The notes beneath the pieces are model-generated. The model saw only the letters and a list, made by a program, of their open reading frames with translations. It had not been told where the DNA came from and ran no database searches. Below are positions 1-55,988 of a stretch of DNA of 55,988 nucleotides, piece after piece. The translations under genes were made by a program, and so were the position numbers. The stretch covers positions 1 through 55,988 of the forward strand of contig CALVAR010000015.1 of assembly GCA_944325575.1 (NCBI GenBank). Direction: 5' to 3'. This stretch comes from Candidatus Gastranaerophilales bacterium. Its GTDB lineage: Bacteria > Cyanobacteriota > Vampirovibrionia > Gastranaerophilales > Gastranaerophilaceae. How positions within the stretch are numbered: the first letter of the stretch is position 1; the number at the start of each line of letters is the position of its first letter.

Positions 1-26
1 GCAGGTATTTAAATACCTGCTTTTTA
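1..26 (+). terminator. Terminator-like palindrome upstream of first tail gene
   Basis: A perfect 20-bp palindrome (GCAGGTATTT and its complement) is followed directly by five T. It lies 20 bases before the ribosome binding site AGAAAGGA at 33-40. Hairpins in the same position precede the portal, scaffold, connector, chaperone and peptidase genes further on. The window edge hides whatever is upstream. Confidence 0.6.
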
Positions 27-46
27 CAATACAGAAAGGAATTAAA

Positions 47-1036
47 ATGGGGAAAAAGACAGGTTTTGACATATTTAACGAAGGAACTTCCACCGACGGA
101 ATGGAATGGCTGGATGAAATAAAAAAAGCTATGGAAGAAATAAAAGACGATTCTGATGATTTGTTTAAACATCTTTTAAAAACGGCTAAAGAGTATAAAG
201 ATAAGATAGAAAAAGACAATCCTTATGCAGAGCTTTTGGAACAGTCAAAAAAAGAAAATGAAGAATTAACAGCCAATATCGGCTATTACAGAGATGCGAT
301 GGAAAAAAGGCTTGCCGTAGACAAATGGTATCGTGAAGAATTTGATAAATTAATGGAAAACAAACAGGGAATGTCTCCGGATGCACAGAATAAAGCAATG
401 ATGGATTTGGGCGAATTATACAATCAAAAATATGCTCAAGCTGATGAAGAAGTCTGGATGGAAAGAGGAGAAAAAGTTGCATCTATTATGGGCGGCAGCT
501 TTAGTGAATTGATAACCGAATATGAACATTTTGGAGACAAAATGAAAGATATTGCGACCTCACTGGCAGATTATATGATACAGGAATCATTAAGGGCAGT
601 CACACAGCAGATAATGAGCACACAAAAAGTACAATCAATGCTTAGCAGCATATTCTCGGCAGGTTCTTCAAAGGGAGGACTTTTTGGTGCAGCGACAAAC
701 TTTTTTAAAGGATTCGGGCGGAGACTCGGGCTGGCGACATTTCATGACGGTGGAATTGTTCCGGTTGGTGCAAATGCCGAATTGGCCGGCACACAGGAGC
801 AGCTTGCCCTGCTAAAAGGCGGAGAGAGAATATTAAGCCCCGGAGAAAACACCGAATACAACAGCAGAGAAAGAGACAGTTCTCCAGTAGTATTCAACAA
901 TTTTAATGTAAAAGCCTGGGATTCAAAAGATGTACGCAGATACTTGCTGGACAACCGGGAATTATTGAACCAGATTACATATCAGGGAATAAAGGATAAT
1001 TCCGCTCATTTAAGATTTATGGTACAGAATGCGTAA
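47..1036 (+). CDS. Tape-measure C-domain tail protein (copy 1)
   Basis: This 329-residue phage tail protein resembles the C-terminal part of lambda gpH-type tape measures. Residues 1-120 are charged and probably coiled coil. Residues 150-225 form an amphipathic to hydrophobic stretch (DYMIQESLRAVTQQIMS, then a Gly/Phe-rich segment). The last 98 residues contain GGIVP, LLKGGERILSP and FNVKAWDSKDVR. The same C-terminal domain, about two thirds identical by eye, ends the protein at 18317-19255, but the N-termini differ, so this is a second allele and not a simple copy. Start: ATG at 47 with AGAAAGGA eight bases upstream. It is followed after 21 bases by a gpM/gpL-type gene, the normal lambda order (H-M-L). 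At 329 residues it is far shorter than lambda gpH, so the tail would be short or the protein is only one part of the tape measure. Confidence 0.75.
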   Translation: MGKKTGFDIFNEGTSTDGMEWLDEIKKAMEEIKDDSDDLFKHLLKTAKEYKDKIEKDNPYAELLEQSKKENEELTANIGYYRDAMEKRLAVDKWYREEFDKLMENKQGMSPDAQNKAMMDLGELYNQKYAQADEEVWMERGEKVASIMGGSFSELITEYEHFGDKMKDIATSLADYMIQESLRAVTQQIMSTQKVQSMLSSIFSAGSSKGGLFGAATNFFKGFGRRLGLATFHDGGIVPVGANAELAGTQEQLALLKGGERILSPGENTEYNSRERDSSPVVFNNFNVKAWDSKDVRRYLLDNRELLNQITYQGIKDNSAHLRFMVQNA

Positions 1037-1057
1037 TAAAATTTGAAAGGAGTTAAG

Positions 1058-2392
1058 ATGACGACTTATCCGGTTTTTGATATACCATACAAAACAGCTT
1101 ATTCAACAGCGATAGAATTTAACACACAAATAAATAAAAAAATGAAGGGAAGGGAACAGCGCTATCCTGTCTGGACTTATCCAAAACGTACTTTTACACT
1201 TTCATTTGACAAAAACTTTAAAGGACGAAAAAAGCTCGAAGATTTCTTTATTGAAGCAGCAGGGCGGGCCGGCAAGTTTGAATTTGTCTGGGATAAAGCA
1301 AAAGGCGGAAACGGACAGACTTATCTTTGCACGTTTGATTCCGACATTTATAAGCAGAATATTGACGAGTTCGGATTTTCTGAATCTGAGTTAAAGCTTG
1401 TATGTATAGACGATTTTCCTGTTGATCCTGTGGAAAGTCTCGATTTTTACCACAGTGCAAAGAGTGAAACCACCATTGAATTTTATACAATTATTGACAA
1501 ATTTTTTACTGCAAGAAATGAAAGAAAATCCTACTGGAATAATCCAAAAAAGAGCTGGACTTTGACTTTTGACAAAAATGCAGGAACAAGAAAAAAACTG
1601 GAAGATTTTTTTATTGCCAAAAGAGGGAAATTCCGTTCCTTTGAGTGGAAATGGAAAAAAGAACTCGGAGGTGATGACAAAACTTACACTGTAAGGTTTG
1701 ATGAAGATACTTTGCAGTCAAATATTGATGAATACGGTTATGGAGAAATACAGGTAAAATTAAAAGAGGTTTTCCCCACCCCAAGCCCGTTTGATGATCT
1801 GGAAAAAGATGAAGTCATTCCGAGAAAACTTTTAAAAATACAACTGGAAGGCGGTTCTATTTATATTCTGGACAATGAAACAATGCAGTCATTGAATTAT
1901 AACGGCGAAGATTATCTTGGGGCACCTTTGAAACTTGATAAGATAAAAAAAGATGATAATTCCGGTGTTTCCAGATTGAATATAACACTTTCAAATGTAG
2001 GATTGTCAATTTCCGGTATTATAGGCCAGAGAGGTGATGTTATCACAAATGCTCCCGCTGTTTTGACACTGGTATTTTTGGATGTTGATACAAATACTCT
2101 GCTTCCCCAGTATACACAGGTCTTGTTTGCCGGAAGATGCAACAATTTAAAGCTCGGTTACGAAGACGCAACTATGGATATAGAGAGCTCTCTCGGCGGA
2201 TATGAAATACAAGCCCCGATTATGAAATATCGCACTACCTGTCAGGTAAGACGTTTCAAAGACTGCCGCTGCGGTTATACGGGAACCGAAACAAAGTGTG
2301 ATCGTACTTTTGCAAGATGCAAGGAACTCGGAAATGAAGAAAATTTCAGAGGATTTCCGCAAATGTATAATGAGCTTGTTATCAAGGTATAG
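1058..2392 (+). CDS. Tail-tip protein, tandem gpM-like domains fused to gpL-like domain
   Basis: The 444-residue protein has two repeated N-terminal domains, about residues 8-118 and 127-240. Each carries a W/Y-P-K-(K/R)-x-(F/W)-T-L-(S/T)-F-D-K-N block and then RKKLEDFFI, like the DUF2460/gpM tail-tip family. The C-terminal part, about 255-444, resembles lambda gpL/DUF2163 and ends in a cysteine cluster (Cys395, 403, 405, 414, 421) followed by NFRGFP. In lambda gpL this region binds a 4Fe-4S cluster, so an iron-sulfur site is likely here, though not shown. Start: ATG 1058 has GAAAGGAG nine bases upstream. An in-frame TTG at 1043 is less likely because it lies inside that ribosome binding site. 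Only one copy is present, next to tape-measure copy 1. Copy 2 has no such gene downstream. Confidence 0.7.
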   Translation: MTTYPVFDIPYKTAYSTAIEFNTQINKKMKGREQRYPVWTYPKRTFTLSFDKNFKGRKKLEDFFIEAAGRAGKFEFVWDKAKGGNGQTYLCTFDSDIYKQNIDEFGFSESELKLVCIDDFPVDPVESLDFYHSAKSETTIEFYTIIDKFFTARNERKSYWNNPKKSWTLTFDKNAGTRKKLEDFFIAKRGKFRSFEWKWKKELGGDDKTYTVRFDEDTLQSNIDEYGYGEIQVKLKEVFPTPSPFDDLEKDEVIPRKLLKIQLEGGSIYILDNETMQSLNYNGEDYLGAPLKLDKIKKDDNSGVSRLNITLSNVGLSISGIIGQRGDVITNAPAVLTLVFLDVDTNTLLPQYTQVLFAGRCNNLKLGYEDATMDIESSLGGYEIQAPIMKYRTTCQVRRFKDCRCGYTGTETKCDRTFARCKELGNEENFRGFPQMYNELVIKV

Positions 2393-2422
2393 AAACAGCA
2401 TAACTCTTCTTTTTACGATATT

Positions 2423-2455
2423 CGGGGAGAGTCACCTCTCCCCGCTTTCTTTTCT
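2423..2455 (+). terminator. Intrinsic terminator after tail-tip gene
   Basis: Nine-base perfect arms (CGGGGAGAG and CTCTCCCCG) flank a TCAC loop and are followed by CTTTCTTTT. It closes the tail transcript before the cargo genes. Confidence 0.8.
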
Positions 2456-2462
2456 GCTGCGT

Positions 2463-2527
2463 AAAATAATTGTGATAGATTTTGAGTGATTAAATATCAA
2501 AGTATTACATAAACGGAAAATATAATA
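2463..2527 (+). pseudogene. Remnant of a second metallophosphoesterase 3' end
   Basis: This stretch nearly repeats 3868-3933, the last codons and 3' flank of the metallophosphoesterase at 3100-3894. It encodes I-I-V-I-D-F-E then stop, against I-V-V-I-D-F-E in the intact gene. It is followed by the same ATTACATAAACGGAAAATAT flank. The copy sits directly upstream of the first DxNxDG gene, just as the intact copy sits upstream of the second. This points to tandem duplication of a two-gene unit with loss of most of the first phosphoesterase. Confidence 0.7.
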
Positions 2528-2561
2528 ATTTTTTATAATTTATATGATTCATAATATTCTT

Positions 2562-3092
2562 ATGAAGAAAAGAATATTAACAATTTTATTTATAGTTTTT
2601 TATTTTTTTACCTTTGTCGGCTTTTTATGTTTTAACGGATATATTGGTATAAACGGCAAAGTATTTGACATTGAATCTTATAATATAAAAGATTTAAGAG
2701 AATCTGATAGCAAAGCAAAAGATATTTTATTTGAATATTTAAAAAAAGATGTCAAACAGTACGCCTATACTAAAGAAGACGGTAAAACCGGCTATTGGGA
2801 ATTGTATAAAGATGTTTTATGGGCGCTGACTAATGATATTGATAATGACGGCATAGAAGAAATAATCGGTTCATACGAAATAGCACCGTATTGCGGAACT
2901 GAATTTTGTGATTTTTTTATACTCAAAAAGCAGGGTGATAAGTATATAAATATTTATGAGAAACAGCAATATTCCGGTATCCACAGGATTGATATTGTAA
3001 ATAATATAAAAAAACAAGGACACAAAAACTTGAACTTGTATTTTTGGCATAGATACACCAAAAAAGAGTATGTGCAAATTTTAGAGTTTTAA
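2562..3092 (+). CDS. Exported or membrane-anchored DxNxDG protein, paralogue 1
   Basis: This 176-residue protein is of unknown function. An N-terminal hydrophobic segment (about 5-25) is an uncleaved anchor or signal sequence. The rest should be outside the cytoplasmic membrane. Residues 92-97 read DIDNDG, followed by IEEIIG and then Y-C-G-x3-C-x-F-x-I-L. This is an EF-hand or FG-GAP-like calcium-binding loop. The same arrangement is in the protein at 3969-4541, and a looser version is at 8848-9381. The gene lies between virion genes of the prophage and is very AT-rich, so I infer moron cargo. Start: ATG 2562 gives the cleanest signal sequence; an in-frame ATG at 2544 is the alternative. Neither has a good ribosome binding site. 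Confidence 0.65.
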   Translation: MKKRILTILFIVFYFFTFVGFLCFNGYIGINGKVFDIESYNIKDLRESDSKAKDILFEYLKKDVKQYAYTKEDGKTGYWELYKDVLWALTNDIDNDGIEEIIGSYEIAPYCGTEFCDFFILKKQGDKYINIYEKQQYSGIHRIDIVNNIKKQGHKNLNLYFWHRYTKKEYVQILEF

Positions 3093-3099
3093 ATAATAT

Positions 3100-3894
3100 A
3101 TGAGAATTAAAATATTTATTATAGTTATAATTATATTTATGTTACCGGTATGGGCATTTTTTATTGAACCTAACCTTTTATTCGTGAAACATTACAGAAT
3201 AAAGAATGAAAATCTTGCCGGTATACGTATTGTGTTTGCTGCAGATTTTCACTTGAGAAGTCATCAAGAATACCGTTTGAAACAAACAATAAAAAAAATA
3301 AACGCTCAAAAACCCGATATTTTATTATTGGGCGGTGATTTTATTGACGGAATAAGTCTAAAAAAAAGTTTTTCGCTTCCCCAAACAGCACTTTATCTTT
3401 CTAAAATAAATGCACCGTATGGAGTATATTCTGTTGTCGGTAATCATGAATACTGGTCCGGAGATATTGATTTAAAAAAAATTCTGTTAAAACACGGAAT
3501 AACAGTATTATCCAATGAGAACACACCAATAAATATAAAAGGGAAAAAATTATATATAGCAGGAATTGAAGATTCGTTCAGTTCAGAACCCGATATTGAT
3601 AAGGCGTTTAAAAACAGCGGTCAAAATGTTATTGTGCTCACTCATTCGCCGGATATTTTTCCTAAAGTACCGGATTCCGTCATTCTTACTCTTGCCGGTC
3701 ACACACATGGTGGGCAGATTCGCATACCTTTTTACGGAGCGTTATTTATTCCTTCAGAATTCGGAAAACGATATGCTGAAGGATTGATTGTTGAGGGTTC
3801 TAAAAAAATGATAGTTACAAGAGGAATAGGGACAAGTACGATTCATATCCGTTTTAATTGTCCGCCGGAAATAGTTGTAATAGATTTTGAGTAA
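3100..3894 (+). CDS. Membrane-anchored calcineurin-like metallophosphoesterase (YaeI/YkuE type)
   Basis: The 264-residue protein has an N-terminal transmembrane anchor (about 4-21). All metal-binding motifs of the calcineurin-like phosphoesterase fold are present: D49-x-H51, GGDFID at 78-83, GNHE at 114-117, H182 and GHTH at 200-203. YaeI/YkuE relatives are membrane-linked phosphoesterases, some acting on lipid substrates such as UDP-diacylglucosamine or lipid-linked phosphates. The substrate here cannot be told from sequence. It starts seven bases after the preceding gene and lies in an exported cargo cluster inside the prophage. It is a complete enzyme and probably active. A remnant of a second copy lies at 2463-2527. 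Confidence 0.85.
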   Translation: MRIKIFIIVIIIFMLPVWAFFIEPNLLFVKHYRIKNENLAGIRIVFAADFHLRSHQEYRLKQTIKKINAQKPDILLLGGDFIDGISLKKSFSLPQTALYLSKINAPYGVYSVVGNHEYWSGDIDLKKILLKHGITVLSNENTPINIKGKKLYIAGIEDSFSSEPDIDKAFKNSGQNVIVLTHSPDIFPKVPDSVILTLAGHTHGGQIRIPFYGALFIPSEFGKRYAEGLIVEGSKKMIVTRGIGTSTIHIRFNCPPEIVVIDFE

Positions 3895-3968
3895 TTCAAA
3901 TATTAAAATATTACATAAACGGAAAATATGATAAATGATTATTTGATAATGCATTCCATAATATATAA

Positions 3969-4541
3969 ATGAAAAGATTAAGTATTAATATAACCATTCT
4001 ATTAATTGTAACAGCTTGTTTTTTATACTTTGCAAATAAAGAGAAAGCTATTTTTGCTTATCAGTATGTAGATGATTATTCTGAAGTAATTAAATTTAAA
4101 AATGCAAAATATTTGGCAGAATATGAATTATTTGGTACTCAAAAGAAGAATACTTCTATTGCAAATATATTTTGGGCTTATTTAAAACAAGATATAACCG
4201 GTTATAAAAATAAAAAATGCGATGATGATTGTCTGTTGCATAAATATGGTTTAGAGAAAAATATTTGGGTAGGTGATTTTGATTTAAATCAGGACGGAAT
4301 ACCGGAAATCATTGGAGCAAACGATTCCGTTTACTGCGGTTCTTTAATGTATTGTTTTCGTATTTTACAAAAGAATAAATTTACAAAAAATTATAAGAAT
4401 ATTAGTTATATACTTTTTAACAAAGAATTTTACAAAATAAGAGTTTTAAAAAATAAGACAAATAATTTTTACGATTTATATCTTTTTAGCATCCGCCAAA
4501 ATGGTGATAGGATTTTACGTTATAACAAAATTCAGAATTAG
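3969..4541 (+). CDS. Exported DxNxDG protein, paralogue 2
   Basis: The 190-residue protein is of unknown function. The N-terminal hydrophobic stretch ends in I-V-T-A-C17, a possible lipobox, so this may be a lipoprotein. The motif FDLNQDGIPEIIG is followed by VYCGSLMYC, matching the spacing of the Ca-binding-like loop and cysteine pair in the protein at 2562-3092. The gene follows the metallophosphoesterase by 74 bases, and the pair repeats the order of the partly deleted unit upstream. It is very AT-rich. No function is assigned. Envelope-located prophage cargo is the best reading. Confidence 0.65.
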   Translation: MKRLSINITILLIVTACFLYFANKEKAIFAYQYVDDYSEVIKFKNAKYLAEYELFGTQKKNTSIANIFWAYLKQDITGYKNKKCDDDCLLHKYGLEKNIWVGDFDLNQDGIPEIIGANDSVYCGSLMYCFRILQKNKFTKNYKNISYILFNKEFYKIRVLKNKTNNFYDLYLFSIRQNGDRILRYNKIQN

Positions 4542-4568
4542 TTTTTATATTTGAGAAAGGAAAGTTTT

Positions 4569-5669
4569 ATGAGGACAAAAACGCTTGAAGATTTTTTTGC
4601 CGAATTAGGCTACAGAGAGTCCAGCGGAAAATACGATAATGATAATAATCCATATTATTATGGGATGTATCAACTTGGAAAACTTGCATTAACAGAAGCA
4701 GGTTACTATGATATAAAAAAAGACAAATTCACCGGTAAAAATGGTATAAACTCAAAAAAGGATTTTTTAAATGATCCGGCTGCACAAGAAGATGCTGTAA
4801 GATGTTTTGAACGCTCACAATGGAAACAACTTAAAAACATGTGCAATAAATATTATTACAATCAAAAAATTAATGGTATACAATTGACAGATTCAGGTTT
4901 ATTAGCCGGTGCACATTTAGTTGGTCCAAGTGAGGTTTGCAAATATTTAAAAAGTAAAGGCAAATATATACCTCGTGATGGTAATGGAACTAGCGTGGAA
5001 GAGTATATAAAAAATTTTGCAGGTTATGATATAAGTGAAATTACGGATAGCTCAACAAATAAAAAATTTTATAAGCAATTTTCTCTTGGTACAAAAGATA
5101 ATTTAAACACTGAATCCAATATTAAATTTTCCTATAAAAAGACCGACACTGTAAAAAATCCAGTCAAAAAAAGTCTCTTAAGTGAAATATTGGACAGTAA
5201 CAATATAAAATTAAATCAATATGAAAAAATCCTTTACGAATCAATGTTAAAAAGCGCTGCAAATAAAGGAAAAGAGAATAAAACAGAAACAAAGATAACC
5301 GGAAAAACATTGAAAAACATGCTGGATACCCGGTACCAAAAACTTAAAGACTACACAAATAAAATATACATGGAATCAGAAGCAATAAATAAAAGATTTA
5401 CGGGGAATATACCCAAAGACTACAAAAATCCGCACCTTGAAAACGACAGGATATTTACAAAAGAAGAAATAGACAAAATGCCACGTTCAGAATATCAAAA
5501 GAATGAAAAAGCGATAAGGTATCAAAGAAAGACAATAGGAATACCGACAAAATCGCAGGCGGAGAAAACAGCCTCAAAGAAGGGAAGCGGAATGGTGCAT
5601 GTTTCAGGGTATACGACATCAGACGGCCGCAAGGTAGGGGATTATTTCAGGTCTTATCCCAGAGAATAG
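4569..5669 (+). CDS. Lysozyme-like phage protein with C-terminal VHVSGYT segment
   Basis: The 366-residue protein starts with a lysozyme/transglycosylase-like region: YRESSGKYD at 15-23 with Glu17 as the likely catalytic acid, then YYYGMYQLGKLAL, then AGAHLVG. These resemble the E-S-x-G, G-x-Y-Q-x-G and A-x-H motifs of soluble lysozyme-fold domains. The middle (about 190-300) is Lys/Asn-rich and probably coiled. The C-terminus carries the short motif VHVSGYTTSDGRKVGDYFRSY, also seen at the ends of other phage and bacterial proteins. Start: ATG 4569 has AGAAAGGA upstream; a TTG at 4551 precedes that site and is unlikely. A virion-associated cell-wall hydrolase is plausible, but injected effector or moron roles cannot be ruled out. 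Confidence 0.55.
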   Translation: MRTKTLEDFFAELGYRESSGKYDNDNNPYYYGMYQLGKLALTEAGYYDIKKDKFTGKNGINSKKDFLNDPAAQEDAVRCFERSQWKQLKNMCNKYYYNQKINGIQLTDSGLLAGAHLVGPSEVCKYLKSKGKYIPRDGNGTSVEEYIKNFAGYDISEITDSSTNKKFYKQFSLGTKDNLNTESNIKFSYKKTDTVKNPVKKSLLSEILDSNNIKLNQYEKILYESMLKSAANKGKENKTETKITGKTLKNMLDTRYQKLKDYTNKIYMESEAINKRFTGNIPKDYKNPHLENDRIFTKEEIDKMPRSEYQKNEKAIRYQRKTIGIPTKSQAEKTASKKGSGMVHVSGYTTSDGRKVGDYFRSYPRE

Positions 5670-5737
5670 CATTTTTTCTTGTAAAGCGTAAAGTGTTCTA
5701 TGTGATAAATGATTTGGTTACGAGGGTTTAGTGTAGC

Positions 5738-6262
5738 GATAATATTTATTATGTAATTTTAGTTAATCAGCAATAAATCAAATATTTAAAATACCTGATG
5801 CTCCATTCAAACAGAATATAATTTGAACCTGTCTCGGCAACTCGGGCTGTAAAAATTGCTAAAGATACAAATACCTTTGTGTTTGTTATAATTTCCCAGC
5901 CCTCGGACAGTACCTCGTTTGTAGTTGTTCAAATAATATTCTGTAATTCATTTCGCAAAAGGTATTTTAAATATTCAATTTATTGCTAAAATCTTTTCTC
6001 AAAAAATTGATAAATAAATAGGGAGCAGATATTTTATTTTAGAGTGACTTAAAATCCTACCCGCAAGGGCGGATTTTTCGGAACGAAGAAGTAAATATCC
6101 TCTACTTATTCTGCATAATTAAACTGAGTCTTGGATTATTGGCGTTCACAAGGTTTTGTATTCCATTTCGAAATTTTATTCTAAAATTTCTTCATTCCAA
6201 CAACCTTGCTCACATGGGCAGCTTTGTGCCCGCACAAAATCCGCTACATAATAAATATTATC
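5738..6262. mobile_element. MITE-like element 1 (chimeric), 525 bp
   Basis: It is bounded by perfect 18-bp terminal inverted repeats, GATAATATTTATTATGTA at 5738-5755 and its complement at 6245-6262. It fills most of the gap between the lysozyme-like gene and the portal and has no credible ORF. The left two thirds (5756-6085) is the reverse complement of element 3 (19291-19710). The right third (6090-6262) is the reverse complement of the left part of element 4 (26116-26290). Inside are nested inverted repeats that could fold into long hairpins. No clear target duplication is visible. Because it is a family of similar-sized, non-coding elements with shared ends, I call it MITE-like. A structured phage RNA or recombination site is the alternative. 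Confidence 0.65.
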
Positions 6263-6378
6263 ACTATACTAACAAGCACTTCTTAAAAATTTACTACAAA
6301 AAATTTAACATATATAGAAAAGCTAATTATCAAAAAATTAGAAATTATTCTAATTAATCTAACAAAACAAAAAGCAGA

Positions 6379-6400
6379 GCATCTTAACAGATGCTTTTTT
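6379..6400 (+). terminator. Intrinsic terminator before portal gene
   Basis: Six-base arms GCATCT and AGATGC around TAAC are followed by six T. It ends 30 bases before the portal ribosome binding site and after the MITE-like element. Confidence 0.75.
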
Positions 6401-6440
6401 GATGCAGGTTTATACAAAAACAGAAAGAAATGAGGTAAAA

Positions 6441-7937
6441 ATGTTCACAAACTTTGACATTAAAAACGCAAGATATGATTCGGACACAATCAAAAGACTT
6501 TCAAATTATGAAGATTACAGAAATCTGTACGACGGCGATTTTACAAAAGCATTTAGTTCCACTGTATTAAAAATAAGAAAACGTTATCCGCTTGACAACA
6601 CAACTGCCCAGTCTTTGATAAATATAAATCTGTTCTGGGCATTGACAGACTTTTTTAAGGGATTTTTGACAAATCAAGGTATTTCTATCAATGTTGATGA
6701 TCCCAAACAATCCATATGGGATGAAATATCAAAAGAAAATAATTTTATTTCTGTTTTAAAAGAAGTGTACATAGATAATTCCCGCTTTGGAAACGGAATT
6801 TTTAAAGTCGCACTTGAAAACAGCAAGGTAAAAATATTTTCTGTCTGTCCGGATTGCTGGATACCTGTGTTTAAACAAGGGAATTTAAACGATATCGAAG
6901 GTCATATTCTTGTATATCCATTAGAAATCATTGAAAACGGTGCAAAGAAAGAGTTTAAAAAAGTAGAAAAGCATCACAAAGGTTACGTAGAAAACGAAAT
7001 CTGGACATCTAACAACGGAACTTTTGGCAGACTTCTGGAAGAAGACGAAATGGCAATGTTTAATACAGCGCCGGTAGATGATTTTTCCGATTACTGGGAA
7101 GATTTTCTTGTGTTCCCCACAAAAAATACAACTGAAAGCGATTCTTATTTCGGCGAAAGTGATTACAAACGCTGCAAATCAATTGTGGAAGAAATCATGC
7201 TGACCGTGAGCCAGAATTCAAAAATTATAAACAGACATGCAAATCCTAAACTCTCAGGCAGCGAGCAGAATCTGGAAATGAACCCTGTTACCAATGAACG
7301 AATTTTCCCTGATACTGACTTTTTAAAGGTCGGTACTGATGGCATTAAGCCGGAATATATTACAGCAGACTTGCAGGCTGATGCTATACAGAAACATCTT
7401 GATATGCTTATGAGTTTCTTTTACATTCTTACAAAAACTCCGCCTCAAGCTTACGGGCTTGATATCTCAGGCAATATGTCGGGTGAAAGTCTGCGCAAAA
7501 TTTTTATAGCCGCGCTTTCTAAAGTCGATGACATAAAACAGGTATCTTTTACTTCAACAATTCAAAATGTTGTTAACTGCGCAATGGCATTGAATTCTAC
7601 ACCCGTAGAAAGTGTAAATGTTGCCTGGGGCGAGCCTATACCTGCGGATTATTCCGAAATGGTTGATACGGAAAACAGCAGAGTCGCAGCAGGTACTCAG
7701 AGCAAGCTGACAACAATAATGACGCTGGATAATGTATCGGAAGAAGATGCACTGGCCGAACTGGAAAGAATAAATGAAGAACAAAATATGAACCGCCAAG
7801 ACGGACAAATGTCATTAAAGGATGCGCTTGAACAAATGCGTAATGATAATCAGGATGAAGAAAATCCAAATGCAGAATTTTCGAATCAGCAAGAAACTGA
7901 AGAATATAAAATAGCAAACGAAAAACAGAAAATATGA
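6441..7937 (+). CDS. Phage portal protein
   Basis: The 498-residue protein has the size and composition of SPP1 gp6-type portal proteins, the dodecameric DNA channel at the capsid vertex. Features include an N-terminal region with LINLFWALTDFFKGFL and a conserved central segment, TKTPPQAYGLDISGNMSGESLRKI. This matches the P-P-x-x-x-G...S-G-x-S/A-L signature before the stem helix. The C-terminus is acidic and Gln-rich. Start: ATG 6441 has GAGGT seven bases upstream; earlier in-frame ATGs at 6399/6402 lie within or next to the terminator T-run. The next structural gene, the scaffold, lies 1.6 kb downstream because cargo genes intervene. Terminase genes are not upstream, as they usually are, but 6 kb downstream. 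Confidence 0.85.
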   Translation: MFTNFDIKNARYDSDTIKRLSNYEDYRNLYDGDFTKAFSSTVLKIRKRYPLDNTTAQSLININLFWALTDFFKGFLTNQGISINVDDPKQSIWDEISKENNFISVLKEVYIDNSRFGNGIFKVALENSKVKIFSVCPDCWIPVFKQGNLNDIEGHILVYPLEIIENGAKKEFKKVEKHHKGYVENEIWTSNNGTFGRLLEEDEMAMFNTAPVDDFSDYWEDFLVFPTKNTTESDSYFGESDYKRCKSIVEEIMLTVSQNSKIINRHANPKLSGSEQNLEMNPVTNERIFPDTDFLKVGTDGIKPEYITADLQADAIQKHLDMLMSFFYILTKTPPQAYGLDISGNMSGESLRKIFIAALSKVDDIKQVSFTSTIQNVVNCAMALNSTPVESVNVAWGEPIPADYSEMVDTENSRVAAGTQSKLTTIMTLDNVSEEDALAELERINEEQNMNRQDGQMSLKDALEQMRNDNQDEENPNAEFSNQQETEEYKIANEKQKI

Positions 7938-7973
7938 TAAATAATAAGACTGTTACTATGTTAAGATTAGAAT

Positions 7974-8273
7974 ATGGACAAAAATCAAAAAAAAATAATT
8001 ATAGAAAATGAAAAAAGAAATTTTTCATACAAAATTAACAAGATTTTTTCTAATAAAAAGGGATTTTGGTTTATTAATATTTTTGCTTTTTTACTTTGCT
8101 GTGTAACAGAATTTATTTTTTGCAAAATATTTAAAATGGACTTTAATCTTGATTTTCAACCTGTTGATAAATCAGATTTTAAAGAACCTGATAAAAATAT
8201 TTCTGTAGTAAAAGCATTTTTTGTAGTTTTTCTATTAATAATTTTATTAATAATTTCTCTAAAACTTAGTTAA
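7974..8273 (+). CDS. Small membrane protein with two transmembrane segments
   Basis: This 99-residue protein is not recognised. It has two strongly hydrophobic segments (about 32-51 and 79-97) and a Lys-rich N-terminus. It sits between the portal and a terminator and is AT-rich with no strong ribosome binding site, like the other cargo genes. A superinfection-exclusion or envelope role is possible but only a guess. Confidence 0.5.
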   Translation: MDKNQKKIIIENEKRNFSYKINKIFSNKKGFWFINIFAFLLCCVTEFIFCKIFKMDFNLDFQPVDKSDFKEPDKNISVVKAFFVVFLLIILLIISLKLS

Positions 8274-8298
8274 GTCAAATTTTTTATATAGGTTATAA

Positions 8299-8328
8299 AT
8301 GCAGGCAAAATAACTTTGCCTGCATTTT
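8299..8328 (+). terminator. Intrinsic terminator
   Basis: Perfect 11-base arms (ATGCAGGCAAA and TTTGCCTGCAT) enclose ATAAC and are followed by TTT. It closes the portal and small membrane gene transcript. Confidence 0.8.
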
Positions 8329-8420
8329 AGAAATATACAAAGTTATTATAGAACCAGACCCGATTAGAATTGCCTATTGAGTGACTTGCGCGGGATATTT
8401 TAATACTGTATCATTTAGTT

Positions 8421-8942
8421 ATGATTAGAATTAAAAATTTTTTATGCATAATGTTGTTCTCGTGTCTTTGTTTTTGCCAAAGTGCGTTTGCCGAACAGGC
8501 TTTTGTCCACCCGATAGATGCACAGGAAAGTGCATGTAAAACCGGAGCAAAAACTCTTGATGAATGGACAAGATGCACTCTAAAAGCAGCAAATGCCTGG
8601 ACAGGAGAAGTTGATAAATATTACTCGCTGCTTTATAAAAAATTTCCGGATAATGCAAAACAAACACTCTATGATGATCAAAAATACTGGAATATGTATA
8701 AAAATAAAGAATACGGCGTTATAGATACTTTAGAAGATAAGGACAATGAAACAAAAGAGCGGGTAATGTTTCGTGCAGACCGGAAAAGAGATTTAATAAA
8801 AAGCCGCGCACAAACTTTGAGAATGTATTATGTCCAAACTTTCCCCGATGATGAACAAGAAAAAATTGAAATCAATAATAACCAAAGCGGTTTCCAGCTT
8901 GATCCTGTTTTGCAGCGCGGGCTTCGCTGGCTTGGCTTTTGA
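8421..8942 (+). CDS. LprI-like exported protein (DUF1311 family, putative lysozyme inhibitor)
   Basis: The 173-residue protein has a clear signal peptide, with a hydrophobic core at about 8-22 and cleavage after AFA at 24. The mature part has the LprI/DUF1311 pattern: a Cys, a spaced second Cys (ACKTGAKTLDEWTRC), then a helix with YYSLLYKK...L-x3-Q-x-x-W-x-x-Y. Members of this family include a mycobacterial lysozyme inhibitor; others have no known role. In a prophage such a protein could protect the envelope from lysozyme, from the host animal or from other phages. The last 95 bases overlap the next gene in another frame, and the C-terminal 30 residues may be late extension and not part of the fold. 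Confidence 0.6.
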   Translation: MIRIKNFLCIMLFSCLCFCQSAFAEQAFVHPIDAQESACKTGAKTLDEWTRCTLKAANAWTGEVDKYYSLLYKKFPDNAKQTLYDDQKYWNMYKNKEYGVIDTLEDKDNETKERVMFRADRKRDLIKSRAQTLRMYYVQTFPDDEQEKIEINNNQSGFQLDPVLQRGLRWLGF

Positions 8943-9381
8943 TATACCGAGAGCCTGCTTTGATTTAGAAAATACGGAAAGTTCAAGCCCGGCTTCGGAA
9001 ATTTTATGGAGCTGGCTGCTCAGACAAATCAGACTTTCTGAGGCTAATGCAGCAATTCACAATATATATAAAAAAGACTGCGCCGCTGTATTTTTCGATT
9101 TAAACTCGGACGGCGAAGATGAGGTTTTGGGGACACATTATTCTTCCGTAAAAAACGGTAACGGAGGCTGGCTTTTGTATATTTTACAAAAAAACAGCAA
9201 GGGCATCTATCAGGAAATTACGGGAGAAGAAATTTATTTTGACGTCAGACATCCGGTTTGTATTCTTTTAAAGAAAACAGATGGTTATCGGAACTTTCAG
9301 GTCTTTAATAAAAATCTGGATGATGATATTACATACTCATACAGACAGGATAAAAAATTATATTTCAAAAAAAATAAATAG
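8848..9381 (+). CDS. Exported DxNxDG protein, paralogue 3
   Basis: The 177-residue protein is of unknown function. It opens with MMNKKKLKSIITKA and then a hydrophobic core, SLILFCSAGFAGLA, a typical signal peptide. The motif FFDLNSDGEDEVLG matches the DxNxDGxxEI(I/L)G loop of the proteins at 2562-3092 and 3969-4541. This copy lacks the following CG-x3-C pair. Its start lies inside the 3' end of the LprI-like gene, so the whole signal peptide is encoded in an overlapping frame, implying coupled translation. ATG 8848 or 8851 fits the signal peptide best; an upstream ATG at 8830 would add six residues. Confidence 0.6.
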   Translation: MMNKKKLKSIITKAVSSLILFCSAGFAGLAFDIPRACFDLENTESSSPASEILWSWLLRQIRLSEANAAIHNIYKKDCAAVFFDLNSDGEDEVLGTHYSSVKNGNGGWLLYILQKNSKGIYQEITGEEIYFDVRHPVCILLKKTDGYRNFQVFNKNLDDDITYSYRQDKKLYFKKNK

Positions 9382-9491
9382 TTCTGTTAAACGTAAAATA
9401 CAATAAATTTTTAGAATATAACTTGTGGATAATTAATAAATAGACTCTGCAGTTGATATAAATCAATTGCATCAATCCAGCTATTTTTATG

Positions 9492-9514
9492 CGGCATTTT
9501 TAATGCCGTTTTTC
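9492..9514 (+). terminator. Intrinsic terminator before scaffold gene
   Basis: Arms CGGCATT and AATGCCG around TTT are followed by TTTTTCTTTT. It lies 79 bases upstream of the scaffold start. Confidence 0.7.
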
Positions 9515-9592
9515 TTTTATCTATTAACTTACACAGATTGGACCGTACAGCAGCAGCTGTATTTTGTCCGCAATTTACAGAAAGGAGTTCCT

Positions 9593-10180
9593 ATGTCAGG
9601 TACACAGGACCTAAATTTGGCTGCGGGTGAAGAGATTCTAAAGCAGTCAGACCAATCAGGAATTGGTCAGCACAATGAAGCGGCTCAGGAAGCCGTATCA
9701 GAAGAAAGCGAAAATGAGGAAAAAGTGCTCACTCCATCACAAAAAATGGATGCTCTTATTCGCGGAACTTCTGCTGGGTATATGAAAAGAGAGCTTGAAA
9801 GACTAAGAAAGGAAGCCGCAAAATATCGCAATTCTTCCAGAATTGAAAATCAGGCAAAATTGGAACTGCAAGCTAAAGCCGAAGAAATTTCAAAAGAGCT
9901 TGAAGCTCTAAAAGCCGAGCACAGAAATCTGTCTATTATCCAAAAATTGGATAAAGCAGGCTGTATCAAAAGCGAACTTGTTGCCAAAGATATTCCGGCG
10001 GATTTATCTTCTTCAGATGATTTGGATAAATTTATTCAGAATTATAAAGAAGAAAACAAGTTTCTTTTCAAAACCCCGAAACAAAATGCCGGCGGTACTT
10101 TCAAAACCTCCGGCAGGAAAAACCTTACTCCTTCACAACAGATGGATGCTTACATCCGTGCTGCACTCGGCAGGTCATAA
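9593..10180 (+). CDS. Capsid scaffolding protein
   Basis: The 195-residue acidic, Glu/Lys-rich protein has a central coiled coil (about 60-115). It lies directly before the major capsid gene, the usual place for a scaffold that directs procapsid assembly. A short motif occurs twice: LTPSQKMDALIR at about 44-55 and LTPSQQMDAYIR near the C-terminus. It may be a duplicated capsid-binding helix. Start: ATG 9593 follows ACAGAAAGGAG, the same strong ribosome binding site used by other late genes; an upstream in-frame start at 9467 would run through the terminator. Confidence 0.75.
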   Translation: MSGTQDLNLAAGEEILKQSDQSGIGQHNEAAQEAVSEESENEEKVLTPSQKMDALIRGTSAGYMKRELERLRKEAAKYRNSSRIENQAKLELQAKAEEISKELEALKAEHRNLSIIQKLDKAGCIKSELVAKDIPADLSSSDDLDKFIQNYKEENKFLFKTPKQNAGGTFKTSGRKNLTPSQQMDAYIRAALGRS

Positions 10181-10232
10181 AGTGAAGAAGATTGTTATCA
10201 GATTATAAAAATTAACGGAAAGGAAATTTAAA

Positions 10233-11192
10233 ATGACAACAGATGCCAAAATTATTACACGTACAAACGCAGAGGCATTAATCCCCGTAGAAACTTCTAA
10301 TGAAATTATAAAAGAAGTTCCGAAAGCTTCTGCTGCGCTACAGCTTTTTAAACAGCTGCCAAATATGAGCGCAAAACAAAAAACTCTTCCGATTGCGTCA
10401 ACATTACCTACAGCTTACTTTTTAAACGGTGATACCGATATGAAAAAGACTACAAATGCAGAATGGGATAAATTGACACTTACGGCAGAAGAGATTGCAG
10501 TAATTGTGCCTATTCCGGAAGCTGTTTTTGAAGATTCGCAGTATTCTATGTGGGATGAAATCAAACCTCAGATTGTTGAAGCTTTTGGTGTTGCAATTGA
10601 TGATGCTGTATTTTTCGGCGTAAACAAACCGGCGTCCTATCCTGATGCTATTGTTACTGCTGCAATATCAAAGAAAAATACTGTTGAAGTAGGTACAAAT
10701 GAAGATATTGCCGGAGATATTATCGGTGAAAACGGTGTTATGTCAAAAGTAGAAGCTGCAGGCTATAAAGTTACAGGATTTTATGCAGACAGCACTCTTG
10801 AAGCAAAATTCAGAAACTTAAGAGATAAAAACAATCAGCTTTTATATACACCGGGCTTAACTTCCGAAATGCCGGTAAGTCTTGTAGGCCGCCCTATGAT
10901 GTATGACGAAACAGGTATTTTTGATACAACAAAAGCCCTTTTAATTGCTGGTGATTTCACTAAGGCAGTATATTCTATCAGACAGGATATAACTTACAAA
11001 GTGCTTGATCAGGCTATTATCCAAAATACAGACGGAACTATAGCCTACAACCTTGCACAGCAGGATATGGTTGCACTACGCTGCGTTATGAGACTCGGTG
11101 TACAAATTGCAAGCCCTGTTACAAGAAAAGGCGGTTCAACAGGTTATCCGTTTGCAATATTAACTCCTCAAGCAGATTCCGTAGAAAGCTAG
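10233..11192 (+). CDS. Major capsid protein, HK97 fold
   Basis: The 319-residue protein has features of the HK97-type family: a central IAVIVPIPEAVFEDSQY segment (P-domain strand followed by the spine-helix acidic motif), an A-domain with FGVAIDDAVFFGVNKP, then LRDKNNQLLY, and a C-terminal VALRCVMRLGVQI strand. No protease gene is adjacent, so maturation would be protease-free or use a protein outside this window. GGAAAGGA precedes ATG 10233, 52 bases after the scaffold. A bulged terminator follows at once. Confidence 0.85.
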   Translation: MTTDAKIITRTNAEALIPVETSNEIIKEVPKASAALQLFKQLPNMSAKQKTLPIASTLPTAYFLNGDTDMKKTTNAEWDKLTLTAEEIAVIVPIPEAVFEDSQYSMWDEIKPQIVEAFGVAIDDAVFFGVNKPASYPDAIVTAAISKKNTVEVGTNEDIAGDIIGENGVMSKVEAAGYKVTGFYADSTLEAKFRNLRDKNNQLLYTPGLTSEMPVSLVGRPMMYDETGIFDTTKALLIAGDFTKAVYSIRQDITYKVLDQAIIQNTDGTIAYNLAQQDMVALRCVMRLGVQIASPVTRKGGSTGYPFAILTPQADSVES

Positions 11193-11208
11193 TTAATCAT
11201 CAATTTCG

Positions 11209-11243
11209 GAGCAGCGGTGTTTATTCACCGCCTGCTCTTTTTA
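11209..11243 (+). terminator. Terminator after capsid gene
   Basis: The stem GAGCAGCGGTG pairs with CACCGCCTGCTC with one bulged base and is followed by TTTTT. Confidence 0.8.
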
Positions 11244-11255
11244 GAATTATGCAGT

Positions 11256-11754
11256 GATAATATTTATTATGTAAAATTAAAAACATATGCAGCGAAGCTG
11301 CACACGAAGTGTAGTACGGCTCTGCCGTTGTAACATTAATTACAGACTCTTTGTATTTACGAACAAAATTTTCGTTAGCGTAAGCGTTTAGAAAATTTTG
11401 GAGATAAATGCATTAGAGTCTGTTTTGATCAGCGTTCTTTTCTTTCTTTTGGTTCGTTTTCTTTCTTTTAATCGCAAAAAAGAAAGAAAATGAACGTAAA
11501 AAAACATTTATTCTTTTTATTTGTTCATTTTTTCTTTTTGTTGCTATGCAAAAAGAAAAAACGAACCAAAAAAGAAAAACAAGCTATACCAAAAGAAACA
11601 GTAAGTATTTTAACGGCAATTTTTCAGCGACAGGCTGCTGTAAAAATTGCCTCAAAACACAACTGTTTCTAATCAAGGTTACAACAGGGGCGTGCCGCCC
11701 CCGTACCCCCTGCTATGTATTAAAAATTTTTAATTTTACATAATAAATATTATC
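11256..11754. mobile_element. MITE-like element 2, 499 bp
   Basis: The same 18-bp terminal inverted repeats as element 1 occur at 11256-11273 and 11737-11754; the identity continues for several further bases (TAAAATTAA). Its interior differs from element 1. It has CTTTCTTTT and AAAGAAAGAAAA inverted runs around 11440-11590 and a GC-rich stretch, GGGGCGTGCCGCCCCCGTAC, at 11687-11706. That stretch recurs inverted near 26,376 after element 4. No credible gene lies inside. With its flanks it accounts for most of the gap between capsid and connector genes; 11755-11988 holds only AT-rich sequence. Confidence 0.6.
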
Positions 11755-11989
11755 AGTATATTAAATTCCGTTACTAAATTATGTAAAATATATAAGAGAA
11801 ACAATTTTAAGCTGTTTTAGTAAAAAGTATCAATTATCCTTTAAATAAAGAGGCTGTAAAATCTCCGGAATTAGTTTATATTCGCATCTAAAATTGCAGA
11901 AGTAGTAAAGGAATCCATAGGGCAGAATATAGTCTGTCCTTATTTATTACAAGTTAAAAACAGCTTGGCTGCACAAAGTTTTATCTCTG

Positions 11990-12016
11990 CCGCTGATGAT
12001 ATCAGCGGTAGTTTTT
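11990..12016 (+). terminator. Intrinsic terminator before connector genes
   Basis: Eight-base arms CCGCTGAT and ATCAGCGG around GAT are followed by TAG and six T. It ends about 20 bases before the ribosome binding site of the connector gene. Confidence 0.8.
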
Positions 12017-12049
12017 TGTATTCAAGATTTAATAAAGAAAGGAAAAAAC

Positions 12050-12505
12050 ATGACTATTGTATTGTATGAAAATTCTTTTGTCACATTGGATGAGGCAGAG
12101 GCTTATTTTGATGAGCGTTTTGATTCGGACGCCTGGACAAATACCGAGTCCGGTATTGATGATACAGCAAAAGAAAAACTATTGATTACGGCAAGTAAAA
12201 GAGTCAATATGTTTGATTTTGTGGGCAAACCGGCAGAAGAAAATCAGCCTATGGCATTCCCGCGTGATTATGAAATGCCGCAGGATATTAAAGATGCGGT
12301 ATGCGAAGAAGCTTATGCTCTTTTAACAGGTAAGACGAGTGTTCATAAACAGAATCAGGAGGATAATATTTCTTCTATTTCTCTCGGTGCCGGTTCTGTT
12401 TCTTACAATGCTCCGTCATCTTTCGGCGAAGACAAGCTTTTATGCTCTCAGAGCGCACTTTATCTTGTAAAAAAGTGGGTAAAAAAAGGATTTTATACAA
12501 AATAA
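12050..12505 (+). CDS. Head-tail connector protein (gp6/DnaT-like family)
   Basis: The 151-residue protein fits the phage connector family annotated as gp6-like or DnaT-like. It has FVTLDEAEAYFDERF at the N-terminus, AKEKLLITASKRVNMFDFVGKP, then MAFPRDYEMPQDIKDAVCEEAYALL, and a C-terminal helix. These proteins form the ring below the portal. Start: ATG 12050 follows AAGAAAGGA; longer in-frame starts would lie within the terminator. It heads a compact run of connector and tail-tube genes. Confidence 0.7.
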   Translation: MTIVLYENSFVTLDEAEAYFDERFDSDAWTNTESGIDDTAKEKLLITASKRVNMFDFVGKPAEENQPMAFPRDYEMPQDIKDAVCEEAYALLTGKTSVHKQNQEDNISSISLGAGSVSYNAPSSFGEDKLLCSQSALYLVKKWVKKGFYTK

Positions 12506-12565
12506 TCGGAGATAATCCGGTTATTAGCGTATTTAGATTGAAAAAATTTATAGGAGATTAAAATT

Positions 12566-12874
12566 ATGGGATATTACACAAATCTGCTGTCTGATACAGC
12601 AGTGCTCAAAACCGTGGACGGAACTGATAATAATGGAAAGCCCAATATAATTGCGCTTGATGAAATAGGCTGTAAAATTGAATTCAAAAATGCGCTAACG
12701 GTTAATGCACAGGGACAGGAGCTTGTCTCATCGGGTAGACTCTACACGGAATCCGTTGTAAAAGTGGATGACATTCTAGAGATTAAAGACGGTGTTTTTA
12801 AGGTTGTTAATGTCAATCCGTATTATCCGATAGACTCATCAGCTCTTGTCATTAATGAAGTTTATTTTGCATAG
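12566..12874 (+). CDS. Head closure or neck protein
   Basis: The 102-residue beta-rich protein has the size, composition and position of head-closure/minor capsid proteins between the connector and tail-completion genes. TAGGAGAT precedes ATG 12566. The family is assigned from position and from the LVSSGRLYTES...DDILEIKDGVFKVVNV pattern, so only moderate trust is warranted. Confidence 0.55.
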   Translation: MGYYTNLLSDTAVLKTVDGTDNNGKPNIIALDEIGCKIEFKNALTVNAQGQELVSSGRLYTESVVKVDDILEIKDGVFKVVNVNPYYPIDSSALVINEVYFA

Positions 12875-12888
12875 AGTGAGGATAAAAA

Positions 12889-13260
12889 ATGATTTTAGAT
12901 GATTTGAAAAATTTTATTGTTACAAACCTTGGAACAGAAGAAGAAATCATAAAATATGATTACGACTCTTCAAAGGGTGATGATGTTATTGTATTGCAGC
13001 TTTACAATAATACACCCTGTGATCTTGCTCTTCGTTCCGGCATAAAAATAACTATAAAATACAGTGATTTAAAACTTAGCAGAGATACTTGTTTTGCTTT
13101 GTATAATTTACTTTTTCCGGAGGATCATTTTCAAAAGGCAATTATTATTAACGGAAAAGTAATGCATGCAAAGCTCAATAACGGTCCTTATTACATTCAA
13201 AAGGACCAGTCAAAAAGACACGGCTACGTGTTGGATATTACGGTTACTTACAAAAGATAG
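12889..13260 (+). CDS. Tail completion / neck protein
   Basis: The 123-residue protein lies between the head-closure protein and the tail tube gene, where siphoviruses encode the tail terminator. The sequence has a helix, strand, helix layout and ends in a strand pair (YIQKDQSKRHGYVLDITVTYKR), as in that family. It starts 14 bases after the preceding gene with GTGAGGAT as ribosome binding site. Confidence 0.55.
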   Translation: MILDDLKNFIVTNLGTEEEIIKYDYDSSKGDDVIVLQLYNNTPCDLALRSGIKITIKYSDLKLSRDTCFALYNLLFPEDHFQKAIIINGKVMHAKLNNGPYYIQKDQSKRHGYVLDITVTYKR

Positions 13261-13269
13261 GAGAAAGAA

Positions 13270-13866
13270 ATGGCTTTAAAAACAGTAACAAAACTCTTTG
13301 GTGTGGATGATGCAAAATTATTCCCCGTAACAGAAGATTCCGAGACTCAGTTTACATGCGGAACCGGTATTGATTTGCCCGGTGTGAGACAAATTTCATT
13401 AACTTATGAAATTGAAGAAAAATCTTTAACAGGTGATGAAAAAGTTCTTGATGTTTCAAACAAAATTAAATCAGTTTCTTTTAATATTGAATATGCAAAA
13501 CTCAGTCTTGAAGTGCTTGCACAACTGACAGGCGGAAGCTATTCCACAAGCGGTTCCGATGATACGGAAACTGCTGTTTTCAGTTTTGGCGGCGGAGATT
13601 TGCCAAACTATTTTCAGCTGAAAGCACAAATTTTGGACACTAACAATGACGGAGGAGATGTGCATTTTTGTATTTACAAGGCAAAAGCTACAGCAATTCC
13701 TTTAAACGGTGTTCAGGATGATTTTGCAACTCTGACATTTGACGGCAGAGGAGTATATACAGAACACGAATTTGGTGAAGAAGGCTCTAAGCAGACAAAA
13801 CTTATTGATATAGAAATTCATGCGAAAGCAAAAGATTTGGCTGCAACCGTTGATACTGCGGCATAA
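13270..13866 (+). CDS. Major tail tube protein
   Basis: This 198-residue beta-rich, slightly acidic protein has the length of siphovirus tail tube subunits. It has LPGVRQISLTYEIEEKSLTGDEKVLD near the N-terminus and a C-terminal LDFDGRGVYTE-like strand (TLTFDGRGVYTEHEF). It follows the tail completion gene by nine bases with TAGGAGAAAG, and a terminator comes after it, as is common for a highly expressed gene at the end of a head/neck transcript. Confidence 0.75.
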   Translation: MALKTVTKLFGVDDAKLFPVTEDSETQFTCGTGIDLPGVRQISLTYEIEEKSLTGDEKVLDVSNKIKSVSFNIEYAKLSLEVLAQLTGGSYSTSGSDDTETAVFSFGGGDLPNYFQLKAQILDTNNDGGDVHFCIYKAKATAIPLNGVQDDFATLTFDGRGVYTEHEFGEEGSKQTKLIDIEIHAKAKDLAATVDTAA

Positions 13867-13912
13867 GTCTTGATTGACAGCGGATTATCAACAATAAGCC
13901 TTCTGCCCCCTT

Positions 13913-13955
13913 AGTCCGAAGATGTGCAATTGTTACATCTTTGGACTTATTTTTT
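13913..13955 (+). terminator. Strong terminator after tail tube gene
   Basis: Thirteen-base arms (AGTCCGAAGATGT and ACATCTTTGGACT, one G-T pair) enclose nine bases and are followed by TATTTTTT. It separates the tail tube gene from the terminase genes. Confidence 0.85.
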
Positions 13956-13999
13956 GGGGGCGATCATTAAATGAATTATGTCTTACGGGAGTCAGTTTC

Positions 14000-14407
14000 A
14001 TGAAAGATACAAAGAAAATAAGCAAAGCAAAATTAAAAAAAATTGAGCAGGAATGTCTTGCTCTTGTAATTGAGAACAGCATTGTTTTTATGGATGAAAT
14101 ATTTATTTATACCGAAATAGCTCCGTCGTCTTTTTATAATGCAGGTTTACAGGATTCTGTTCTTTTGAAAGATGCAATTGATATTAACCGTGCAAAGTTA
14201 AAAAGAGATCTGAGGCTAAAGTGGTTTGACAGTACAAATGCTACGCTTAATGCTGCATTATACAGGCTTGTTTGTACAGAAGACGAAAAGCGTGCGCTTT
14301 CATCTTCCGCTGCATCAAAAAACCAGCAGAACAGTGATATTTGTACACAGGAAGAATATTTAAAAAGTTTGAAAGAGATGGGAGAAAGCATAGAAAATGC
14401 CGATTGA
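14000..14407 (+). CDS. Terminase small subunit
   Basis: The 135-residue protein has an N-terminal helical region with a helix-turn-helix-like stretch (FMDEIFIYTEIAPSSFYNAG) and a charged, Ser/Gln-rich C-terminus. It overlaps the large terminase start by 11 bases. TerS recognises packaging sites and recruits TerL. Start: ATG 14000 with GGGAG ten bases upstream; an in-frame start at 13922 would be inside the terminator stem. Position after the tail tube gene is unusual, as terminase genes normally precede the portal. Confidence 0.7.
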   Translation: MKDTKKISKAKLKKIEQECLALVIENSIVFMDEIFIYTEIAPSSFYNAGLQDSVLLKDAIDINRAKLKRDLRLKWFDSTNATLNAALYRLVCTEDEKRALSSSAASKNQQNSDICTQEEYLKSLKEMGESIENAD

Positions 14408-15692
14408 TTGGACAAAATCTAAATACAGTAAAAAGCACAGGTTATTTTTGAGTAAAAAGCCTGCAGATATGGCGTTTTTTACATTATGTGACGGTGCGGT
14501 ACGCTCTGCAAAGACATTATCCATAATCTATAAAATTCCACAGATGTTTGATTTTGTCGGTAATGAATATTTAAAAGTTTTTTCCGGATATTCTAAGAAT
14601 ACCGTACGAAATAATGTACTTGTAGAGCTTTTGCCTTACTTAAAGAACTACCACGGTGCAAATGTAAAGTATAATTCCGCAAGCGGAGAGCTGGATATAA
14701 AACTCTGGGGGAAACTGTATAATTGTCTTGTTGTCGGCGGGGGAAAGTCTGACAGTGATTCTAATATTCAAGGCGCAACGTGGGACTTCTGGTATGCAAA
14801 CGAACTGCCAAAGCATCATTACGGCTTTTACAACATGGCTCTGTCCCGTCTTACTCCGGAAAATGCCAGAGCAATTGCAGACAGCAATCCGGAAAGTTCT
14901 AATCACTGGTTGTATAGAGAAAGGATAAAGCCTTATCTTGACGGTGATGAAAATGTAAGAAGCATTTTTGATTACTGGCATTTTACAATGGAAGACAATG
15001 CTAATTTGTCAAAGGCTTTTATAAACAATCAGAAAAAATTGTATCAAGGTGTTTTTGAAGCACGTAAAATCAAGGGACTCTGGGTTGTAGCGCAAGGGCT
15101 TGTATACGATACATTTAACCCGGATAAACATACCTGCTCTCACAAACAAATTTTGGAAAAAATAAACAACAATGAATTTTTTGAATATTTTCTCGGGTTA
15201 GACTGGGGCTGGATGCACCCTTTATGCTGCGGTCTGTATGGCGTGACAAGAGCAGGCAAATATTACAAAATAGATGAACTATACGGTTCCAAAATCGGCG
15301 AGGACAAAGTAATAAACTGGATTTTGTCCAAACAGAAAGAATACGGAAGATATTTCCGGTTTATAAACTGTGACAACGCCCGTCCCGAACAGAATCACAA
15401 ACTGCGTGAAGCACTGCAGGGGATTATTGTTCAGGAAAAGAAGCCAAAAGTAGTAGACAGTATCGGTATAGTCAGATCAATTATTAATTATGACAGGTTA
15501 ATTGTAAACAAAGACAGATGTAAAAATACGCTGCGAGAGTTTGGCCTGTACAGGTATCCGAATGAAGATGAGAGAGAGACAAGGCTTATTGATATGGATA
15601 CCCCGTTAAAAGAAAATGATGATACTATGGACGAGACACGCTATGCACTGGATTTTTACGAAACAAATTATGCCTACTTGTTTAAAAGATAA
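14397..15692 (+). CDS. Terminase large subunit
   Basis: The 431-residue packaging ATPase/nuclease is of the PBSX/phage terminase type. A variant Walker A, GAVRSAKT, lies at 33-40; the Walker B acid is in WYANE at 132-136. Nuclease-domain acids are visible at Asp269 (FLGLDWGW), Asp326 (INCDNARPE) and Asp412 (MDETRYALDF). All key residues are present, so it should be functional. Its ATG overlaps the end of the TerS gene. Two terminators follow before the tail chaperone gene. Confidence 0.9.
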   Translation: MPIDWTKSKYSKKHRLFLSKKPADMAFFTLCDGAVRSAKTLSIIYKIPQMFDFVGNEYLKVFSGYSKNTVRNNVLVELLPYLKNYHGANVKYNSASGELDIKLWGKLYNCLVVGGGKSDSDSNIQGATWDFWYANELPKHHYGFYNMALSRLTPENARAIADSNPESSNHWLYRERIKPYLDGDENVRSIFDYWHFTMEDNANLSKAFINNQKKLYQGVFEARKIKGLWVVAQGLVYDTFNPDKHTCSHKQILEKINNNEFFEYFLGLDWGWMHPLCCGLYGVTRAGKYYKIDELYGSKIGEDKVINWILSKQKEYGRYFRFINCDNARPEQNHKLREALQGIIVQEKKPKVVDSIGIVRSIINYDRLIVNKDRCKNTLREFGLYRYPNEDERETRLIDMDTPLKENDDTMDETRYALDFYETNYAYLFKR

Positions 15693-15771
15693 ACTTTATC
15701 CACAAGGATAAAAGAAATGTGCTATATATAAAAACGTAAACTGTTTGCAATTTAGTTGTAAGCACAATTTA

Positions 15772-15803
15772 CAAAAAACAGGCATTTTTGTGTCTGTTTT
15801 TTG
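15772..15803. terminator. Terminator after TerL
   Basis: An AAAAAACAGGCA arm pairs with TGTCTGTTTTTT, including a G-T pair, with a short T-rich loop. The A and T runs could serve both strands. Confidence 0.55.
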
Positions 15804-15849
15804 TTTAGCAGTACCCAAAATATTCTGGCAGATTATATCTCTTTTCAGT

Positions 15850-15878
15850 GTCCCTGCTTTTTGGCAGGGACTTTTTTT
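15850..15878 (+). terminator. Strong terminator before tail chaperone gene
   Basis: Eight-base arms GTCCCTGC and GCAGGGAC around a T-rich loop are followed by seven T. The ribosome binding site of the chaperone gene begins 56 bases later. Confidence 0.85.
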
Positions 15879-15947
15879 AAATTTTTAATTTTAAAAATTA
15901 TAGATGTGCTTTGTGCACTGTTTTGTTATTTACAGAAAGGACAAATT

Positions 15948-16328
15948 ATGATTAAAGACATTTTGAACAAGCCTTACAAAATGGAGATTGAAGGCAAAAA
16001 TTACACGCTCGATTATGACAACAAAGCTTATGCAGCACTTGAACAGTTAACGGGCAAGGGTATTTTTCGTATTTATGATGACTTTGTAGTAAAAAACAAT
16101 TTAAAATACAGCGATTGTATTGAAGTTGCGTGCTGCGCAATGATGAAGAACCATACAGAAGGCGAGATTGCAAATGCAAGAATCGCATTGAATGATAAAA
16201 AGTTTTTGTTTTTACAAAATATTGCGCCGATAACACTTGCTTTTGTAGAGCCGTTAACACCGCCGGAAATTTTACAATCAAAAAAAGGTGTCAATAAAAA
16301 ATCCGATTTAAAAAAAAAGAAGAAATAG
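15948..16328 (+). CDS. Tail assembly chaperone, gpG-like
   Basis: The 126-residue protein lies between TerL and tape-measure copy 2. It begins with a short beta region (YKMEIEGKNYTLDYDNKAYAALEQLTG), continues helical, and ends SDLKKKKK. This is the gpG position: the short product binds the tape measure before tail polymerisation. ACAGAAAGGA precedes ATG 15948; an upstream in-frame ATG at 15801 lies before a terminator and is rejected. The 3' end contains A AAA AAG in the zero frame, nine bases before the stop, and a second ORF follows in the -1 frame (see 16319-16561). Confidence 0.8.
   Translation: MIKDILNKPYKMEIEGKNYTLDYDNKAYAALEQLTGKGIFRIYDDFVVKNNLKYSDCIEVACCAMMKNHTEGEIANARIALNDKKFLFLQNIAPITLAFVEPLTPPEILQSKKGVNKKSDLKKKKK
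16313..16319 (+). promoter_or_regulatory. Programmed -1 ribosomal frameshift site A_AAA_AAG
   Basis: The heptamer A AAA AAG has zero-frame codons AAA (16314) and AAG (16317). It is the same slippery sequence as Escherichia coli dnaX. It sits within a run TTTAAAAAAAAAGAAG. A shift of -1 enters an open frame that continues 80 codons. Tail chaperone genes of siphoviruses commonly use this signal, so I consider it functional. Confidence 0.8.
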
Positions 16329-16561
16329 AGGATAATGCAGAGCCGCAAGATTTTGATTGGTTAGGCGCATACACTACGGCAATGTGTTTTTGGGGCTGGA
16401 GTGACAGCGATTTTTGGGCTGCGACACCTCGAAAATACTTTGCTGTTTTGTATAAATATGCACAGATAAAAGATACAATAAACGAAAAGCCAAAGCAGGA
16501 GGTGCTCGTAGGGAAAAGCGCACTGAGAGCTTTGAGTGATATAGTTATGAGAATGAGATGA
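16319..16561 (+). CDS. -1 frame extension of the tail assembly chaperone, gpT-like
   Basis: After the slip at 16313-16319 translation would continue as E-E-I-E-D-N-A-E-P-Q-D-F-D-W and end with ALRALSDIVMRMR at the TGA 16559-16561. It has no start codon or ribosome binding site of its own near its beginning, as expected for a frameshift-only domain. Trp/Phe-rich MCFWGWSDSDFWAATP resembles T domains of gpGT-type proteins. The fusion would be about 204 residues, from 15948 to 16561. The fusion stop was checked codon by codon. Confidence 0.75.
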   Translation, partial: EEIEDNAEPQDFDWLGAYTTAMCFWGWSDSDFWAATPRKYFAVLYKYAQIKDTINEKPKQEVLVGKSALRALSDIVMRMR

Positions 16562-17054
16562 TTTGTTTAATCAGATAAAATATGTAAATGTGCACTGGGT
16601 ATAGGGGCGTACTGCCTCTTGCCCCGTGCTTAATAAAGAACGTCATTCTTGTATATATTACGTACTTTGATGCCGGATTTTATATATTAATAATATTTGT
16701 GAATACTATGTATTAGACTTTGGTCTATCGAAAATATGAGTATGTATATTGTTATAATGATAGTTATGTGTTCAGAATCTTACCAATCGGATGTGTAAAG
16801 CCAAAACCGCCAAGATTCTAAGCTCGCTTTATTCCGCATGATGACGGGTTGAGTATTAGATTCTTCGGTCACTTTGTTCCCTCAGAATGACAGTTTGTTG
16901 GTTAGTCTCAGGATGATAAATCACCGTCATCCTGAGCGTAAGCGAAGAATCTTTTATTATTAAATTCTTGCTAGAGATACATACGAGGCACCAAACGTAC
17001 ATCTTACTATGCTCTATGGTACAAGCTAAGCCGCCTCAGACAAAATCAAATATA
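16562..17054. other. Intergenic region without a gene
   Basis: About 490 bases with no credible ORF. It holds two inverted copies of a CATCCTGAG...GAAGAATCT repeat (16858-16952) and, at 17035-17045, CCGCCTCAGAC, which recurs inverted at the left edge of the repeat region near 35,690. It separates the tail chaperone from the tape-measure cassette region. In other phages the tape-measure gene follows the chaperone directly. Confidence 0.5.
16858..16952. repeat. Inverted pair of GAAGAATCT/CAGAATGAC-type repeats
   Basis: AGATTCTTCGGTCACTTTG...CTCAGAATGACAG (16858-16893) faces CGTCATCCTGAGCG...GCGAAGAATCT (16925-16952). Repeats of this pattern are dispersed in intergenic DNA of several bacterial phyla. 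Here they form a hairpin-capable pair. Confidence 0.6.
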
Positions 17055-17102
17055 AAAAAGCATTGGAAGAAGCGAAAAAGCAGATGAGCGAAACTAACAA
17101 AA
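17055..17102 (+). pseudogene. Fragment 1 of tape-measure gene 5' end
   Basis: This matches codons 17 to about 32 of tape-measure copy 2 at 18365-18410, with the shared run continuing ACTAACAAAA. It has no start codon or ribosome binding site. It abuts the 3' end of the reverse-strand gene at 17106-17624. Confidence 0.8.
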
Positions 17103-17105
17103 TGA

Positions 17106-17624
17106 TTACTCTCGCGTCATAATCAATTCGCCCTGTTCGTTATAACAATTTTTGCCTATCCAGTGGGCCACCAATTTTTTATTTTTATCAAAAATGAATT
17201 GCTCACTTTTTGAAACATCTAGAGTAACTGAATCAAAATTACCAGATGAATCATATGTAATACGTTTGCTTGGAAAACCTTTACCTTGAGTTATAGAAAT
17301 ACCAATTAATTCCCCATTTTGATTATAATGATATGAGTTTTTTATATTCGACTTATAGCATATCGTATAATCTCCATCAGAATATGATGTAATATATCTA
17401 TCTTTATAATTCTGAGTTTTTTTATTTATAAGTATAAGATTTTTATTATAATTTTTATCATTTGCAAATTTTTTGTATTTAGCAATATTAATTTGTAATT
17501 TAATATTATCAAATGACTCAACTCTTGCAGATTGTACTGTATAATTTATCCCACCTTTTAATGTATATCCTGTTGAATATAAAAAAGTAAGCAAAAAAAC
17601 AATTATAAAAAAATATTTAGACAT
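17106..17624 (-). CDS. Exported protein, reverse-strand cassette paralogue A
   Basis: The 172-residue protein is of unknown function. A signal peptide (about 1-20, FFIIVFLLTFLYSTGYT) precedes TLKGGINYTVQSAR. The body has repeated strand patterns such as YHYNQNGELIGI and ITYDSSGNFDSV, like YD- or MORN-type short repeats. The end reads KKLVAHWIGKNCYNEQGELIMTRE. It is a clear paralogue of 17758-18279. Both lie opposite to the virion genes and converge on copies of the tape-measure 5' end. It is AT-rich cargo. A surface or envelope role is inferred only from the signal peptide. Confidence 0.65.
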   Translation of the reverse strand: MSKYFFIIVFLLTFLYSTGYTLKGGINYTVQSARVESFDNIKLQINIAKYKKFANDKNYNKNLILINKKTQNYKDRYITSYSDGDYTICYKSNIKNSYHYNQNGELIGISITQGKGFPSKRITYDSSGNFDSVTLDVSKSEQFIFDKNKKLVAHWIGKNCYNEQGELIMTRE

Positions 17625-17666
17625 AAATTAACACTAACATAACTTTTTACAGAAAGGAATATAAAA

Positions 17667-17777
17667 ATGACAATATTAAATCAAAATTATAGGAATGACC
17701 AAAGCCAATTTGAAAAAGCATTGGAAGAAGCGAAAAAGCAGATGAGCGAAATAAGATTTAGTACTCACGTGTCATAA
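17667..17777 (+). pseudogene. Fragment 2 of tape-measure 5' end, 36-codon ORF
   Basis: It has its own ACAGAAAGGA site and ATG. Codons 11-28 (DQSQFEKALEEAKKQMSE) come from 54 bases, 17697-17750, identical to 18347-18400 in tape-measure copy 2. The ORF then runs into the 3' end of the reverse gene at 17758 and stops at 17777. It could still be translated as a short peptide. Confidence 0.8.
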
Positions 17778-18279
17778 TCAACTCGCCCTGTTCGTTATAA
17801 CAATTTTTGCCTATCCAATGAGCAAGCAGTTTTTTGTTTTCATCAAAGACAAACTGTTCATCCTTTTTTACACTAATTGCAATTGAGCTTAAATTTCCAT
17901 AAATATCATAGGCAACTGATTTTTTTGGATATTTATTATTTATATAAAAGACTATTATCTCAAGTTTTCCGCTTTTATTATAAATAAAATAACGTGTAGT
18001 ATTTTCTTTAAACAATAGAGAATATTTGCCGTCAGAAAATATCTGAATTTCTCTATCACGAAATTTCAACTTATTTTTTATTATTGCATTTTTATTTTGT
18101 ATGGAATTTTTATCAAAGAAAAAAGTCTTATATTCTTGTATATTAATGTGCGGTTTTATTCCTTCAAAAGCTAATACACGTGCATTATCAACAGTATATG
18201 TAATTCCTGTTTTTAGGGTAAAAGCCCCAGCTATAAAACATATTAAGCATAAAAGTAGTATTTTGGATAATTTATTCAT
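17758..18279 (-). CDS. Exported protein, reverse-strand cassette paralogue B
   Basis: The 173-residue protein is of unknown function. It has signal peptide MNKLSKILLLCLICFIAGA and then FTLKTGITYTVDNAR, matching paralogue A throughout, most strongly at the C-terminus (KKLLAHWIGKNCYNEQGELIMTREY). The Met at 18279 is chosen because it begins the signal peptide; the frame is open to 18441 but that part lies antisense to the start of tape-measure copy 2. It diverges from that gene with 37 bases between the starts, so both promoters must lie within or across each other's leaders. Confidence 0.65.
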   Translation of the reverse strand: MNKLSKILLLCLICFIAGAFTLKTGITYTVDNARVLAFEGIKPHINIQEYKTFFFDKNSIQNKNAIIKNKLKFRDREIQIFSDGKYSLLFKENTTRYFIYNKSGKLEIIVFYINNKYPKKSVAYDIYGNLSSIAISVKKDEQFVFDENKKLLAHWIGKNCYNEQGELIMTREY

Positions 18280-18316
18280 TTTTAATAGTATAACATAAGA
18301 AATAGAAAGGATCTTT

Positions 18317-19255
18317 ATGAAAAATATAACTTTTAATAAAGATAAAGACCAAAGCCAATTTGAAAAAGCATTGGAAGAAGCGAAAAAGCAGATGAGCGAA
18401 ACTAACAAAAAGTTTGCAGATGCGATGAAAGAGTTAAACAAAATATGGAAAGATCAAAAGCAGGAGTACAAGACTCTTGTAAATGCTGTTAAAACTAACA
18501 AAATTGATTTTAGAGAACTTCTGGATGACGGTTATACTGAAGAAAAAGAACATATTGCAAACAAATACACTCTTCTGCGAAAAGGTGTTGAGTCTGACAA
18601 ATCTTTGACGGATGAACAAAAAAGCTATTTTCAAAACAGTTTTGATTATTTGGAAGATGAAGAAACTCAAAAAGCATATGATAACAGTTTTCTCGGCAAA
18701 ACGGGCAAAAAAGTTTCTTCAGAATTTGCATCGGGTTTGCAGGACATGATTAGAGGGTACAAAGATTTTTCCGATGTTATGGAAAACATGACCACAAGCA
18801 TCACCGATTATATGATAAAACAATTTACGGACAAACTTATGCAGAATATTTTTTCCGAAAACACAATGAATCTGTTTTCCGGCTTGTTTGGAAGTTTGTT
18901 TAACTGGGGCGGCGGAGCCGCAAAAAGCGCTCTCGGTTTTATAGGGTCGTTATTCACAAAACACCACTCCGGCGGAATTGTTCCCGACGGGGCAAATTAT
19001 TCTCTGCCCGGTACAGAAGAACAGCTTGCTCTTTTAAAAGGAGGAGAGAGGGTTTTGAGTCCTGCCGAAAATGTTAATTATGAAAAACAAAGAGAGTCAT
19101 CTCCCGTCATTGTAAACTCGTTTAATGTAAAAGCTTGGGATTCCAAAGATGTGAGGCAATATTTACTTGAAAACAGAGATCTCTTGAATCAAATTACTTA
19201 TCAAGGAATAAAGAATAACTATTCAAATTTGAGACATATTGTACAAAATGCATAG
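18317..19255 (+). CDS. Tape-measure C-domain tail protein (copy 2)
   Basis: The 312-residue protein has a charged, coiled-coil N-terminal half (about 8-110), then DYMIKQFTDKLMQNIF and a Gly/Phe-rich hydrophobic stretch. The C-terminal domain (GGIVPDGANYSLPG, LLKGGERVLSP, FNVKAWDSKDVR) is shared with 47-1036. Its position after the gpG/gpT chaperone and before gpK- and gpJ-like genes is the expected tape-measure position. Start: ATG 18317 with AGAAAGGA nine bases upstream. Its codons 11-28 are repeated upstream at 17697-17750, and in part at 17055-17102. No gpM/gpL genes follow; the only such gene follows copy 1. Confidence 0.8.
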   Translation: MKNITFNKDKDQSQFEKALEEAKKQMSETNKKFADAMKELNKIWKDQKQEYKTLVNAVKTNKIDFRELLDDGYTEEKEHIANKYTLLRKGVESDKSLTDEQKSYFQNSFDYLEDEETQKAYDNSFLGKTGKKVSSEFASGLQDMIRGYKDFSDVMENMTTSITDYMIKQFTDKLMQNIFSENTMNLFSGLFGSLFNWGGGAAKSALGFIGSLFTKHHSGGIVPDGANYSLPGTEEQLALLKGGERVLSPAENVNYEKQRESSPVIVNSFNVKAWDSKDVRQYLLENRDLLNQITYQGIKNNYSNLRHIVQNA

Positions 19256-19290
19256 GAGTATTATCTCTGCCGATGCTTCTATAGCGGGAT

Positions 19291-19710
19291 GATAATATGT
19301 ATTATGTAAAACCATATATTAAGCATTCGAGAGCAGATATTTCATTTTTTCGTTCCGAAAAATCCGCCCTTGCGGGTAGGATTTTAAGTCACTCTAAAAT
19401 AAAATATCTGCTCCCTATTTATTTATCAATTTTTTGAGAAAAGATTTTAGCAATAAATCAAATATTTAAAATACCTTTTGCGAAATGAATTACAGAATAT
19501 TATTTGAACAACTACAAACGAGGTAATGTCCGAGGCACGGGGAATTATTTGTATCACAAACTATCTTTGTTCTTTAGCAATTTTTACGTGCCGAGTTGCC
19601 GAGACGGGTTCAAATTATATTCTGTTTGAATGAAGCATCAGGTATTTTAAATATTTGAGTTATTGCTGATTAACTAAAATTTATTAATAAATTACATAAT
19701 ACATATTATC
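19291..19710. mobile_element. MITE-like element 3, 420 bp
   Basis: Terminal inverted repeats GATAATATGTATTATGTA (19291-19308) and complement (19693-19710). These differ from elements 1 and 2 by a T to G change in the loop of a small hairpin, and both ends carry the change. The interior in reverse complement is close to the left two thirds of element 1. It contains three nested inverted repeats, including ATATCTGCTC against GAGCAGATAT. The gap 19256-19827 holds only this element, a degenerate hairpin after the tape measure and a terminator. Confidence 0.65.
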
Positions 19711-19781
19711 AATACACAAACTAAAATTTACAATAAAATCCCTAATTAACTATCAATAACAAACAGATATATGCAAAAACT

Positions 19782-19804
19782 GCACTTAAAAAGTGCTGTT
19801 TTTT
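19782..19804 (+). terminator. Terminator before gpK-like gene
   Basis: Arms GCACTT and AAGTGC around AAA are followed by TGTTTTTT. It ends eight bases before the ribosome binding site AGAAAGGAG. Confidence 0.65.
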
Positions 19805-19827
19805 GTTGTGCAAAGAAAGGAGTATAA

Positions 19828-20199
19828 ATGGAAGAAAAAATCAAAGCTTTGCTTGAACAGATAGGACGTCCCTATGAAATGTTTAACAAAGACGGCACTT
19901 ATCAGGGGTGTTTTTATCCCGTGCAATTTTTGTATCCTAAAAAGCCAAGATATAAGCTAAGAAGTGAAAATGATGACAAAAATTATTTATACGGATTGTC
20001 AAAAATAAAGAAACATTGTATAGAAATACATCCCGCCGAACTTAAAGCGGGAGATATTATTACAACAAGATACAAAGATGAATTGCACGTTGCAATCTAC
20101 TTTGAATTTAACAAGATTATTCATGTGTTTAAAGATCACACTCTTCAAATAGGTCGATTGAAGATGTTTAAAGAATTTAGATGTTTTAGGGTGGTATAA
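19828..20199 (+). CDS. gpK-like tail peptidase, NlpC/P60 fold
   Basis: The 123-residue protein resembles the NlpC/P60 peptidase domain of tail-tip proteins. Cys28 (YQGCFYPVQF) is the likely nucleophile. The pattern LKAGDIITTRYKDELHVAIYFEFNKIIHVFKD has the typical G-D-x-(hydrophobic)...H-V-A-(I/L)-Y...I-(I/L)-H layout, with His86 or nearby as base. It lies directly before the tail hub gene, as gpK does in lambda. The stop codon TAA is followed at once by the next ATG. The domain is short and its active-site region is variant, so activity is uncertain. Confidence 0.65.
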   Translation: MEEKIKALLEQIGRPYEMFNKDGTYQGCFYPVQFLYPKKPRYKLRSENDDKNYLYGLSKIKKHCIEIHPAELKAGDIITTRYKDELHVAIYFEFNKIIHVFKDHTLQIGRLKMFKEFRCFRVV

Positions 20200-22614
20200 A
20201 TGTTATCAACAATATTATCAGCTGCATTCATGAGCGTTAGTGCAGTATTGGGATTTACGGGTGCAATAGCCGGAGGTGTATCCATAGTAGCGGGCAATAT
20301 AGCCGCTTTGGTAATATACGGCGGTCTGGCATTGAGTATGACCAAAAAGAAAACTTCGTCTTTTGATTCTGCAACTTATAACGGTGTTTTGCAAACACAA
20401 ACCGATCAGAATCTGCCGCTCCCGCTTTTATACGGAACCTGCAAGCTTGCCGGCAACAGAATCTGGCAGGACCCAAACGGACAGGTAACAATAAAAAGAA
20501 TCATTGCCTTTGCGGAAGGTGAAGTAACGGAAATTTCCGATATAAAATTAAACGACATTCCACAAAATGAAATAGCAGGTATAAGTGTAAAAAAATACTA
20601 TGGTACATCCTCGCAGGAAGTGGACTCTATAGTGGGCGGAAGCAATCAAAGCGAGAGAGCGGAAAAAGTAGGTTCACTGAAAAATGTTGCGTATGTCGCC
20701 GTTAGTGTACCGAGAAGCCAGAAAATAGATGTTAATTACAATCTTACCGCTATTGTTAAAGGCCGTAAAATCAGGGTTTACAAAAACAAATACGAATATG
20801 AAATTAAATATTCTGAAAATCCCGCATGGGTAATGTTTGATTTTTTAACCTGCTACAACGGTCTGGGCCTTTGTATCAACAATTACGGCAATATAAGTGA
20901 TGATCTGATAGATGAACTTTTGGATCTGGACAGTTTTATTGAGTCCGCCGCTTATTGTGATGAGCTTGTTGATTATATTCATTTTGATGATGACGGAAAC
21001 GAATTTATTGACAAAGTTCCGAGATTTACCTTCAACATGATATTTGATTCCCAGACTTCGGCCAGAACTTTGATAGATGAAATCTACCGTTCTTGCAGAG
21101 GCGGATTATTTTTAAAAGACGGAAAACTTCAATTCAAGATAGACAAGCCCGAACCGGTCAGTAAAGTATTTACCAGAGAAGATATAATAGAAGGTTCAGA
21201 AACTTTTGAATGTATTCCAAAAGAAGAACATTATGATATTCTAAAATGCACATTTGTCTCACCGGATCATGAATGGCAAAAGGTAGAAGCAACTGCAGAA
21301 TTGCAGGAATACACCGACGGTGTGCCTATAGAGCATAATGTAAATATTCACAGCTGCACTTCTTTTAATCAGGCGTCAAGGCTTGCCTGGTATTATGTAA
21401 ACGCAAAACGTTTACAGCCGTATTTTGGAAGTTTTTGGACAGATTACAGAGCCTATGATATAGAAGTGGGTGATGTAATATCCATAGACAGTCTTTTGAT
21501 GGGGCTTGATAATTACAAGGTAAAAGTGACAAGTGTGGTTGATGAAGATGCCGGTATTTATACAGTAAACTGGCGTACATATGATGAGCGTCTTTATTCC
21601 GATGAACTCGGCAGCAAAGAGCCCAGAGTACTTGTCAGTACGTTAGATGATATTGCCGCTTTTCCGGATGACGTAAGAAATTTTAACGTTGTTCAGACAA
21701 ACAATTTGTTTAATTTTGTTTGGGAATTGAATCAGGACAAAACAGATACTTATGAAATAAGGGTGGGTGACAGCTGGGCGAATTCCGCATTGGTTAAATC
21801 CGGAATAAAAGAAAACAATTATACCTGCGAAATAAATTCTAACGGTATATACAGATTCTGGATAAAAGCCTTTAACGGGTACAACTATTCACAAAACGCA
21901 GCCCTTGATATTGTTTCTATAGACAGCATTCCTGCCGTTAATGAAATAGTAAAGATAGATATGCTTGATAACATGACGGGTGTTCTTGATGAAACTCTGA
22001 GAATTTACAAGAAAAATATTAAGCTCAAAGAACAAGACATTAAATGGCGCAACCTTGACGAAAAATGGCTAAGTCGTTCGGGTTATTATCAGAATGTCGG
22101 AAAATGGGGTGCATCTGTACTGGACAGCGGGTCATACACAAGTCAGGTATACGACATTGGTGCGCTTTTAGAGTGTGTTGTTTCTTATGATTATCATTTT
22201 ATATCTGCAGATGAACAAAATGATGTTCTTGCGGAATGGTCATATTCTGAAGACAACATAACTTTTACGGACTGGAAACCGATAAACACAGGCACTTACA
22301 AATTCAGGTATTGCAAATTCAGGGTAACGTTAAAGTCATACAATGGTGTGCAGATTGTTTTGAAAAACTTTGTTGTAAATATTGATGTGCCGGACAAGGA
22401 TTTGGACATGGAACTGGAAATTACTGATACAGCCGGCCTAAAAATTGAATACAACTTTATCAATCCGCCGTCTATTGTGGCTACGGTAAATGATGACAGC
22501 AATGCTTATGTAGTTGTAACGGAAAAGACAAATACTTATGCGTATATAAAAGCTTACACAAACTCCGGCGAGCTTACTACCTGCAAGCTGAGTCTGCGAG
22601 CAAAAGGTTATTAG
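20200..22614 (+). CDS. Tail hub / host-specificity protein, gpJ-like
   Basis: The 804-residue protein begins with a hydrophobic segment (about 4-46), as in lambda gpI-gpJ region proteins. The segment LPLPLLYGTCKLAGNRIW at about 70-87 is the conserved start of the gpJ/putative phage tail hub domain. The central part includes PRFTFNMIFDSQTSARTLIDEIYRSCRGGLFLKDGKL, a well-known hub signature. A fibronectin-III-like domain follows at about 500-580 (FNVVQTNNLFNFVWELNQ...YEIRVG). The C-terminal third is beta-rich. It should form the tail-tip baseplate hub and carry the fibre. Starts immediately after the gpK-like gene. Confidence 0.85.
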   Translation: MLSTILSAAFMSVSAVLGFTGAIAGGVSIVAGNIAALVIYGGLALSMTKKKTSSFDSATYNGVLQTQTDQNLPLPLLYGTCKLAGNRIWQDPNGQVTIKRIIAFAEGEVTEISDIKLNDIPQNEIAGISVKKYYGTSSQEVDSIVGGSNQSERAEKVGSLKNVAYVAVSVPRSQKIDVNYNLTAIVKGRKIRVYKNKYEYEIKYSENPAWVMFDFLTCYNGLGLCINNYGNISDDLIDELLDLDSFIESAAYCDELVDYIHFDDDGNEFIDKVPRFTFNMIFDSQTSARTLIDEIYRSCRGGLFLKDGKLQFKIDKPEPVSKVFTREDIIEGSETFECIPKEEHYDILKCTFVSPDHEWQKVEATAELQEYTDGVPIEHNVNIHSCTSFNQASRLAWYYVNAKRLQPYFGSFWTDYRAYDIEVGDVISIDSLLMGLDNYKVKVTSVVDEDAGIYTVNWRTYDERLYSDELGSKEPRVLVSTLDDIAAFPDDVRNFNVVQTNNLFNFVWELNQDKTDTYEIRVGDSWANSALVKSGIKENNYTCEINSNGIYRFWIKAFNGYNYSQNAALDIVSIDSIPAVNEIVKIDMLDNMTGVLDETLRIYKKNIKLKEQDIKWRNLDEKWLSRSGYYQNVGKWGASVLDSGSYTSQVYDIGALLECVVSYDYHFISADEQNDVLAEWSYSEDNITFTDWKPINTGTYKFRYCKFRVTLKSYNGVQIVLKNFVVNIDVPDKDLDMELEITDTAGLKIEYNFINPPSIVATVNDDSNAYVVVTEKTNTYAYIKAYTNSGELTTCKLSLRAKGY

Positions 22615-22635
22615 GAGAAAAGAAAGAGGTTTTTT

Positions 22636-24204
22636 ATGGATGAAACAAGAGAATATGAATGGACGGACAATCCTACCGTTTCCGGTGAGTCGGACTGCGA
22701 TACTGATGTCCTTAACGAATGTTTAATGCATTTAAAATACAATAACTCGGGCGGTGATGCTTTCCCGATGTTTAGCACAATTGCTGTTGACCACATATTG
22801 ACAGGTGAAGAGGCAATTGGGTGGGCTTTACAGGGCTCACTGATAACAAACACGTATCCCGATGCTGTTGCACATATAAAAGATGAATATACAAATGCTA
22901 CACAAACATTAAATTACAAAAAAACAACACCCATTGTTTTGCCGGCATTTACATCAAATACCTCGGGAGGAATAACGGTTTCTGATTCACGGGGTAATTC
23001 CGATGCTTATACGCTTATTAACGGTGTTACATATAAGTATATAGGTGCTTGGAATACTTACTGGTTTAATATTGATTATGGTAAAGAAACACTTATAAAT
23101 AGCTACTTTATAAAAGCTGATTCAAACAGTAGTCCTGAATATCCAAAAGCCTGGACATTACAGGCAAGTAATGACGGTTCACAATGGGATGTTATTGATA
23201 CAAGAAGCGGACAAACATTTACACTCGGACAATCGAGAACTTTTATTGTTACAACAAATACAGCATATAAACAGTATCGTCTTGTTTTCTCGGATGGTGT
23301 TGTCTCATCCGGTAACGGTGAACTGGGGCAACTGGGATTTAATGCAGATTCTATAATTTATTCTTTTGATTACAAAAAATCACAAAACGGACATTTAATT
23401 GCGGACATATCCTGCAAATCCCAAATTGACGTATTATTCAACGAAAGAGGAATTGCAGATTTTTACATACTGGATGAAACAAACAATCAGTTCTATCTGC
23501 CTCGAACTAAATGGTTTCATCAGTTTACTGTTGATACTAATCTTGTGAATAGCTTTAATGCACCAGGATTGCCTAATATAAAAGGCTATTATGAAGATTA
23601 TCGAGCATATCCAAATAAAAATTCATCAACCGGCGTATTTAAGGGTACTACTGAATATTCCGGAGGAGGCGGTACATACAATGCAGGTACGCCGAGAGGG
23701 CAGGTTTATTTTGATGCATCAGCATATAATCCGCTCTACTCTGATACGGTTGATACAGTCCAACCTCCATCAAGCAATAAACTTTTGTATTACAAAGTAG
23801 GCAGTACTATAGTTAATGAATCTGAAATAGATGTTGAAAATTTAGTAAATGATGTACAGGCTGTGCAAGTCGAGATGGAGAATAAAGTAAATACCAATCT
23901 TTCAAATTGCACTAAACCATATATAACAGAAACCTACTCCAACGGCACAAGCTGGTATCGTGTATACTCTGACGGCTGGTGCGAGCAGGGAGGACAAATA
24001 GCTAACGGAAGTAATAATGTAACTGCGGCATTATTAAAGCCATACAAAAATACTAATTATTTAGCACTCGGCTGTGCTATTTCAAATAATAACGGAAGAG
24101 TCGGAACAGCAGGTGTCGGAATTAAAACAACAACTACCTGTTCTTTTATAAATAATTCTTACGAATTTCCTGTAGGATGGATAACAGAAGGCTACATTTA
24201 TTAA
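22636..24204 (+). CDS. Tail fibre with discoidin (F5/8 type C) domain
   Basis: The 522-residue protein follows the hub gene. Residues about 95-240 form an F5/8C-like carbohydrate-binding domain: YIGAWNTYWFNIDYG, WTLQASNDGSQWDVID and YKQYRLVFS are the expected strands. The C-terminal 110 residues begin TETYSNGTSWYRVYSDGWCEQGG, a motif common at the tip of phage fibres. The protein likely binds host surface glycans. A near-homologous fibre tip in other gut phages is probable but was not searched. Confidence 0.75.
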   Translation: MDETREYEWTDNPTVSGESDCDTDVLNECLMHLKYNNSGGDAFPMFSTIAVDHILTGEEAIGWALQGSLITNTYPDAVAHIKDEYTNATQTLNYKKTTPIVLPAFTSNTSGGITVSDSRGNSDAYTLINGVTYKYIGAWNTYWFNIDYGKETLINSYFIKADSNSSPEYPKAWTLQASNDGSQWDVIDTRSGQTFTLGQSRTFIVTTNTAYKQYRLVFSDGVVSSGNGELGQLGFNADSIIYSFDYKKSQNGHLIADISCKSQIDVLFNERGIADFYILDETNNQFYLPRTKWFHQFTVDTNLVNSFNAPGLPNIKGYYEDYRAYPNKNSSTGVFKGTTEYSGGGGTYNAGTPRGQVYFDASAYNPLYSDTVDTVQPPSSNKLLYYKVGSTIVNESEIDVENLVNDVQAVQVEMENKVNTNLSNCTKPYITETYSNGTSWYRVYSDGWCEQGGQIANGSNNVTAALLKPYKNTNYLALGCAISNNNGRVGTAGVGIKTTTTCSFINNSYEFPVGWITEGYIY

Positions 24205-24213
24205 GGAGAAAAA

Positions 24214-24813
24214 ATGTCATATACACTACAAAAACCATACACAGATACAGAACGTGCTGATTTTATTGTTCTGCACAATCATAATAACGGAAGAAAAATA
24301 GAAGAAACTTCAGCAGCGCTTTATGCGCTTGAGGCAGATGAGATTATGCAAGACGGGCAGCCTGTCAAAAACCCTGCTTATGAGGCAGAGCAGCTTGCAA
24401 ACGCTAAAGAAAACAAACTAGCCGAAAACAAAACAGCCTATGATGCGGCTCTAAAAGCAGGCGTTACCTACAAAGGTGAACTCTTTGACTGTGACACGCT
24501 GGCTGCAGTCCGCATTATGGGACAAATGGTAGCAGCACAAACCCAAGCAATCGCGGACGAAGAAACAATTGACTGGTTTGATTACAACTACAAGCCTGTA
24601 ACATTAACGATTTCCGAATTTATGGAGCTTGCAGGGCTTGTTACATTAAACACAAGACGTATTGAAACACTAAATTGCGGATTTAATACGGCTGTTGAAA
24701 ATGCTCAAACAATAGAGGAGATAGAAGCAATAGAGATTGATTACAATACCCGGCCAGTTGTAGATGAGGGTAGTGCTGATGCTGCAGGTACTGAAACAAA
24801 CGGCATACAGTAG
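24214..24813 (+). CDS. DUF4376-like fibre-associated protein
   Basis: The 199-residue protein has an N-terminal part about residue numbering of the fibre (ALEADEIMQDGQPVKNPAYEAEQ) and a helical domain (AAYDAALKAGVTYKGELFDCD, then ITISEFMELAGLV) like the DUF4376 domain. Such proteins occur next to fibre genes and may help assembly or sit in the fibre shaft. AAGGAGAAAAA precedes ATG 24214, ten bases after the fibre gene. Its acidic tail is disordered. Confidence 0.6.
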   Translation: MSYTLQKPYTDTERADFIVLHNHNNGRKIEETSAALYALEADEIMQDGQPVKNPAYEAEQLANAKENKLAENKTAYDAALKAGVTYKGELFDCDTLAAVRIMGQMVAAQTQAIADEETIDWFDYNYKPVTLTISEFMELAGLVTLNTRRIETLNCGFNTAVENAQTIEEIEAIEIDYNTRPVVDEGSADAAGTETNGIQ

Positions 24814-24834
24814 AAACAGAAAGTGAGGAAAGTG

Positions 24835-25041
24835 ATGAATAAAATTCTTGAGACCATTATGAAATACCTTGGACAAGCCAGTACATATAAAGGTTTATTT
24901 TCCGTATTGGCGGCATTCGGCGTAGTATTAAAGCCTGAGCTGGCAGACGCTATTATTGCCTGTGCATTAGGCATAATCGGTTTAATTAACGTTATTATTG
25001 ATGAACATTCACAAAGTCAAAACGCAGAGGTTAAAAGCTGA
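24835..25041 (+). CDS. Holin-like small membrane protein
   Basis: The 68-residue protein has one or two hydrophobic segments: STYKGLFSVLAAFGVVL, then ELADAIIACALGIIGLINVII. The polar tail follows. These features and its place before the endolysin fit a class II-type holin. Start ATG 24835 follows GAGGAAAG; a start at 24823 would remove the site. It overlaps the next gene by one base (TGATG). Confidence 0.65.
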   Translation: MNKILETIMKYLGQASTYKGLFSVLAAFGVVLKPELADAIIACALGIIGLINVIIDEHSQSQNAEVKS

Positions 25042-25280
25042 TGTATTCAATGTTACTTACTGCTATCAGCAATTTGCTTTCTAAATTCTTTGACTGGAAA
25101 AAATCCGCAGCCGAGCATCAGATGGAAACAGATATTATTGATGATAAAAAAGACTATAAGAAAGCAACTGATATTGCAGAAAAAATAATAGATATAGCTG
25201 AAAAGTACAAACATGAAATGACAATGGCTCACAGGCTCAAATTTTCACATCTTGTACAGAGCTTTAAAAAATACAATTAA
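25041..25280 (+). CDS. Small lysis-cassette protein
   Basis: This 79-residue protein has an N-terminal amphipathic or weakly hydrophobic segment and a highly charged helical remainder (KKDYKKATDIAEKIIDIAEKY). Its start overlaps the holin stop codon. It may belong with lysis functions such as a spanin component. I do not recognise a family. Confidence 0.5.
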   Translation: MYSMLLTAISNLLSKFFDWKKSAAEHQMETDIIDDKKDYKKATDIAEKIIDIAEKYKHEMTMAHRLKFSHLVQSFKKYN

Positions 25281-25295
25281 TGATTGGGGGTATAT

Positions 25296-25562
25296 ATGGA
25301 AAAATTTTTAGAATATGCCCCCATAATTATTGTGGTGGTTATATTTTTTGTTCAATACAGGATTTTTGTTACCCCTGCACAGCTAAACTCTCTCAAATCA
25401 GATTTGATAGAGTACATTGCCGAGCATTATGTATCTGAAAAAACTTACAGAGATAATCATTTAAGTCTTGAAAACAGAATTGACAGAATAGATAAAAATG
25501 TAAATGATGTAAAAACTCTGTTAATCAGCATTGTGCAGTGGAACGGAAATCCCAACAACTGA
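25296..25562 (+). CDS. Single-span membrane protein, holin or spanin candidate
   Basis: This 88-residue protein has one N-terminal transmembrane segment (YAPIIIVVVIFFVQY) followed by a heptad-like coiled coil (SLENRIDRIDKNVNDVKTLL). That layout is typical of phage holins of the haemolysin XhlA type and of inner-membrane spanins. The ATG at 25296 has GGGGG five bases upstream. It directly precedes the endolysin. Confidence 0.6.
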   Translation: MEKFLEYAPIIIVVVIFFVQYRIFVTPAQLNSLKSDLIEYIAEHYVSEKTYRDNHLSLENRIDRIDKNVNDVKTLLISIVQWNGNPNN

Positions 25563-25589
25563 ATTTTTATCATTTTTACGGAGGAAATA

Positions 25590-26045
25590 ATGGATGAATT
25601 ATTTAAAAAAGCGCTGAAATTTGTTCTTCGGTGGGAAGGCGGATATGTCAACAATCCTAATGATAAAGGCGGTGCTACAAACATGGGTATTACCCAGTAT
25701 ACATATAACTCCTGGCTTAAAAATCACGGATTGCAGCCCAGAGACGTTAAAAATATCACACAGTATGAGGTGGAACAAATATATTACAAAAACTACTGGC
25801 AAAGGGCAGGATGTGCTGATATGTCGCCAAAATTTGCGTTTCTGGCTTTTGACACAGCTGTCAATATGGGTTTAGCAAGGGTAAATCAATTTTTGAAAGC
25901 CGCCCAATGGAAGTATCCGGACAAATTTATCGCTGCCCGCCGTGCAAAATACGAGGAATTTGCACAATACGGTAATCAAAAAATCTTCTTAAAAGGATGG
26001 CTCAACAGGCTGAATGCACTTGCTTTGGAAATTCAAAAATTATAA
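25590..26045 (+). CDS. Endolysin, glycoside hydrolase family 108
   Basis: The 151-residue protein has the GH108/DUF847 signature W-E-G-G-Y-x-N-x-P-x-D-x-G-G-x-T-x-x-G-I-T at about 15-35; Glu16 is the catalytic acid. The rest (IYYKNYWQRAGCADM, FDTAVNMG) follows the family. It cleaves the peptidoglycan glycan strand for host lysis. No signal peptide is present, so release depends on the upstream holin candidates. It is the last prophage gene seen, with a terminator right after it. Confidence 0.9.
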   Translation: MDELFKKALKFVLRWEGGYVNNPNDKGGATNMGITQYTYNSWLKNHGLQPRDVKNITQYEVEQIYYKNYWQRAGCADMSPKFAFLAFDTAVNMGLARVNQFLKAAQWKYPDKFIAARRAKYEEFAQYGNQKIFLKGWLNRLNALALEIQKL

Positions 26046-26061
26046 CAAACTGCTTCTTTTT

Positions 26062-26090
26062 AGCCCCGTTATTTCTGCGGGGCTTTTTTG
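26062..26090 (+). terminator. Terminator at the end of the lysis genes
   Basis: Arms AGCCCCG and CGGGGCT with a nine-base loop are followed by TTTTTT. Confidence 0.85.
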
Positions 26091-26115
26091 TCGGTATAAA
26101 ACTTATTGTTATACT

Positions 26116-26630
26116 GATAATATTTATTATGTAGCGGATTTTGTACGGGCACAAAGCTGCCCATGTGAGCAAGGTTGTTGGAATGAAGAAATTTTAGAAT
26201 AAAATTTCGAAATGGAATACTAAACCTTGTGAACGCCAATAATCCAAGACTCAGTTTAATTATGCAGAATAAGCGGAGGATATTTACTTCTTCGTTCCGA
26301 TTTCGTCGTCCCTCCTCCATAGTCACTCCGAAGCAAACATCCTCCGCTTATTGTTCTTAAAACAAATTGAATGCAGGGGGTACGGGGGCGGCACGCCCCT
26401 GTTAGGCGAAGCTTATGTGTTAGAGCTTTTTAGCATTTGGAGAAAATTTACTCAGTCCTGTGCTGAGAAATTTTCGAACAAAGGCTTTAAAAGCTCTTTT
26501 GTTTTTGTGTGTTTCTTTCTTTGCTTGAGTCGTTGGCGAGTTTACAAGCCTTACGAATCAGGATGCTCTTGAGTATGGTTCATTTTCTTTCTTTGCTTCA
26601 CAACAAAGAAAGAAAATGAACATAAGAAAA
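26116..26630. mobile_element. MITE-like element 4, one end only, plus inverted-repeat modules
   Basis: The left terminal repeat GATAATATTTATTATGTA lies at 26116-26133; I find no matching right end. The segment to about 26,290 is the reverse complement of 6090-6262 in element 1. A hairpin of ATAAGCGGAGGATATTTAC against CATCCTCCGCTTAT follows. Next, 26374-26402 repeats the GGGGGTACGGGGGCGGCACG module of element 2. A palindromic CATTTTCTTTCTTTG...CAAAGAAAGAAAATG lies at 26581-26621. The 26,046-26,764 gap therefore holds recombined element modules and no credible gene. It may mark the right edge of the prophage. Confidence 0.55.
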
Positions 26631-26764
26631 AAAATATTCCTTATTAAATAACTCTTTTTAATACATATCTATTGCAAAGCGGTTATATTACACTTGATAT
26701 TTTATAATCTATGAAAAAGCTTCATAAGCATATAACACAAAGTACGGTAAAATCAGTCAAAGCT

Positions 26765-27388
26765 TTAAAAATTATATCCAAACTCTTCCAGCATTTCTTT
26801 CAGCGTTTTTGTAGGAAGCCCGATAACATTTTCCAAATCACCCTGTACATCTTTTATAAACTCGCTGCCCATCTCTTGAATACCATATGCACCGGCTTTA
26901 TCCAGCGGTTTTTGATTTTTTACATAAGAATCTATAAGACTTTCCGGCAAATCCTGAAACGTTACATAGGTTTTAACCAGTCTTGTAATAAAATTTTTTG
27001 TATCGGCATCAACTACGCTTACGGCTGTTACAACAAAGTGCGTCCTGTTACTTAATTGAGCGAGCATTTTTTTTGCACACTCTTCATTCTTAGGCTTGCC
27101 GTAAATTTTGTTGTCCAGAACAACTACAGTATCTGCACTTACAATTAAACAATTTTTATACAAAAGAAAGTCTGTCCCCTGTTGATTTAAATCAAGGACA
27201 GACATTGCTTTTTTTAGAGAGAGGGATTGTATAGATTCATCTGAATAGTTGTCAGTATCAAGTTTTTCGTCAAAATTTGGTGAAACAACATTGAAATCGA
27301 CATTGAGTTTTTTTATGAGAGAATGGCGCCTCGGTGACTGCGAGGCCAGTATAATTTTTTTGTTTGTAAAATCTTTTTCTGTCTTCAT
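26765..27388 (-). CDS. maf: Maf family nucleoside triphosphate pyrophosphatase
   Basis: This 207-residue protein has the Maf signature ILASQSPRRHSLIKKL at about 13-28, VSADTVVVLDN near 88-98 with the catalytic acid, GKPKN and a C-terminal GSEFIKDVQGDLENVIGLP. Maf proteins hydrolyse non-canonical or canonical NTPs to monophosphates and pyrophosphate and have been linked to septum control. It is the first chromosomal gene to the right of the prophage. Length is normal. No strong ribosome binding site is visible. Confidence 0.9.
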   Translation of the reverse strand: MKTEKDFTNKKIILASQSPRRHSLIKKLNVDFNVVSPNFDEKLDTDNYSDESIQSLSLKKAMSVLDLNQQGTDFLLYKNCLIVSADTVVVLDNKIYGKPKNEECAKKMLAQLSNRTHFVVTAVSVVDADTKNFITRLVKTYVTFQDLPESLIDSYVKNQKPLDKAGAYGIQEMGSEFIKDVQGDLENVIGLPTKTLKEMLEEFGYNF

Positions 27389-27435
27389 ACTGCTATTCTA
27401 GCATAGATTTAATGGAAGACATGTTCTAAAATCCG

Positions 27436-27675
27436 TTATGCAGTAGCATATCTTGACGGTCTGTAATGTGCGGCTTTTGCGTTTAGTGCTGCACAGACAC
27501 TGCTGAGTTTGTTATTTAAAATTAACAGATTCCTTTTCATATCGGAAAAATCGCCCATTGCACTCAGCATCTTATCTGCTGCAATAGTTTCTGCTATTGA
27601 TGGATTATCAACTTTCTCATCAGCATATTTTTTCACTAATAATTGATCAATGTAATCTCTTGGTCCAACTGCCAT
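27436..27675 (-). CDS. Small conserved-looking protein
   Basis: This 79-residue protein is not recognised. It is mostly helical, with Asp/Lys-rich N-terminal and SVCAALNAKAAHY C-terminal parts. AGGGAGAAT precedes the start codon, so it is probably translated. It lies between maf and the heptose genes, in the same direction. Confidence 0.55.
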   Translation of the reverse strand: MAVGPRDYIDQLLVKKYADEKVDNPSIAETIAADKMLSAMGDFSDMKRNLLILNNKLSSVCAALNAKAAHYRPSRYATA

Positions 27676-27819
27676 AATCTATTCTCCCTATAAAATATAA
27701 TCCCTTTATCCCTTGTACTTATATAAACAATTTTTGTATTCAAAAATTGCCTTTATTTAAAAAATTTCTGAAATTTTTCTTAACATTTATTAACACAGAG
27801 AGAAAGGAGTGGTGGCCAA

Positions 27820-27855
27820 AAGGCGCGTTCTATAATTAGAACGCGCCTTTTTTAT
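27820..27855. terminator. Strong terminator, usable on both strands
   Basis: Twelve-base perfect arms (AAGGCGCGTTCT and AGAACGCGCCTT) enclose ATAATT, with a T-run on the right and an A-run on the left. On the minus strand it ends the heptose operon. Confidence 0.85.
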
Positions 27856-27870
27856 GTCTTATTTTTATTC

Positions 27871-28356
27871 TTACTTTTTACAGGCGGATTGTTCACCGAT
27901 TTTTTTAATTACATTTGTTGTGGATTTTCCTTCAACAAAGCTTATAAATTCAACCCTGCCGCCATTTGCAATAATTGATTTTGCCTCGGGCAGAGTTTCT
28001 ATTGTATAATCAGCTCCTTTTGTATGGACATCGGGTTTAATTTCACACAACAAATTCTCAGGAGAAGATTCATCAAACATTACAACATAATCTACACACG
28101 CAAGAGCACATAAAATTTCCGCTCTGTCGTTTTCATTGTTTATAGGTCGGTCCGGTCCCTTTATTTTTTTTACGGAAACATCTGAATTCAGACAGACAAT
28201 CATCGCATCCGCAAAGGTTTTTGTCTTTTGCAAATAACGCACATGTCCGACATGCAAAATATCAAAACATCCGTTTGTTGTTACAATCGTTTTATTTTGT
28301 TCTCTCAGCTTTTTAATAAGAGAAGGAAGTTCCGCTCTTTGTATAAGTTGTCCCAT
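27871..28356 (-). CDS. rfaE2: Heptose-1-phosphate adenylyltransferase (HldE C-domain type)
   Basis: The 161-residue nucleotidyltransferase has TTNGCFDILHVGHVRYL (HxGH motif) near residues 25-41 and later NSDVSVKKIKGPDRP. It activates heptose-1-phosphate in synthesis of ADP-heptose for lipopolysaccharide-type or other surface glycans. It corresponds to the C-terminal domain of the bifunctional HldE protein of enterobacteria and is separate here. Its start overlaps the last base of the kinase gene upstream, so they form one operon. Confidence 0.9.
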   Translation of the reverse strand: MGQLIQRAELPSLIKKLREQNKTIVTTNGCFDILHVGHVRYLQKTKTFADAMIVCLNSDVSVKKIKGPDRPINNENDRAEILCALACVDYVVMFDESSPENLLCEIKPDVHTKGADYTIETLPEAKSIIANGGRVEFISFVEGKSTTNVIKKIGEQSACKK

Positions 28357-29369
28357 TATTTTGATGCTCCGGCCTGATTTGCGTTATTATATGCTACTTC
28401 AATTATTTCTTTCAGTTGAACGGGTTTTATTGCAAATGTTCCGACCTTTCTTACGGCAGCTGCAGCCGCATAATTTGCGAGCTCTATAGCCTCGCTGTAA
28501 TTAAACCCGGAACCTATTAAACCCAATCCCAAAAATGCGACAAAAGAACCGCCCGCACCGGTTGCATCTATAACCTCCGTTGAAGCGGAAGGAAGATATA
28601 GCTCGTCAGTTCCGTCAAAATAATAAACACCGTTTGCACTGCGTGTAATAATAACTTTGTCAGCAAATTTTCTAAGCTCTGATGCAACTTTTTTTACGGG
28701 TTTGGTTCTTGTAGACTTTGTTGCTATTAAAGCTTCATCCATATTTGGTACAAGTATATCCACGCCGGCATATTTAGAGAAGTCATCTCCCTTCGGATCC
28801 ATAACAATTGTTTTGTCATGGCGATTTGCAAGTTTAACAATATCCTTTATCAATTTTGCCGAAAGTAAATTGATAACGTAATCAGATAGTATAATCAAAT
28901 CAACATCATCGATAATCTTTTCAATATTTTCAAATATCTGTTTGCTTATGCTGTCACTTACTTTTTCAAGAGATTCATTATCAACCCTTGCAAGATGTTT
29001 GTTATTTTGTGCAATAAGTCTTGTTTTTACCGTGGTCGGACGGGAAGCATCTTTTATTATGAATTCAGTATCAATTTTATTTTTTTTGAGCAAATCCATA
29101 ATAACGCCGCTGTACAAATCATCACCGATAACACCGGCAAGTATTGCCTTTGCTCCCATAGCAGCAATGTTATTTGCTACGTTTGCAGCGCCGCCCAGTA
29201 AATATGTTTTTCTTTTTACTTCTAGAACAGGCACAGGTGCCTCCGGAGACAGGCGGTTTGCCATACCCCAGAGATACTCGTCAAGAATTATATCTCCGAC
29301 AACAAGTATTTTTGCATCGCCGAATTTGCCTATCAATTCAAAAAGTTTGTTTTTTAAAGACTTATCCAT
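28356..29369 (-). CDS. rfaE1: Heptose-7-phosphate kinase (HldE N-domain type)
   Basis: This 337-residue PfkB-family kinase phosphorylates D-glycero-D-manno-heptose-7-phosphate at position 1. Seen features are LVVGDIILDEYLWG near 20-34, LGGAANVANNIAAMGA, a central YVIN/LSDY region and VIDATGAGGSFVAFLGLGL near 265, the PfkB signature with the catalytic Asp (usual form DTxGAGD; here D-A-T-G-A-G-G). The usual Asp of GAGD is replaced by Gly, which is odd for this family and worth checking. Downstream is the adenylyltransferase. Confidence 0.85.
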   Translation of the reverse strand: MDKSLKNKLFELIGKFGDAKILVVGDIILDEYLWGMANRLSPEAPVPVLEVKRKTYLLGGAANVANNIAAMGAKAILAGVIGDDLYSGVIMDLLKKNKIDTEFIIKDASRPTTVKTRLIAQNNKHLARVDNESLEKVSDSISKQIFENIEKIIDDVDLIILSDYVINLLSAKLIKDIVKLANRHDKTIVMDPKGDDFSKYAGVDILVPNMDEALIATKSTRTKPVKKVASELRKFADKVIITRSANGVYYFDGTDELYLPSASTEVIDATGAGGSFVAFLGLGLIGSGFNYSEAIELANYAAAAAVRKVGTFAIKPVQLKEIIEVAYNNANQAGASK

Positions 29370-29413
29370 AAATAATCCTCTTAATTTCGGAACATCTATA
29401 ATACTTCAAAAGA

Positions 29414-30547
29414 TTAATCTTTTGCTGATTTTTGTGCTTCCATTAAAGCCGGATTGTTTTTAGACTGCTCTTTTAAAGCTTTTTGGATATTTTTAGGATC
29501 AAAGCTTGCATCCTTGTATTCAATTTTTGCATTGTTTTTCAATGTATCTACAAATTGCTGCAGGACTTTAACTTTTTCCTGATTTGTCAAGAAATCTTTA
29601 ATATCATCTTTTACTTTGTCAAACGGCTCAACACCGGCTTTTTGTCTGTCCGTAACAAGAATTATGTGATAGCCGTAAGGTGTTTGAATTACATCGCTTA
29701 CTGTATTCGGTTTCATTGAAAAAGCTGCCTTAGAGAAGGGTTCAACCATTTCTTCTTTGCCGAAATAGCCTAAATCTCCGCCCATTTGTGCACTTTGTGT
29801 ATCATCTGAGTTATCTTTAGCAATTTTAGCAAACGCCTTCGGATCTTTCTTTACTTCGGCAAGAAGTTTTTGAGCTTTTTCTTTTTGAGCATTCATTTGT
29901 TTTTTTACTTCTGCACTTAATTGATCTTCTGTCATATTTTTGCCTTCTGCGGAAGATGCAATTTTAGCCTTCAATTCTTCAGGATTTGCGCTTACAAGTA
30001 TGTGAGAAGCCCTTACTTTATCAGGGTTTTTGAATTTATCTTTGTTTTCATTATAAAATTTCAGCGCATCTTTATCGCTTACTGAAACTACGGAAAGTGT
30101 ATCAACAAGCTTTTGGATTTTAACTTCATCGGTTAAATCCTTTTTAAACTGTGCTGTAGTAACTCCGTTGTCTTTTAAAAGCTGATTGAATTTTTCTTTT
30201 GAGCCTACTTTGTCTATGATTGATTTCAGCTGTTTATCCATATCTTCTTTTGATACTTTGATATGTCTTTTTTCAATCTCCTGATCAAGAAGTTTTTTTA
30301 CAATGAGTTCGTTTATTACCCTGTCTTTCAGCATCAAATGAAGAAAGCTGTTAGGATCTTTTTTCAAATCAATACCCATTTGTGAAAACATTGAGTTGTT
30401 TGCAACAGCGTCAAATGCTTTTTCGTACTGTGCTTTTGTAATAGAGTCGCCGTTAACGGTAACAACTGCGTTATGTGCTGTACAGCCGCAAATCATCAAT
30501 GTTGCGGAAGCAGCAAGTAATGTTGCAAATAATTTTAGTTTCTTCAT
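29414..30547 (-). CDS. Lipoprotein peptidyl-prolyl isomerase, SurA/PrsA type
   Basis: The 377-residue protein has a lipoprotein signal ending in ICGC (Cys22). A SurA-N-like helical region follows at about 28-165. A parvulin rotamase domain at about 175-305 includes VRASHILV, GGDLGYFG and PYGYHIILVTDR. The C-terminal part is helical and Lys-rich. It would act on exported proteins in the periplasm or at the outer face of the cytoplasmic membrane. It is 17 bases downstream of mfd in the same direction. Confidence 0.85.
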   Translation of the reverse strand: MKKLKLFATLLAASATLMICGCTAHNAVVTVNGDSITKAQYEKAFDAVANNSMFSQMGIDLKKDPNSFLHLMLKDRVINELIVKKLLDQEIEKRHIKVSKEDMDKQLKSIIDKVGSKEKFNQLLKDNGVTTAQFKKDLTDEVKIQKLVDTLSVVSVSDKDALKFYNENKDKFKNPDKVRASHILVSANPEELKAKIASSAEGKNMTEDQLSAEVKKQMNAQKEKAQKLLAEVKKDPKAFAKIAKDNSDDTQSAQMGGDLGYFGKEEMVEPFSKAAFSMKPNTVSDVIQTPYGYHIILVTDRQKAGVEPFDKVKDDIKDFLTNQEKVKVLQQFVDTLKNNAKIEYKDASFDPKNIQKALKEQSKNNPALMEAQKSAKD

Positions 30548-30564
30548 TTTTATACTCCTCGTTA

Positions 30565-33500
30565 TTAATTAGAATACTCATAAGTTATTTTATTTATATA
30601 ATAAAATAAATCCGCCAATATGTTAAACACTTCTTTAAAGCTAAGTATACCGTTGTTGAAAAGAAGTATTGAATTACCTTCCTGGCAAGATTTCGGGGCT
30701 ATTGTATATTTTATATATTTTGTAATATTTCTGTCCATGCGAGAAGCGATAATAGACCATTCCGCTTTGTTATACGGGATATAAATCCTTATATTATCAG
30801 GAGTTTCTCTGATTAACTTAATTTTTGCCTGTGTGGCAAGAAGTCGTAAATGTATAAGTTTTATTAAGTTTTCAACCGGTTCAGGTATCTTTGAGAATCT
30901 GTCTATCCATTCCTGATGAATAAGATCAAGCTCTTCAAGCGTTTTTACGTCAGCAAGACGTTTGTATTCTATCATTTTTTGTTCTTTTGAACCGACCCAT
31001 TCATCCGGAATATATGCTGTTACGTTTATATCCACAATTGCCGGAGGCTGCGGTTTTTCTCCTGTTTCCTGCAGCTCATTTATGGTCTCTTCAAGAAGCT
31101 GGCAGTATGTATCAAAACCGACACTTGTCATGTGTCCGTGTTGTTTTGTACCGAGGATATTGCCAACTCCGCGGATTTCAATGTCTCTCAGAGCAATTTG
31201 ATATCCGCCGCCCAGAGTTGAAAATTCTTTAATTGCATTCAATCTTTGAAGAGCTTCTTGAGTAAGTTTTTTATGATCTTTATAGAAACAGTAGCAATAT
31301 GCCTGTCTGTCGCTTCTGCCTACTCTGCCTCTCAGCTGATAAAGCTGAGCCAGCCCGAATCTGTCGGCGTTGTATACAATCATTGTATTTGCATTAGGTA
31401 TATCAAGTCCGGATTCTATAATTGTTGTACAAAGCAGGATATCATATTTATGCTCCGCATATTCGAGCATAATATTCTCCAGAGTTTTGGCGTCCATTTG
31501 CCCGTGTGCCACTGCAATCCGTGCATTTGGCACAATTTTTTGCAGCTCTGCGGCAAATTCGTATATTGTTTCGACTCTGTTATAGAGGAAAAATACCTGT
31601 CCGTCACGGTCAAGTTCATGGTTTATTGCATTTTTCACATAAGTTTCATTATACTGTCCGACGTAAGTTTTTATTGGCAGACGGTTCATAGGTGCAGTAT
31701 TTATAACGCTCATATCTTTTATGCCTGACAATGACATATAAAGGGTTCTGGGGATAGGAGTTGCGGACATACTCAAAATATCTATATTTTTTCTGAGCAT
31801 TTTCAGTTTTTCTTTATGTTTAACACCAAATCTGTGCTCTTCATCAATCACCAGCAATCCCAGATCCTTAAACACAATATCATCCTGAAGCAGTCTGTGA
31901 GTGCCTATAACAACATCCACTTCGCCTTTAATCAGTTTTTTTATAATTTCTTTCTGTTCCTTTGCGCTTCTAAATCTTGAAAGCAGCTCCACCTTTACAG
32001 GGAACGGCTTAAAGCGTTCTGATATAGTCTGATAATGCTGCATGGCAAGAATTGTTGTCGGAACAATAACAGCAGCCTGTTTACCGGACATAACAGCTTT
32101 AAAAATTGCTCTTATTGCTATTTCTGTTTTGCCGAATCCTACATCCGCACAGATAAGCCTGTCCATGGGCTTTTCTTTTTCCATATCTGCTTTTGTTTCC
32201 TGAATTGCCCGCATTTGATCCGGTGTTTCAGTATATTCAAAGGCTTCTTCCATTTCATACTGCCATATTGTATCTGGTTCAAAAGCAATACCGGTTGAGA
32301 CTTCACGTTTTGCATAAAGCCTGAGCAGGTCTTTTGCAATATCTTCAATCGCTTTTTTGGCTCTGGTTTTTGTTGTATTCCAGTCATTGCCGCCCATCCT
32401 CGAAAGTTTTGGTGCAACACTGCCCGAGCCTCTGTAGCGGACAAGAAGGTTTATTTGCTCTGCAGGCATGTGCAGTTTGTCACCCTGTGCGTATTCTATG
32501 GTCAGATAATCCTTAAGCTGCCCGTCAATCTCCTGTTTACTAAGCCCCTTATACAACCCCACACCGTGGACCTGATGTACTACATACTCCCCTTCTTTTA
32601 TGTCATTTATTGATTCTATATATTCGGCACTTTCTTTATGATAGGTCTGTTTCTTGGCCGTGATATCTTTTGACTTTTTATTAAAAAGTTCTTTATCCGT
32701 TAAAACGACAAGTTTAAAATCTTCAACCTGCGACCCACCAAGAGCAATGTTGTCTGTCAAAAATATTTCATTTCTGTTGTCAAAATCGTTTGATACAGCA
32801 AGCTCAAAATCTCTAAACACATCTTCTATACGATTTTTATAATCGGTAGCAATAATTACCTTATAGTTATTTTGAATTTTTTCTTCAACAAATGTCAGGA
32901 TATCTTCCATTTTTGAAGAAAAGCTCGGGATTAAAGCACTTTCAAATTCTATTATATAATCCGATACGGTATCCAGAAAATTGTCAAAGTATATTTTTTG
33001 AAAACCTGCTATATCTTTTTGAAATTCATCAAACTCAAGATGTGCTTTATTTTTTAGAGGCAATGCAAGAGCTTTAGCGGTATTTTCTTCTATCTGTTTT
33101 GAATAATTTTCATCAATCTGTGCAAATTTAGAAAAGATTTCGGAAGATTCATCAAGAACAACCGCACAATCAGCGTTATTTTTTGCAATCAGACCCGGCA
33201 GACTAAGCATATTTTTATTAAAATACGATTGAAAATAATCAATGCCGTCAAAATATTTTTCAGTATCTATTTTTTCAAGAGTCTCCTGCAAAGCCTCTTT
33301 TATAATATCCGCATTTTCTCCGCTTTCAATATTTACGGTTGCCTCAGTGAGTTCATTTTTAAAACTCTCAATATTATTTTTATCGAGTATAAATTTAAAT
33401 ACGGGAAGTATTTTTGTTTCTTTTGCCTTTTTTACGCTTCTTTGAGTTTTGTTATCAAAATATCTTATGTCCGTAACAGTATCGCCCCAGAGCTCTATAC

Positions 33501-34062
33501 GTACCGCATATTTATCAGGAGAAAAGACATCTATAATATCGCCTCGTATGGAGAATTCGCCTATATCAGACACCATGGTAACTCTTTTGTAGCCCATATC
33601 CACAAGTTTTTGTGCAATTTTTGATGTGTCTATTTCGTCATCAATTTTTATATCAATACAGTTGGATTTATAAAAATCGGGGGAAGGAAACTTTTCAAGC
33701 ATTGCTTTAACAGGTACTATAAGCAGCTGAATATTGTCAATATTATTCAGAATTTCTATCTGTCTTGCGTATCTGTATAGATTTTGTGCAACCCCATCAT
33801 ATATGGAAATATCCTGATACGGAAAAATTTCTGCCTGAATATTAAAAAGTTTTTCAAGATCATGTTTATATTTTAGAGCGGATTGTTCTGTTGAAGTAAT
33901 AAAAAGGCTTTTTTTATTTTTTGATATTTCAGCAAGCAAAAGCAGTCTCAAAAATGAAGTTAAGCCGCTTACAGTAAAAGAGGTTTGCTTTTTCAAAAAG
34001 GCAAAAATCTTTTCATTATTGAGAAATCTTTTATTGATAATAATGTCTAAAATATCTGTCAT
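30565..34062 (-). CDS. mfd: Transcription-repair coupling factor Mfd
   Basis: This 1165-residue protein has the Mfd layout: UvrB-homologous N-terminal domains, the RNA polymerase-interaction domain (EGEYVVHQVHGVGLYKGL), a RecG-like motor with CADVGFGKTEIAIRA (Walker A) and LLVIDEEHRFGVKHKEKL (DEEH box), then GRVGRS and the TRCF C-terminal domain. It frees RNA polymerase stalled at lesions and recruits UvrA. The Met at 34062 is preferred over the GTG at 34080. Length is usual for the family. Confidence 0.95.
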   Translation of the reverse strand: MTDILDIIINKRFLNNEKIFAFLKKQTSFTVSGLTSFLRLLLLAEISKNKKSLFITSTEQSALKYKHDLEKLFNIQAEIFPYQDISIYDGVAQNLYRYARQIEILNNIDNIQLLIVPVKAMLEKFPSPDFYKSNCIDIKIDDEIDTSKIAQKLVDMGYKRVTMVSDIGEFSIRGDIIDVFSPDKYAVRIELWGDTVTDIRYFDNKTQRSVKKAKETKILPVFKFILDKNNIESFKNELTEATVNIESGENADIIKEALQETLEKIDTEKYFDGIDYFQSYFNKNMLSLPGLIAKNNADCAVVLDESSEIFSKFAQIDENYSKQIEENTAKALALPLKNKAHLEFDEFQKDIAGFQKIYFDNFLDTVSDYIIEFESALIPSFSSKMEDILTFVEEKIQNNYKVIIATDYKNRIEDVFRDFELAVSNDFDNRNEIFLTDNIALGGSQVEDFKLVVLTDKELFNKKSKDITAKKQTYHKESAEYIESINDIKEGEYVVHQVHGVGLYKGLSKQEIDGQLKDYLTIEYAQGDKLHMPAEQINLLVRYRGSGSVAPKLSRMGGNDWNTTKTRAKKAIEDIAKDLLRLYAKREVSTGIAFEPDTIWQYEMEEAFEYTETPDQMRAIQETKADMEKEKPMDRLICADVGFGKTEIAIRAIFKAVMSGKQAAVIVPTTILAMQHYQTISERFKPFPVKVELLSRFRSAKEQKEIIKKLIKGEVDVVIGTHRLLQDDIVFKDLGLLVIDEEHRFGVKHKEKLKMLRKNIDILSMSATPIPRTLYMSLSGIKDMSVINTAPMNRLPIKTYVGQYNETYVKNAINHELDRDGQVFFLYNRVETIYEFAAELQKIVPNARIAVAHGQMDAKTLENIMLEYAEHKYDILLCTTIIESGLDIPNANTMIVYNADRFGLAQLYQLRGRVGRSDRQAYCYCFYKDHKKLTQEALQRLNAIKEFSTLGGGYQIALRDIEIRGVGNILGTKQHGHMTSVGFDTYCQLLEETINELQETGEKPQPPAIVDINVTAYIPDEWVGSKEQKMIEYKRLADVKTLEELDLIHQEWIDRFSKIPEPVENLIKLIHLRLLATQAKIKLIRETPDNIRIYIPYNKAEWSIIASRMDRNITKYIKYTIAPKSCQEGNSILLFNNGILSFKEVFNILADLFYYINKITYEYSN

Positions 34063-34261
34063 ACATTGATGATAACACACAAGTACGGATTTTAACCGCA
34101 GTATGGATTAGGTCTTGTATTGATAGTACATATTGTCGATATATTCTTTCTGCAAAATAAAAATAGTCATAATTCAGAGTCTTTAGATACAGAATTAAAA
34201 AACTATCATTGCTGGTTGACAATATAAAATACATGGTAAAATCTGTATAAGGATATGAATT

Positions 34262-34699
34262 ATGACAATGTTCTATGAAAACCTTAAAGGATGCAGGGCT
34301 TCTAAAAACAGGGATGAAGTCTTGACTGTTATGGAAAAAGCATCTTCACCGTTAACTATTGATGAGATATATTTAAAAATTAAAAAGAAAAATAATTCTG
34401 TTTCTTTGTCTACAATATATAGAATTATTGATAAATTATCCTCATTGAATATAGTAAGGATTGCGGCTACTCTCGATGACAACAAGGCAAGATATGAGCT
34501 GGTAAAGGGACAGCATCATCATTATATGATTTGCAATAAGTGTAAAAAAATGATACCGATAGATATCTGTCCGGTTGAAGAGTTAGAGAAAAAGATAGCG
34601 GATTCTGAGGGTTTTACGATTACAGGGCACAAGTTTGAACTTTACGGTGAATGCAAAAATTGTGCACAGAAAGAAAAGGAGCATACAAATGATTTTTAA
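34262..34699 (+). CDS. Fur-family metal-dependent regulator
   Basis: This 145-residue protein has a winged helix (TIDEIYLKIKKKNNSVSLSTIYRIIDKL) and a dimerisation part with HHHY at 85-88, CNKC at 91-94 and CKNC at 131-134, the structural zinc site. It may be Fur, Zur or PerR; the sequence alone does not settle this. It overlaps the next small gene by 11 bases. A Cys- and Lys-rich exported protein follows 300 bases downstream, so the group may deal with metals. Confidence 0.85.
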   Translation: MTMFYENLKGCRASKNRDEVLTVMEKASSPLTIDEIYLKIKKKNNSVSLSTIYRIIDKLSSLNIVRIAATLDDNKARYELVKGQHHHYMICNKCKKMIPIDICPVEELEKKIADSEGFTITGHKFELYGECKNCAQKEKEHTNDF

Positions 34700-34898
34700 T
34701 TTTCCCAAACAGGATAAGTTAGGCAAATATAATGTAATTCAGGTATTTTTAAAAAATGCGGCGGAAAGGCCAATACGTCTTATGGGGAAAGTATTGAATG
34801 CTGCGGATGATGGTTCTGAATTAATACTTGAGACGGAAAGCGAGTATGCTTCTTTTATGTGTGCTGAAGTTGCCGGAGTAAGATTCGGTGTTCAATAA
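34689..34898 (+). CDS. Small protein coupled to the Fur-family gene
   Basis: A 69-residue protein of unknown family, compact and beta-rich by appearance (VIQVFLKNAAERPIRLMGKVLN...LILETESEYASF). AAAGGAG is eight bases upstream of ATG 34689, and the gene overlaps the regulator's 3' end, so translation is coupled. An upstream in-frame ATG at 34635 lies inside the regulator and has no site. Confidence 0.6.
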   Translation: MIFNFPKQDKLGKYNVIQVFLKNAAERPIRLMGKVLNAADDGSELILETESEYASFMCAEVAGVRFGVQ

Positions 34899-35008
34899 CT
34901 AAAATAGCCCGACAGGGGGTGGCCTTTTGGAGTTTACACTCTTCTTAGAAATTTTATAATTATCGTTGTTAATAACGTTTGTTATTTTAAATTATTAAGG
35001 AGAGCTAA

Positions 35009-35608
35009 ATGAGAAATTTTGTGAAAAAATCTGCAAAAAAAATGACATTCACTCTTGTTGCAGCTATGTTGTGCTCTGTTATGAGCGTATGTGCCGAACC
35101 GTCATCTGTAGTACCCGTAACTTGTCCTGTTCAAGGTGCACCTTGTGCAAAACAACAACCTTGCAATTGCGGTAAACCGGAATGCCCAAACTGTAACCAG
35201 TCTGCACCTGTTTTTAATTCCTGCGAAGAAATACAAAAATGGAAATTGAAATTTTGTGAAAAAAGAGCCTGTTTGTATGATAAACTCTGTTTAACTCAAG
35301 AACAGAGAGTGAAGGCAAAGTTTATCGATGAAAAATTTTTTGATGAGATTGCTCCATTAAAAATGTGCTGCAAACAGGAAAAAGCTAAATTAGAAGAAAT
35401 GAAATGTCAGAAATGCTCCTGGAGCGCAAAACGTGAGCAAAAACAAAAAATTAAAGATTTGAAATCGGAAATAAAAGACAAGAAAAAACAGCACAAAGAA
35501 TGTTTTATGCAACTTTTGACTTGCGAACAGCAGGAAAAATATAAGGCTTTGAAAAAGGATAAGTGCAAAAAACATAAAAAGCCAAAATGCGAATGCGGCT
35601 GCAAATAG
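35009..35608 (+). CDS. Cys/Lys-rich exported protein with LTxxQ motif
   Basis: The 199-residue protein has a signal peptide (core TFTLVAAMLCSVMSVCA, cleavage after about 29). The mature N-terminus is rich in CxxC-like pairs (CPVQGAPC, CNCGKPECPNC). The helical middle has CLTQEQRVKAKFIDEKFF, matching the LTxxQ motif of Spy/CpxP-type periplasmic proteins. The C-terminus is Lys/Cys-rich and ends ECGCK. It likely binds metal or acts as a periplasmic chaperone-like stress protein; this is inference. AAGGAGAG precedes ATG 35009, and a strong terminator follows. Confidence 0.65.
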   Translation: MRNFVKKSAKKMTFTLVAAMLCSVMSVCAEPSSVVPVTCPVQGAPCAKQQPCNCGKPECPNCNQSAPVFNSCEEIQKWKLKFCEKRACLYDKLCLTQEQRVKAKFIDEKFFDEIAPLKMCCKQEKAKLEEMKCQKCSWSAKREQKQKIKDLKSEIKDKKKQHKECFMQLLTCEQQEKYKALKKDKCKKHKKPKCECGCK

Positions 35609-35641
35609 GATTTATTGCAGCAAGTGTAATTCTATAATTAT

Positions 35642-35674
35642 AAAAAGAGTACAAATTTTATTTGTACTCTTTTT
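35642..35674. terminator. Strong terminator
   Basis: Perfect 14-base arms (AAAAAGAGTACAAA and TTTGTACTCTTTTT) around TTTTA. The A and T ends allow use on both strands. Confidence 0.85.
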
Positions 35675-35773
35675 GTAGTGTAATATGTCTGAGGCGGCCT
35701 CGCTTGTAGAAGTGGTCCACGGAGTGCGAGTGACGCCAAGTCTAGCATTTTGCGGAAGTGACCCCATGTACTT

Positions 35774-35858
35774 GTTGCCTGTGCCGGACTTGTTGGTAAA
35801 AATGTACTTGTTTATTGCACAGGTTCATCAAGTAGTCGGAGTCAGTTGACAATATGAA
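35774..35858. repeat. Interspersed repeat, copy also at window end
   Basis: About 85 bases (GTTGCCTGTGCCGGACTTG...GTCGGAGTCAGTTGACAATA) match 55886-55970 in inverted orientation with few differences. The surrounding gap 35675-35867 has no gene. It holds GC-rich sequence unlike the neighbours (35685-35770), probably more of the same repeat. Confidence 0.75.
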
Positions 35859-35867
35859 ATATTTATT

Positions 35868-36653
35868 CTAATACAAGATTGTTCTGCGTGTGTCCTGAAC
35901 ATTTTTGGAAAAACCGTCTTCGTTATACACTTTGACAAAAGATTGCTGTTTATCTTTGCCCATGCTTCTGTAGTACATATGTTTTGTTGTATAACTTGCT
36001 TCCGGTACATCTTTACCTGCTTCATACAATAAATAAGTGTCTTCTACTGCTGAGCTGTTTTTTATACTTTGTATAAATTTATAATGAACAATGTATGAAT
36101 TTTGTTTTTTTACGGATGGTTTTATTTCTACTCTTTCAAATGCAGGGTTGTCTCCTTTTGTAATAGTAGATGCGGAAGCTTTTATAAGCTTGCCAGATAG
36201 TTTGTCATATTTTAAATTGTAGCGAATATTTTTGTCACGGTAAGAAATATAATAGGTATTTGAATCATCTCTTGACTCAAAATCTTGTGTTTTTATTTCT
36301 TTGTCACCAAGTGCCTTGGCAAATGCCTTTTGGTCTCCGAAAAATAAAACCGGTTTGTCAGAATTTTTTAAATTCCATTTAAATGTGTTTAATACTATTT
36401 TCTTATCAGCATTTTCTTTTGAATCAATGTTAAAGAGATTTTTTATATTAATCGGGTTTTCATCATATTCTTTTTGTAATAAACCGAATTCATTAAAAAA
36501 TGCGCTTTCTTCATTTTTTTTAAAAGAAACGGTATCATTATGTAAAGTGTTTTGCAGTTTTAATCCGAATGAAATTTGGGGATTTTGCACGGGATTTGTT
36601 CCATTAGATGATGTGTTGTTAAAATGAATAGGTGAGACGCTTAGGATTTTCAT
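35868..36653 (-). CDS. Protein with N-terminal ISFG...DTVSF signature
   Basis: The 261-residue protein is of unknown function. The N-terminal part, NPVQNPQISFGLKLQNTLHNDTVSFKKN, carries the paired ISFG and DTVSF motifs that I recall from many hypothetical proteins of gut Gastranaerophilales; this is memory, not a search. The rest is Lys-rich with alternating strands. No signal peptide is seen. Met at 36653 has GAAAGAAGAG upstream; an earlier Met at 36674 has no site. Confidence 0.6.
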   Translation of the reverse strand: MKILSVSPIHFNNTSSNGTNPVQNPQISFGLKLQNTLHNDTVSFKKNEESAFFNEFGLLQKEYDENPINIKNLFNIDSKENADKKIVLNTFKWNLKNSDKPVLFFGDQKAFAKALGDKEIKTQDFESRDDSNTYYISYRDKNIRYNLKYDKLSGKLIKASASTITKGDNPAFERVEIKPSVKKQNSYIVHYKFIQSIKNSSAVEDTYLLYEAGKDVPEASYTTKHMYYRSMGKDKQQSFVKVYNEDGFSKNVQDTRRTILY

Positions 36654-36742
36654 AACTCTTCTTTCTCTTATCAATTATATTAAATTTGTAAGAGTATTAT
36701 ACTATTAATATTACACTTATCGTACATAATGTTTAAATTTTT

Positions 36743-37459
36743 TTACAAAGTCAAATTTCTTAAATTGAATAAAAGAAAATCAGATTCTTTATCCACTCCG
36801 TTGATATCAAGATAACCCCTTTCGTCTATTATAGAAATTCCGTCTCCCGATTCAAGAATATGCGAACCTACTTCAATAGCTCCGTTTGCTACCTGTATCC
36901 ATAGCTTTCTGTTTGGCGGAATATCATAGCTTACTGTTATATCGGAATTTATGAAACATCTGTAAATTTCCGCATCCTGATGAATTTTTAGAGAACCTTC
37001 TTTTCCGTTTCCTGAAACAATTAATTTCATTTTATTTTCCATTTTGTTTTTTGGAAAATGTTTTGTGTTGTAGGTAGGATTTAGATTTTTTTTGTTTGGC
37101 AGTATCCAAATTTGAAAAAATCTGGAGTAATTTGTTGGCGACGGATTAAATTCACTGTGCGTTATACCGCTGCCTGCGCTCATTACTTGTATATCTCCCG
37201 GCTTTAAAATTTCTGAACCGCCGGAAGAATCTTTGTGTGAAAGTTCTCCGTTTAATACAATACTTATTATTTCCATATTTGCATGGGAGTGAAAATCAAA
37301 TCCTCCTTCTGGTTTTAAAATATCATCGTTTATTACTCTCAGGTCGCTAAATCCCATGTTAAACGGATCAAAATATTGTGCAAAAGAAAATGTGTGAGAG
37401 CTGTCCAGCCAATCTGTTATAGTTTTTCCGCGTTCTTCTCTGAGTCTTAATTTGAACAT
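36743..37459 (-). CDS. Pirin-family bicupin protein
   Basis: The 238-residue protein matches the YhhW/pirin family. Residues 17-25 read LDSSHTFSF; the metal ligands are in GFDFHSHANMEIISIVLNGEL (His56, His58 and a later Glu/His) and in MSAGSGITHSEFN. Pirins of this group act as quercetin dioxygenases or redox sensors; a precise role cannot be assigned. Single gene with a gap of about 100 bases either side. Confidence 0.85.
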   Translation of the reverse strand: MFKLRLREERGKTITDWLDSSHTFSFAQYFDPFNMGFSDLRVINDDILKPEGGFDFHSHANMEIISIVLNGELSHKDSSGGSEILKPGDIQVMSAGSGITHSEFNPSPTNYSRFFQIWILPNKKNLNPTYNTKHFPKNKMENKMKLIVSGNGKEGSLKIHQDAEIYRCFINSDITVSYDIPPNRKLWIQVANGAIEVGSHILESGDGISIIDERGYLDINGVDKESDFLLFNLRNLTL

Positions 37460-37576
37460 GAAATTTATCCCTTTTTATCTACGAGATAAAGTATAAATTT
37501 ATGCAACATTGTCTTAAACCTCTGATAAAATTTTTGCGGACCTATTATAAATAACTTTAAAATATAAATGATGCCT

Positions 37577-38338
37577 TTATAAAAGTACCCTAAAAATTTT
37601 TGAAAGCAGTATATTTTGTTTTAAAAATTCGTCTTCAGACATTTTATTATAAATTTTGGGAGTGTTGTTGGTTTGCAAAAATGTTATGCCCTTTGTTGTT
37701 TTTATAAAATCCTCTATGGAGCAGATGTCTGAAAAATAATATTTTTTATACAGATATGAGTTTGAGACGCCATACATTGATTTTTCCATTAAGTATCCAT
37801 TCTCTTCACAATCCAGAGCAACTGCGGATGTGGAATAATCCTCTTGCAGCATATCTTTTAAGAGCATAAGCGGTTTATAATTTTGGGGCTCCGGCAGATA
37901 AGTAAAAAAGATCAGTCTCCTAAGCAGTTCTTCAAGTATTGATGCATTCTTTTTTGCCATCATAAACCCAGGAGACGGGTTTGTTTTTGAACTGCCGTAT
38001 AAAATAATTTCAAATTTTGAAAGTAATATTTCAGGCGGTGAGAATTTGTCTGTCATTATTATGCCGGGGGATAGAAAGATACCTCCGTTACAATACAGAA
38101 CCGCTGCTGCAATGTATTCACAAATGAGGTCAGAATAATTAGCGGATATATTGTCTGTAATATTTTTGTTTAAAAGTTCCGGTGGAATATAATCTTTTAA
38201 ATTTTGATTATCCAGTGTAACTATGCAATAGTCAGCAGGGGCATATTTGTGCCAAGTTTTTAGGCATAATTTTATATAATCCGGTGTTTTTTCTGCCGGG
38301 TTCAGAAATGTAAATATAAACTTTTTTTCATTATTCAT
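37577..38338 (-). CDS. Glycosyltransferase-like protein with altered DxD
   Basis: The 253-residue protein resembles GT32/capsular-polysaccharide-type glycosyltransferases: TWHKYAPADYCIVTLDNQN near 28-46 and SANYSDLICEYIAAAVLYCNGGIFLSPGII near 85-114. In relatives the second block reads S-D-x-x-R...L-Y-x-x-G-G-(I/V)-Y-x-D-x-D. Here the Arg is Cys or Glu and the D-x-D is replaced by S-P-G, so the metal-binding site is missing. It may be inactive or bind a different substrate. It is probably still folded, since spacing is intact. Confidence 0.6.
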   Translation of the reverse strand: MNNEKKFIFTFLNPAEKTPDYIKLCLKTWHKYAPADYCIVTLDNQNLKDYIPPELLNKNITDNISANYSDLICEYIAAAVLYCNGGIFLSPGIIMTDKFSPPEILLSKFEIILYGSSKTNPSPGFMMAKKNASILEELLRRLIFFTYLPEPQNYKPLMLLKDMLQEDYSTSAVALDCEENGYLMEKSMYGVSNSYLYKKYYFSDICSIEDFIKTTKGITFLQTNNTPKIYNKMSEDEFLKQNILLSKIFRVLL

Positions 38339-38544
38339 AATAGTTTTCCCTGTTGAATAATTCAGCTTTGAAAAAGAAAATAATTGCCCTGTATACTACT
38401 TTTTTATAGAGTGCCAAACGCTCTGATTGTTTACATGATATGTCGTAAAACGCCTAAGTCAAATATGAATTCAAAAATTATAAGCGTTAAATCACCTTAA
38501 ATTAATCATTTAAGGACTATATACTAAAATGAAAGGACATTATT

Positions 38545-38838
38545 ATGGCAAACTTCAAACAAGGATTGGGCAGCAATCTGAAAATTACAAGAAAAGCAAG
38601 AGGTATTACTCAGGAAGATTTAGCCGGAATTATCGGCATTCATTCAAGACAATTGTCGAAAATAGAAACAGGTGAACACTTTCCTTCTTGTAAAACTCTT
38701 GAGAAATTATGCATGGCTCTGGATTTGAGCCCTAAAGATCTTTTTGATTTTGAATTTTTAATTGAAGAAAACGAAGGTATCATGACCGGAACTGATAATA
38801 CAACAGTGCTTCAGGTCAGCAAGACACCAAAAAAATAA
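38545..38838 (+). CDS. XRE-family helix-turn-helix protein
   Basis: A 97-residue transcription regulator with an XRE domain at about 8-65 (LKITRKARGITQEDLAGIIGIHSRQLSKIETGEHFPS) and an acidic tail. GAAAGGA precedes ATG 38545. A second small gene follows 58 bases later in the same direction. Confidence 0.85.
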   Translation: MANFKQGLGSNLKITRKARGITQEDLAGIIGIHSRQLSKIETGEHFPSCKTLEKLCMALDLSPKDLFDFEFLIEENEGIMTGTDNTTVLQVSKTPKK

Positions 38839-38896
38839 TGTTTATGAACTTTTTCCGAATAAGGTTATAAAAGAAAAGACCTGTACTGATTCTACA

Positions 38897-39196
38897 ATGT
38901 CAAAAACAGCTAAAGCTATAAACAAACCTGTGTTTGTTGAATATTTTGAAAACAAGAAAGTTTCTAAAATAGTAGTTTTTTATCCTGACGGAAAAGAAAA
39001 AGTTGTATTAAACAGTGTAGATGTCGAAGCAAAGCGAAATATGAATTATATGCTTAAAGAATATAAGAAAATCTGCAAGGATAAAGCTGCAACAGATTTT
39101 ATAAAACTTGCTTTGACTTCTTTGCACAACGATAATGATTTAAAGAAGCTTGATAACCTTGTACAGGGTATGAAACTGGCAAGAGGTATCGAATAG
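38897..39196 (+). CDS. Small protein of unknown function
   Basis: This 99-residue Lys-rich protein is not recognised. It has a strand-rich N-terminal half (PVFVEYFENKKVSKIVVFYPDGKEKVVL) and helical remainder. It follows the XRE gene, and the two may be an operon, but no clear ribosome binding site precedes it. It ends five bases before the end of mutS on the other strand. Confidence 0.5.
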   Translation: MSKTAKAINKPVFVEYFENKKVSKIVVFYPDGKEKVVLNSVDVEAKRNMNYMLKEYKKICKDKAATDFIKLALTSLHNDNDLKKLDNLVQGMKLARGIE

Positions 39197-39200
39197 CTTT

Positions 39201-41798
39201 TTAGTTTTCTTCATTATTAAAAATTAATGATAATTGAGGTACATCAGGCGCAGGAATTTTATTCTTGCGCTTGTTTGCTGACAGGTCTTTTGAATAATCA
39301 ATCTGCATTTTAGTCATCATATCCTCTGCCGTTTTAATAACCGACTGCGGCAGCCCTGCCATTTTTGCAACCTGTATGCCGTAGCTTTTGCTTGCTGAAC
39401 CTTCTATGACTTTTCTTAAGAATATTATCTCTCCGTCATTTTCAGAGATTGTAACCCTGTAGTTTTTAATCTGCGGGAACAAAGAGCTCATGACATTAAG
39501 CTCATGGTAGTGTGTGGCAAAGATAGTTCTTGCTTTGATTTTTGTTGCTATATACTCTGCAACGCTCCACGCAATTGCCACACCGTCATAGGTGCTTGTT
39601 CCTCGTCCTATTTCATCTAAGAGAATCAGGCTTTTTTCCGTTGCCGAGTTTAGGATAAATGCTGTTTCATTCATTTCTACCATAAAAGTGGACTGTCCCA
39701 GAGAAAGATCATCAACGGCTCCTACTCGGGTAAAAATTTTATCCACTATACCTATTTTTGCTGTATCAGCAGGGACATAGCTGCCTATCTGAGCAAGTAT
39801 TACAATCAGTGCATTTTGTCTCATATAAGTGGACTTACCGGCCATGTTAGGACCTGTCAAAATCATAAACTGTGTATCGGTTTCATTATGATTGTCAGCC
39901 ACAAGTTTTAAGTCATTTGAAACATATTTGCCCATAGGCAGTATTTTTTCCAATACCGGATGTCTGCCCTCTTTTATGTATAGCTCATTTGAGTCTGTAA
40001 TTACCGGACGGACATATTTGTTTTCAATAGCACATATTGCAAACGATACCAGCACATCAATATCAGAAAGCGCCTCTGCTGCTTCTCTTACCGGATCTAC
40101 AAATTCTTTTGAGTATTCTCTTAAATCAGAAAATATTTTGTATTCCAATTCAAGTGATTTTGACTGTGCTGACAATACATCCGACTCATGTTTTTTAAGT
40201 TCTTCCGTAATAAATCTTTCTCCGTTGGTAAGGGTCTGACGTCTGATATAGTTGTCAGGAACCATAGAAAGATTGGAGTTTGATACTTCTATAAAATAAC
40301 CGAATGTCTTTGAAAAGCCGACTTTTAAAAATTTAATGCCTGTTTCTTCTTTTTGTTTGTTTTCAAAGTCAACAAGCCAGTTTTTTCCGCCTTTTAGTAA
40401 ATCTCTGTAATAATCCAAATCAGCGGAGACTCCTTCTTTTATTACATTACCGTCTTTTACGATTATCGGTGCTTCATCAGAAATTGTTTTGTCTATAATA
40501 TTGGCAAAATCAATTAAATTTTCATTATTGTCAGCCAGCCTTGTAAGAAGATTTGATTTGAAATCTTTTAAAACATCGCTAAAAAGAGGGAGCAGTTTTA
40601 TTGTGTCTCTCAGTGCAAGAAAATCCCTCGGATTGGCTGTGTTGTTGCTTATTCTTGTTGACAGACGCTGTATATCATAAACTTTTTCCAAAAGCCCCAT
40701 TAATTTGATTCTTGCAGAAGTGTTTTTTATAAGTTCTTCTACCGCATCTTGTCTTTGCAGTATTTTGTCAATATTTTTTAAAGGCTGATGAATCCATTTT
40801 TTGAGCTGTCTTACACCCATATTTGTCTTTGTATTATCAATCGCCCAGAGCAATGATCCGAATTTTGCTTTATCTCTGGATGTTTCTGTAAGCTCGAGAT
40901 TTCTTCTCGTGTTTGTATCAATAGAAACATACTGTGTCAGATTATAGCTTTCTATCTTTTCAAATTTAGGGAAATTATCCATCTGGGTTTTGAAGAGATA
41001 TTCTAAAATAGCACTTGCTGCACAAAAACCGGCTTTGTATTGAGAAAAACCGAATGTCTCCGCTGATTCTGTTTTAAATACTTCTTTTATATTTTTTTGT
41101 GCTCTTTCTTCATCAAATGCAGCATAACTGATTTTTGAACAATTGTAGTTCTGCACTATTTCTTCCGGCAAATCTATTTTTTCATCACCGACAATTTGAA
41201 AAGGCAGAACTTTTTGAGAAATTTTAGGTACAACAATTTCTGACGGTTTAATTCTTGAAAGTTCGCTTAAAAGCTGTTCAAAATTTGTCTGAGTTACTTT
41301 AAACTCTCCTGTTGATATATCTGTATAAGCAAAACCGTACAGTTCGCTTTTTTTATCTTTAACTACTGCGGCAAGATAGTTGTTTACATTGGATTTTAGA
41401 AGGTTTGTCTCTGTAAGTGTTCCTGCGGTAATAGTTTTTACTATATCTCTTTTAACAAGTCCTTTTGCTGTTGCGGGGTCTTCCATTTGTTCGCATATAG
41501 AAATTTTATGTCCTTTTTCAAGGAGCTTGGGCAAATAGTTATCTATGGCTTTTGCAGGAATACCTGCCATCGGAATCCGGCCAAGATTGCCGCCTTCACG
41601 GCTTGTTAGTGTTATTTCCAAATCTCTGGACAGAATTAGTGCGTCTTCAAAAAATGTTTCATAAAAGTCACCCATCCTGTATAAAAGAAGAACATCAAGA
41701 TTTTCTTTTTTTATTTCCAAGAATTGTTTAAGCATGGGAGTAGCTTCATTTATATCAACATCCATGCTGTTTATGTAGTTTATATCAGACTTTGCCAT
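39201..41798 (-). CDS. mutS: DNA mismatch repair protein MutS
   Basis: This 865-residue protein has the mismatch wedge FYE at 45-47 (RMGDFYETFFEDA), connector and lever domains, clamp region, and an ATPase domain with Walker A GPNMAGKS at 649-656 and LILLDEIGRGTST at 724-736. It recognises base mismatches and recruits MutL. All key residues are present and the length is normal. Confidence 0.95.
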   Translation of the reverse strand: MAKSDINYINSMDVDINEATPMLKQFLEIKKENLDVLLLYRMGDFYETFFEDALILSRDLEITLTSREGGNLGRIPMAGIPAKAIDNYLPKLLEKGHKISICEQMEDPATAKGLVKRDIVKTITAGTLTETNLLKSNVNNYLAAVVKDKKSELYGFAYTDISTGEFKVTQTNFEQLLSELSRIKPSEIVVPKISQKVLPFQIVGDEKIDLPEEIVQNYNCSKISYAAFDEERAQKNIKEVFKTESAETFGFSQYKAGFCAASAILEYLFKTQMDNFPKFEKIESYNLTQYVSIDTNTRRNLELTETSRDKAKFGSLLWAIDNTKTNMGVRQLKKWIHQPLKNIDKILQRQDAVEELIKNTSARIKLMGLLEKVYDIQRLSTRISNNTANPRDFLALRDTIKLLPLFSDVLKDFKSNLLTRLADNNENLIDFANIIDKTISDEAPIIVKDGNVIKEGVSADLDYYRDLLKGGKNWLVDFENKQKEETGIKFLKVGFSKTFGYFIEVSNSNLSMVPDNYIRRQTLTNGERFITEELKKHESDVLSAQSKSLELEYKIFSDLREYSKEFVDPVREAAEALSDIDVLVSFAICAIENKYVRPVITDSNELYIKEGRHPVLEKILPMGKYVSNDLKLVADNHNETDTQFMILTGPNMAGKSTYMRQNALIVILAQIGSYVPADTAKIGIVDKIFTRVGAVDDLSLGQSTFMVEMNETAFILNSATEKSLILLDEIGRGTSTYDGVAIAWSVAEYIATKIKARTIFATHYHELNVMSSLFPQIKNYRVTISENDGEIIFLRKVIEGSASKSYGIQVAKMAGLPQSVIKTAEDMMTKMQIDYSKDLSANKRKNKIPAPDVPQLSLIFNNEEN

Positions 41799-41882
41799 AC
41801 GCTGTTAAATCCCCTTTGTTGTTTAAAATTTACTATAAAACAGTGTGCTTTTCAAATTTTTAAATGAAATGTAAAAAGTTTG

Positions 41883-41911
41883 TTGACATTAAATTATGTC
41901 TTAGATATATT
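41883..41911 (+). promoter_or_regulatory. Promoter of tRNA-Glu
   Basis: TTGACA at 41883-41888 and TATATT at 41906-41911 with a 17-base spacer. A start point near 41918 would give a short leader before the tRNA at 41930. Confidence 0.75.
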
Positions 41912-41929
41912 ATTTTTACTGACCGAAGG

Positions 41930-42005
41930 GCTCCCATCGTCTAGAGGCCTAGGACACATCCCTTTCACGGATGCGGCAGGGGTTCAAATCCCCTTGGGAG
42001 TACCA
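41930..42005 (+). tRNA. tRNA-Glu (UUC)
   Basis: A full cloverleaf. Acceptor GCTCCCA pairs with TGGGAGT (G-T at the first pair). The D arm is TCGTCTAGAGGCCTAGGACA, as in bacterial tRNA-Glu; the anticodon loop reads CTTTCAC with anticodon TTC. The T arm is GGGGTTCAAATCCCC, and the 3' end is A plus encoded CCA. The serine recombinase gene on the other strand ends inside it. Confidence 0.95.
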
Positions 42006-43455
42006 TTTCATTATAAGGAGCCTTAAAGGCTCCTATTTTTGTGAATATACTTGCCATCCCGACGGTTCGAAAAGTTTCTAAGTCATACGTTAACCCTTGA
42101 GGAAAAATTAATCTTTGTAACCGCTGCTTTAAATCCAACGAACCATTATCCCACATCTTGTCTACATTAGCTATTACGCTGAACGCATAATCAACATATG
42201 CATTAAAATCTTCTTCTAAGGGCGGGGTTTGAAAAAGTTCTTCCTGTATGTCTTTAATAGTATTCTCAAGCAGCTCCGATTTGCGTCTGTAGTCGACTTC
42301 TGATACTTTTTCATCCATATACATATCGAGAAGTTTATCTTTGCGCTCTTGAGCCTCTGAGAGGCGTCTGTTTAAACAATCCATATGAGACTTGTGTTCT
42401 TTTGTATTTGTTCTAAAGACATCTTTAAGAACAGCTTTGTACAACTCCAGTAAATGAGCTTCAGGTTTGATTGTTTTTAAGTATTCAGGGAATATTTTAT
42501 TTACTACGTCGGCTCTTACTCTTAGCTTACAGGAACAATCTTTATTATAGCAATGATAATATGGGAACTTGTTTTTTGCATTACCTTTAGACCATCCTCC
42601 TGTTAATGGTTGGTTGCAATTAGGGCAAGTAATAAACTGTCGTAATGGGAAGTCGGGATTGTTCCGATTGTAACCCGTAACTTGCGGTTTTCTACCGTCC
42701 AAAATCGCTTGCACTTTGTCAAAAAGTTCTTCAGTGATAATAGGGTCAATCTTACCTTTAATAGGATAGTCTAGCCATTCGTGTCTTATAATTCCACAAT
42801 AAAGAGAGTTTCTTAGAGTTCTGCTTATAAAATTACCGTTTGCATTTATTCCAACTTTTTTAAAAATCTTTATAAAATCAGTTTGTTTATACAGTCCAGT
42901 TGAAAATTTTTCAAAGACTTCTTTTATTATGGGTGCATATTTGGGATGAGGAATAAGATTTTTGTCATCTTTTATATAACCTTTTGGCGGACACCATTGC
43001 CAATAGCCTTCGGAAACTGCCTGTTTCATCCCAGCTGTTACACGTTCTGATTTTTGGTCATTTTCAAATTGTGAAACAGCTCCTGAAATAGTTCTTGAAA
43101 ATTTTCCAATTGCTGTATCGTCGTTGATTTCTGTAACAGAAAGAAGTTTTATTCCAAGGCTTTTAAAGAATTCTGACAGGAGATAAAAATCGTCCATATT
43201 TCTTGTTAACCTGTCTATTTTCCACACAATTATTGCATCTATATTCTTTTTATTTTGAAGACAATACTTCTTAAGCTTTACAAGTTCCGGTCGTTTTTGT
43301 GTTTTTGCACTTGCACCCTCTTCTACAAATATTGCGGCTATATCAAAATTACGATTGCGTGCAAATCTTTCACACTCTTCCGCCTGCCTGTTTAAGCTGA
43401 AGCCGTGTTGGGCCTGTTCTCTTGTCGATACTCTTGTGTAAATAATTGCGTTCAT
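41965..43455 (-). CDS. Large serine recombinase (integrase) of the tRNA-Glu island
   Basis: The 496-residue protein has a resolvase domain with catalytic Ser10 in YTRVSTREQ, then VWKIDRLTRN, a recombinase domain at about 165-280 and a zinc ribbon (CPNCNQPLTGG...YHCYNKDCSC) near 283-315. A coiled coil at about 350-410 follows. This is the typical large serine integrase layout. The C-terminal residues VLPRGFEPLPHP are encoded by the complement of the tRNA-Glu gene, with the stop codon next to the anticodon stem. The gene therefore took its end from the target site at integration. A short ORF ends one base before its start. Confidence 0.9.
   Translation of the reverse strand: MNAIIYTRVSTREQAQHGFSLNRQAEECERFARNRNFDIAAIFVEEGASAKTQKRPELVKLKKYCLQNKKNIDAIIVWKIDRLTRNMDDFYLLSEFFKSLGIKLLSVTEINDDTAIGKFSRTISGAVSQFENDQKSERVTAGMKQAVSEGYWQWCPPKGYIKDDKNLIPHPKYAPIIKEVFEKFSTGLYKQTDFIKIFKKVGINANGNFISRTLRNSLYCGIIRHEWLDYPIKGKIDPIITEELFDKVQAILDGRKPQVTGYNRNNPDFPLRQFITCPNCNQPLTGGWSKGNAKNKFPYYHCYNKDCSCKLRVRADVVNKIFPEYLKTIKPEAHLLELYKAVLKDVFRTNTKEHKSHMDCLNRRLSEAQERKDKLLDMYMDEKVSEVDYRRKSELLENTIKDIQEELFQTPPLEEDFNAYVDYAFSVIANVDKMWDNGSLDLKQRLQRLIFPQGLTYDLETFRTVGMASIFTKIGAFKAPYNEMVLPRGFEPLPHP
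41981..42008. other. Probable island attachment site, left (tRNA 3' end)
   Basis: The 3' end of tRNA-Glu, GGTTCAAATC plus GGAGTACCATTT, recurs at 48585-48617. The recombinase gene lies just inside it. The two copies have equal ends and different middles, so the exact crossover is not certain. Confidence 0.6.
42016..42040 (+). terminator. Terminator after tRNA-Glu
   Basis: Seven-base arms AGGAGCC and GGCTCCT around TTAAA are followed by ATTTTT. It lies within the antisense strand of the recombinase gene and so entered with the island. Confidence 0.8.
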
Positions 43456-43456
43456 A

Positions 43457-43615
43457 TTAGTTTTTCCTTTCTTTTTTCATTTTCTCTTCTAGATACCCCT
43501 GCCACGACAATTGAGCAAGCTGATACAAGAAGTCTTTAATGTTTTCGACTTCTTCATCATCGGGGTGTAAATATGCTGCTCGGCAGAATTTCCTGCATAC
43601 CTCGATACTAAGCAT
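43457..43615 (-). CDS. Short ORF coupled to the serine recombinase
   Basis: This 52-residue protein (MLSIEVCRKFCRAAYLHPDD...GYLEEKMKKERKN) ends one base before the recombinase start codon, and the GAAAGGA that serves the recombinase lies inside its last codons. It is mostly helical, acidic in the middle and Lys-rich at the end. AAGGATAGG lies upstream of its ATG. Position suggests a regulator, directionality factor or excision-related protein, but no family is recognised. Confidence 0.6.
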   Translation of the reverse strand: MLSIEVCRKFCRAAYLHPDDEEVENIKDFLYQLAQLSWQGYLEEKMKKERKN

Positions 43616-43720
43616 AGATTACCTATCCTTTACTCTTGTATCAAGGTTCAGCTTGTCTCGCCGCCGCCTTAATTTTTATATGTCATTACTGTAATTTAGC
43701 TCTGTTTTCTAGTCACTAAA

Positions 43721-44599
43721 TTACACAAGTTTATCTGTTTCTTCTGTGATAATAGTCAATGAACCATTTTCATCTGTAACTGTAGTTGTGTTTGTAAATG
43801 GCTTATTTTTGACTTTTTTTAATAAATCTTCACCGGTCAATTTTTGTTTTGTCTCAACTTTTTTTGATTTCATCACGAGATAATCGTTGTCATGCCTGCT
43901 TTTACGTTCAATACTATAGCCGGTATAAGTTGTATCTGCTATTTTGTCAGCAATAGCAGTAATTTGGCGTTTCTGCTTTTCATCAACAACATCCAGTGTA
44001 TTAAATAGATGCTCCGCCTCTAATTGACTTCCTGTTAATTGTGCAACATATTGTGCAAAAGGCAGAATAAGCAGCGGTTCAGCACAGCTGTAACCATTGT
44101 TGTAGGCTAAGTAGTAATCTTTTTCTCTAAAAAATGCAGCATGTCCGTCTTTGGTAACTACAATAACAGAGCGCCTTTTTAAGAAGGCAATGAAATAAAA
44201 GAACTCAAAAAAGTACATTTTATGTTCTTTATCAGGCTCAAAAATATCATTAATACAGTTTAAAATACTATCATTACTCATTCCGTATGATTTTAAATCC
44301 TGAATAATTTTAAGCCGGATTACATCCTGCAAAGAAAATCTTCGCCAGCCCTTTTCTGCATTTTCTCTATGGTTTACAAGCAGCCCTTTGGAATCCCAGT
44401 CATTTATCATACGATAAGAGATGTTAGGAAATATTCTTTCAATGTCCTTGAATTTAAAGTTTGGTTTATGATACACGGGCGACAGTTCAACAGCTTTTTG
44501 ATACACATCTGTTGCAATAAAGTTATCAAATGCCAAACCCGCAATGTGTAATATCGGATTTTTATTGCTATTTATATCTGTTTTAAAATTTTTTGACAT
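43721..44599 (-). CDS. MerR-like regulator
   Basis: The 292-residue protein has a MerR-type winged helix at about 48-110: KFKDIERIFPNISYRMINDWDSKGLLVNHRENAEKGWRRFSLQDVIRLKIIQDL. The rest may be a ligand or interaction domain (FYFIAFLKRRSVIVVTKDG). GGAGGT is seven bases before its start. A perfect inverted repeat upstream at 44637-44660 is the likely operator, so it probably controls itself. It is island cargo. Confidence 0.75.
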   Translation of the reverse strand: MSKNFKTDINSNKNPILHIAGLAFDNFIATDVYQKAVELSPVYHKPNFKFKDIERIFPNISYRMINDWDSKGLLVNHRENAEKGWRRFSLQDVIRLKIIQDLKSYGMSNDSILNCINDIFEPDKEHKMYFFEFFYFIAFLKRRSVIVVTKDGHAAFFREKDYYLAYNNGYSCAEPLLILPFAQYVAQLTGSQLEAEHLFNTLDVVDEKQKRQITAIADKIADTTYTGYSIERKSRHDNDYLVMKSKKVETKQKLTGEDLLKKVKNKPFTNTTTVTDENGSLTIITEETDKLV

Positions 44600-44636
44600 T
44601 TTATACCTCCGTGTATAATTTTATGTTAGCAGAGGT

Positions 44637-44660
44637 AAATTATACCTGCAAGTATAATTT
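44637..44660. promoter_or_regulatory. Candidate operator of the MerR-like gene
   Basis: AAATTATAC and GTATAATTT are perfect nine-base arms separated by CTGCAA. It lies 38 bases upstream of the start. A TATAATTTTAT half-site lies at 44614, between operator and gene. Spacing and symmetry fit a dimeric regulator. Confidence 0.6.
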
Positions 44661-44686
44661 AAAATGTTTATAATTAACGGTATCGT

Positions 44687-45262
44687 TTATTGCTGTTCCG
44701 TAATATTTTGTGTTTTTTTGATATACTCATCCAAATTATTAAGTACATAATTCAACTTGTCAGGATTTTTTATGTACCTGTAACAACTCTGACCATTTTT
44801 CGCACCTGACTCAAAAACCATGTCTCCGTAGTTTAAAAGTCTTCCTAGCAAACTTTGTTTTACATAAACCATTTGAATTTTGTTAACAGGAAGTACTAAT
44901 TTATCAATATTAAAGATACCCTGTCTCATATAAAATGTTTTATTTGTAACTTCGATTTTGTCTAAAAGAAATCTAAGAATTGTACCAGCCCATATTAAAA
45001 CTGTAAATAGAATATAATAAATGCTATTTACTAATAATTGAACGTCATAGCTTACAAAAAAGCCTAAGACGAATATAGCCAGAGTAAGATAAACGGGTAG
45101 TAGTGCCATCCAGTGTTTCTTAGCTCTATAAACAACAAATTCCGTATTACTGGTCGCACTATTTAAATTACTTGATATGTTAGAATTTATAATGGCTGTA
45201 CCGCAATAATGACAAAACTTACTTTCTACATCAATTTCTTTTCCGCAGTTACTACAAAACAT
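44687..45262 (-). CDS. Zinc-ribbon membrane protein with bacterial PH domain
   Basis: The 191-residue protein begins with a zinc ribbon (Cys3, Cys6, Cys17, Cys20), has a linker, two transmembrane segments (about 52-69 and 77-97) and a bPH2-type domain (LDKIEVTNKTFYMRQGIFNIDKLVLPVNKIQMVYVKQSLLGRLLNYGDMVF). Members of this group occur in the membrane and their roles are mostly unknown. Island cargo; transcribed in the same direction as the MerR-like gene. Confidence 0.75.
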   Translation of the reverse strand: MFCSNCGKEIDVESKFCHYCGTAIINSNISSNLNSATSNTEFVVYRAKKHWMALLPVYLTLAIFVLGFFVSYDVQLLVNSIYYILFTVLIWAGTILRFLLDKIEVTNKTFYMRQGIFNIDKLVLPVNKIQMVYVKQSLLGRLLNYGDMVFESGAKNGQSCYRYIKNPDKLNYVLNNLDEYIKKTQNITEQQ

Positions 45263-45331
45263 ACTTAACTCCTTTTACGTAAAACATAGATTGGGGTAAC
45301 AAATCATTACCTATTTCATATATTACATTAC

Positions 45332-45349
45332 CTAATAAGTAATTATTAG
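45332..45349. promoter_or_regulatory. Candidate operator between divergent genes
   Basis: CTAATAA and TTATTAG are perfect seven-base arms around GTAA. The site lies in the AT-rich divergent region between the zinc-ribbon gene and the XRE regulator at 45421. The regulator may bind here to control both. Confidence 0.5.
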
Positions 45350-45420
45350 TCAATAATGACTATGTAATTTCTTGTTTAGATTGCAAGTACTGTAGTTTAA
45401 ACTTGAAATGAGGCATTGAT

Positions 45421-45738
45421 ATGGACTTAAAAAAGCAATTAGGCAAACGTATAAGAGAGATAAGGGTTAAAAAGGGCTTAAAACAGGCTGAACTTGCAGA
45501 AATGGTCGGCATTGACCCAAAACACCAAAGCTGTGTTGAAAATGGTCGCAATTTTCCTTCTGCAAATCTTTTAGAAAACTATGCCCAAAAACTCAATTTG
45601 CAGTTATCAGACTTGCTGCTTTTGACAGAATACAACAGCAAAGAGGACATTCAAGAAGAAATCATTAGAATGGTAAAGTCAGCGGATGAAGAAACAACTA
45701 AACTTCTTTATCGTGTTGTCACCGCAATTATTATTTAA
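45421..45738 (+). CDS. XRE-family regulator
   Basis: This 105-residue protein has an HTH at about 8-62 (REIRVKKGLKQAELAEMVGIDPKHQSCVENGRNFPS) and a helical tail. It is island cargo and divergent from the zinc-ribbon gene. AATGAGG precedes its ATG. Confidence 0.85.
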   Translation: MDLKKQLGKRIREIRVKKGLKQAELAEMVGIDPKHQSCVENGRNFPSANLLENYAQKLNLQLSDLLLLTEYNSKEDIQEEIIRMVKSADEETTKLLYRVVTAIII

Positions 45739-45793
45739 TGTAACATTTTTTAAGTTAAACAGAAGTATAACTCTCTCGTTTTTGTTCGTTTTA

Positions 45794-46195
45794 TTAGCCT
45801 GTTATTGTTTTTACTAAAATTGCTTTACCGACTTCTAGTGCTGTTGGAACAGTCAACCCTTTTATCTTATTAAAAATATTTCGTTTTCTAAGCATTTCAA
45901 GAAATTCATAGCCTTTTGCGGTTATTCGATAGCTAGCATTTGTTCCCATATAATCACAAGAATGAATGTTATATTGCCACCCATAATTCTTAGCTGTAGA
46001 ATCTATACAGCTATTATCTCCTAATAAATATATGTGTCCAATAAAATGGTTTAATTTATCATTATCTAAAATCTGCATATTTCTTCTATTAAGCAATCCT
46101 AATTTTTCGGCTAATTCATAGGATTCTATATACGGTTTTTCAAAGTTTTCTATTGTTTCAAGAATGCTTTTCATTAAATTATAGTCTTGATTCAT
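45794..46195 (-). CDS. DUF2513 protein
   Basis: The 133-residue protein fits DUF2513: MNQDYNLMKSILETIENFEKPY at the start, then NHFIGHIYLLGDNSCI and a conserved YRITAKGYEFLEMLRK. Members are common in prophages and islands, function unknown, with a winged-helix look. It ends the run of minus-strand genes that begins with the BRO-N gene 17 bases upstream. Confidence 0.8.
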   Translation of the reverse strand: MNQDYNLMKSILETIENFEKPYIESYELAEKLGLLNRRNMQILDNDKLNHFIGHIYLLGDNSCIDSTAKNYGWQYNIHSCDYMGTNASYRITAKGYEFLEMLRKRNIFNKIKGLTVPTALEVGKAILVKTITG

Positions 46196-46212
46196 ACAAT
46201 CTCCATAAAGTT

Positions 46213-47055
46213 TTACTTTTTCTTTTCAATATTTTTGTGCTTTTGTGCGGGTAAAAAATTTTCGCCGGTGACGACTTTTTTGCCTGTTTCAAGTTCGAGT
46301 TTTTCACGGGCTTGTTTGGCAATGTTGCCGCCTCGCTTTGCTGATTTTTTGTTTTCGGAAAGTCCCGTTGCATTTTCGCTTTCCGCAATCTGTCTTGTGG
46401 AAAGTTCTGCCAGTGCGGTAAAAATCAATTCCGCTTCCGACATATGGTCACGCAGATTTTGTGATTTTAAATTTTTCAACTGTTTGTGTTCTTTGACAGT
46501 TAAGCCTGTCCATTCCTGATGAATAATGTTTGTAAGAATTGCAAATTCGTTACTTTCTTCTATGCCGTGTTCTGCCCAGTAGTCAGTTAATTTGTTTCGG
46601 GTTTCCTGCCCTGACATTCTTTGCTGAATCCATTTTTCACTTCTGCCCTGTTTTTGCCAGATATCTCGTGCCCTGTCCAATGCAGTGGATGGGTCTGCAA
46701 GCTCTTGTATTCTTTCTTGTCCGACTTTTGCCAGCCATTGTTTTATGGGCTCGGCTTTTTTTGAAGGTATAGACTGAATAATACGAAACATTGTCTTAAT
46801 GTCAGCAACATCAGTTTGGCGCATTTTCCCATCTTGAGCCTTCATTTTCAACTGGTGACAATTTGTCACCGTTTGCTCTGAGCCCTCCTCACGCAAGCGT
46901 TGAGCCAATTTATTCCAATATTTTCTTGCTGATTGATAATCTTTTTCAATCAAAATCGCAACAACATCAACAACGGAAAAGTAATAAACTTCCTTCTCTT
47001 CGTTATAGATATGTCTAATCTTCTTGCCTTCCAACAATTTTAAATCTTCTGCCAT
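46213..47055 (-). CDS. BRO-N / DinD-like protein
   Basis: The 280-residue protein has a BRO-N-like domain (about 8-105: YFSVVDVVAILIEKDYQSARKYWNKLAQRL, then TDVADIKTMFRIIQSIPSKKAEPIKQWLAKVGQERIQE) and a helical C-terminal part with HEQTRNKLTDYWAEHGIEE-like sequence and GNIAKQAREKLELETGKKVVTGENFL. This second part matches DinD, a DNA-damage-inducible protein that inhibits RecA in vitro, and related phage antirepressors. It may help control island or phage functions under damage. Confidence 0.75.
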   Translation of the reverse strand: MAEDLKLLEGKKIRHIYNEEKEVYYFSVVDVVAILIEKDYQSARKYWNKLAQRLREEGSEQTVTNCHQLKMKAQDGKMRQTDVADIKTMFRIIQSIPSKKAEPIKQWLAKVGQERIQELADPSTALDRARDIWQKQGRSEKWIQQRMSGQETRNKLTDYWAEHGIEESNEFAILTNIIHQEWTGLTVKEHKQLKNLKSQNLRDHMSEAELIFTALAELSTRQIAESENATGLSENKKSAKRGGNIAKQAREKLELETGKKVVTGENFLPAQKHKNIEKKK

Positions 47056-47186
47056 ATCTTCTCCCCTAAATATTCAATATTATAGCATACTTTGCCGGCA
47101 TGTCTGCAGCTGACAGCTTCATTAGAATTCTTTATAGTAAAAATTCTTCATTTGAAAACCAGAAACAAAATTGTTATATTAAGTAA

Positions 47187-48530
47187 ATGGAAAATCAACT
47201 TGTAGAAGTGAATAATGCCGGCGCATTCAGTAACGATAAGCTAAACAGAAAATTTTTAGCGGAAAACTTAAAACGTATTTTGTTGAACACTGATTATAAT
47301 GTATTTTCAATAAATGCTCCTTGGGGTGGCGGCAAATCTTATTTTATAGAAAACCTTGCTGAATTGATAGGTGATGATGCTATCTGTATTTCATACAATG
47401 CGTGGGAGTCTGACTTTTACAACAACCCGCTTGTACCGCTTGTTACAGAACTAATATATAAGCTAGAGCAGATTATATCCGAAGAAGACGAAATATATAA
47501 AGATTTGATAGAGACTAAAAATACAATTAGCAAAATATTGAATAAGTTATCATTTGGTATTTCAATAAGTGGCTTTAATATTTCTTTTGACCCCAACAAA
47601 AAAGCTTTAGATTCTGATTATATTTCATTAAAAAATTTGAAAGAAAAATTGAGAAGCGGGCTTGCTTTTATTCAAGAAAAATTAAATAAAAAAATCATCA
47701 TTTTTGTAGATGACCTAGACCGCTGTAATCCTAAATATGCTATCGAAACGCTTGAAACAATCAAACACTTCTTCGGCATAAAAAATATCATTTTTGTATT
47801 GGCTGTGGATAAAAAGCAGGTTGAAAACATTGTTAAAACAATCTACGGAATAGCACCGGATACCAGTGATATAGAAGGATATTTGAAAAAATTTATTGAT
47901 GTGGAATTCAATTTGCCTGCGCCGGAGTATGCTGATTTTATAAATTTTCACTTGCAGCAAATAGTTAAATATTTTAAACCTTTTATTGAAACAGAAAGAT
48001 GGTATTGTTATGGAGAAATATATAATGGTCGATACATTGATAATGTTGAATTTAAAGGATTAATAGCAAATACGGTGGAACAGTTGGTTTCTGAATTAAA
48101 CTTTACACCTAGAATGATTGAAAAGCTGTTTATGAGAGTTAAACTGACTATAGAATCTCTAAACGATGATGATTTGCTACTTCCTGAGGTGATTTTTATT
48201 CTAAATGCATTGTATATATGTAACAGAAAGGCTTTTGATTTGTATGTAAACGCAGCTGCATATAATGCTAATTTAGAAGATTTAGGGATTAAAATAAATA
48301 AAATTTATCCTTATTGGACAGGTGTATTAAACAATTTTAATGAAATATATAAAACTTGCCACCAAAAAGCTCAAATAAGTGTATGCACTAATGAATCTAA
48401 TATATTAAATTTAGTTAATTTAATTCAACAGTCTGCTTATAAGTCACACATATATTCGTTTGAACACGATATAGTCAAATATCTAAAATCTTACGCTTCA
48501 AAAATAGAATTCATAGGAAGTATGGACTAA
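47187..48530 (+). CDS. KAP-family P-loop NTPase
   Basis: The 447-residue protein has Walker A APWGGGKS at 44-51 and Walker B KIIIFVDDLDRCNP at about 169-182, with ETLETIKHFFGIKNIIFVLAVDKKQV next, the usual KAP arrangement. The C-terminal part is helical. No transmembrane insert is visible. KAP NTPases occur in plasmids and mobile elements, and several act in phage defence. Its place at the far end of the island, alone on the plus strand, makes a defence role plausible; this is inferred. Confidence 0.8.
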   Translation: MENQLVEVNNAGAFSNDKLNRKFLAENLKRILLNTDYNVFSINAPWGGGKSYFIENLAELIGDDAICISYNAWESDFYNNPLVPLVTELIYKLEQIISEEDEIYKDLIETKNTISKILNKLSFGISISGFNISFDPNKKALDSDYISLKNLKEKLRSGLAFIQEKLNKKIIIFVDDLDRCNPKYAIETLETIKHFFGIKNIIFVLAVDKKQVENIVKTIYGIAPDTSDIEGYLKKFIDVEFNLPAPEYADFINFHLQQIVKYFKPFIETERWYCYGEIYNGRYIDNVEFKGLIANTVEQLVSELNFTPRMIEKLFMRVKLTIESLNDDDLLLPEVIFILNALYICNRKAFDLYVNAAAYNANLEDLGIKINKIYPYWTGVLNNFNEIYKTCHQKAQISVCTNESNILNLVNLIQQSAYKSHIYSFEHDIVKYLKSYASKIEFIGSMD

Positions 48531-48584
48531 TGCTTTACGCAACATTCCTCAATTCATAAAACTGCTGCAGTGTGACAATAATTT

Positions 48585-48617
48585 GGTTCAAATCTTTTTT
48601 CAAATGGAGTACCATTT
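48585..48617. other. Probable island attachment site, right
   Basis: GGTTCAAATC, then TTTTTTCAAAT, then GGAGTACCATTT. The outer blocks match the tRNA-Glu 3' end at 41981-42008, the middle differs. A partial and diverged tRNA copy is the usual mark of an old integration. It lies 55 bases after the KAP gene. Confidence 0.55.
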
Positions 48618-48661
48618 GAAACTGGCGGTTTTATTTTAAATAAAGACCGACATAATATAAG

Positions 48662-48683
48662 AAGAGCCGAAAGGCTCTTTTTT
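48662..48683 (+). terminator. Terminator with GAAA tetraloop
   Basis: AAGAGCC and GGCTCTT around GAAA are followed by TTTT. Confidence 0.8.
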
Positions 48684-48729
48684 ATTGCAAAATATTTAAA
48701 ATCTTTAACAAATAATGTATAATAAATTT

Positions 48730-49047
48730 ATGCAAGAAATAGTACAAAACGTAATTACAGCTTTAAAAACCGCCTTTAATTCATCATTTGATGATTTTGA
48801 AGGTATGTATTTATACGGTTCTCAAGCAAGAGGAGATTTTAATAAAGACAGTGACATTGATATAGTTGCTGTTTTTAAGGAAGAAAATAAAGAAAAACGC
48901 CGTTTGATATGGCGTATTGTTTCTAGGGTTGAATATGATTTTAATGTAAGTATAGATTTACACCCGATGACAAAAGAAAGTTTGGAGGAAAATACAGTTT
49001 TTCATAATCAAGTTGTAGAAAAAGGGTTGTTCTATGACGCTGCATAA
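48730..49047 (+). CDS. MNT-type nucleotidyltransferase (antitoxin-like)
   Basis: The 105-residue protein has the minimal nucleotidyltransferase motif MYLYGSQARGDFNKDSDIDIVAVF near 26-48, with GSxxRG and DxD. Such proteins pair with HEPN proteins as toxin-antitoxin or RNA-modifying modules; the MNT partner can adenylate the HEPN toxin. TATAAT at 48718-48723 is 7 bases upstream, so the transcript may begin at or near the ATG (leaderless). An in-frame ATG at 48715 is the alternative. The HEPN gene overlaps its 3' end by 14 bases. Confidence 0.8.
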   Translation: MQEIVQNVITALKTAFNSSFDDFEGMYLYGSQARGDFNKDSDIDIVAVFKEENKEKRRLIWRIVSRVEYDFNVSIDLHPMTKESLEENTVFHNQVVEKGLFYDAA

Positions 49048-49424
49048 AGAAGATTTAATAAAAATTGCGGTTGAAAATCCAACCAGGCTATAAAATCTGC
49101 TAAGGATAATATTGAAAATAACAACCTTGAAACAGCACAGAATAGAATTTACTATGCATTATTTATATAGTTACGGCTCTTGCATATAAAAATGATTTTA
49201 TCACCTCAAAACACAGTCAGTTAAAAGGTTGGTTTAATAAAAAGTTTATATACGAGGACAAGGTTTTTGAACCTGAAATGATAGAAATTTATAATGAATT
49301 ATATCAATTTAGACAAAAAAGTGATTATGACCTTGGTTATATCCCTGATATTGAAAATGTACAAGACTGCTTAGTTGAGGTTACGGAATTCGTCGAAAAA
49401 GTGAAGAAAGAAGTATTTAAATAA
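49034..49424 (+). pseudogene. Frameshifted HEPN-domain gene
   Basis: The ORF starts with MTLHKEDLIKIAVENPTR and stops at 49093. In another frame the protein continues IKSAKDNIENNNLETAQNRIYYALFI, stops at a TAG near 49170, and a third frame carries TALAYKNDFITSKHSQLKGWFNKKF...FRQKSDYDLGY...VKKEVFK to 49424. These are three pieces of one HEPN protein (PF05168-like) in order. Two frame changes are needed, so the gene is broken unless sequencing errors are present. Loss of the toxin half would leave an orphan antitoxin-like gene. Confidence 0.75.
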
Positions 49425-49536
49425 TTTTTTTAATCATGTCTCGCTTTTATAGTTAAAGAAAGAAGAAACATAAGCAATTTTTTTATCCCAAAATACTTTA
49501 TATAAGTAAGGTTAGTTTTTTTCAGGTAAATTGGTT

Positions 49537-50664
49537 ATGGTTTCACAAATTGCTCATGCGGGTATGAAAGTTTTTAATAAAGCCGGTTACAGACTGCTTA
49601 GAAAAATTACGGGTCAGACGGTTAAAAATATGCCGCCTGAGGCTGTGACTATGAATACTGCAATAATAGAACATGTTTCAGGCAAGCAAAAGTATGTGTT
49701 CACTTTTTTAAATTCAAACGGAAAAGCGCTAAAGGTTGTACATTCAACCTCTGACAGTCCGCTGGTAAAAGAAACTGTTTACAGTTGGGTACAGCCGCAG
49801 CAAAGGACTAAAATGACCGCTATGTACAGAGAAAAAATTGATCCCTGTGCTTTTGAAAACTATGGAGTAAGAAAAAATACAAAAATCTGGGATAAAAATA
49901 CAAAGAATATAACAGAAACTAAAGATACAGTAATTGATATAAACAAAAATTCAAATACGGTTACAATAAGTGAAGCATCAAGAAGGGAATCAGAAGATTT
50001 AACGGGTGTTTTATACACGGATGAGGCGTCTTTGTACCAGATTGTAAACGGAAAAAAGGTAAAGGGTCTGTATCAAAAATCACACTGCAGACCTAATGAA
50101 GTTAGCACGATTGAAGTAAACTCCGGCTGCGGGTTAACGGAAGGTGAGATACAACAGGCTCTGGAGTATCCTTATTTTTATGCAATGTTTAAGAATCCTC
50201 AAAGAATGGCCTATGCCGCAAGGACACGGGCTTTTGCAGATCAAAAAATAGATACGGCAACAAATTTTGCATTTGTGCCGAAAGAACGCTTAAACGGTGC
50301 ACATGCTGTTTATAATATGAACACTGATACAATTTATCTCTCGGGACAGCGTATGTCAAAAAGCAGCCTGCTGAACGACCTTAACCATGAAGCAAGACAC
50401 AAATGGCAGTTCGGTCAAATAAAAAAATTGGAAAACTCAGAGTTAACAACCACAGAAGAAATTCAACAGGCAAGAATTTTTAGAGAAAATATGCAAAATT
50501 ATAAATCACATTCAAAATGTGCCAATGAAGAGGAGTATTCTTCGCAGCCTGTGGAATTTGATGCTTATGCTATAGGAGATGCTGCAGCAGAAAGACACTA
50601 TGTTCAGGTTGATTTTTTGCAGAAATTGTTCCCCAAAGCAGCAAGAAAAACTCTAGGAGAGTGA
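49537..50664 (+). CDS. Putative zinc metallopeptidase-like protein (HEARH)
   Basis: The 375-residue protein is not recognised as a named family. It contains HEARH at about 284-288, matching the HExxH zinc site, followed 50 residues later by SQPVEFDAYAIGDAA, a typical position for a Glu third ligand. The N-terminal 150 residues are beta-rich with no signal peptide. A cytosolic or effector-like zincin is plausible. ATG 49537 is taken; a TTG at 49531 is in frame. The site upstream is weak. Confidence 0.5.
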   Translation: MVSQIAHAGMKVFNKAGYRLLRKITGQTVKNMPPEAVTMNTAIIEHVSGKQKYVFTFLNSNGKALKVVHSTSDSPLVKETVYSWVQPQQRTKMTAMYREKIDPCAFENYGVRKNTKIWDKNTKNITETKDTVIDINKNSNTVTISEASRRESEDLTGVLYTDEASLYQIVNGKKVKGLYQKSHCRPNEVSTIEVNSGCGLTEGEIQQALEYPYFYAMFKNPQRMAYAARTRAFADQKIDTATNFAFVPKERLNGAHAVYNMNTDTIYLSGQRMSKSSLLNDLNHEARHKWQFGQIKKLENSELTTTEEIQQARIFRENMQNYKSHSKCANEEEYSSQPVEFDAYAIGDAAAERHYVQVDFLQKLFPKAARKTLGE

Positions 50665-50710
50665 TTGTTGGCAAAAGGTTAAACATACGCTCAGGATAAT
50701 AATCTTCCGA

Positions 50711-51703
50711 TTATTTATTTTGGGGAATAGATTGTATTAATGAATAAAGCTTTTCTGTTATATGCTCTGTCGTGTAATCTTTGTCAATTACTTCTGTATA
50801 AGGGTACAATTCTTTTCTCGGTGCCCATTTGGGGACCATAGCAGATCTGTAAAAAATGCCCACTGTCGGTACACCAGTGGAATAAGCCAGATGAACTGTT
50901 CCTGTATCAATGCTAATTACTGCCTGACATAGCTGCATAAGATTTGCAAGCTGATAAATTGTTGTAACATCCGTTAAATCCACAAAATTTATGCAGCCTC
51001 TTTTCTTTAATTCATCCGCATATGCACGTGAGTCTTTGCCTGCTCCTAAATACAATACTGTTTTTCCTGCTTTATTAAGCTTTTCTATCAATTCTACTGC
51101 TGTTTCAACAGGCATGTAGTTTTCTTTATGCTTGCCTACGGTACAGAGTCCTATTATTTCTTTGTTTTGAAGTTCTGCTTTTAATTTTTGTACAAGTGTA
51201 TCATTTTCAGGATTTGTTAAATATTTTACCGGCAGTAATTTCTGTTTTTCTCCTGTCAGAGCTGTTAACAGACTGCTGTTTATATCCTGCATATGGGTAT
51301 AATTTTTTTGTTCATCACTGTTTTTTGTCAGCAGATACTTTACGGGGTTCCTTGTATTTGCAATCCTGTTTTTACAGTTCAAAAGATAAGATATTATAAT
51401 CCCTCTGTCATTGCCGTATATAATAAATGCAGTATCTATTTTATTACGATACGGACATGTAAAAATAAATTTTAACAGCCCGAACATACCTTTGTGTTCA
51501 TTTCTTTTGTCGATACAAATAACTTCGTCAACGTCTTTTTGGTATTTTGCCGCTTCATAAAAAGGTTTATTTACCAGAAAAACGATTTTTGAATCAGGGT
51601 AACTTAATTTAATATTTTGACAGAGTGCATTTGTTAAAAGCACATCCCCAAAAAATGAAAGATTTATTATAAGAAATATCTTTTTGTTTTTTTTATTCCC
51701 CAT
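50711..51703 (-). CDS. GT9 glycosyltransferase, heptosyltransferase-like
   Basis: This 330-residue protein has the GT9 layout: N-terminal INLSFFGDVLLTNALCQNIKLSYPDS, a central GLCTVGKHKENYMPVETAVELIEKL and DTGTVHLAYSTGVPTVGIFY near 255-275. GT9 enzymes transfer ADP-heptose to lipopolysaccharide core. It is consistent with the rfaE genes at 27.9-29.4 kb that would supply ADP-heptose. The usual SDSG is IDTG here, a small change. Confidence 0.85.
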   Translation of the reverse strand: MGNKKNKKIFLIINLSFFGDVLLTNALCQNIKLSYPDSKIVFLVNKPFYEAAKYQKDVDEVICIDKRNEHKGMFGLLKFIFTCPYRNKIDTAFIIYGNDRGIIISYLLNCKNRIANTRNPVKYLLTKNSDEQKNYTHMQDINSSLLTALTGEKQKLLPVKYLTNPENDTLVQKLKAELQNKEIIGLCTVGKHKENYMPVETAVELIEKLNKAGKTVLYLGAGKDSRAYADELKKRGCINFVDLTDVTTIYQLANLMQLCQAVISIDTGTVHLAYSTGVPTVGIFYRSAMVPKWAPRKELYPYTEVIDKDYTTEHITEKLYSLIQSIPQNK

Positions 51704-51825
51704 TTGTCCAATCCACAGACTAGATACTTTTTATTTATTATAATTCAAAAATATTAATTTTTTCTTTATTAAAATATTAAAATGTGAGACAATATTTGGG
51801 TCGGTCAGATTTTGAGGAGTTTAAA

Positions 51826-52974
51826 ATGAGAGATAAAACTTTTTTAATGATTCCGGGTCCTACACCTGTACCGGAAAGCGTGCTTTTGGCTATGGCAAAA
51901 CATCCGATGGGACACAGAAGTACGGAATTTTCAGCGATTTTGGAAGAAACTTATGCTGATTTAAAATGGCTTTTTCAAACACAAAATGATGTTTTTATAT
52001 ATACATCAAGCGGTACCGGAGCAATGGAAGCCGCTTTGTCAAACCTTGTAAATGAAGGGGATAAAGTACTTTCTCTGGTTATCGGTAATTTTGGTAACAG
52101 ATGGGCAAAAATTGCGGCTTCTTTAGGTGCAGATGTAGAAAAAATTGAAGTTGAAGCAGGTAATGCAATTGATCCTAAAGTTCTTAAAGAGAGACTTGAT
52201 GCCGATGTAAACAAAGAAATTAAAATTGTTACTCTGACTCACAATGAAACAGCAACGGGCGTAACAAATCCTTTAAAAGAACTGGTTGCATTAATAAAAG
52301 AACATGGTGCTGTCTCTGTTGTTGACGGTGTTACTTCTATAGGTGCAATCGAATGCAAAATGGATGAATGGGGTATAGATGTACTTATTTCGGGTTCTCA
52401 AAAAGGCTTTATGATTCCTCCTGGATTGGCGTTTCTCGCTGCGAGTGAAAAAGCGTTTAAAATGCATGAACAATGCAAACATCCGTCATTCTATTTTGAC
52501 TGGAGTGCATACAGAAAATCCGTAAGAGCAAACTCTACTCCGTACACCCCTGCGGTTAATCTTATAGTGGCGCTGAATGAAGCTTTGAAGATGATGAAAA
52601 AAGACGGATTGGAAAATATTCTGACTCGTCATGCTAAACATTCAAAAGCTTTGCGTTCGGCAATTAAAGCAATTGGACTTAAACCGATGGTACAGGATGA
52701 AGCAATTGCATCTAATGCAATAACTTCAATATACCCTCCGGAAGGTATAACCGTACCGGATATCAGAAGCACATTGAAGAAAGATTTTGATATTGTTGTT
52801 GCAAACGGTCAAAATGAACTCAAGGATAAAATTTTCAGAATGGGTACACTAGGTTTTGTCTGTGACAGAGATGTACTTGCTGCAGTGGCTGCACTCGAGG
52901 CAAGTCTGTATAAACTCGGTTACAAATTTGAATTAGGTTCCGGTGTAAAAGCTGCTATTCAAAATCTTGTTTGA
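51826..52974 (+). CDS. Class V aminotransferase (alanine-glyoxylate/serine-pyruvate type)
   Basis: This 382-residue PLP enzyme has MIPGPTPVPESVLLAM at the start, IYTSSGTGAMEAALSNLV (phosphate-binding turn), VTLTHNETATGVTNPL and ISGSQKGFMIPPGLAF, with the PLP-binding Lys. Cyanobacteria call this protein the soluble hydrogenase small subunit. GAGGAG lies 11 bases upstream of ATG 51826; earlier in-frame starts at 51784 are unlikely. It probably serves serine or glycine metabolism. Confidence 0.9.
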   Translation: MRDKTFLMIPGPTPVPESVLLAMAKHPMGHRSTEFSAILEETYADLKWLFQTQNDVFIYTSSGTGAMEAALSNLVNEGDKVLSLVIGNFGNRWAKIAASLGADVEKIEVEAGNAIDPKVLKERLDADVNKEIKIVTLTHNETATGVTNPLKELVALIKEHGAVSVVDGVTSIGAIECKMDEWGIDVLISGSQKGFMIPPGLAFLAASEKAFKMHEQCKHPSFYFDWSAYRKSVRANSTPYTPAVNLIVALNEALKMMKKDGLENILTRHAKHSKALRSAIKAIGLKPMVQDEAIASNAITSIYPPEGITVPDIRSTLKKDFDIVVANGQNELKDKIFRMGTLGFVCDRDVLAAVAALEASLYKLGYKFELGSGVKAAIQNLV

Positions 52975-52985
52975 TTTATCGGGTA

Positions 52986-53044
52986 AAAAAATCAGGGAAA
53001 ATGACCGTAATTTTTATTTATCACAAATTTCCCTGATTTTTTTT
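52986..53044. terminator. Terminator between convergent genes
   Basis: AAAAATCAGGGAAA pairs with TTTCCCTGATTTTT across a loop of about 28 bases. The A-rich and T-rich ends allow termination from both sides. Confidence 0.75.
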
Positions 53045-53054
53045 GTTAATATTT

Positions 53055-54158
53055 TTACAGGAATGATTCGATGCTGTCAAAAACTTGTTGCTTTGTTACA
53101 TCTGATACAATAACAACACTGCTGCTGCCGTTCGGTACAACAAACCTTATTTTTCCGTTTTGGGCTTTTTTGTCCAAGAACATCTCTTCATAAAATTTTT
53201 CTTTATCAAAATTAAACCCCGCAGGTGCTATATCATAATCTTCTATGAGTTCCATTGCTGATTCAAAATAGTCCTTGCTTATTAATCCTATGTTCAGCGC
53301 AAGTTTAAATGCCATTTTTATCCCCATGGCAACCGCTTCTCCATGGGTGTATGTCGTATAATTAGTAAGGTTTTCAATTGAGTGAGCGAATGTGTGGCCG
53401 AGGTTTAATATTGCTCTCAATCCTTTTTCTGTCTCATCTTGATTCACAACAGAGGCTTTTAATGTACAGCAAATATCTATGAGTTTTGATATAATATCGG
53501 GATTTAAATCAAAAATTTCCTGTTTATTTTGTTTAAGAAAATCAAATAGTCTGTAATTAAGCGGACATCCGCAGGATTTTTCTATAAAAGCGTATTTTAA
53601 AACTTCTGCAAGACCTGTTTTAAGCTGCCTTAACGGTAGTGTTTTTAAAACGGAAATATCCGTAAGTACAAGTTTGGGCTGATAAAAAGCTCCGATAAGG
53701 TTTTTTCCGTGTTCATGATTTATCGCAACTTTTCCGCCAACAGAAGAATCTACCTGTGCTAGAAGGGTTGTCGGTATTTGGATAAAGTCGCAGCCTCTCA
53801 TATAGCTTGCTGCCGCAAAACCCGTAAGATCTCCTATTACTCCGCCTCCAAAAGCAATTATACAGTCGTTTCTTTCCAATTTGTGTTCAACGGCAGTGTC
53901 CAGTATAAGTTTGTAATTTTCAAGGTTTTTATATTCTTCACCGTCTTCCAGTATGAGCCATGCGGAATTTTTTATATTAACCTCGCTCATATATAATTTT
54001 GCAATTGTTTCGTTTGTTACAATTAAAAATTTATTTGCTTTTGTATATTTTTTGACAATTTCATCCGCATTTATAAGCAGATTTTGACCTGTCAGTATGT
54101 CATAGGAATAGGCCTTTTTCTCCGGTATATTTACTTTTAGTTCAATTGATTGTGTCAT
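53055..54158 (-). CDS. aroB: 3-dehydroquinate synthase
   Basis: The 367-residue enzyme of the shikimate pathway converts DAHP to 3-dehydroquinate. GGGVIGDLTGFAAASYMRG near 105-123 binds NAD, PTTLLAQVDSSVGGKVAIN follows, and LNLGHTFAHSIE carries a metal His. Length is normal. The gene overlaps aroK by 17 bases, so it is in the aroC-aroK-aroB operon. Confidence 0.95.
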   Translation of the reverse strand: MTQSIELKVNIPEKKAYSYDILTGQNLLINADEIVKKYTKANKFLIVTNETIAKLYMSEVNIKNSAWLILEDGEEYKNLENYKLILDTAVEHKLERNDCIIAFGGGVIGDLTGFAAASYMRGCDFIQIPTTLLAQVDSSVGGKVAINHEHGKNLIGAFYQPKLVLTDISVLKTLPLRQLKTGLAEVLKYAFIEKSCGCPLNYRLFDFLKQNKQEIFDLNPDIISKLIDICCTLKASVVNQDETEKGLRAILNLGHTFAHSIENLTNYTTYTHGEAVAMGIKMAFKLALNIGLISKDYFESAMELIEDYDIAPAGFNFDKEKFYEEMFLDKKAQNGKIRFVVPNGSSSVVIVSDVTKQQVFDSIESFL

Positions 54159-54669
54159 ATTTTTCTATTATCTCATCAGCAATTTGTATAAGTTCTTTAT
54201 CTTCTGTATCTATTTCAAAGTCCGCCATTTTATAAAATGGTTCTCTTCTTTTTATTAATTCTGTTAGTCGCTCTTTTGGATTCGGATGTTTTAGCATCGG
54301 ACGTTGATTTATATTTGTTCTGCGTACTCTTGCCAGTAGTTCATCAGGGGTAGCTTTCAGATAAAAAATTACGCTGTTTTTCTTTAAAAGATTTATATTA
54401 TCGATATTTTCGACTATTCCGCCGCCTGTTGCTATCACCTGATTGTGATAATTTGCATATTTTGCAATCATTTCATGTTCAAGTTTTCTGAAATGAGCTT
54501 CTCCTTCAAGCGCAAAAATTTCTTCTATATGCTTTTTAGCAAGTTTTTCGATTTCCTTGTCTATATCAAGATACTGGAAGTCTTTTAATTTTTCATCCAG
54601 AAGATGGGCAATTGTGCTTTTGCCTGCTCCCATCATACCTATTAGAACTATATTTTTTCTGTTATCCAA
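54142..54669 (-). CDS. aroK: Shikimate kinase
   Basis: This 175-residue kinase has GMMGAGKSTIAHLL (P-loop) at about 12-25, DIDKEIEK, EAHFRKLEHEMI and GGGIVENIDN (shikimate-binding), then RPML. It phosphorylates shikimate at the 3-hydroxyl. Start is five bases after aroC. Confidence 0.95.
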   Translation of the reverse strand: MDNRKNIVLIGMMGAGKSTIAHLLDEKLKDFQYLDIDKEIEKLAKKHIEEIFALEGEAHFRKLEHEMIAKYANYHNQVIATGGGIVENIDNINLLKKNSVIFYLKATPDELLARVRRTNINQRPMLKHPNPKERLTELIKRREPFYKMADFEIDTEDKELIQIADEIIEKYDTIN

Positions 54670-54673
54670 TTTC

Positions 54674-55783
54674 TTATTCCAGATTTTCTGTATAACTGTT
54701 AAAATTTCTTTTTGTTTCTTCTATACTGTCTCCGCCGAATTTTTCTAAAAATGCATCGGCAAGAACAATTGCTGCCATTGCTTCACCTACAATTGCACAG
54801 GCCTCAACAGCACAAGTATCAGAACGTTCAAAATGTGCGCAATAAGGTGATTTGGTGTCAATATCAACTGATTGCAGCGGCTGCTTCATTGTCGGAATGG
54901 CTTTCATTGTGACCTTTAAAACAACATCTTCGCCGTTGGTCATCCCGCCTTCTATGCCGCCTGCATTATTTGTTTTTCTGTAATATTTTGAGTTTTCTGT
55001 ATCATAGAAAATTTCATCATGAGTCTTTGAACCTTGCAGTGCGGAACATAGACAGCCTGCGCCTATTTCTACCGCTTTTACAGCGGGAATGCTCATAAGC
55101 GCTTGAGCCAGCCTGCCGTCAAGTCGTCTGTCCCAATGTACAAATGATCCGAGTCCTGCAGGCAGATTTTTAAATGTTATTTCAAATCTTCCACCGAGTG
55201 TATCCCCGTTTTCTTTTGCTTTGTCTATTTCCTGCTTCATTGTCTCTTCTTCAAAAGAATTTCCTATCTGCAAAACTTTTGATGAACCGTTAATGCCGAA
55301 TTCTTTTAAAAAGCATTTTGCAATTGCCCCTACTGCTACACGTGAGGCAGTTTCTCTTGCACTGGAGCGCTCAAGTATGTTTCTTATGTCTTTTTGGTTG
55401 TATTTTTGTGCACCCGCAAGGTCTGCATGTCCGGGGCGTACACGGGTAATTTTCTTTGCATTTACGGCTTCTGCAACATCAGGATCTTTTATATCAACGG
55501 GTTCTATTGACATAGGAACTGTCCAATTCTGCCAGTCTTTATTCTGTATTTCGATACAGACTGGAGCGCCTGTCGTCTTTCCGAATCTTACACCGGATTT
55601 TATTTGCGCTTTATCGGTTTCTATTTGCATACGGGCACCCCTGCCGTATCCCTGCTGACGTTTTGTTAGTTCTTGATTTATAAAATCATTATCAATTGCT
55701 ACATTTGCAGGAAGTCCTTCGATGATAGCATTAAGGCACATTCCGTGAGATTCACCCGATGTTAAAAATCTGAATTTGTTCAT
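54674..55783 (-). CDS. aroC: Chorismate synthase
   Basis: This 369-residue FMN-dependent enzyme converts EPSP to chorismate. SGESHG at 9-14, QQGYGRGARMQIE near 45 and RSSARETASRVAVGAIA near 135 are signature motifs. It is the first gene of the operon with aroK and aroB. Length is normal. Confidence 0.95.
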   Translation of the reverse strand: MNKFRFLTSGESHGMCLNAIIEGLPANVAIDNDFINQELTKRQQGYGRGARMQIETDKAQIKSGVRFGKTTGAPVCIEIQNKDWQNWTVPMSIEPVDIKDPDVAEAVNAKKITRVRPGHADLAGAQKYNQKDIRNILERSSARETASRVAVGAIAKCFLKEFGINGSSKVLQIGNSFEEETMKQEIDKAKENGDTLGGRFEITFKNLPAGLGSFVHWDRRLDGRLAQALMSIPAVKAVEIGAGCLCSALQGSKTHDEIFYDTENSKYYRKTNNAGGIEGGMTNGEDVVLKVTMKAIPTMKQPLQSVDIDTKSPYCAHFERSDTCAVEACAIVGEAMAAIVLADAFLEKFGGDSIEETKRNFNSYTENLE

Positions 55784-55860
55784 TGTTGAAAAAGCTTTCT
55801 AAATACTGTAATACGGCAATTATATTCTAATTTTTATACTTCCGCAACCTAAACAGATTT

Positions 55861-55988
55861 GTCGGAGTCAGTTGACAATATGAATTTCATATTGTCAACT
55901 GACTCCGACTACTTGATGAACCTGTGCAATAAACAAGTCAGTTTTTAAAAACAAGTCCGGCACAGGCAACAGCGAAATCGGACTGGCA
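55861..55988. repeat. Interspersed repeat with 24-base perfect palindrome
   Basis: At 55861-55909 two perfect 24-base arms flank a single T. From 55886 to 55970 the sequence matches 35774-35858 in inverted orientation. The element continues past the window. It lies directly upstream of aroC. Confidence 0.75.

Follow-up and report, generated by a model that had tools for sequence, protein, structure and literature searches.

The window analyzed here is contig C15 in its entirety, 55,988 nucleotides from G000, a Gastranaerophilales genome of 2.02 Mb. Between a tail-assembly-chaperone (TAC)-like open reading frame (15801..16328, plus strand; PF11836 at E 0.0025, below the cut-off of that family, and in the same position across the genus) and NlpC/P60 and J-like tail-tip genes lies a plus-strand gene (18317..19255) of which the 312-residue product is, judging by weak PHROGs matches (best 1.8e-5) and gene position, a short tape-measure-like protein (TMP). 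Codons 1-10 of this gene (18317..18346, plus strand), MKNITFNKDK, form a variable tag and are followed by a conserved anchor (18347..18410, plus strand), the sequence of which is repeated between the units of an upstream array. Read base by base, the window contains copies of the TMP start at 17055, 17697, and 18347, the positions given in a preliminary description of this DNA; the second and third are identical, as claimed there, over 55 nucleotides (17697-17751 = 18347-18401) rather than 54, and the first matches the real gene exactly over 48 nucleotides (17055-17102 = 18363-18410). The second copy belongs to an orphan TMP start (17667..17777, plus strand) comprising a ribosome-binding site (RBS), ATG, the tag (M)TILNQNYRN, and the anchor, and its 36-codon reading frame runs into the 3′ end of the next gene. 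RBS and ATG are also kept in the third copy and are missing from the first (17055..17102, plus strand), an anchor-only remnant of the oldest TMP start of the array, which has lost its tag as well and is abutted by an interspersed repeat. On the opposite strand lie two paralogous genes for exported proteins (EXPs), both with a signal peptide and 51% identical in amino acid sequence: unit 2 (17106..17624, minus strand; 172 residues) and the TMP-proximal unit 1 (17758..18279, minus strand; 173 residues). Their stop codons fall 3 and 6 nucleotides past the TMP-start repeats, in agreement with the earlier limit of 10 bases or less, and the pattern of start fragment plus reverse gene, twice, followed by the full gene is present. 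A predicted extended -10 promoter of EXP unit 1, TGTTATACT on the minus strand (18287..18295), sits a few bases ahead of the start codon and is leaderless; both its motif and its distance are common among EXPs. The full gene is the second TMP gene of its cluster. The EXP of TMP gene 1 (47..1036, plus strand) is found in forward orientation at the right end of contig C22 (locus L110), which terminates with this EXP and the start, MGKKTGFDIF, of TMP gene 1.

The array is flanked by repeats: an interspersed one on the left (~16700-17054), with the stretch at 17000-17060, left of the first copy, matching repeats elsewhere in the genome, and a hairpin-forming one (TGATAATATGTATTATGTAA and its inverted copy) at 19290-19711. 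Similar repeats adjoin the left array ends in L077, L082, and L083, and such flanking repeats may wear down the oldest unit of an array. A chance or low-complexity origin of the repeated TMP starts is ruled out by exact repeats of 48-55 nucleotides in the register of the gene start and by the same layout in other genomes. An assembly artefact is unlikely, since many genomes assembled independently of one another, and one IMG/VR contig, show the layout too.

The cluster that carries the array spans window positions 1-26045 and the right end of C22. Its gene order begins with the TAC-like gene, EXP array, TMP gene 1, a DUF2460/BR0599-like tail protein (1043..2392, plus strand; 72-85% amino acid identity in the genus), portal, exported small genes, a scaffold-like gene, and the major capsid protein (MCP; 10233..11192, plus strand; PF05065), and continues with connector genes, tail tube, a TerS-like gene, and the terminase large subunit (TerL; 14397..15692, plus strand). 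In many genomes TerL is followed by a second TAC-like gene, EXP array, and TMP, and the cluster ends with NlpC/P60, J-like, fibre, and GH108 endolysin genes. A gene for an LprI-type lysozyme inhibitor (PF07007) occupies 8421-8942 in the head module, a position conserved in the genus, and signal-peptide genes that have a DIDNDGIEEIIG-like stretch in common stand among the tail and head genes at 2544-3092, 3969-4541, and 8830-9381. MCP was found in 22 of the 23 genomes of the genus, mostly once and at 84-99% amino acid identity except for diverged copies at 65-69%; TerL, likewise mostly single, was found in 22 of 23 at 84-96%, except for one copy at 66%. In genomes from outside the genus, the capsid turns up sporadically, at ~66%. 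Median dN/dS values of 0.056 (MCP) and 0.035 (TerL) indicate strong purifying selection, and the distances of cluster genes correlate with those of a host gene (Spearman 0.37-0.50), a result reached in none of 2000 permutations. The maf gene adjoins the cluster, on one or the other side, in five genomes, and no integrase was seen among the scanned cluster open reading frames. In some species pairs, however, MCP and TerL have a more recent common origin than the host gene (for MCP in G016/G019, dS 0.11 vs. 0.97), so the cluster itself moves or recombines.

The head–tail and packaging genes expected of a complete gene transfer agent (GTA) cluster are present, namely portal, MCP, TerL, connector, tail tube, TMP, tail tip, and endolysin. 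Like GTAs of the RcGTA kind (PMC9765227), the cluster is a conserved head–tail cluster that has no detectable integrase, a short TMP gene, and DUF2460, NlpC/P60, and J-like tail-tip genes, and it is mostly single-copy and near-universal in its clade. In contrast to these GTAs, it is known from its genes, carries arrays of exported genes, often has two TMP genes, and recombines between species. These features suit an ordinary prophage less well than a GTA-like or domesticated element, which makes the label of prophage first applied to the cluster doubtful. The literature searched held no earlier report of a GTA-like cluster in this gut Gastranaerophilales genus.

The units seen in the window are found throughout nearly all genomes of the genus, beside TMP starts, and the number of EXP genes per array varies from one to eight between its species, both as the preliminary description had anticipated. 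G010 carries eight EXP genes with a TMP fragment between each neighbouring pair, G013 eight, G017 six, and the other genomes one to four. Unit order is always EXP followed by TMP start, whichever strand the EXP occupies; we refer to units in which the EXP is reverse relative to the TMP, as in the window, as type A and to forward ones as type B. Both orientations occur within L086 and L094, and an EXP stands beside the full TMP, in one orientation or the other, in all 26 loci with enough upstream sequence. The TMP fragments nearly always begin at the true TMP start and give way to the next EXP at a TMP residue between about 21 and 67, and the RBS and start codon are retained in 45 of 52 orphan TMP starts. 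The first 6-15 TMP residues, the tag, vary between units (MTILNQNYRN, MKNITFNKDK, MAKTIHKEI, and MDIGERIQKI are examples) and precede a conserved anchor such as DQSQFEKALEEAKKQMSETNK. In the arrays, every displaced piece of the TMP gene is paired with a small gene and the pieces share a conserved boundary, and the EXP-TMP module is found in up to three places of the cluster and in two orientations. The third site, between tail tube and TerS, is seen in L201 (IMG/VR; 4539-6049). L204, a more distant contig, has a single EXP-like gene (9478-10074) ahead of DUF2460, with no TMP adjoining it. At 3498-5440 of L105 (contig C37 of G002), orphan TMP starts continue in frame into the next exported gene, and read-through there could possibly yield fusions of tag and anchor with a non-matching EXP.

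Comparison with G010 suggests how such arrays change. Window unit 1 is the counterpart of G010 unit 5 (88% amino acid identity; dN/dS 0.14) and window unit 2 that of G010 unit 7 (85%; dN/dS 0.16), and nothing in the window between them matches G010 unit 6; the G010 unit bearing the ortholog of window EXP unit 1 has the tag MKNIAFNKDK. This comparison shows, at the level of sequence, that whole units are gained or lost. The dS of the EXPs common to G000 and G010 (0.45 and 0.61) is far below that of an rfaE-like host gene (1.40) and of TerL (1.05), and thus units moved after the species split. G013 carries units identical at the amino acid level, which are read as tandem duplications. Within arrays, the TMP-distal fifth of the EXP gene is conserved and homogenised, silent positions included, in both orientations, and the TMP-proximal end is variable in both. 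In reverse EXPs the distal fifth stands at.74 vs..54-.59 for the rest, and the successive fifths of forward EXPs at.93,.93,.74,.59, and.61; the distal-end pattern holds in 70 of 73 reverse and 27 of 27 forward EXP pairs. The homogenised end is the C terminus in type A and the N terminus in type B. Selection on protein function should conserve the same terminus in both types; that the conserved end flips with orientation argues instead for recombination at unit ends. Recent core exchange is visible as sharp drops in identity: L097 and L098 are 99% identical in DNA across the TMP body vs. 47-57% in codons 1-20 and 47% in the spacer, with the EXP at 66% in its proximal and 95% in its distal quarter, and L091 and L092, two loci in one genome, show the same drop, from 97% in the TMP body to ~45%, and differ in the tag, the spacer, and the proximal half of the EXP. 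The homogenised ends, together with the exchange of units from one array to another, indicate that the conserved ends serve as sites of homologous recombination. That these are arrays shaped by recombination, taken as a claim by itself, is one we hold with high confidence.

Tag and EXP alleles mostly travel together across species. For EXP pairs from different loci that are at least 80% identical, tag similarity is 0.85 in reverse (type A) and 0.71 in forward (type B) units, vs. 0.03-0.05 for the remaining between-locus pairs, and the observed similarity was matched in 2 of 1000 within-locus shuffles for type A and in none of 1000 for type B. Exceptions are found in G013, where EXPs 92-94% identical have different tags, and in G004, where the same is true of EXPs 92% identical; since tag and EXP sometimes separate, the case for strict cognate recognition is weakened. 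Median dN/dS among EXPs is 0.21 (70 pairs, orphans included), which indicates that EXPs, orphans too, are under purifying selection. Pooled pN/pS for the first 20 TMP codons is 0.22, most of the pairs compared including an orphan. Of 79 EXPs, 61 (36 of the 42 forward genes and 25 of the 37 reverse ones) have an extended -10 element (TG-n-TATAAT or TATACT) ahead of the start codon, with constant spacing. Because this box is so placed and leaves no space for a leader, EXPs are predicted to be independent, leaderless transcription units. With intact open reading frames, low dN/dS, and a promoter of their own, the partner genes of orphan TMP starts are thus likely to remain functional. In reverse units the EXP promoter abuts the TMP RBS; as a sole reason for keeping TMP starts, the promoter fits these units and fails in forward ones, where it lies on the other side.

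The EXP is probably an exported, beta-rich protein of ~150 residues that resides in the periplasm. A hydrophobic N-terminal signal peptide is read in EXP sequences, and an AF2 model of EXP unit 1 (pLDDT 92, pTM 0.79) comprises an N-terminal signal helix, three short helices, and a beta meander; no lipobox was seen. Both sequence and model predict export to the envelope, as would be expected of an exclusion protein, and the EXP is encoded by the element, within its tail cluster, with what is predicted to be a promoter of its own, as would likewise be expected. Fold searches gave no match at E 0.001 or better (the best were 8.8e-3, to OspA, in PDB and 3.0e-3 in BFVD), and VIA-align Z values did not exceed 6.6, which is within the range stated for common arrangements. 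No entry in Pfam, NCBIfam, PHROGs, PADLOC, or PDB names a function for the EXP, and the first four contain no known exclusion family related to it. Among PDB sequences, the EXP profile matched best to a superantigen-like beta region and to Rhs proteins in their YD-repeat stretches, a likeness attributed to repeats alone. Scans of a viral collection with P0002, P0003, and EXP alignment A1 produced no match, nor did isolated-phage records; a capsid query of the viral collection reached relatives, among them L201 (capsid 91%), which has EXP and TMP. Two further EXP paralogs of G000 lie on the chromosome at a distance from any TMP; their neighbours, ribosomal protein L20 and a polysaccharide flippase, offered no clear functional clue.

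Several known systems resemble parts of this arrangement. The gp15 moron of phage HK97 is independently transcribed, and we know of no TMP-start copies associated with it. Works cited in PMC13190303 (for gp15, Cumby et al. 2012 and 2015) describe it as a superinfection-exclusion moron and assign the HK97 TMP a role in genome injection. A moron linked to genome injection and the TMP is also what the EXP would be; gp15, however, is a single inner-membrane protein, whereas EXPs form arrays. Ltp of phage TP-J34 excludes phages by binding the TMP of incoming phages, at its C-terminal region (PMC3952083). Like the EXP, Ltp is a phage-derived exported protein encoded beside a tail cluster, and it acts on incoming TMP (PMC3952083); it is, however, a single-gene surface lipoprotein directed at the TMP C terminus, while the EXP has no visible lipobox and is arrayed with TMP starts. 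The closest likeness in genetic layout is to the orphan arrays of CDI/Rhs systems (PMC3150448), in which a full gene is likewise accompanied by displaced fragments, every one of them linked to a small gene; the fragments are recognisable by a conserved stretch, exchange occurs via a conserved boundary, the linked genes are intact, and the same module is found in different strains and array positions. In the EXP arrays, in contrast, the N terminus of a tail protein (start codon, 6-15 variable residues, and anchor) is displaced rather than a toxic C terminus, the partner is exported, and the orphans lie upstream of the full TMP. Moreover, many CDI orphan fragments have no start signals (PMC3150448), whereas the TMP orphan starts keep theirs. 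No toxin domain or secretion gene was found, the variable part being 6-15 TMP residues. By analogy, the EXP/TMP array would work like a CDI/Rhs orphan array and does not belong to those families.

We propose, with moderate confidence in mechanism and function taken jointly, that these loci are recombining arrays of exclusion (immunity-type) EXPs matched to TMP alleles. In this model, each pair consists of one EXP allele and a matching allele of the first 6-15 TMP residues, and sequence comparison shows units bounded by the conserved TMP anchor on one side and the homogenised EXP end on the other. The same comparison shows gain, loss, and swapping of whole units and of variable cores, in line with homologous recombination between unit ends; a unit swap would give the particle a new tag and the matching EXP together. 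Older pairs would be pushed upstream as orphans, their TMP part becoming a dead stub and their EXP, with a promoter of its own, staying functional. On meeting the ejected TMP in the envelope, the EXP would keep out the DNA of particles with matching tags, and the array would serve as a store of such specificities. Because orphan EXPs are retained, have promoters of their own, and pair with TMP alleles, and because the known exported phage proteins that act on or with the TMP are exclusion proteins, we regard this as the best single reading. Several points count against it. A dead stub would need neither the RBS and ATG that orphan starts retain nor their low pN/pS, although part of this may predate orphaning and the region overlaps the EXP promoter in reverse units. 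The variable part of the TMP is its N terminus, whereas Ltp targets the C terminus. Finally, if the element is a true GTA, it gains no obvious benefit from shutting out the particles of its kin.

A reading that we consider rather unlikely is that the array is a compatibility locus for DNA-carrying particles: the TMP-start peptide would be a donor label and the EXP a recipient factor that reads it and admits DNA from particles with a matching tag. Tag/EXP pairs would then be a self-recognition locus, and arrays would store further specificities, spread between species by recombination, with orphans widening the accepted donor range. Linked, diversifying pairs suit such loci, and with separate promoters, EXP could be made in recipients that produce no particles, TMP being made from the late operon. 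The near-universal, single-copy state of the cluster in the genus, the strong purifying selection on MCP and TerL, its place beside maf in five genomes, and the lack of a detectable integrase are also consistent with it, but the evidence that the cluster moves or recombines, with MCP and TerL younger than the host gene in some pairs, argues against it.

A by-product of duplication is a further explanation that we rate as rather improbable. Here the EXP would be an envelope-acting moron unrelated to the TMP, a hot spot of duplication and recombination would have made the arrays, and the TMP pieces would be passengers. Tandem duplication of units in G013, other exported genes in the same cluster, such as the LprI-like lysozyme inhibitor, the chromosomal EXP paralogs away from any TMP, and the EXP-like gene of L204 with no TMP beside it all fit this explanation. 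However, the EXP remains beside the TMP in 26 of 26 loci despite up to three places and two orientations, and tag alleles track EXP alleles.

The origin first suggested for the window, repeated insertion of a mobile cassette at one site in the TMP gene with the start rebuilt each time, now seems very unlikely. Tandem units with a gene start in each speak for it, as does the mixed array of L086, where a reverse unit follows a forward unit and carries a fragment 98% identical to the real gene. Against this, each unit already holds the gene start with its own variable N-terminal codons, junctions fall at several points (TMP residue ~21 to 67) rather than at a single site, the EXP occurs in both orientations, no recombinase was seen in the unit, and tags vary while unit ends are homogenised. 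Insertion or an illegitimate junction is possible as the very first event. A silent-cassette store, in which unexpressed orphans serve solely as a source of TMP N termini, as in pilin variation, fits the orphan starts with RBS, ATG, and reading frame kept (45 of 52; pooled pN/pS 0.22) but is hardly credible given that the orphan EXPs have predicted promoters and are under purifying selection along the gene, needless for a silent store.

Should the exclusion reading be correct, a tail-particle system would carry, beside the gene for its target, a heritable and growing repertoire of specificities that control entry, and the role of the TMP in DNA entry, which is little understood, would be tied to allele-specific recognition. 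Concrete tag/EXP pairs are available for testing. The GTA-like cluster in which they reside is present in nearly all sampled species of one gut Gastranaerophilales genus.
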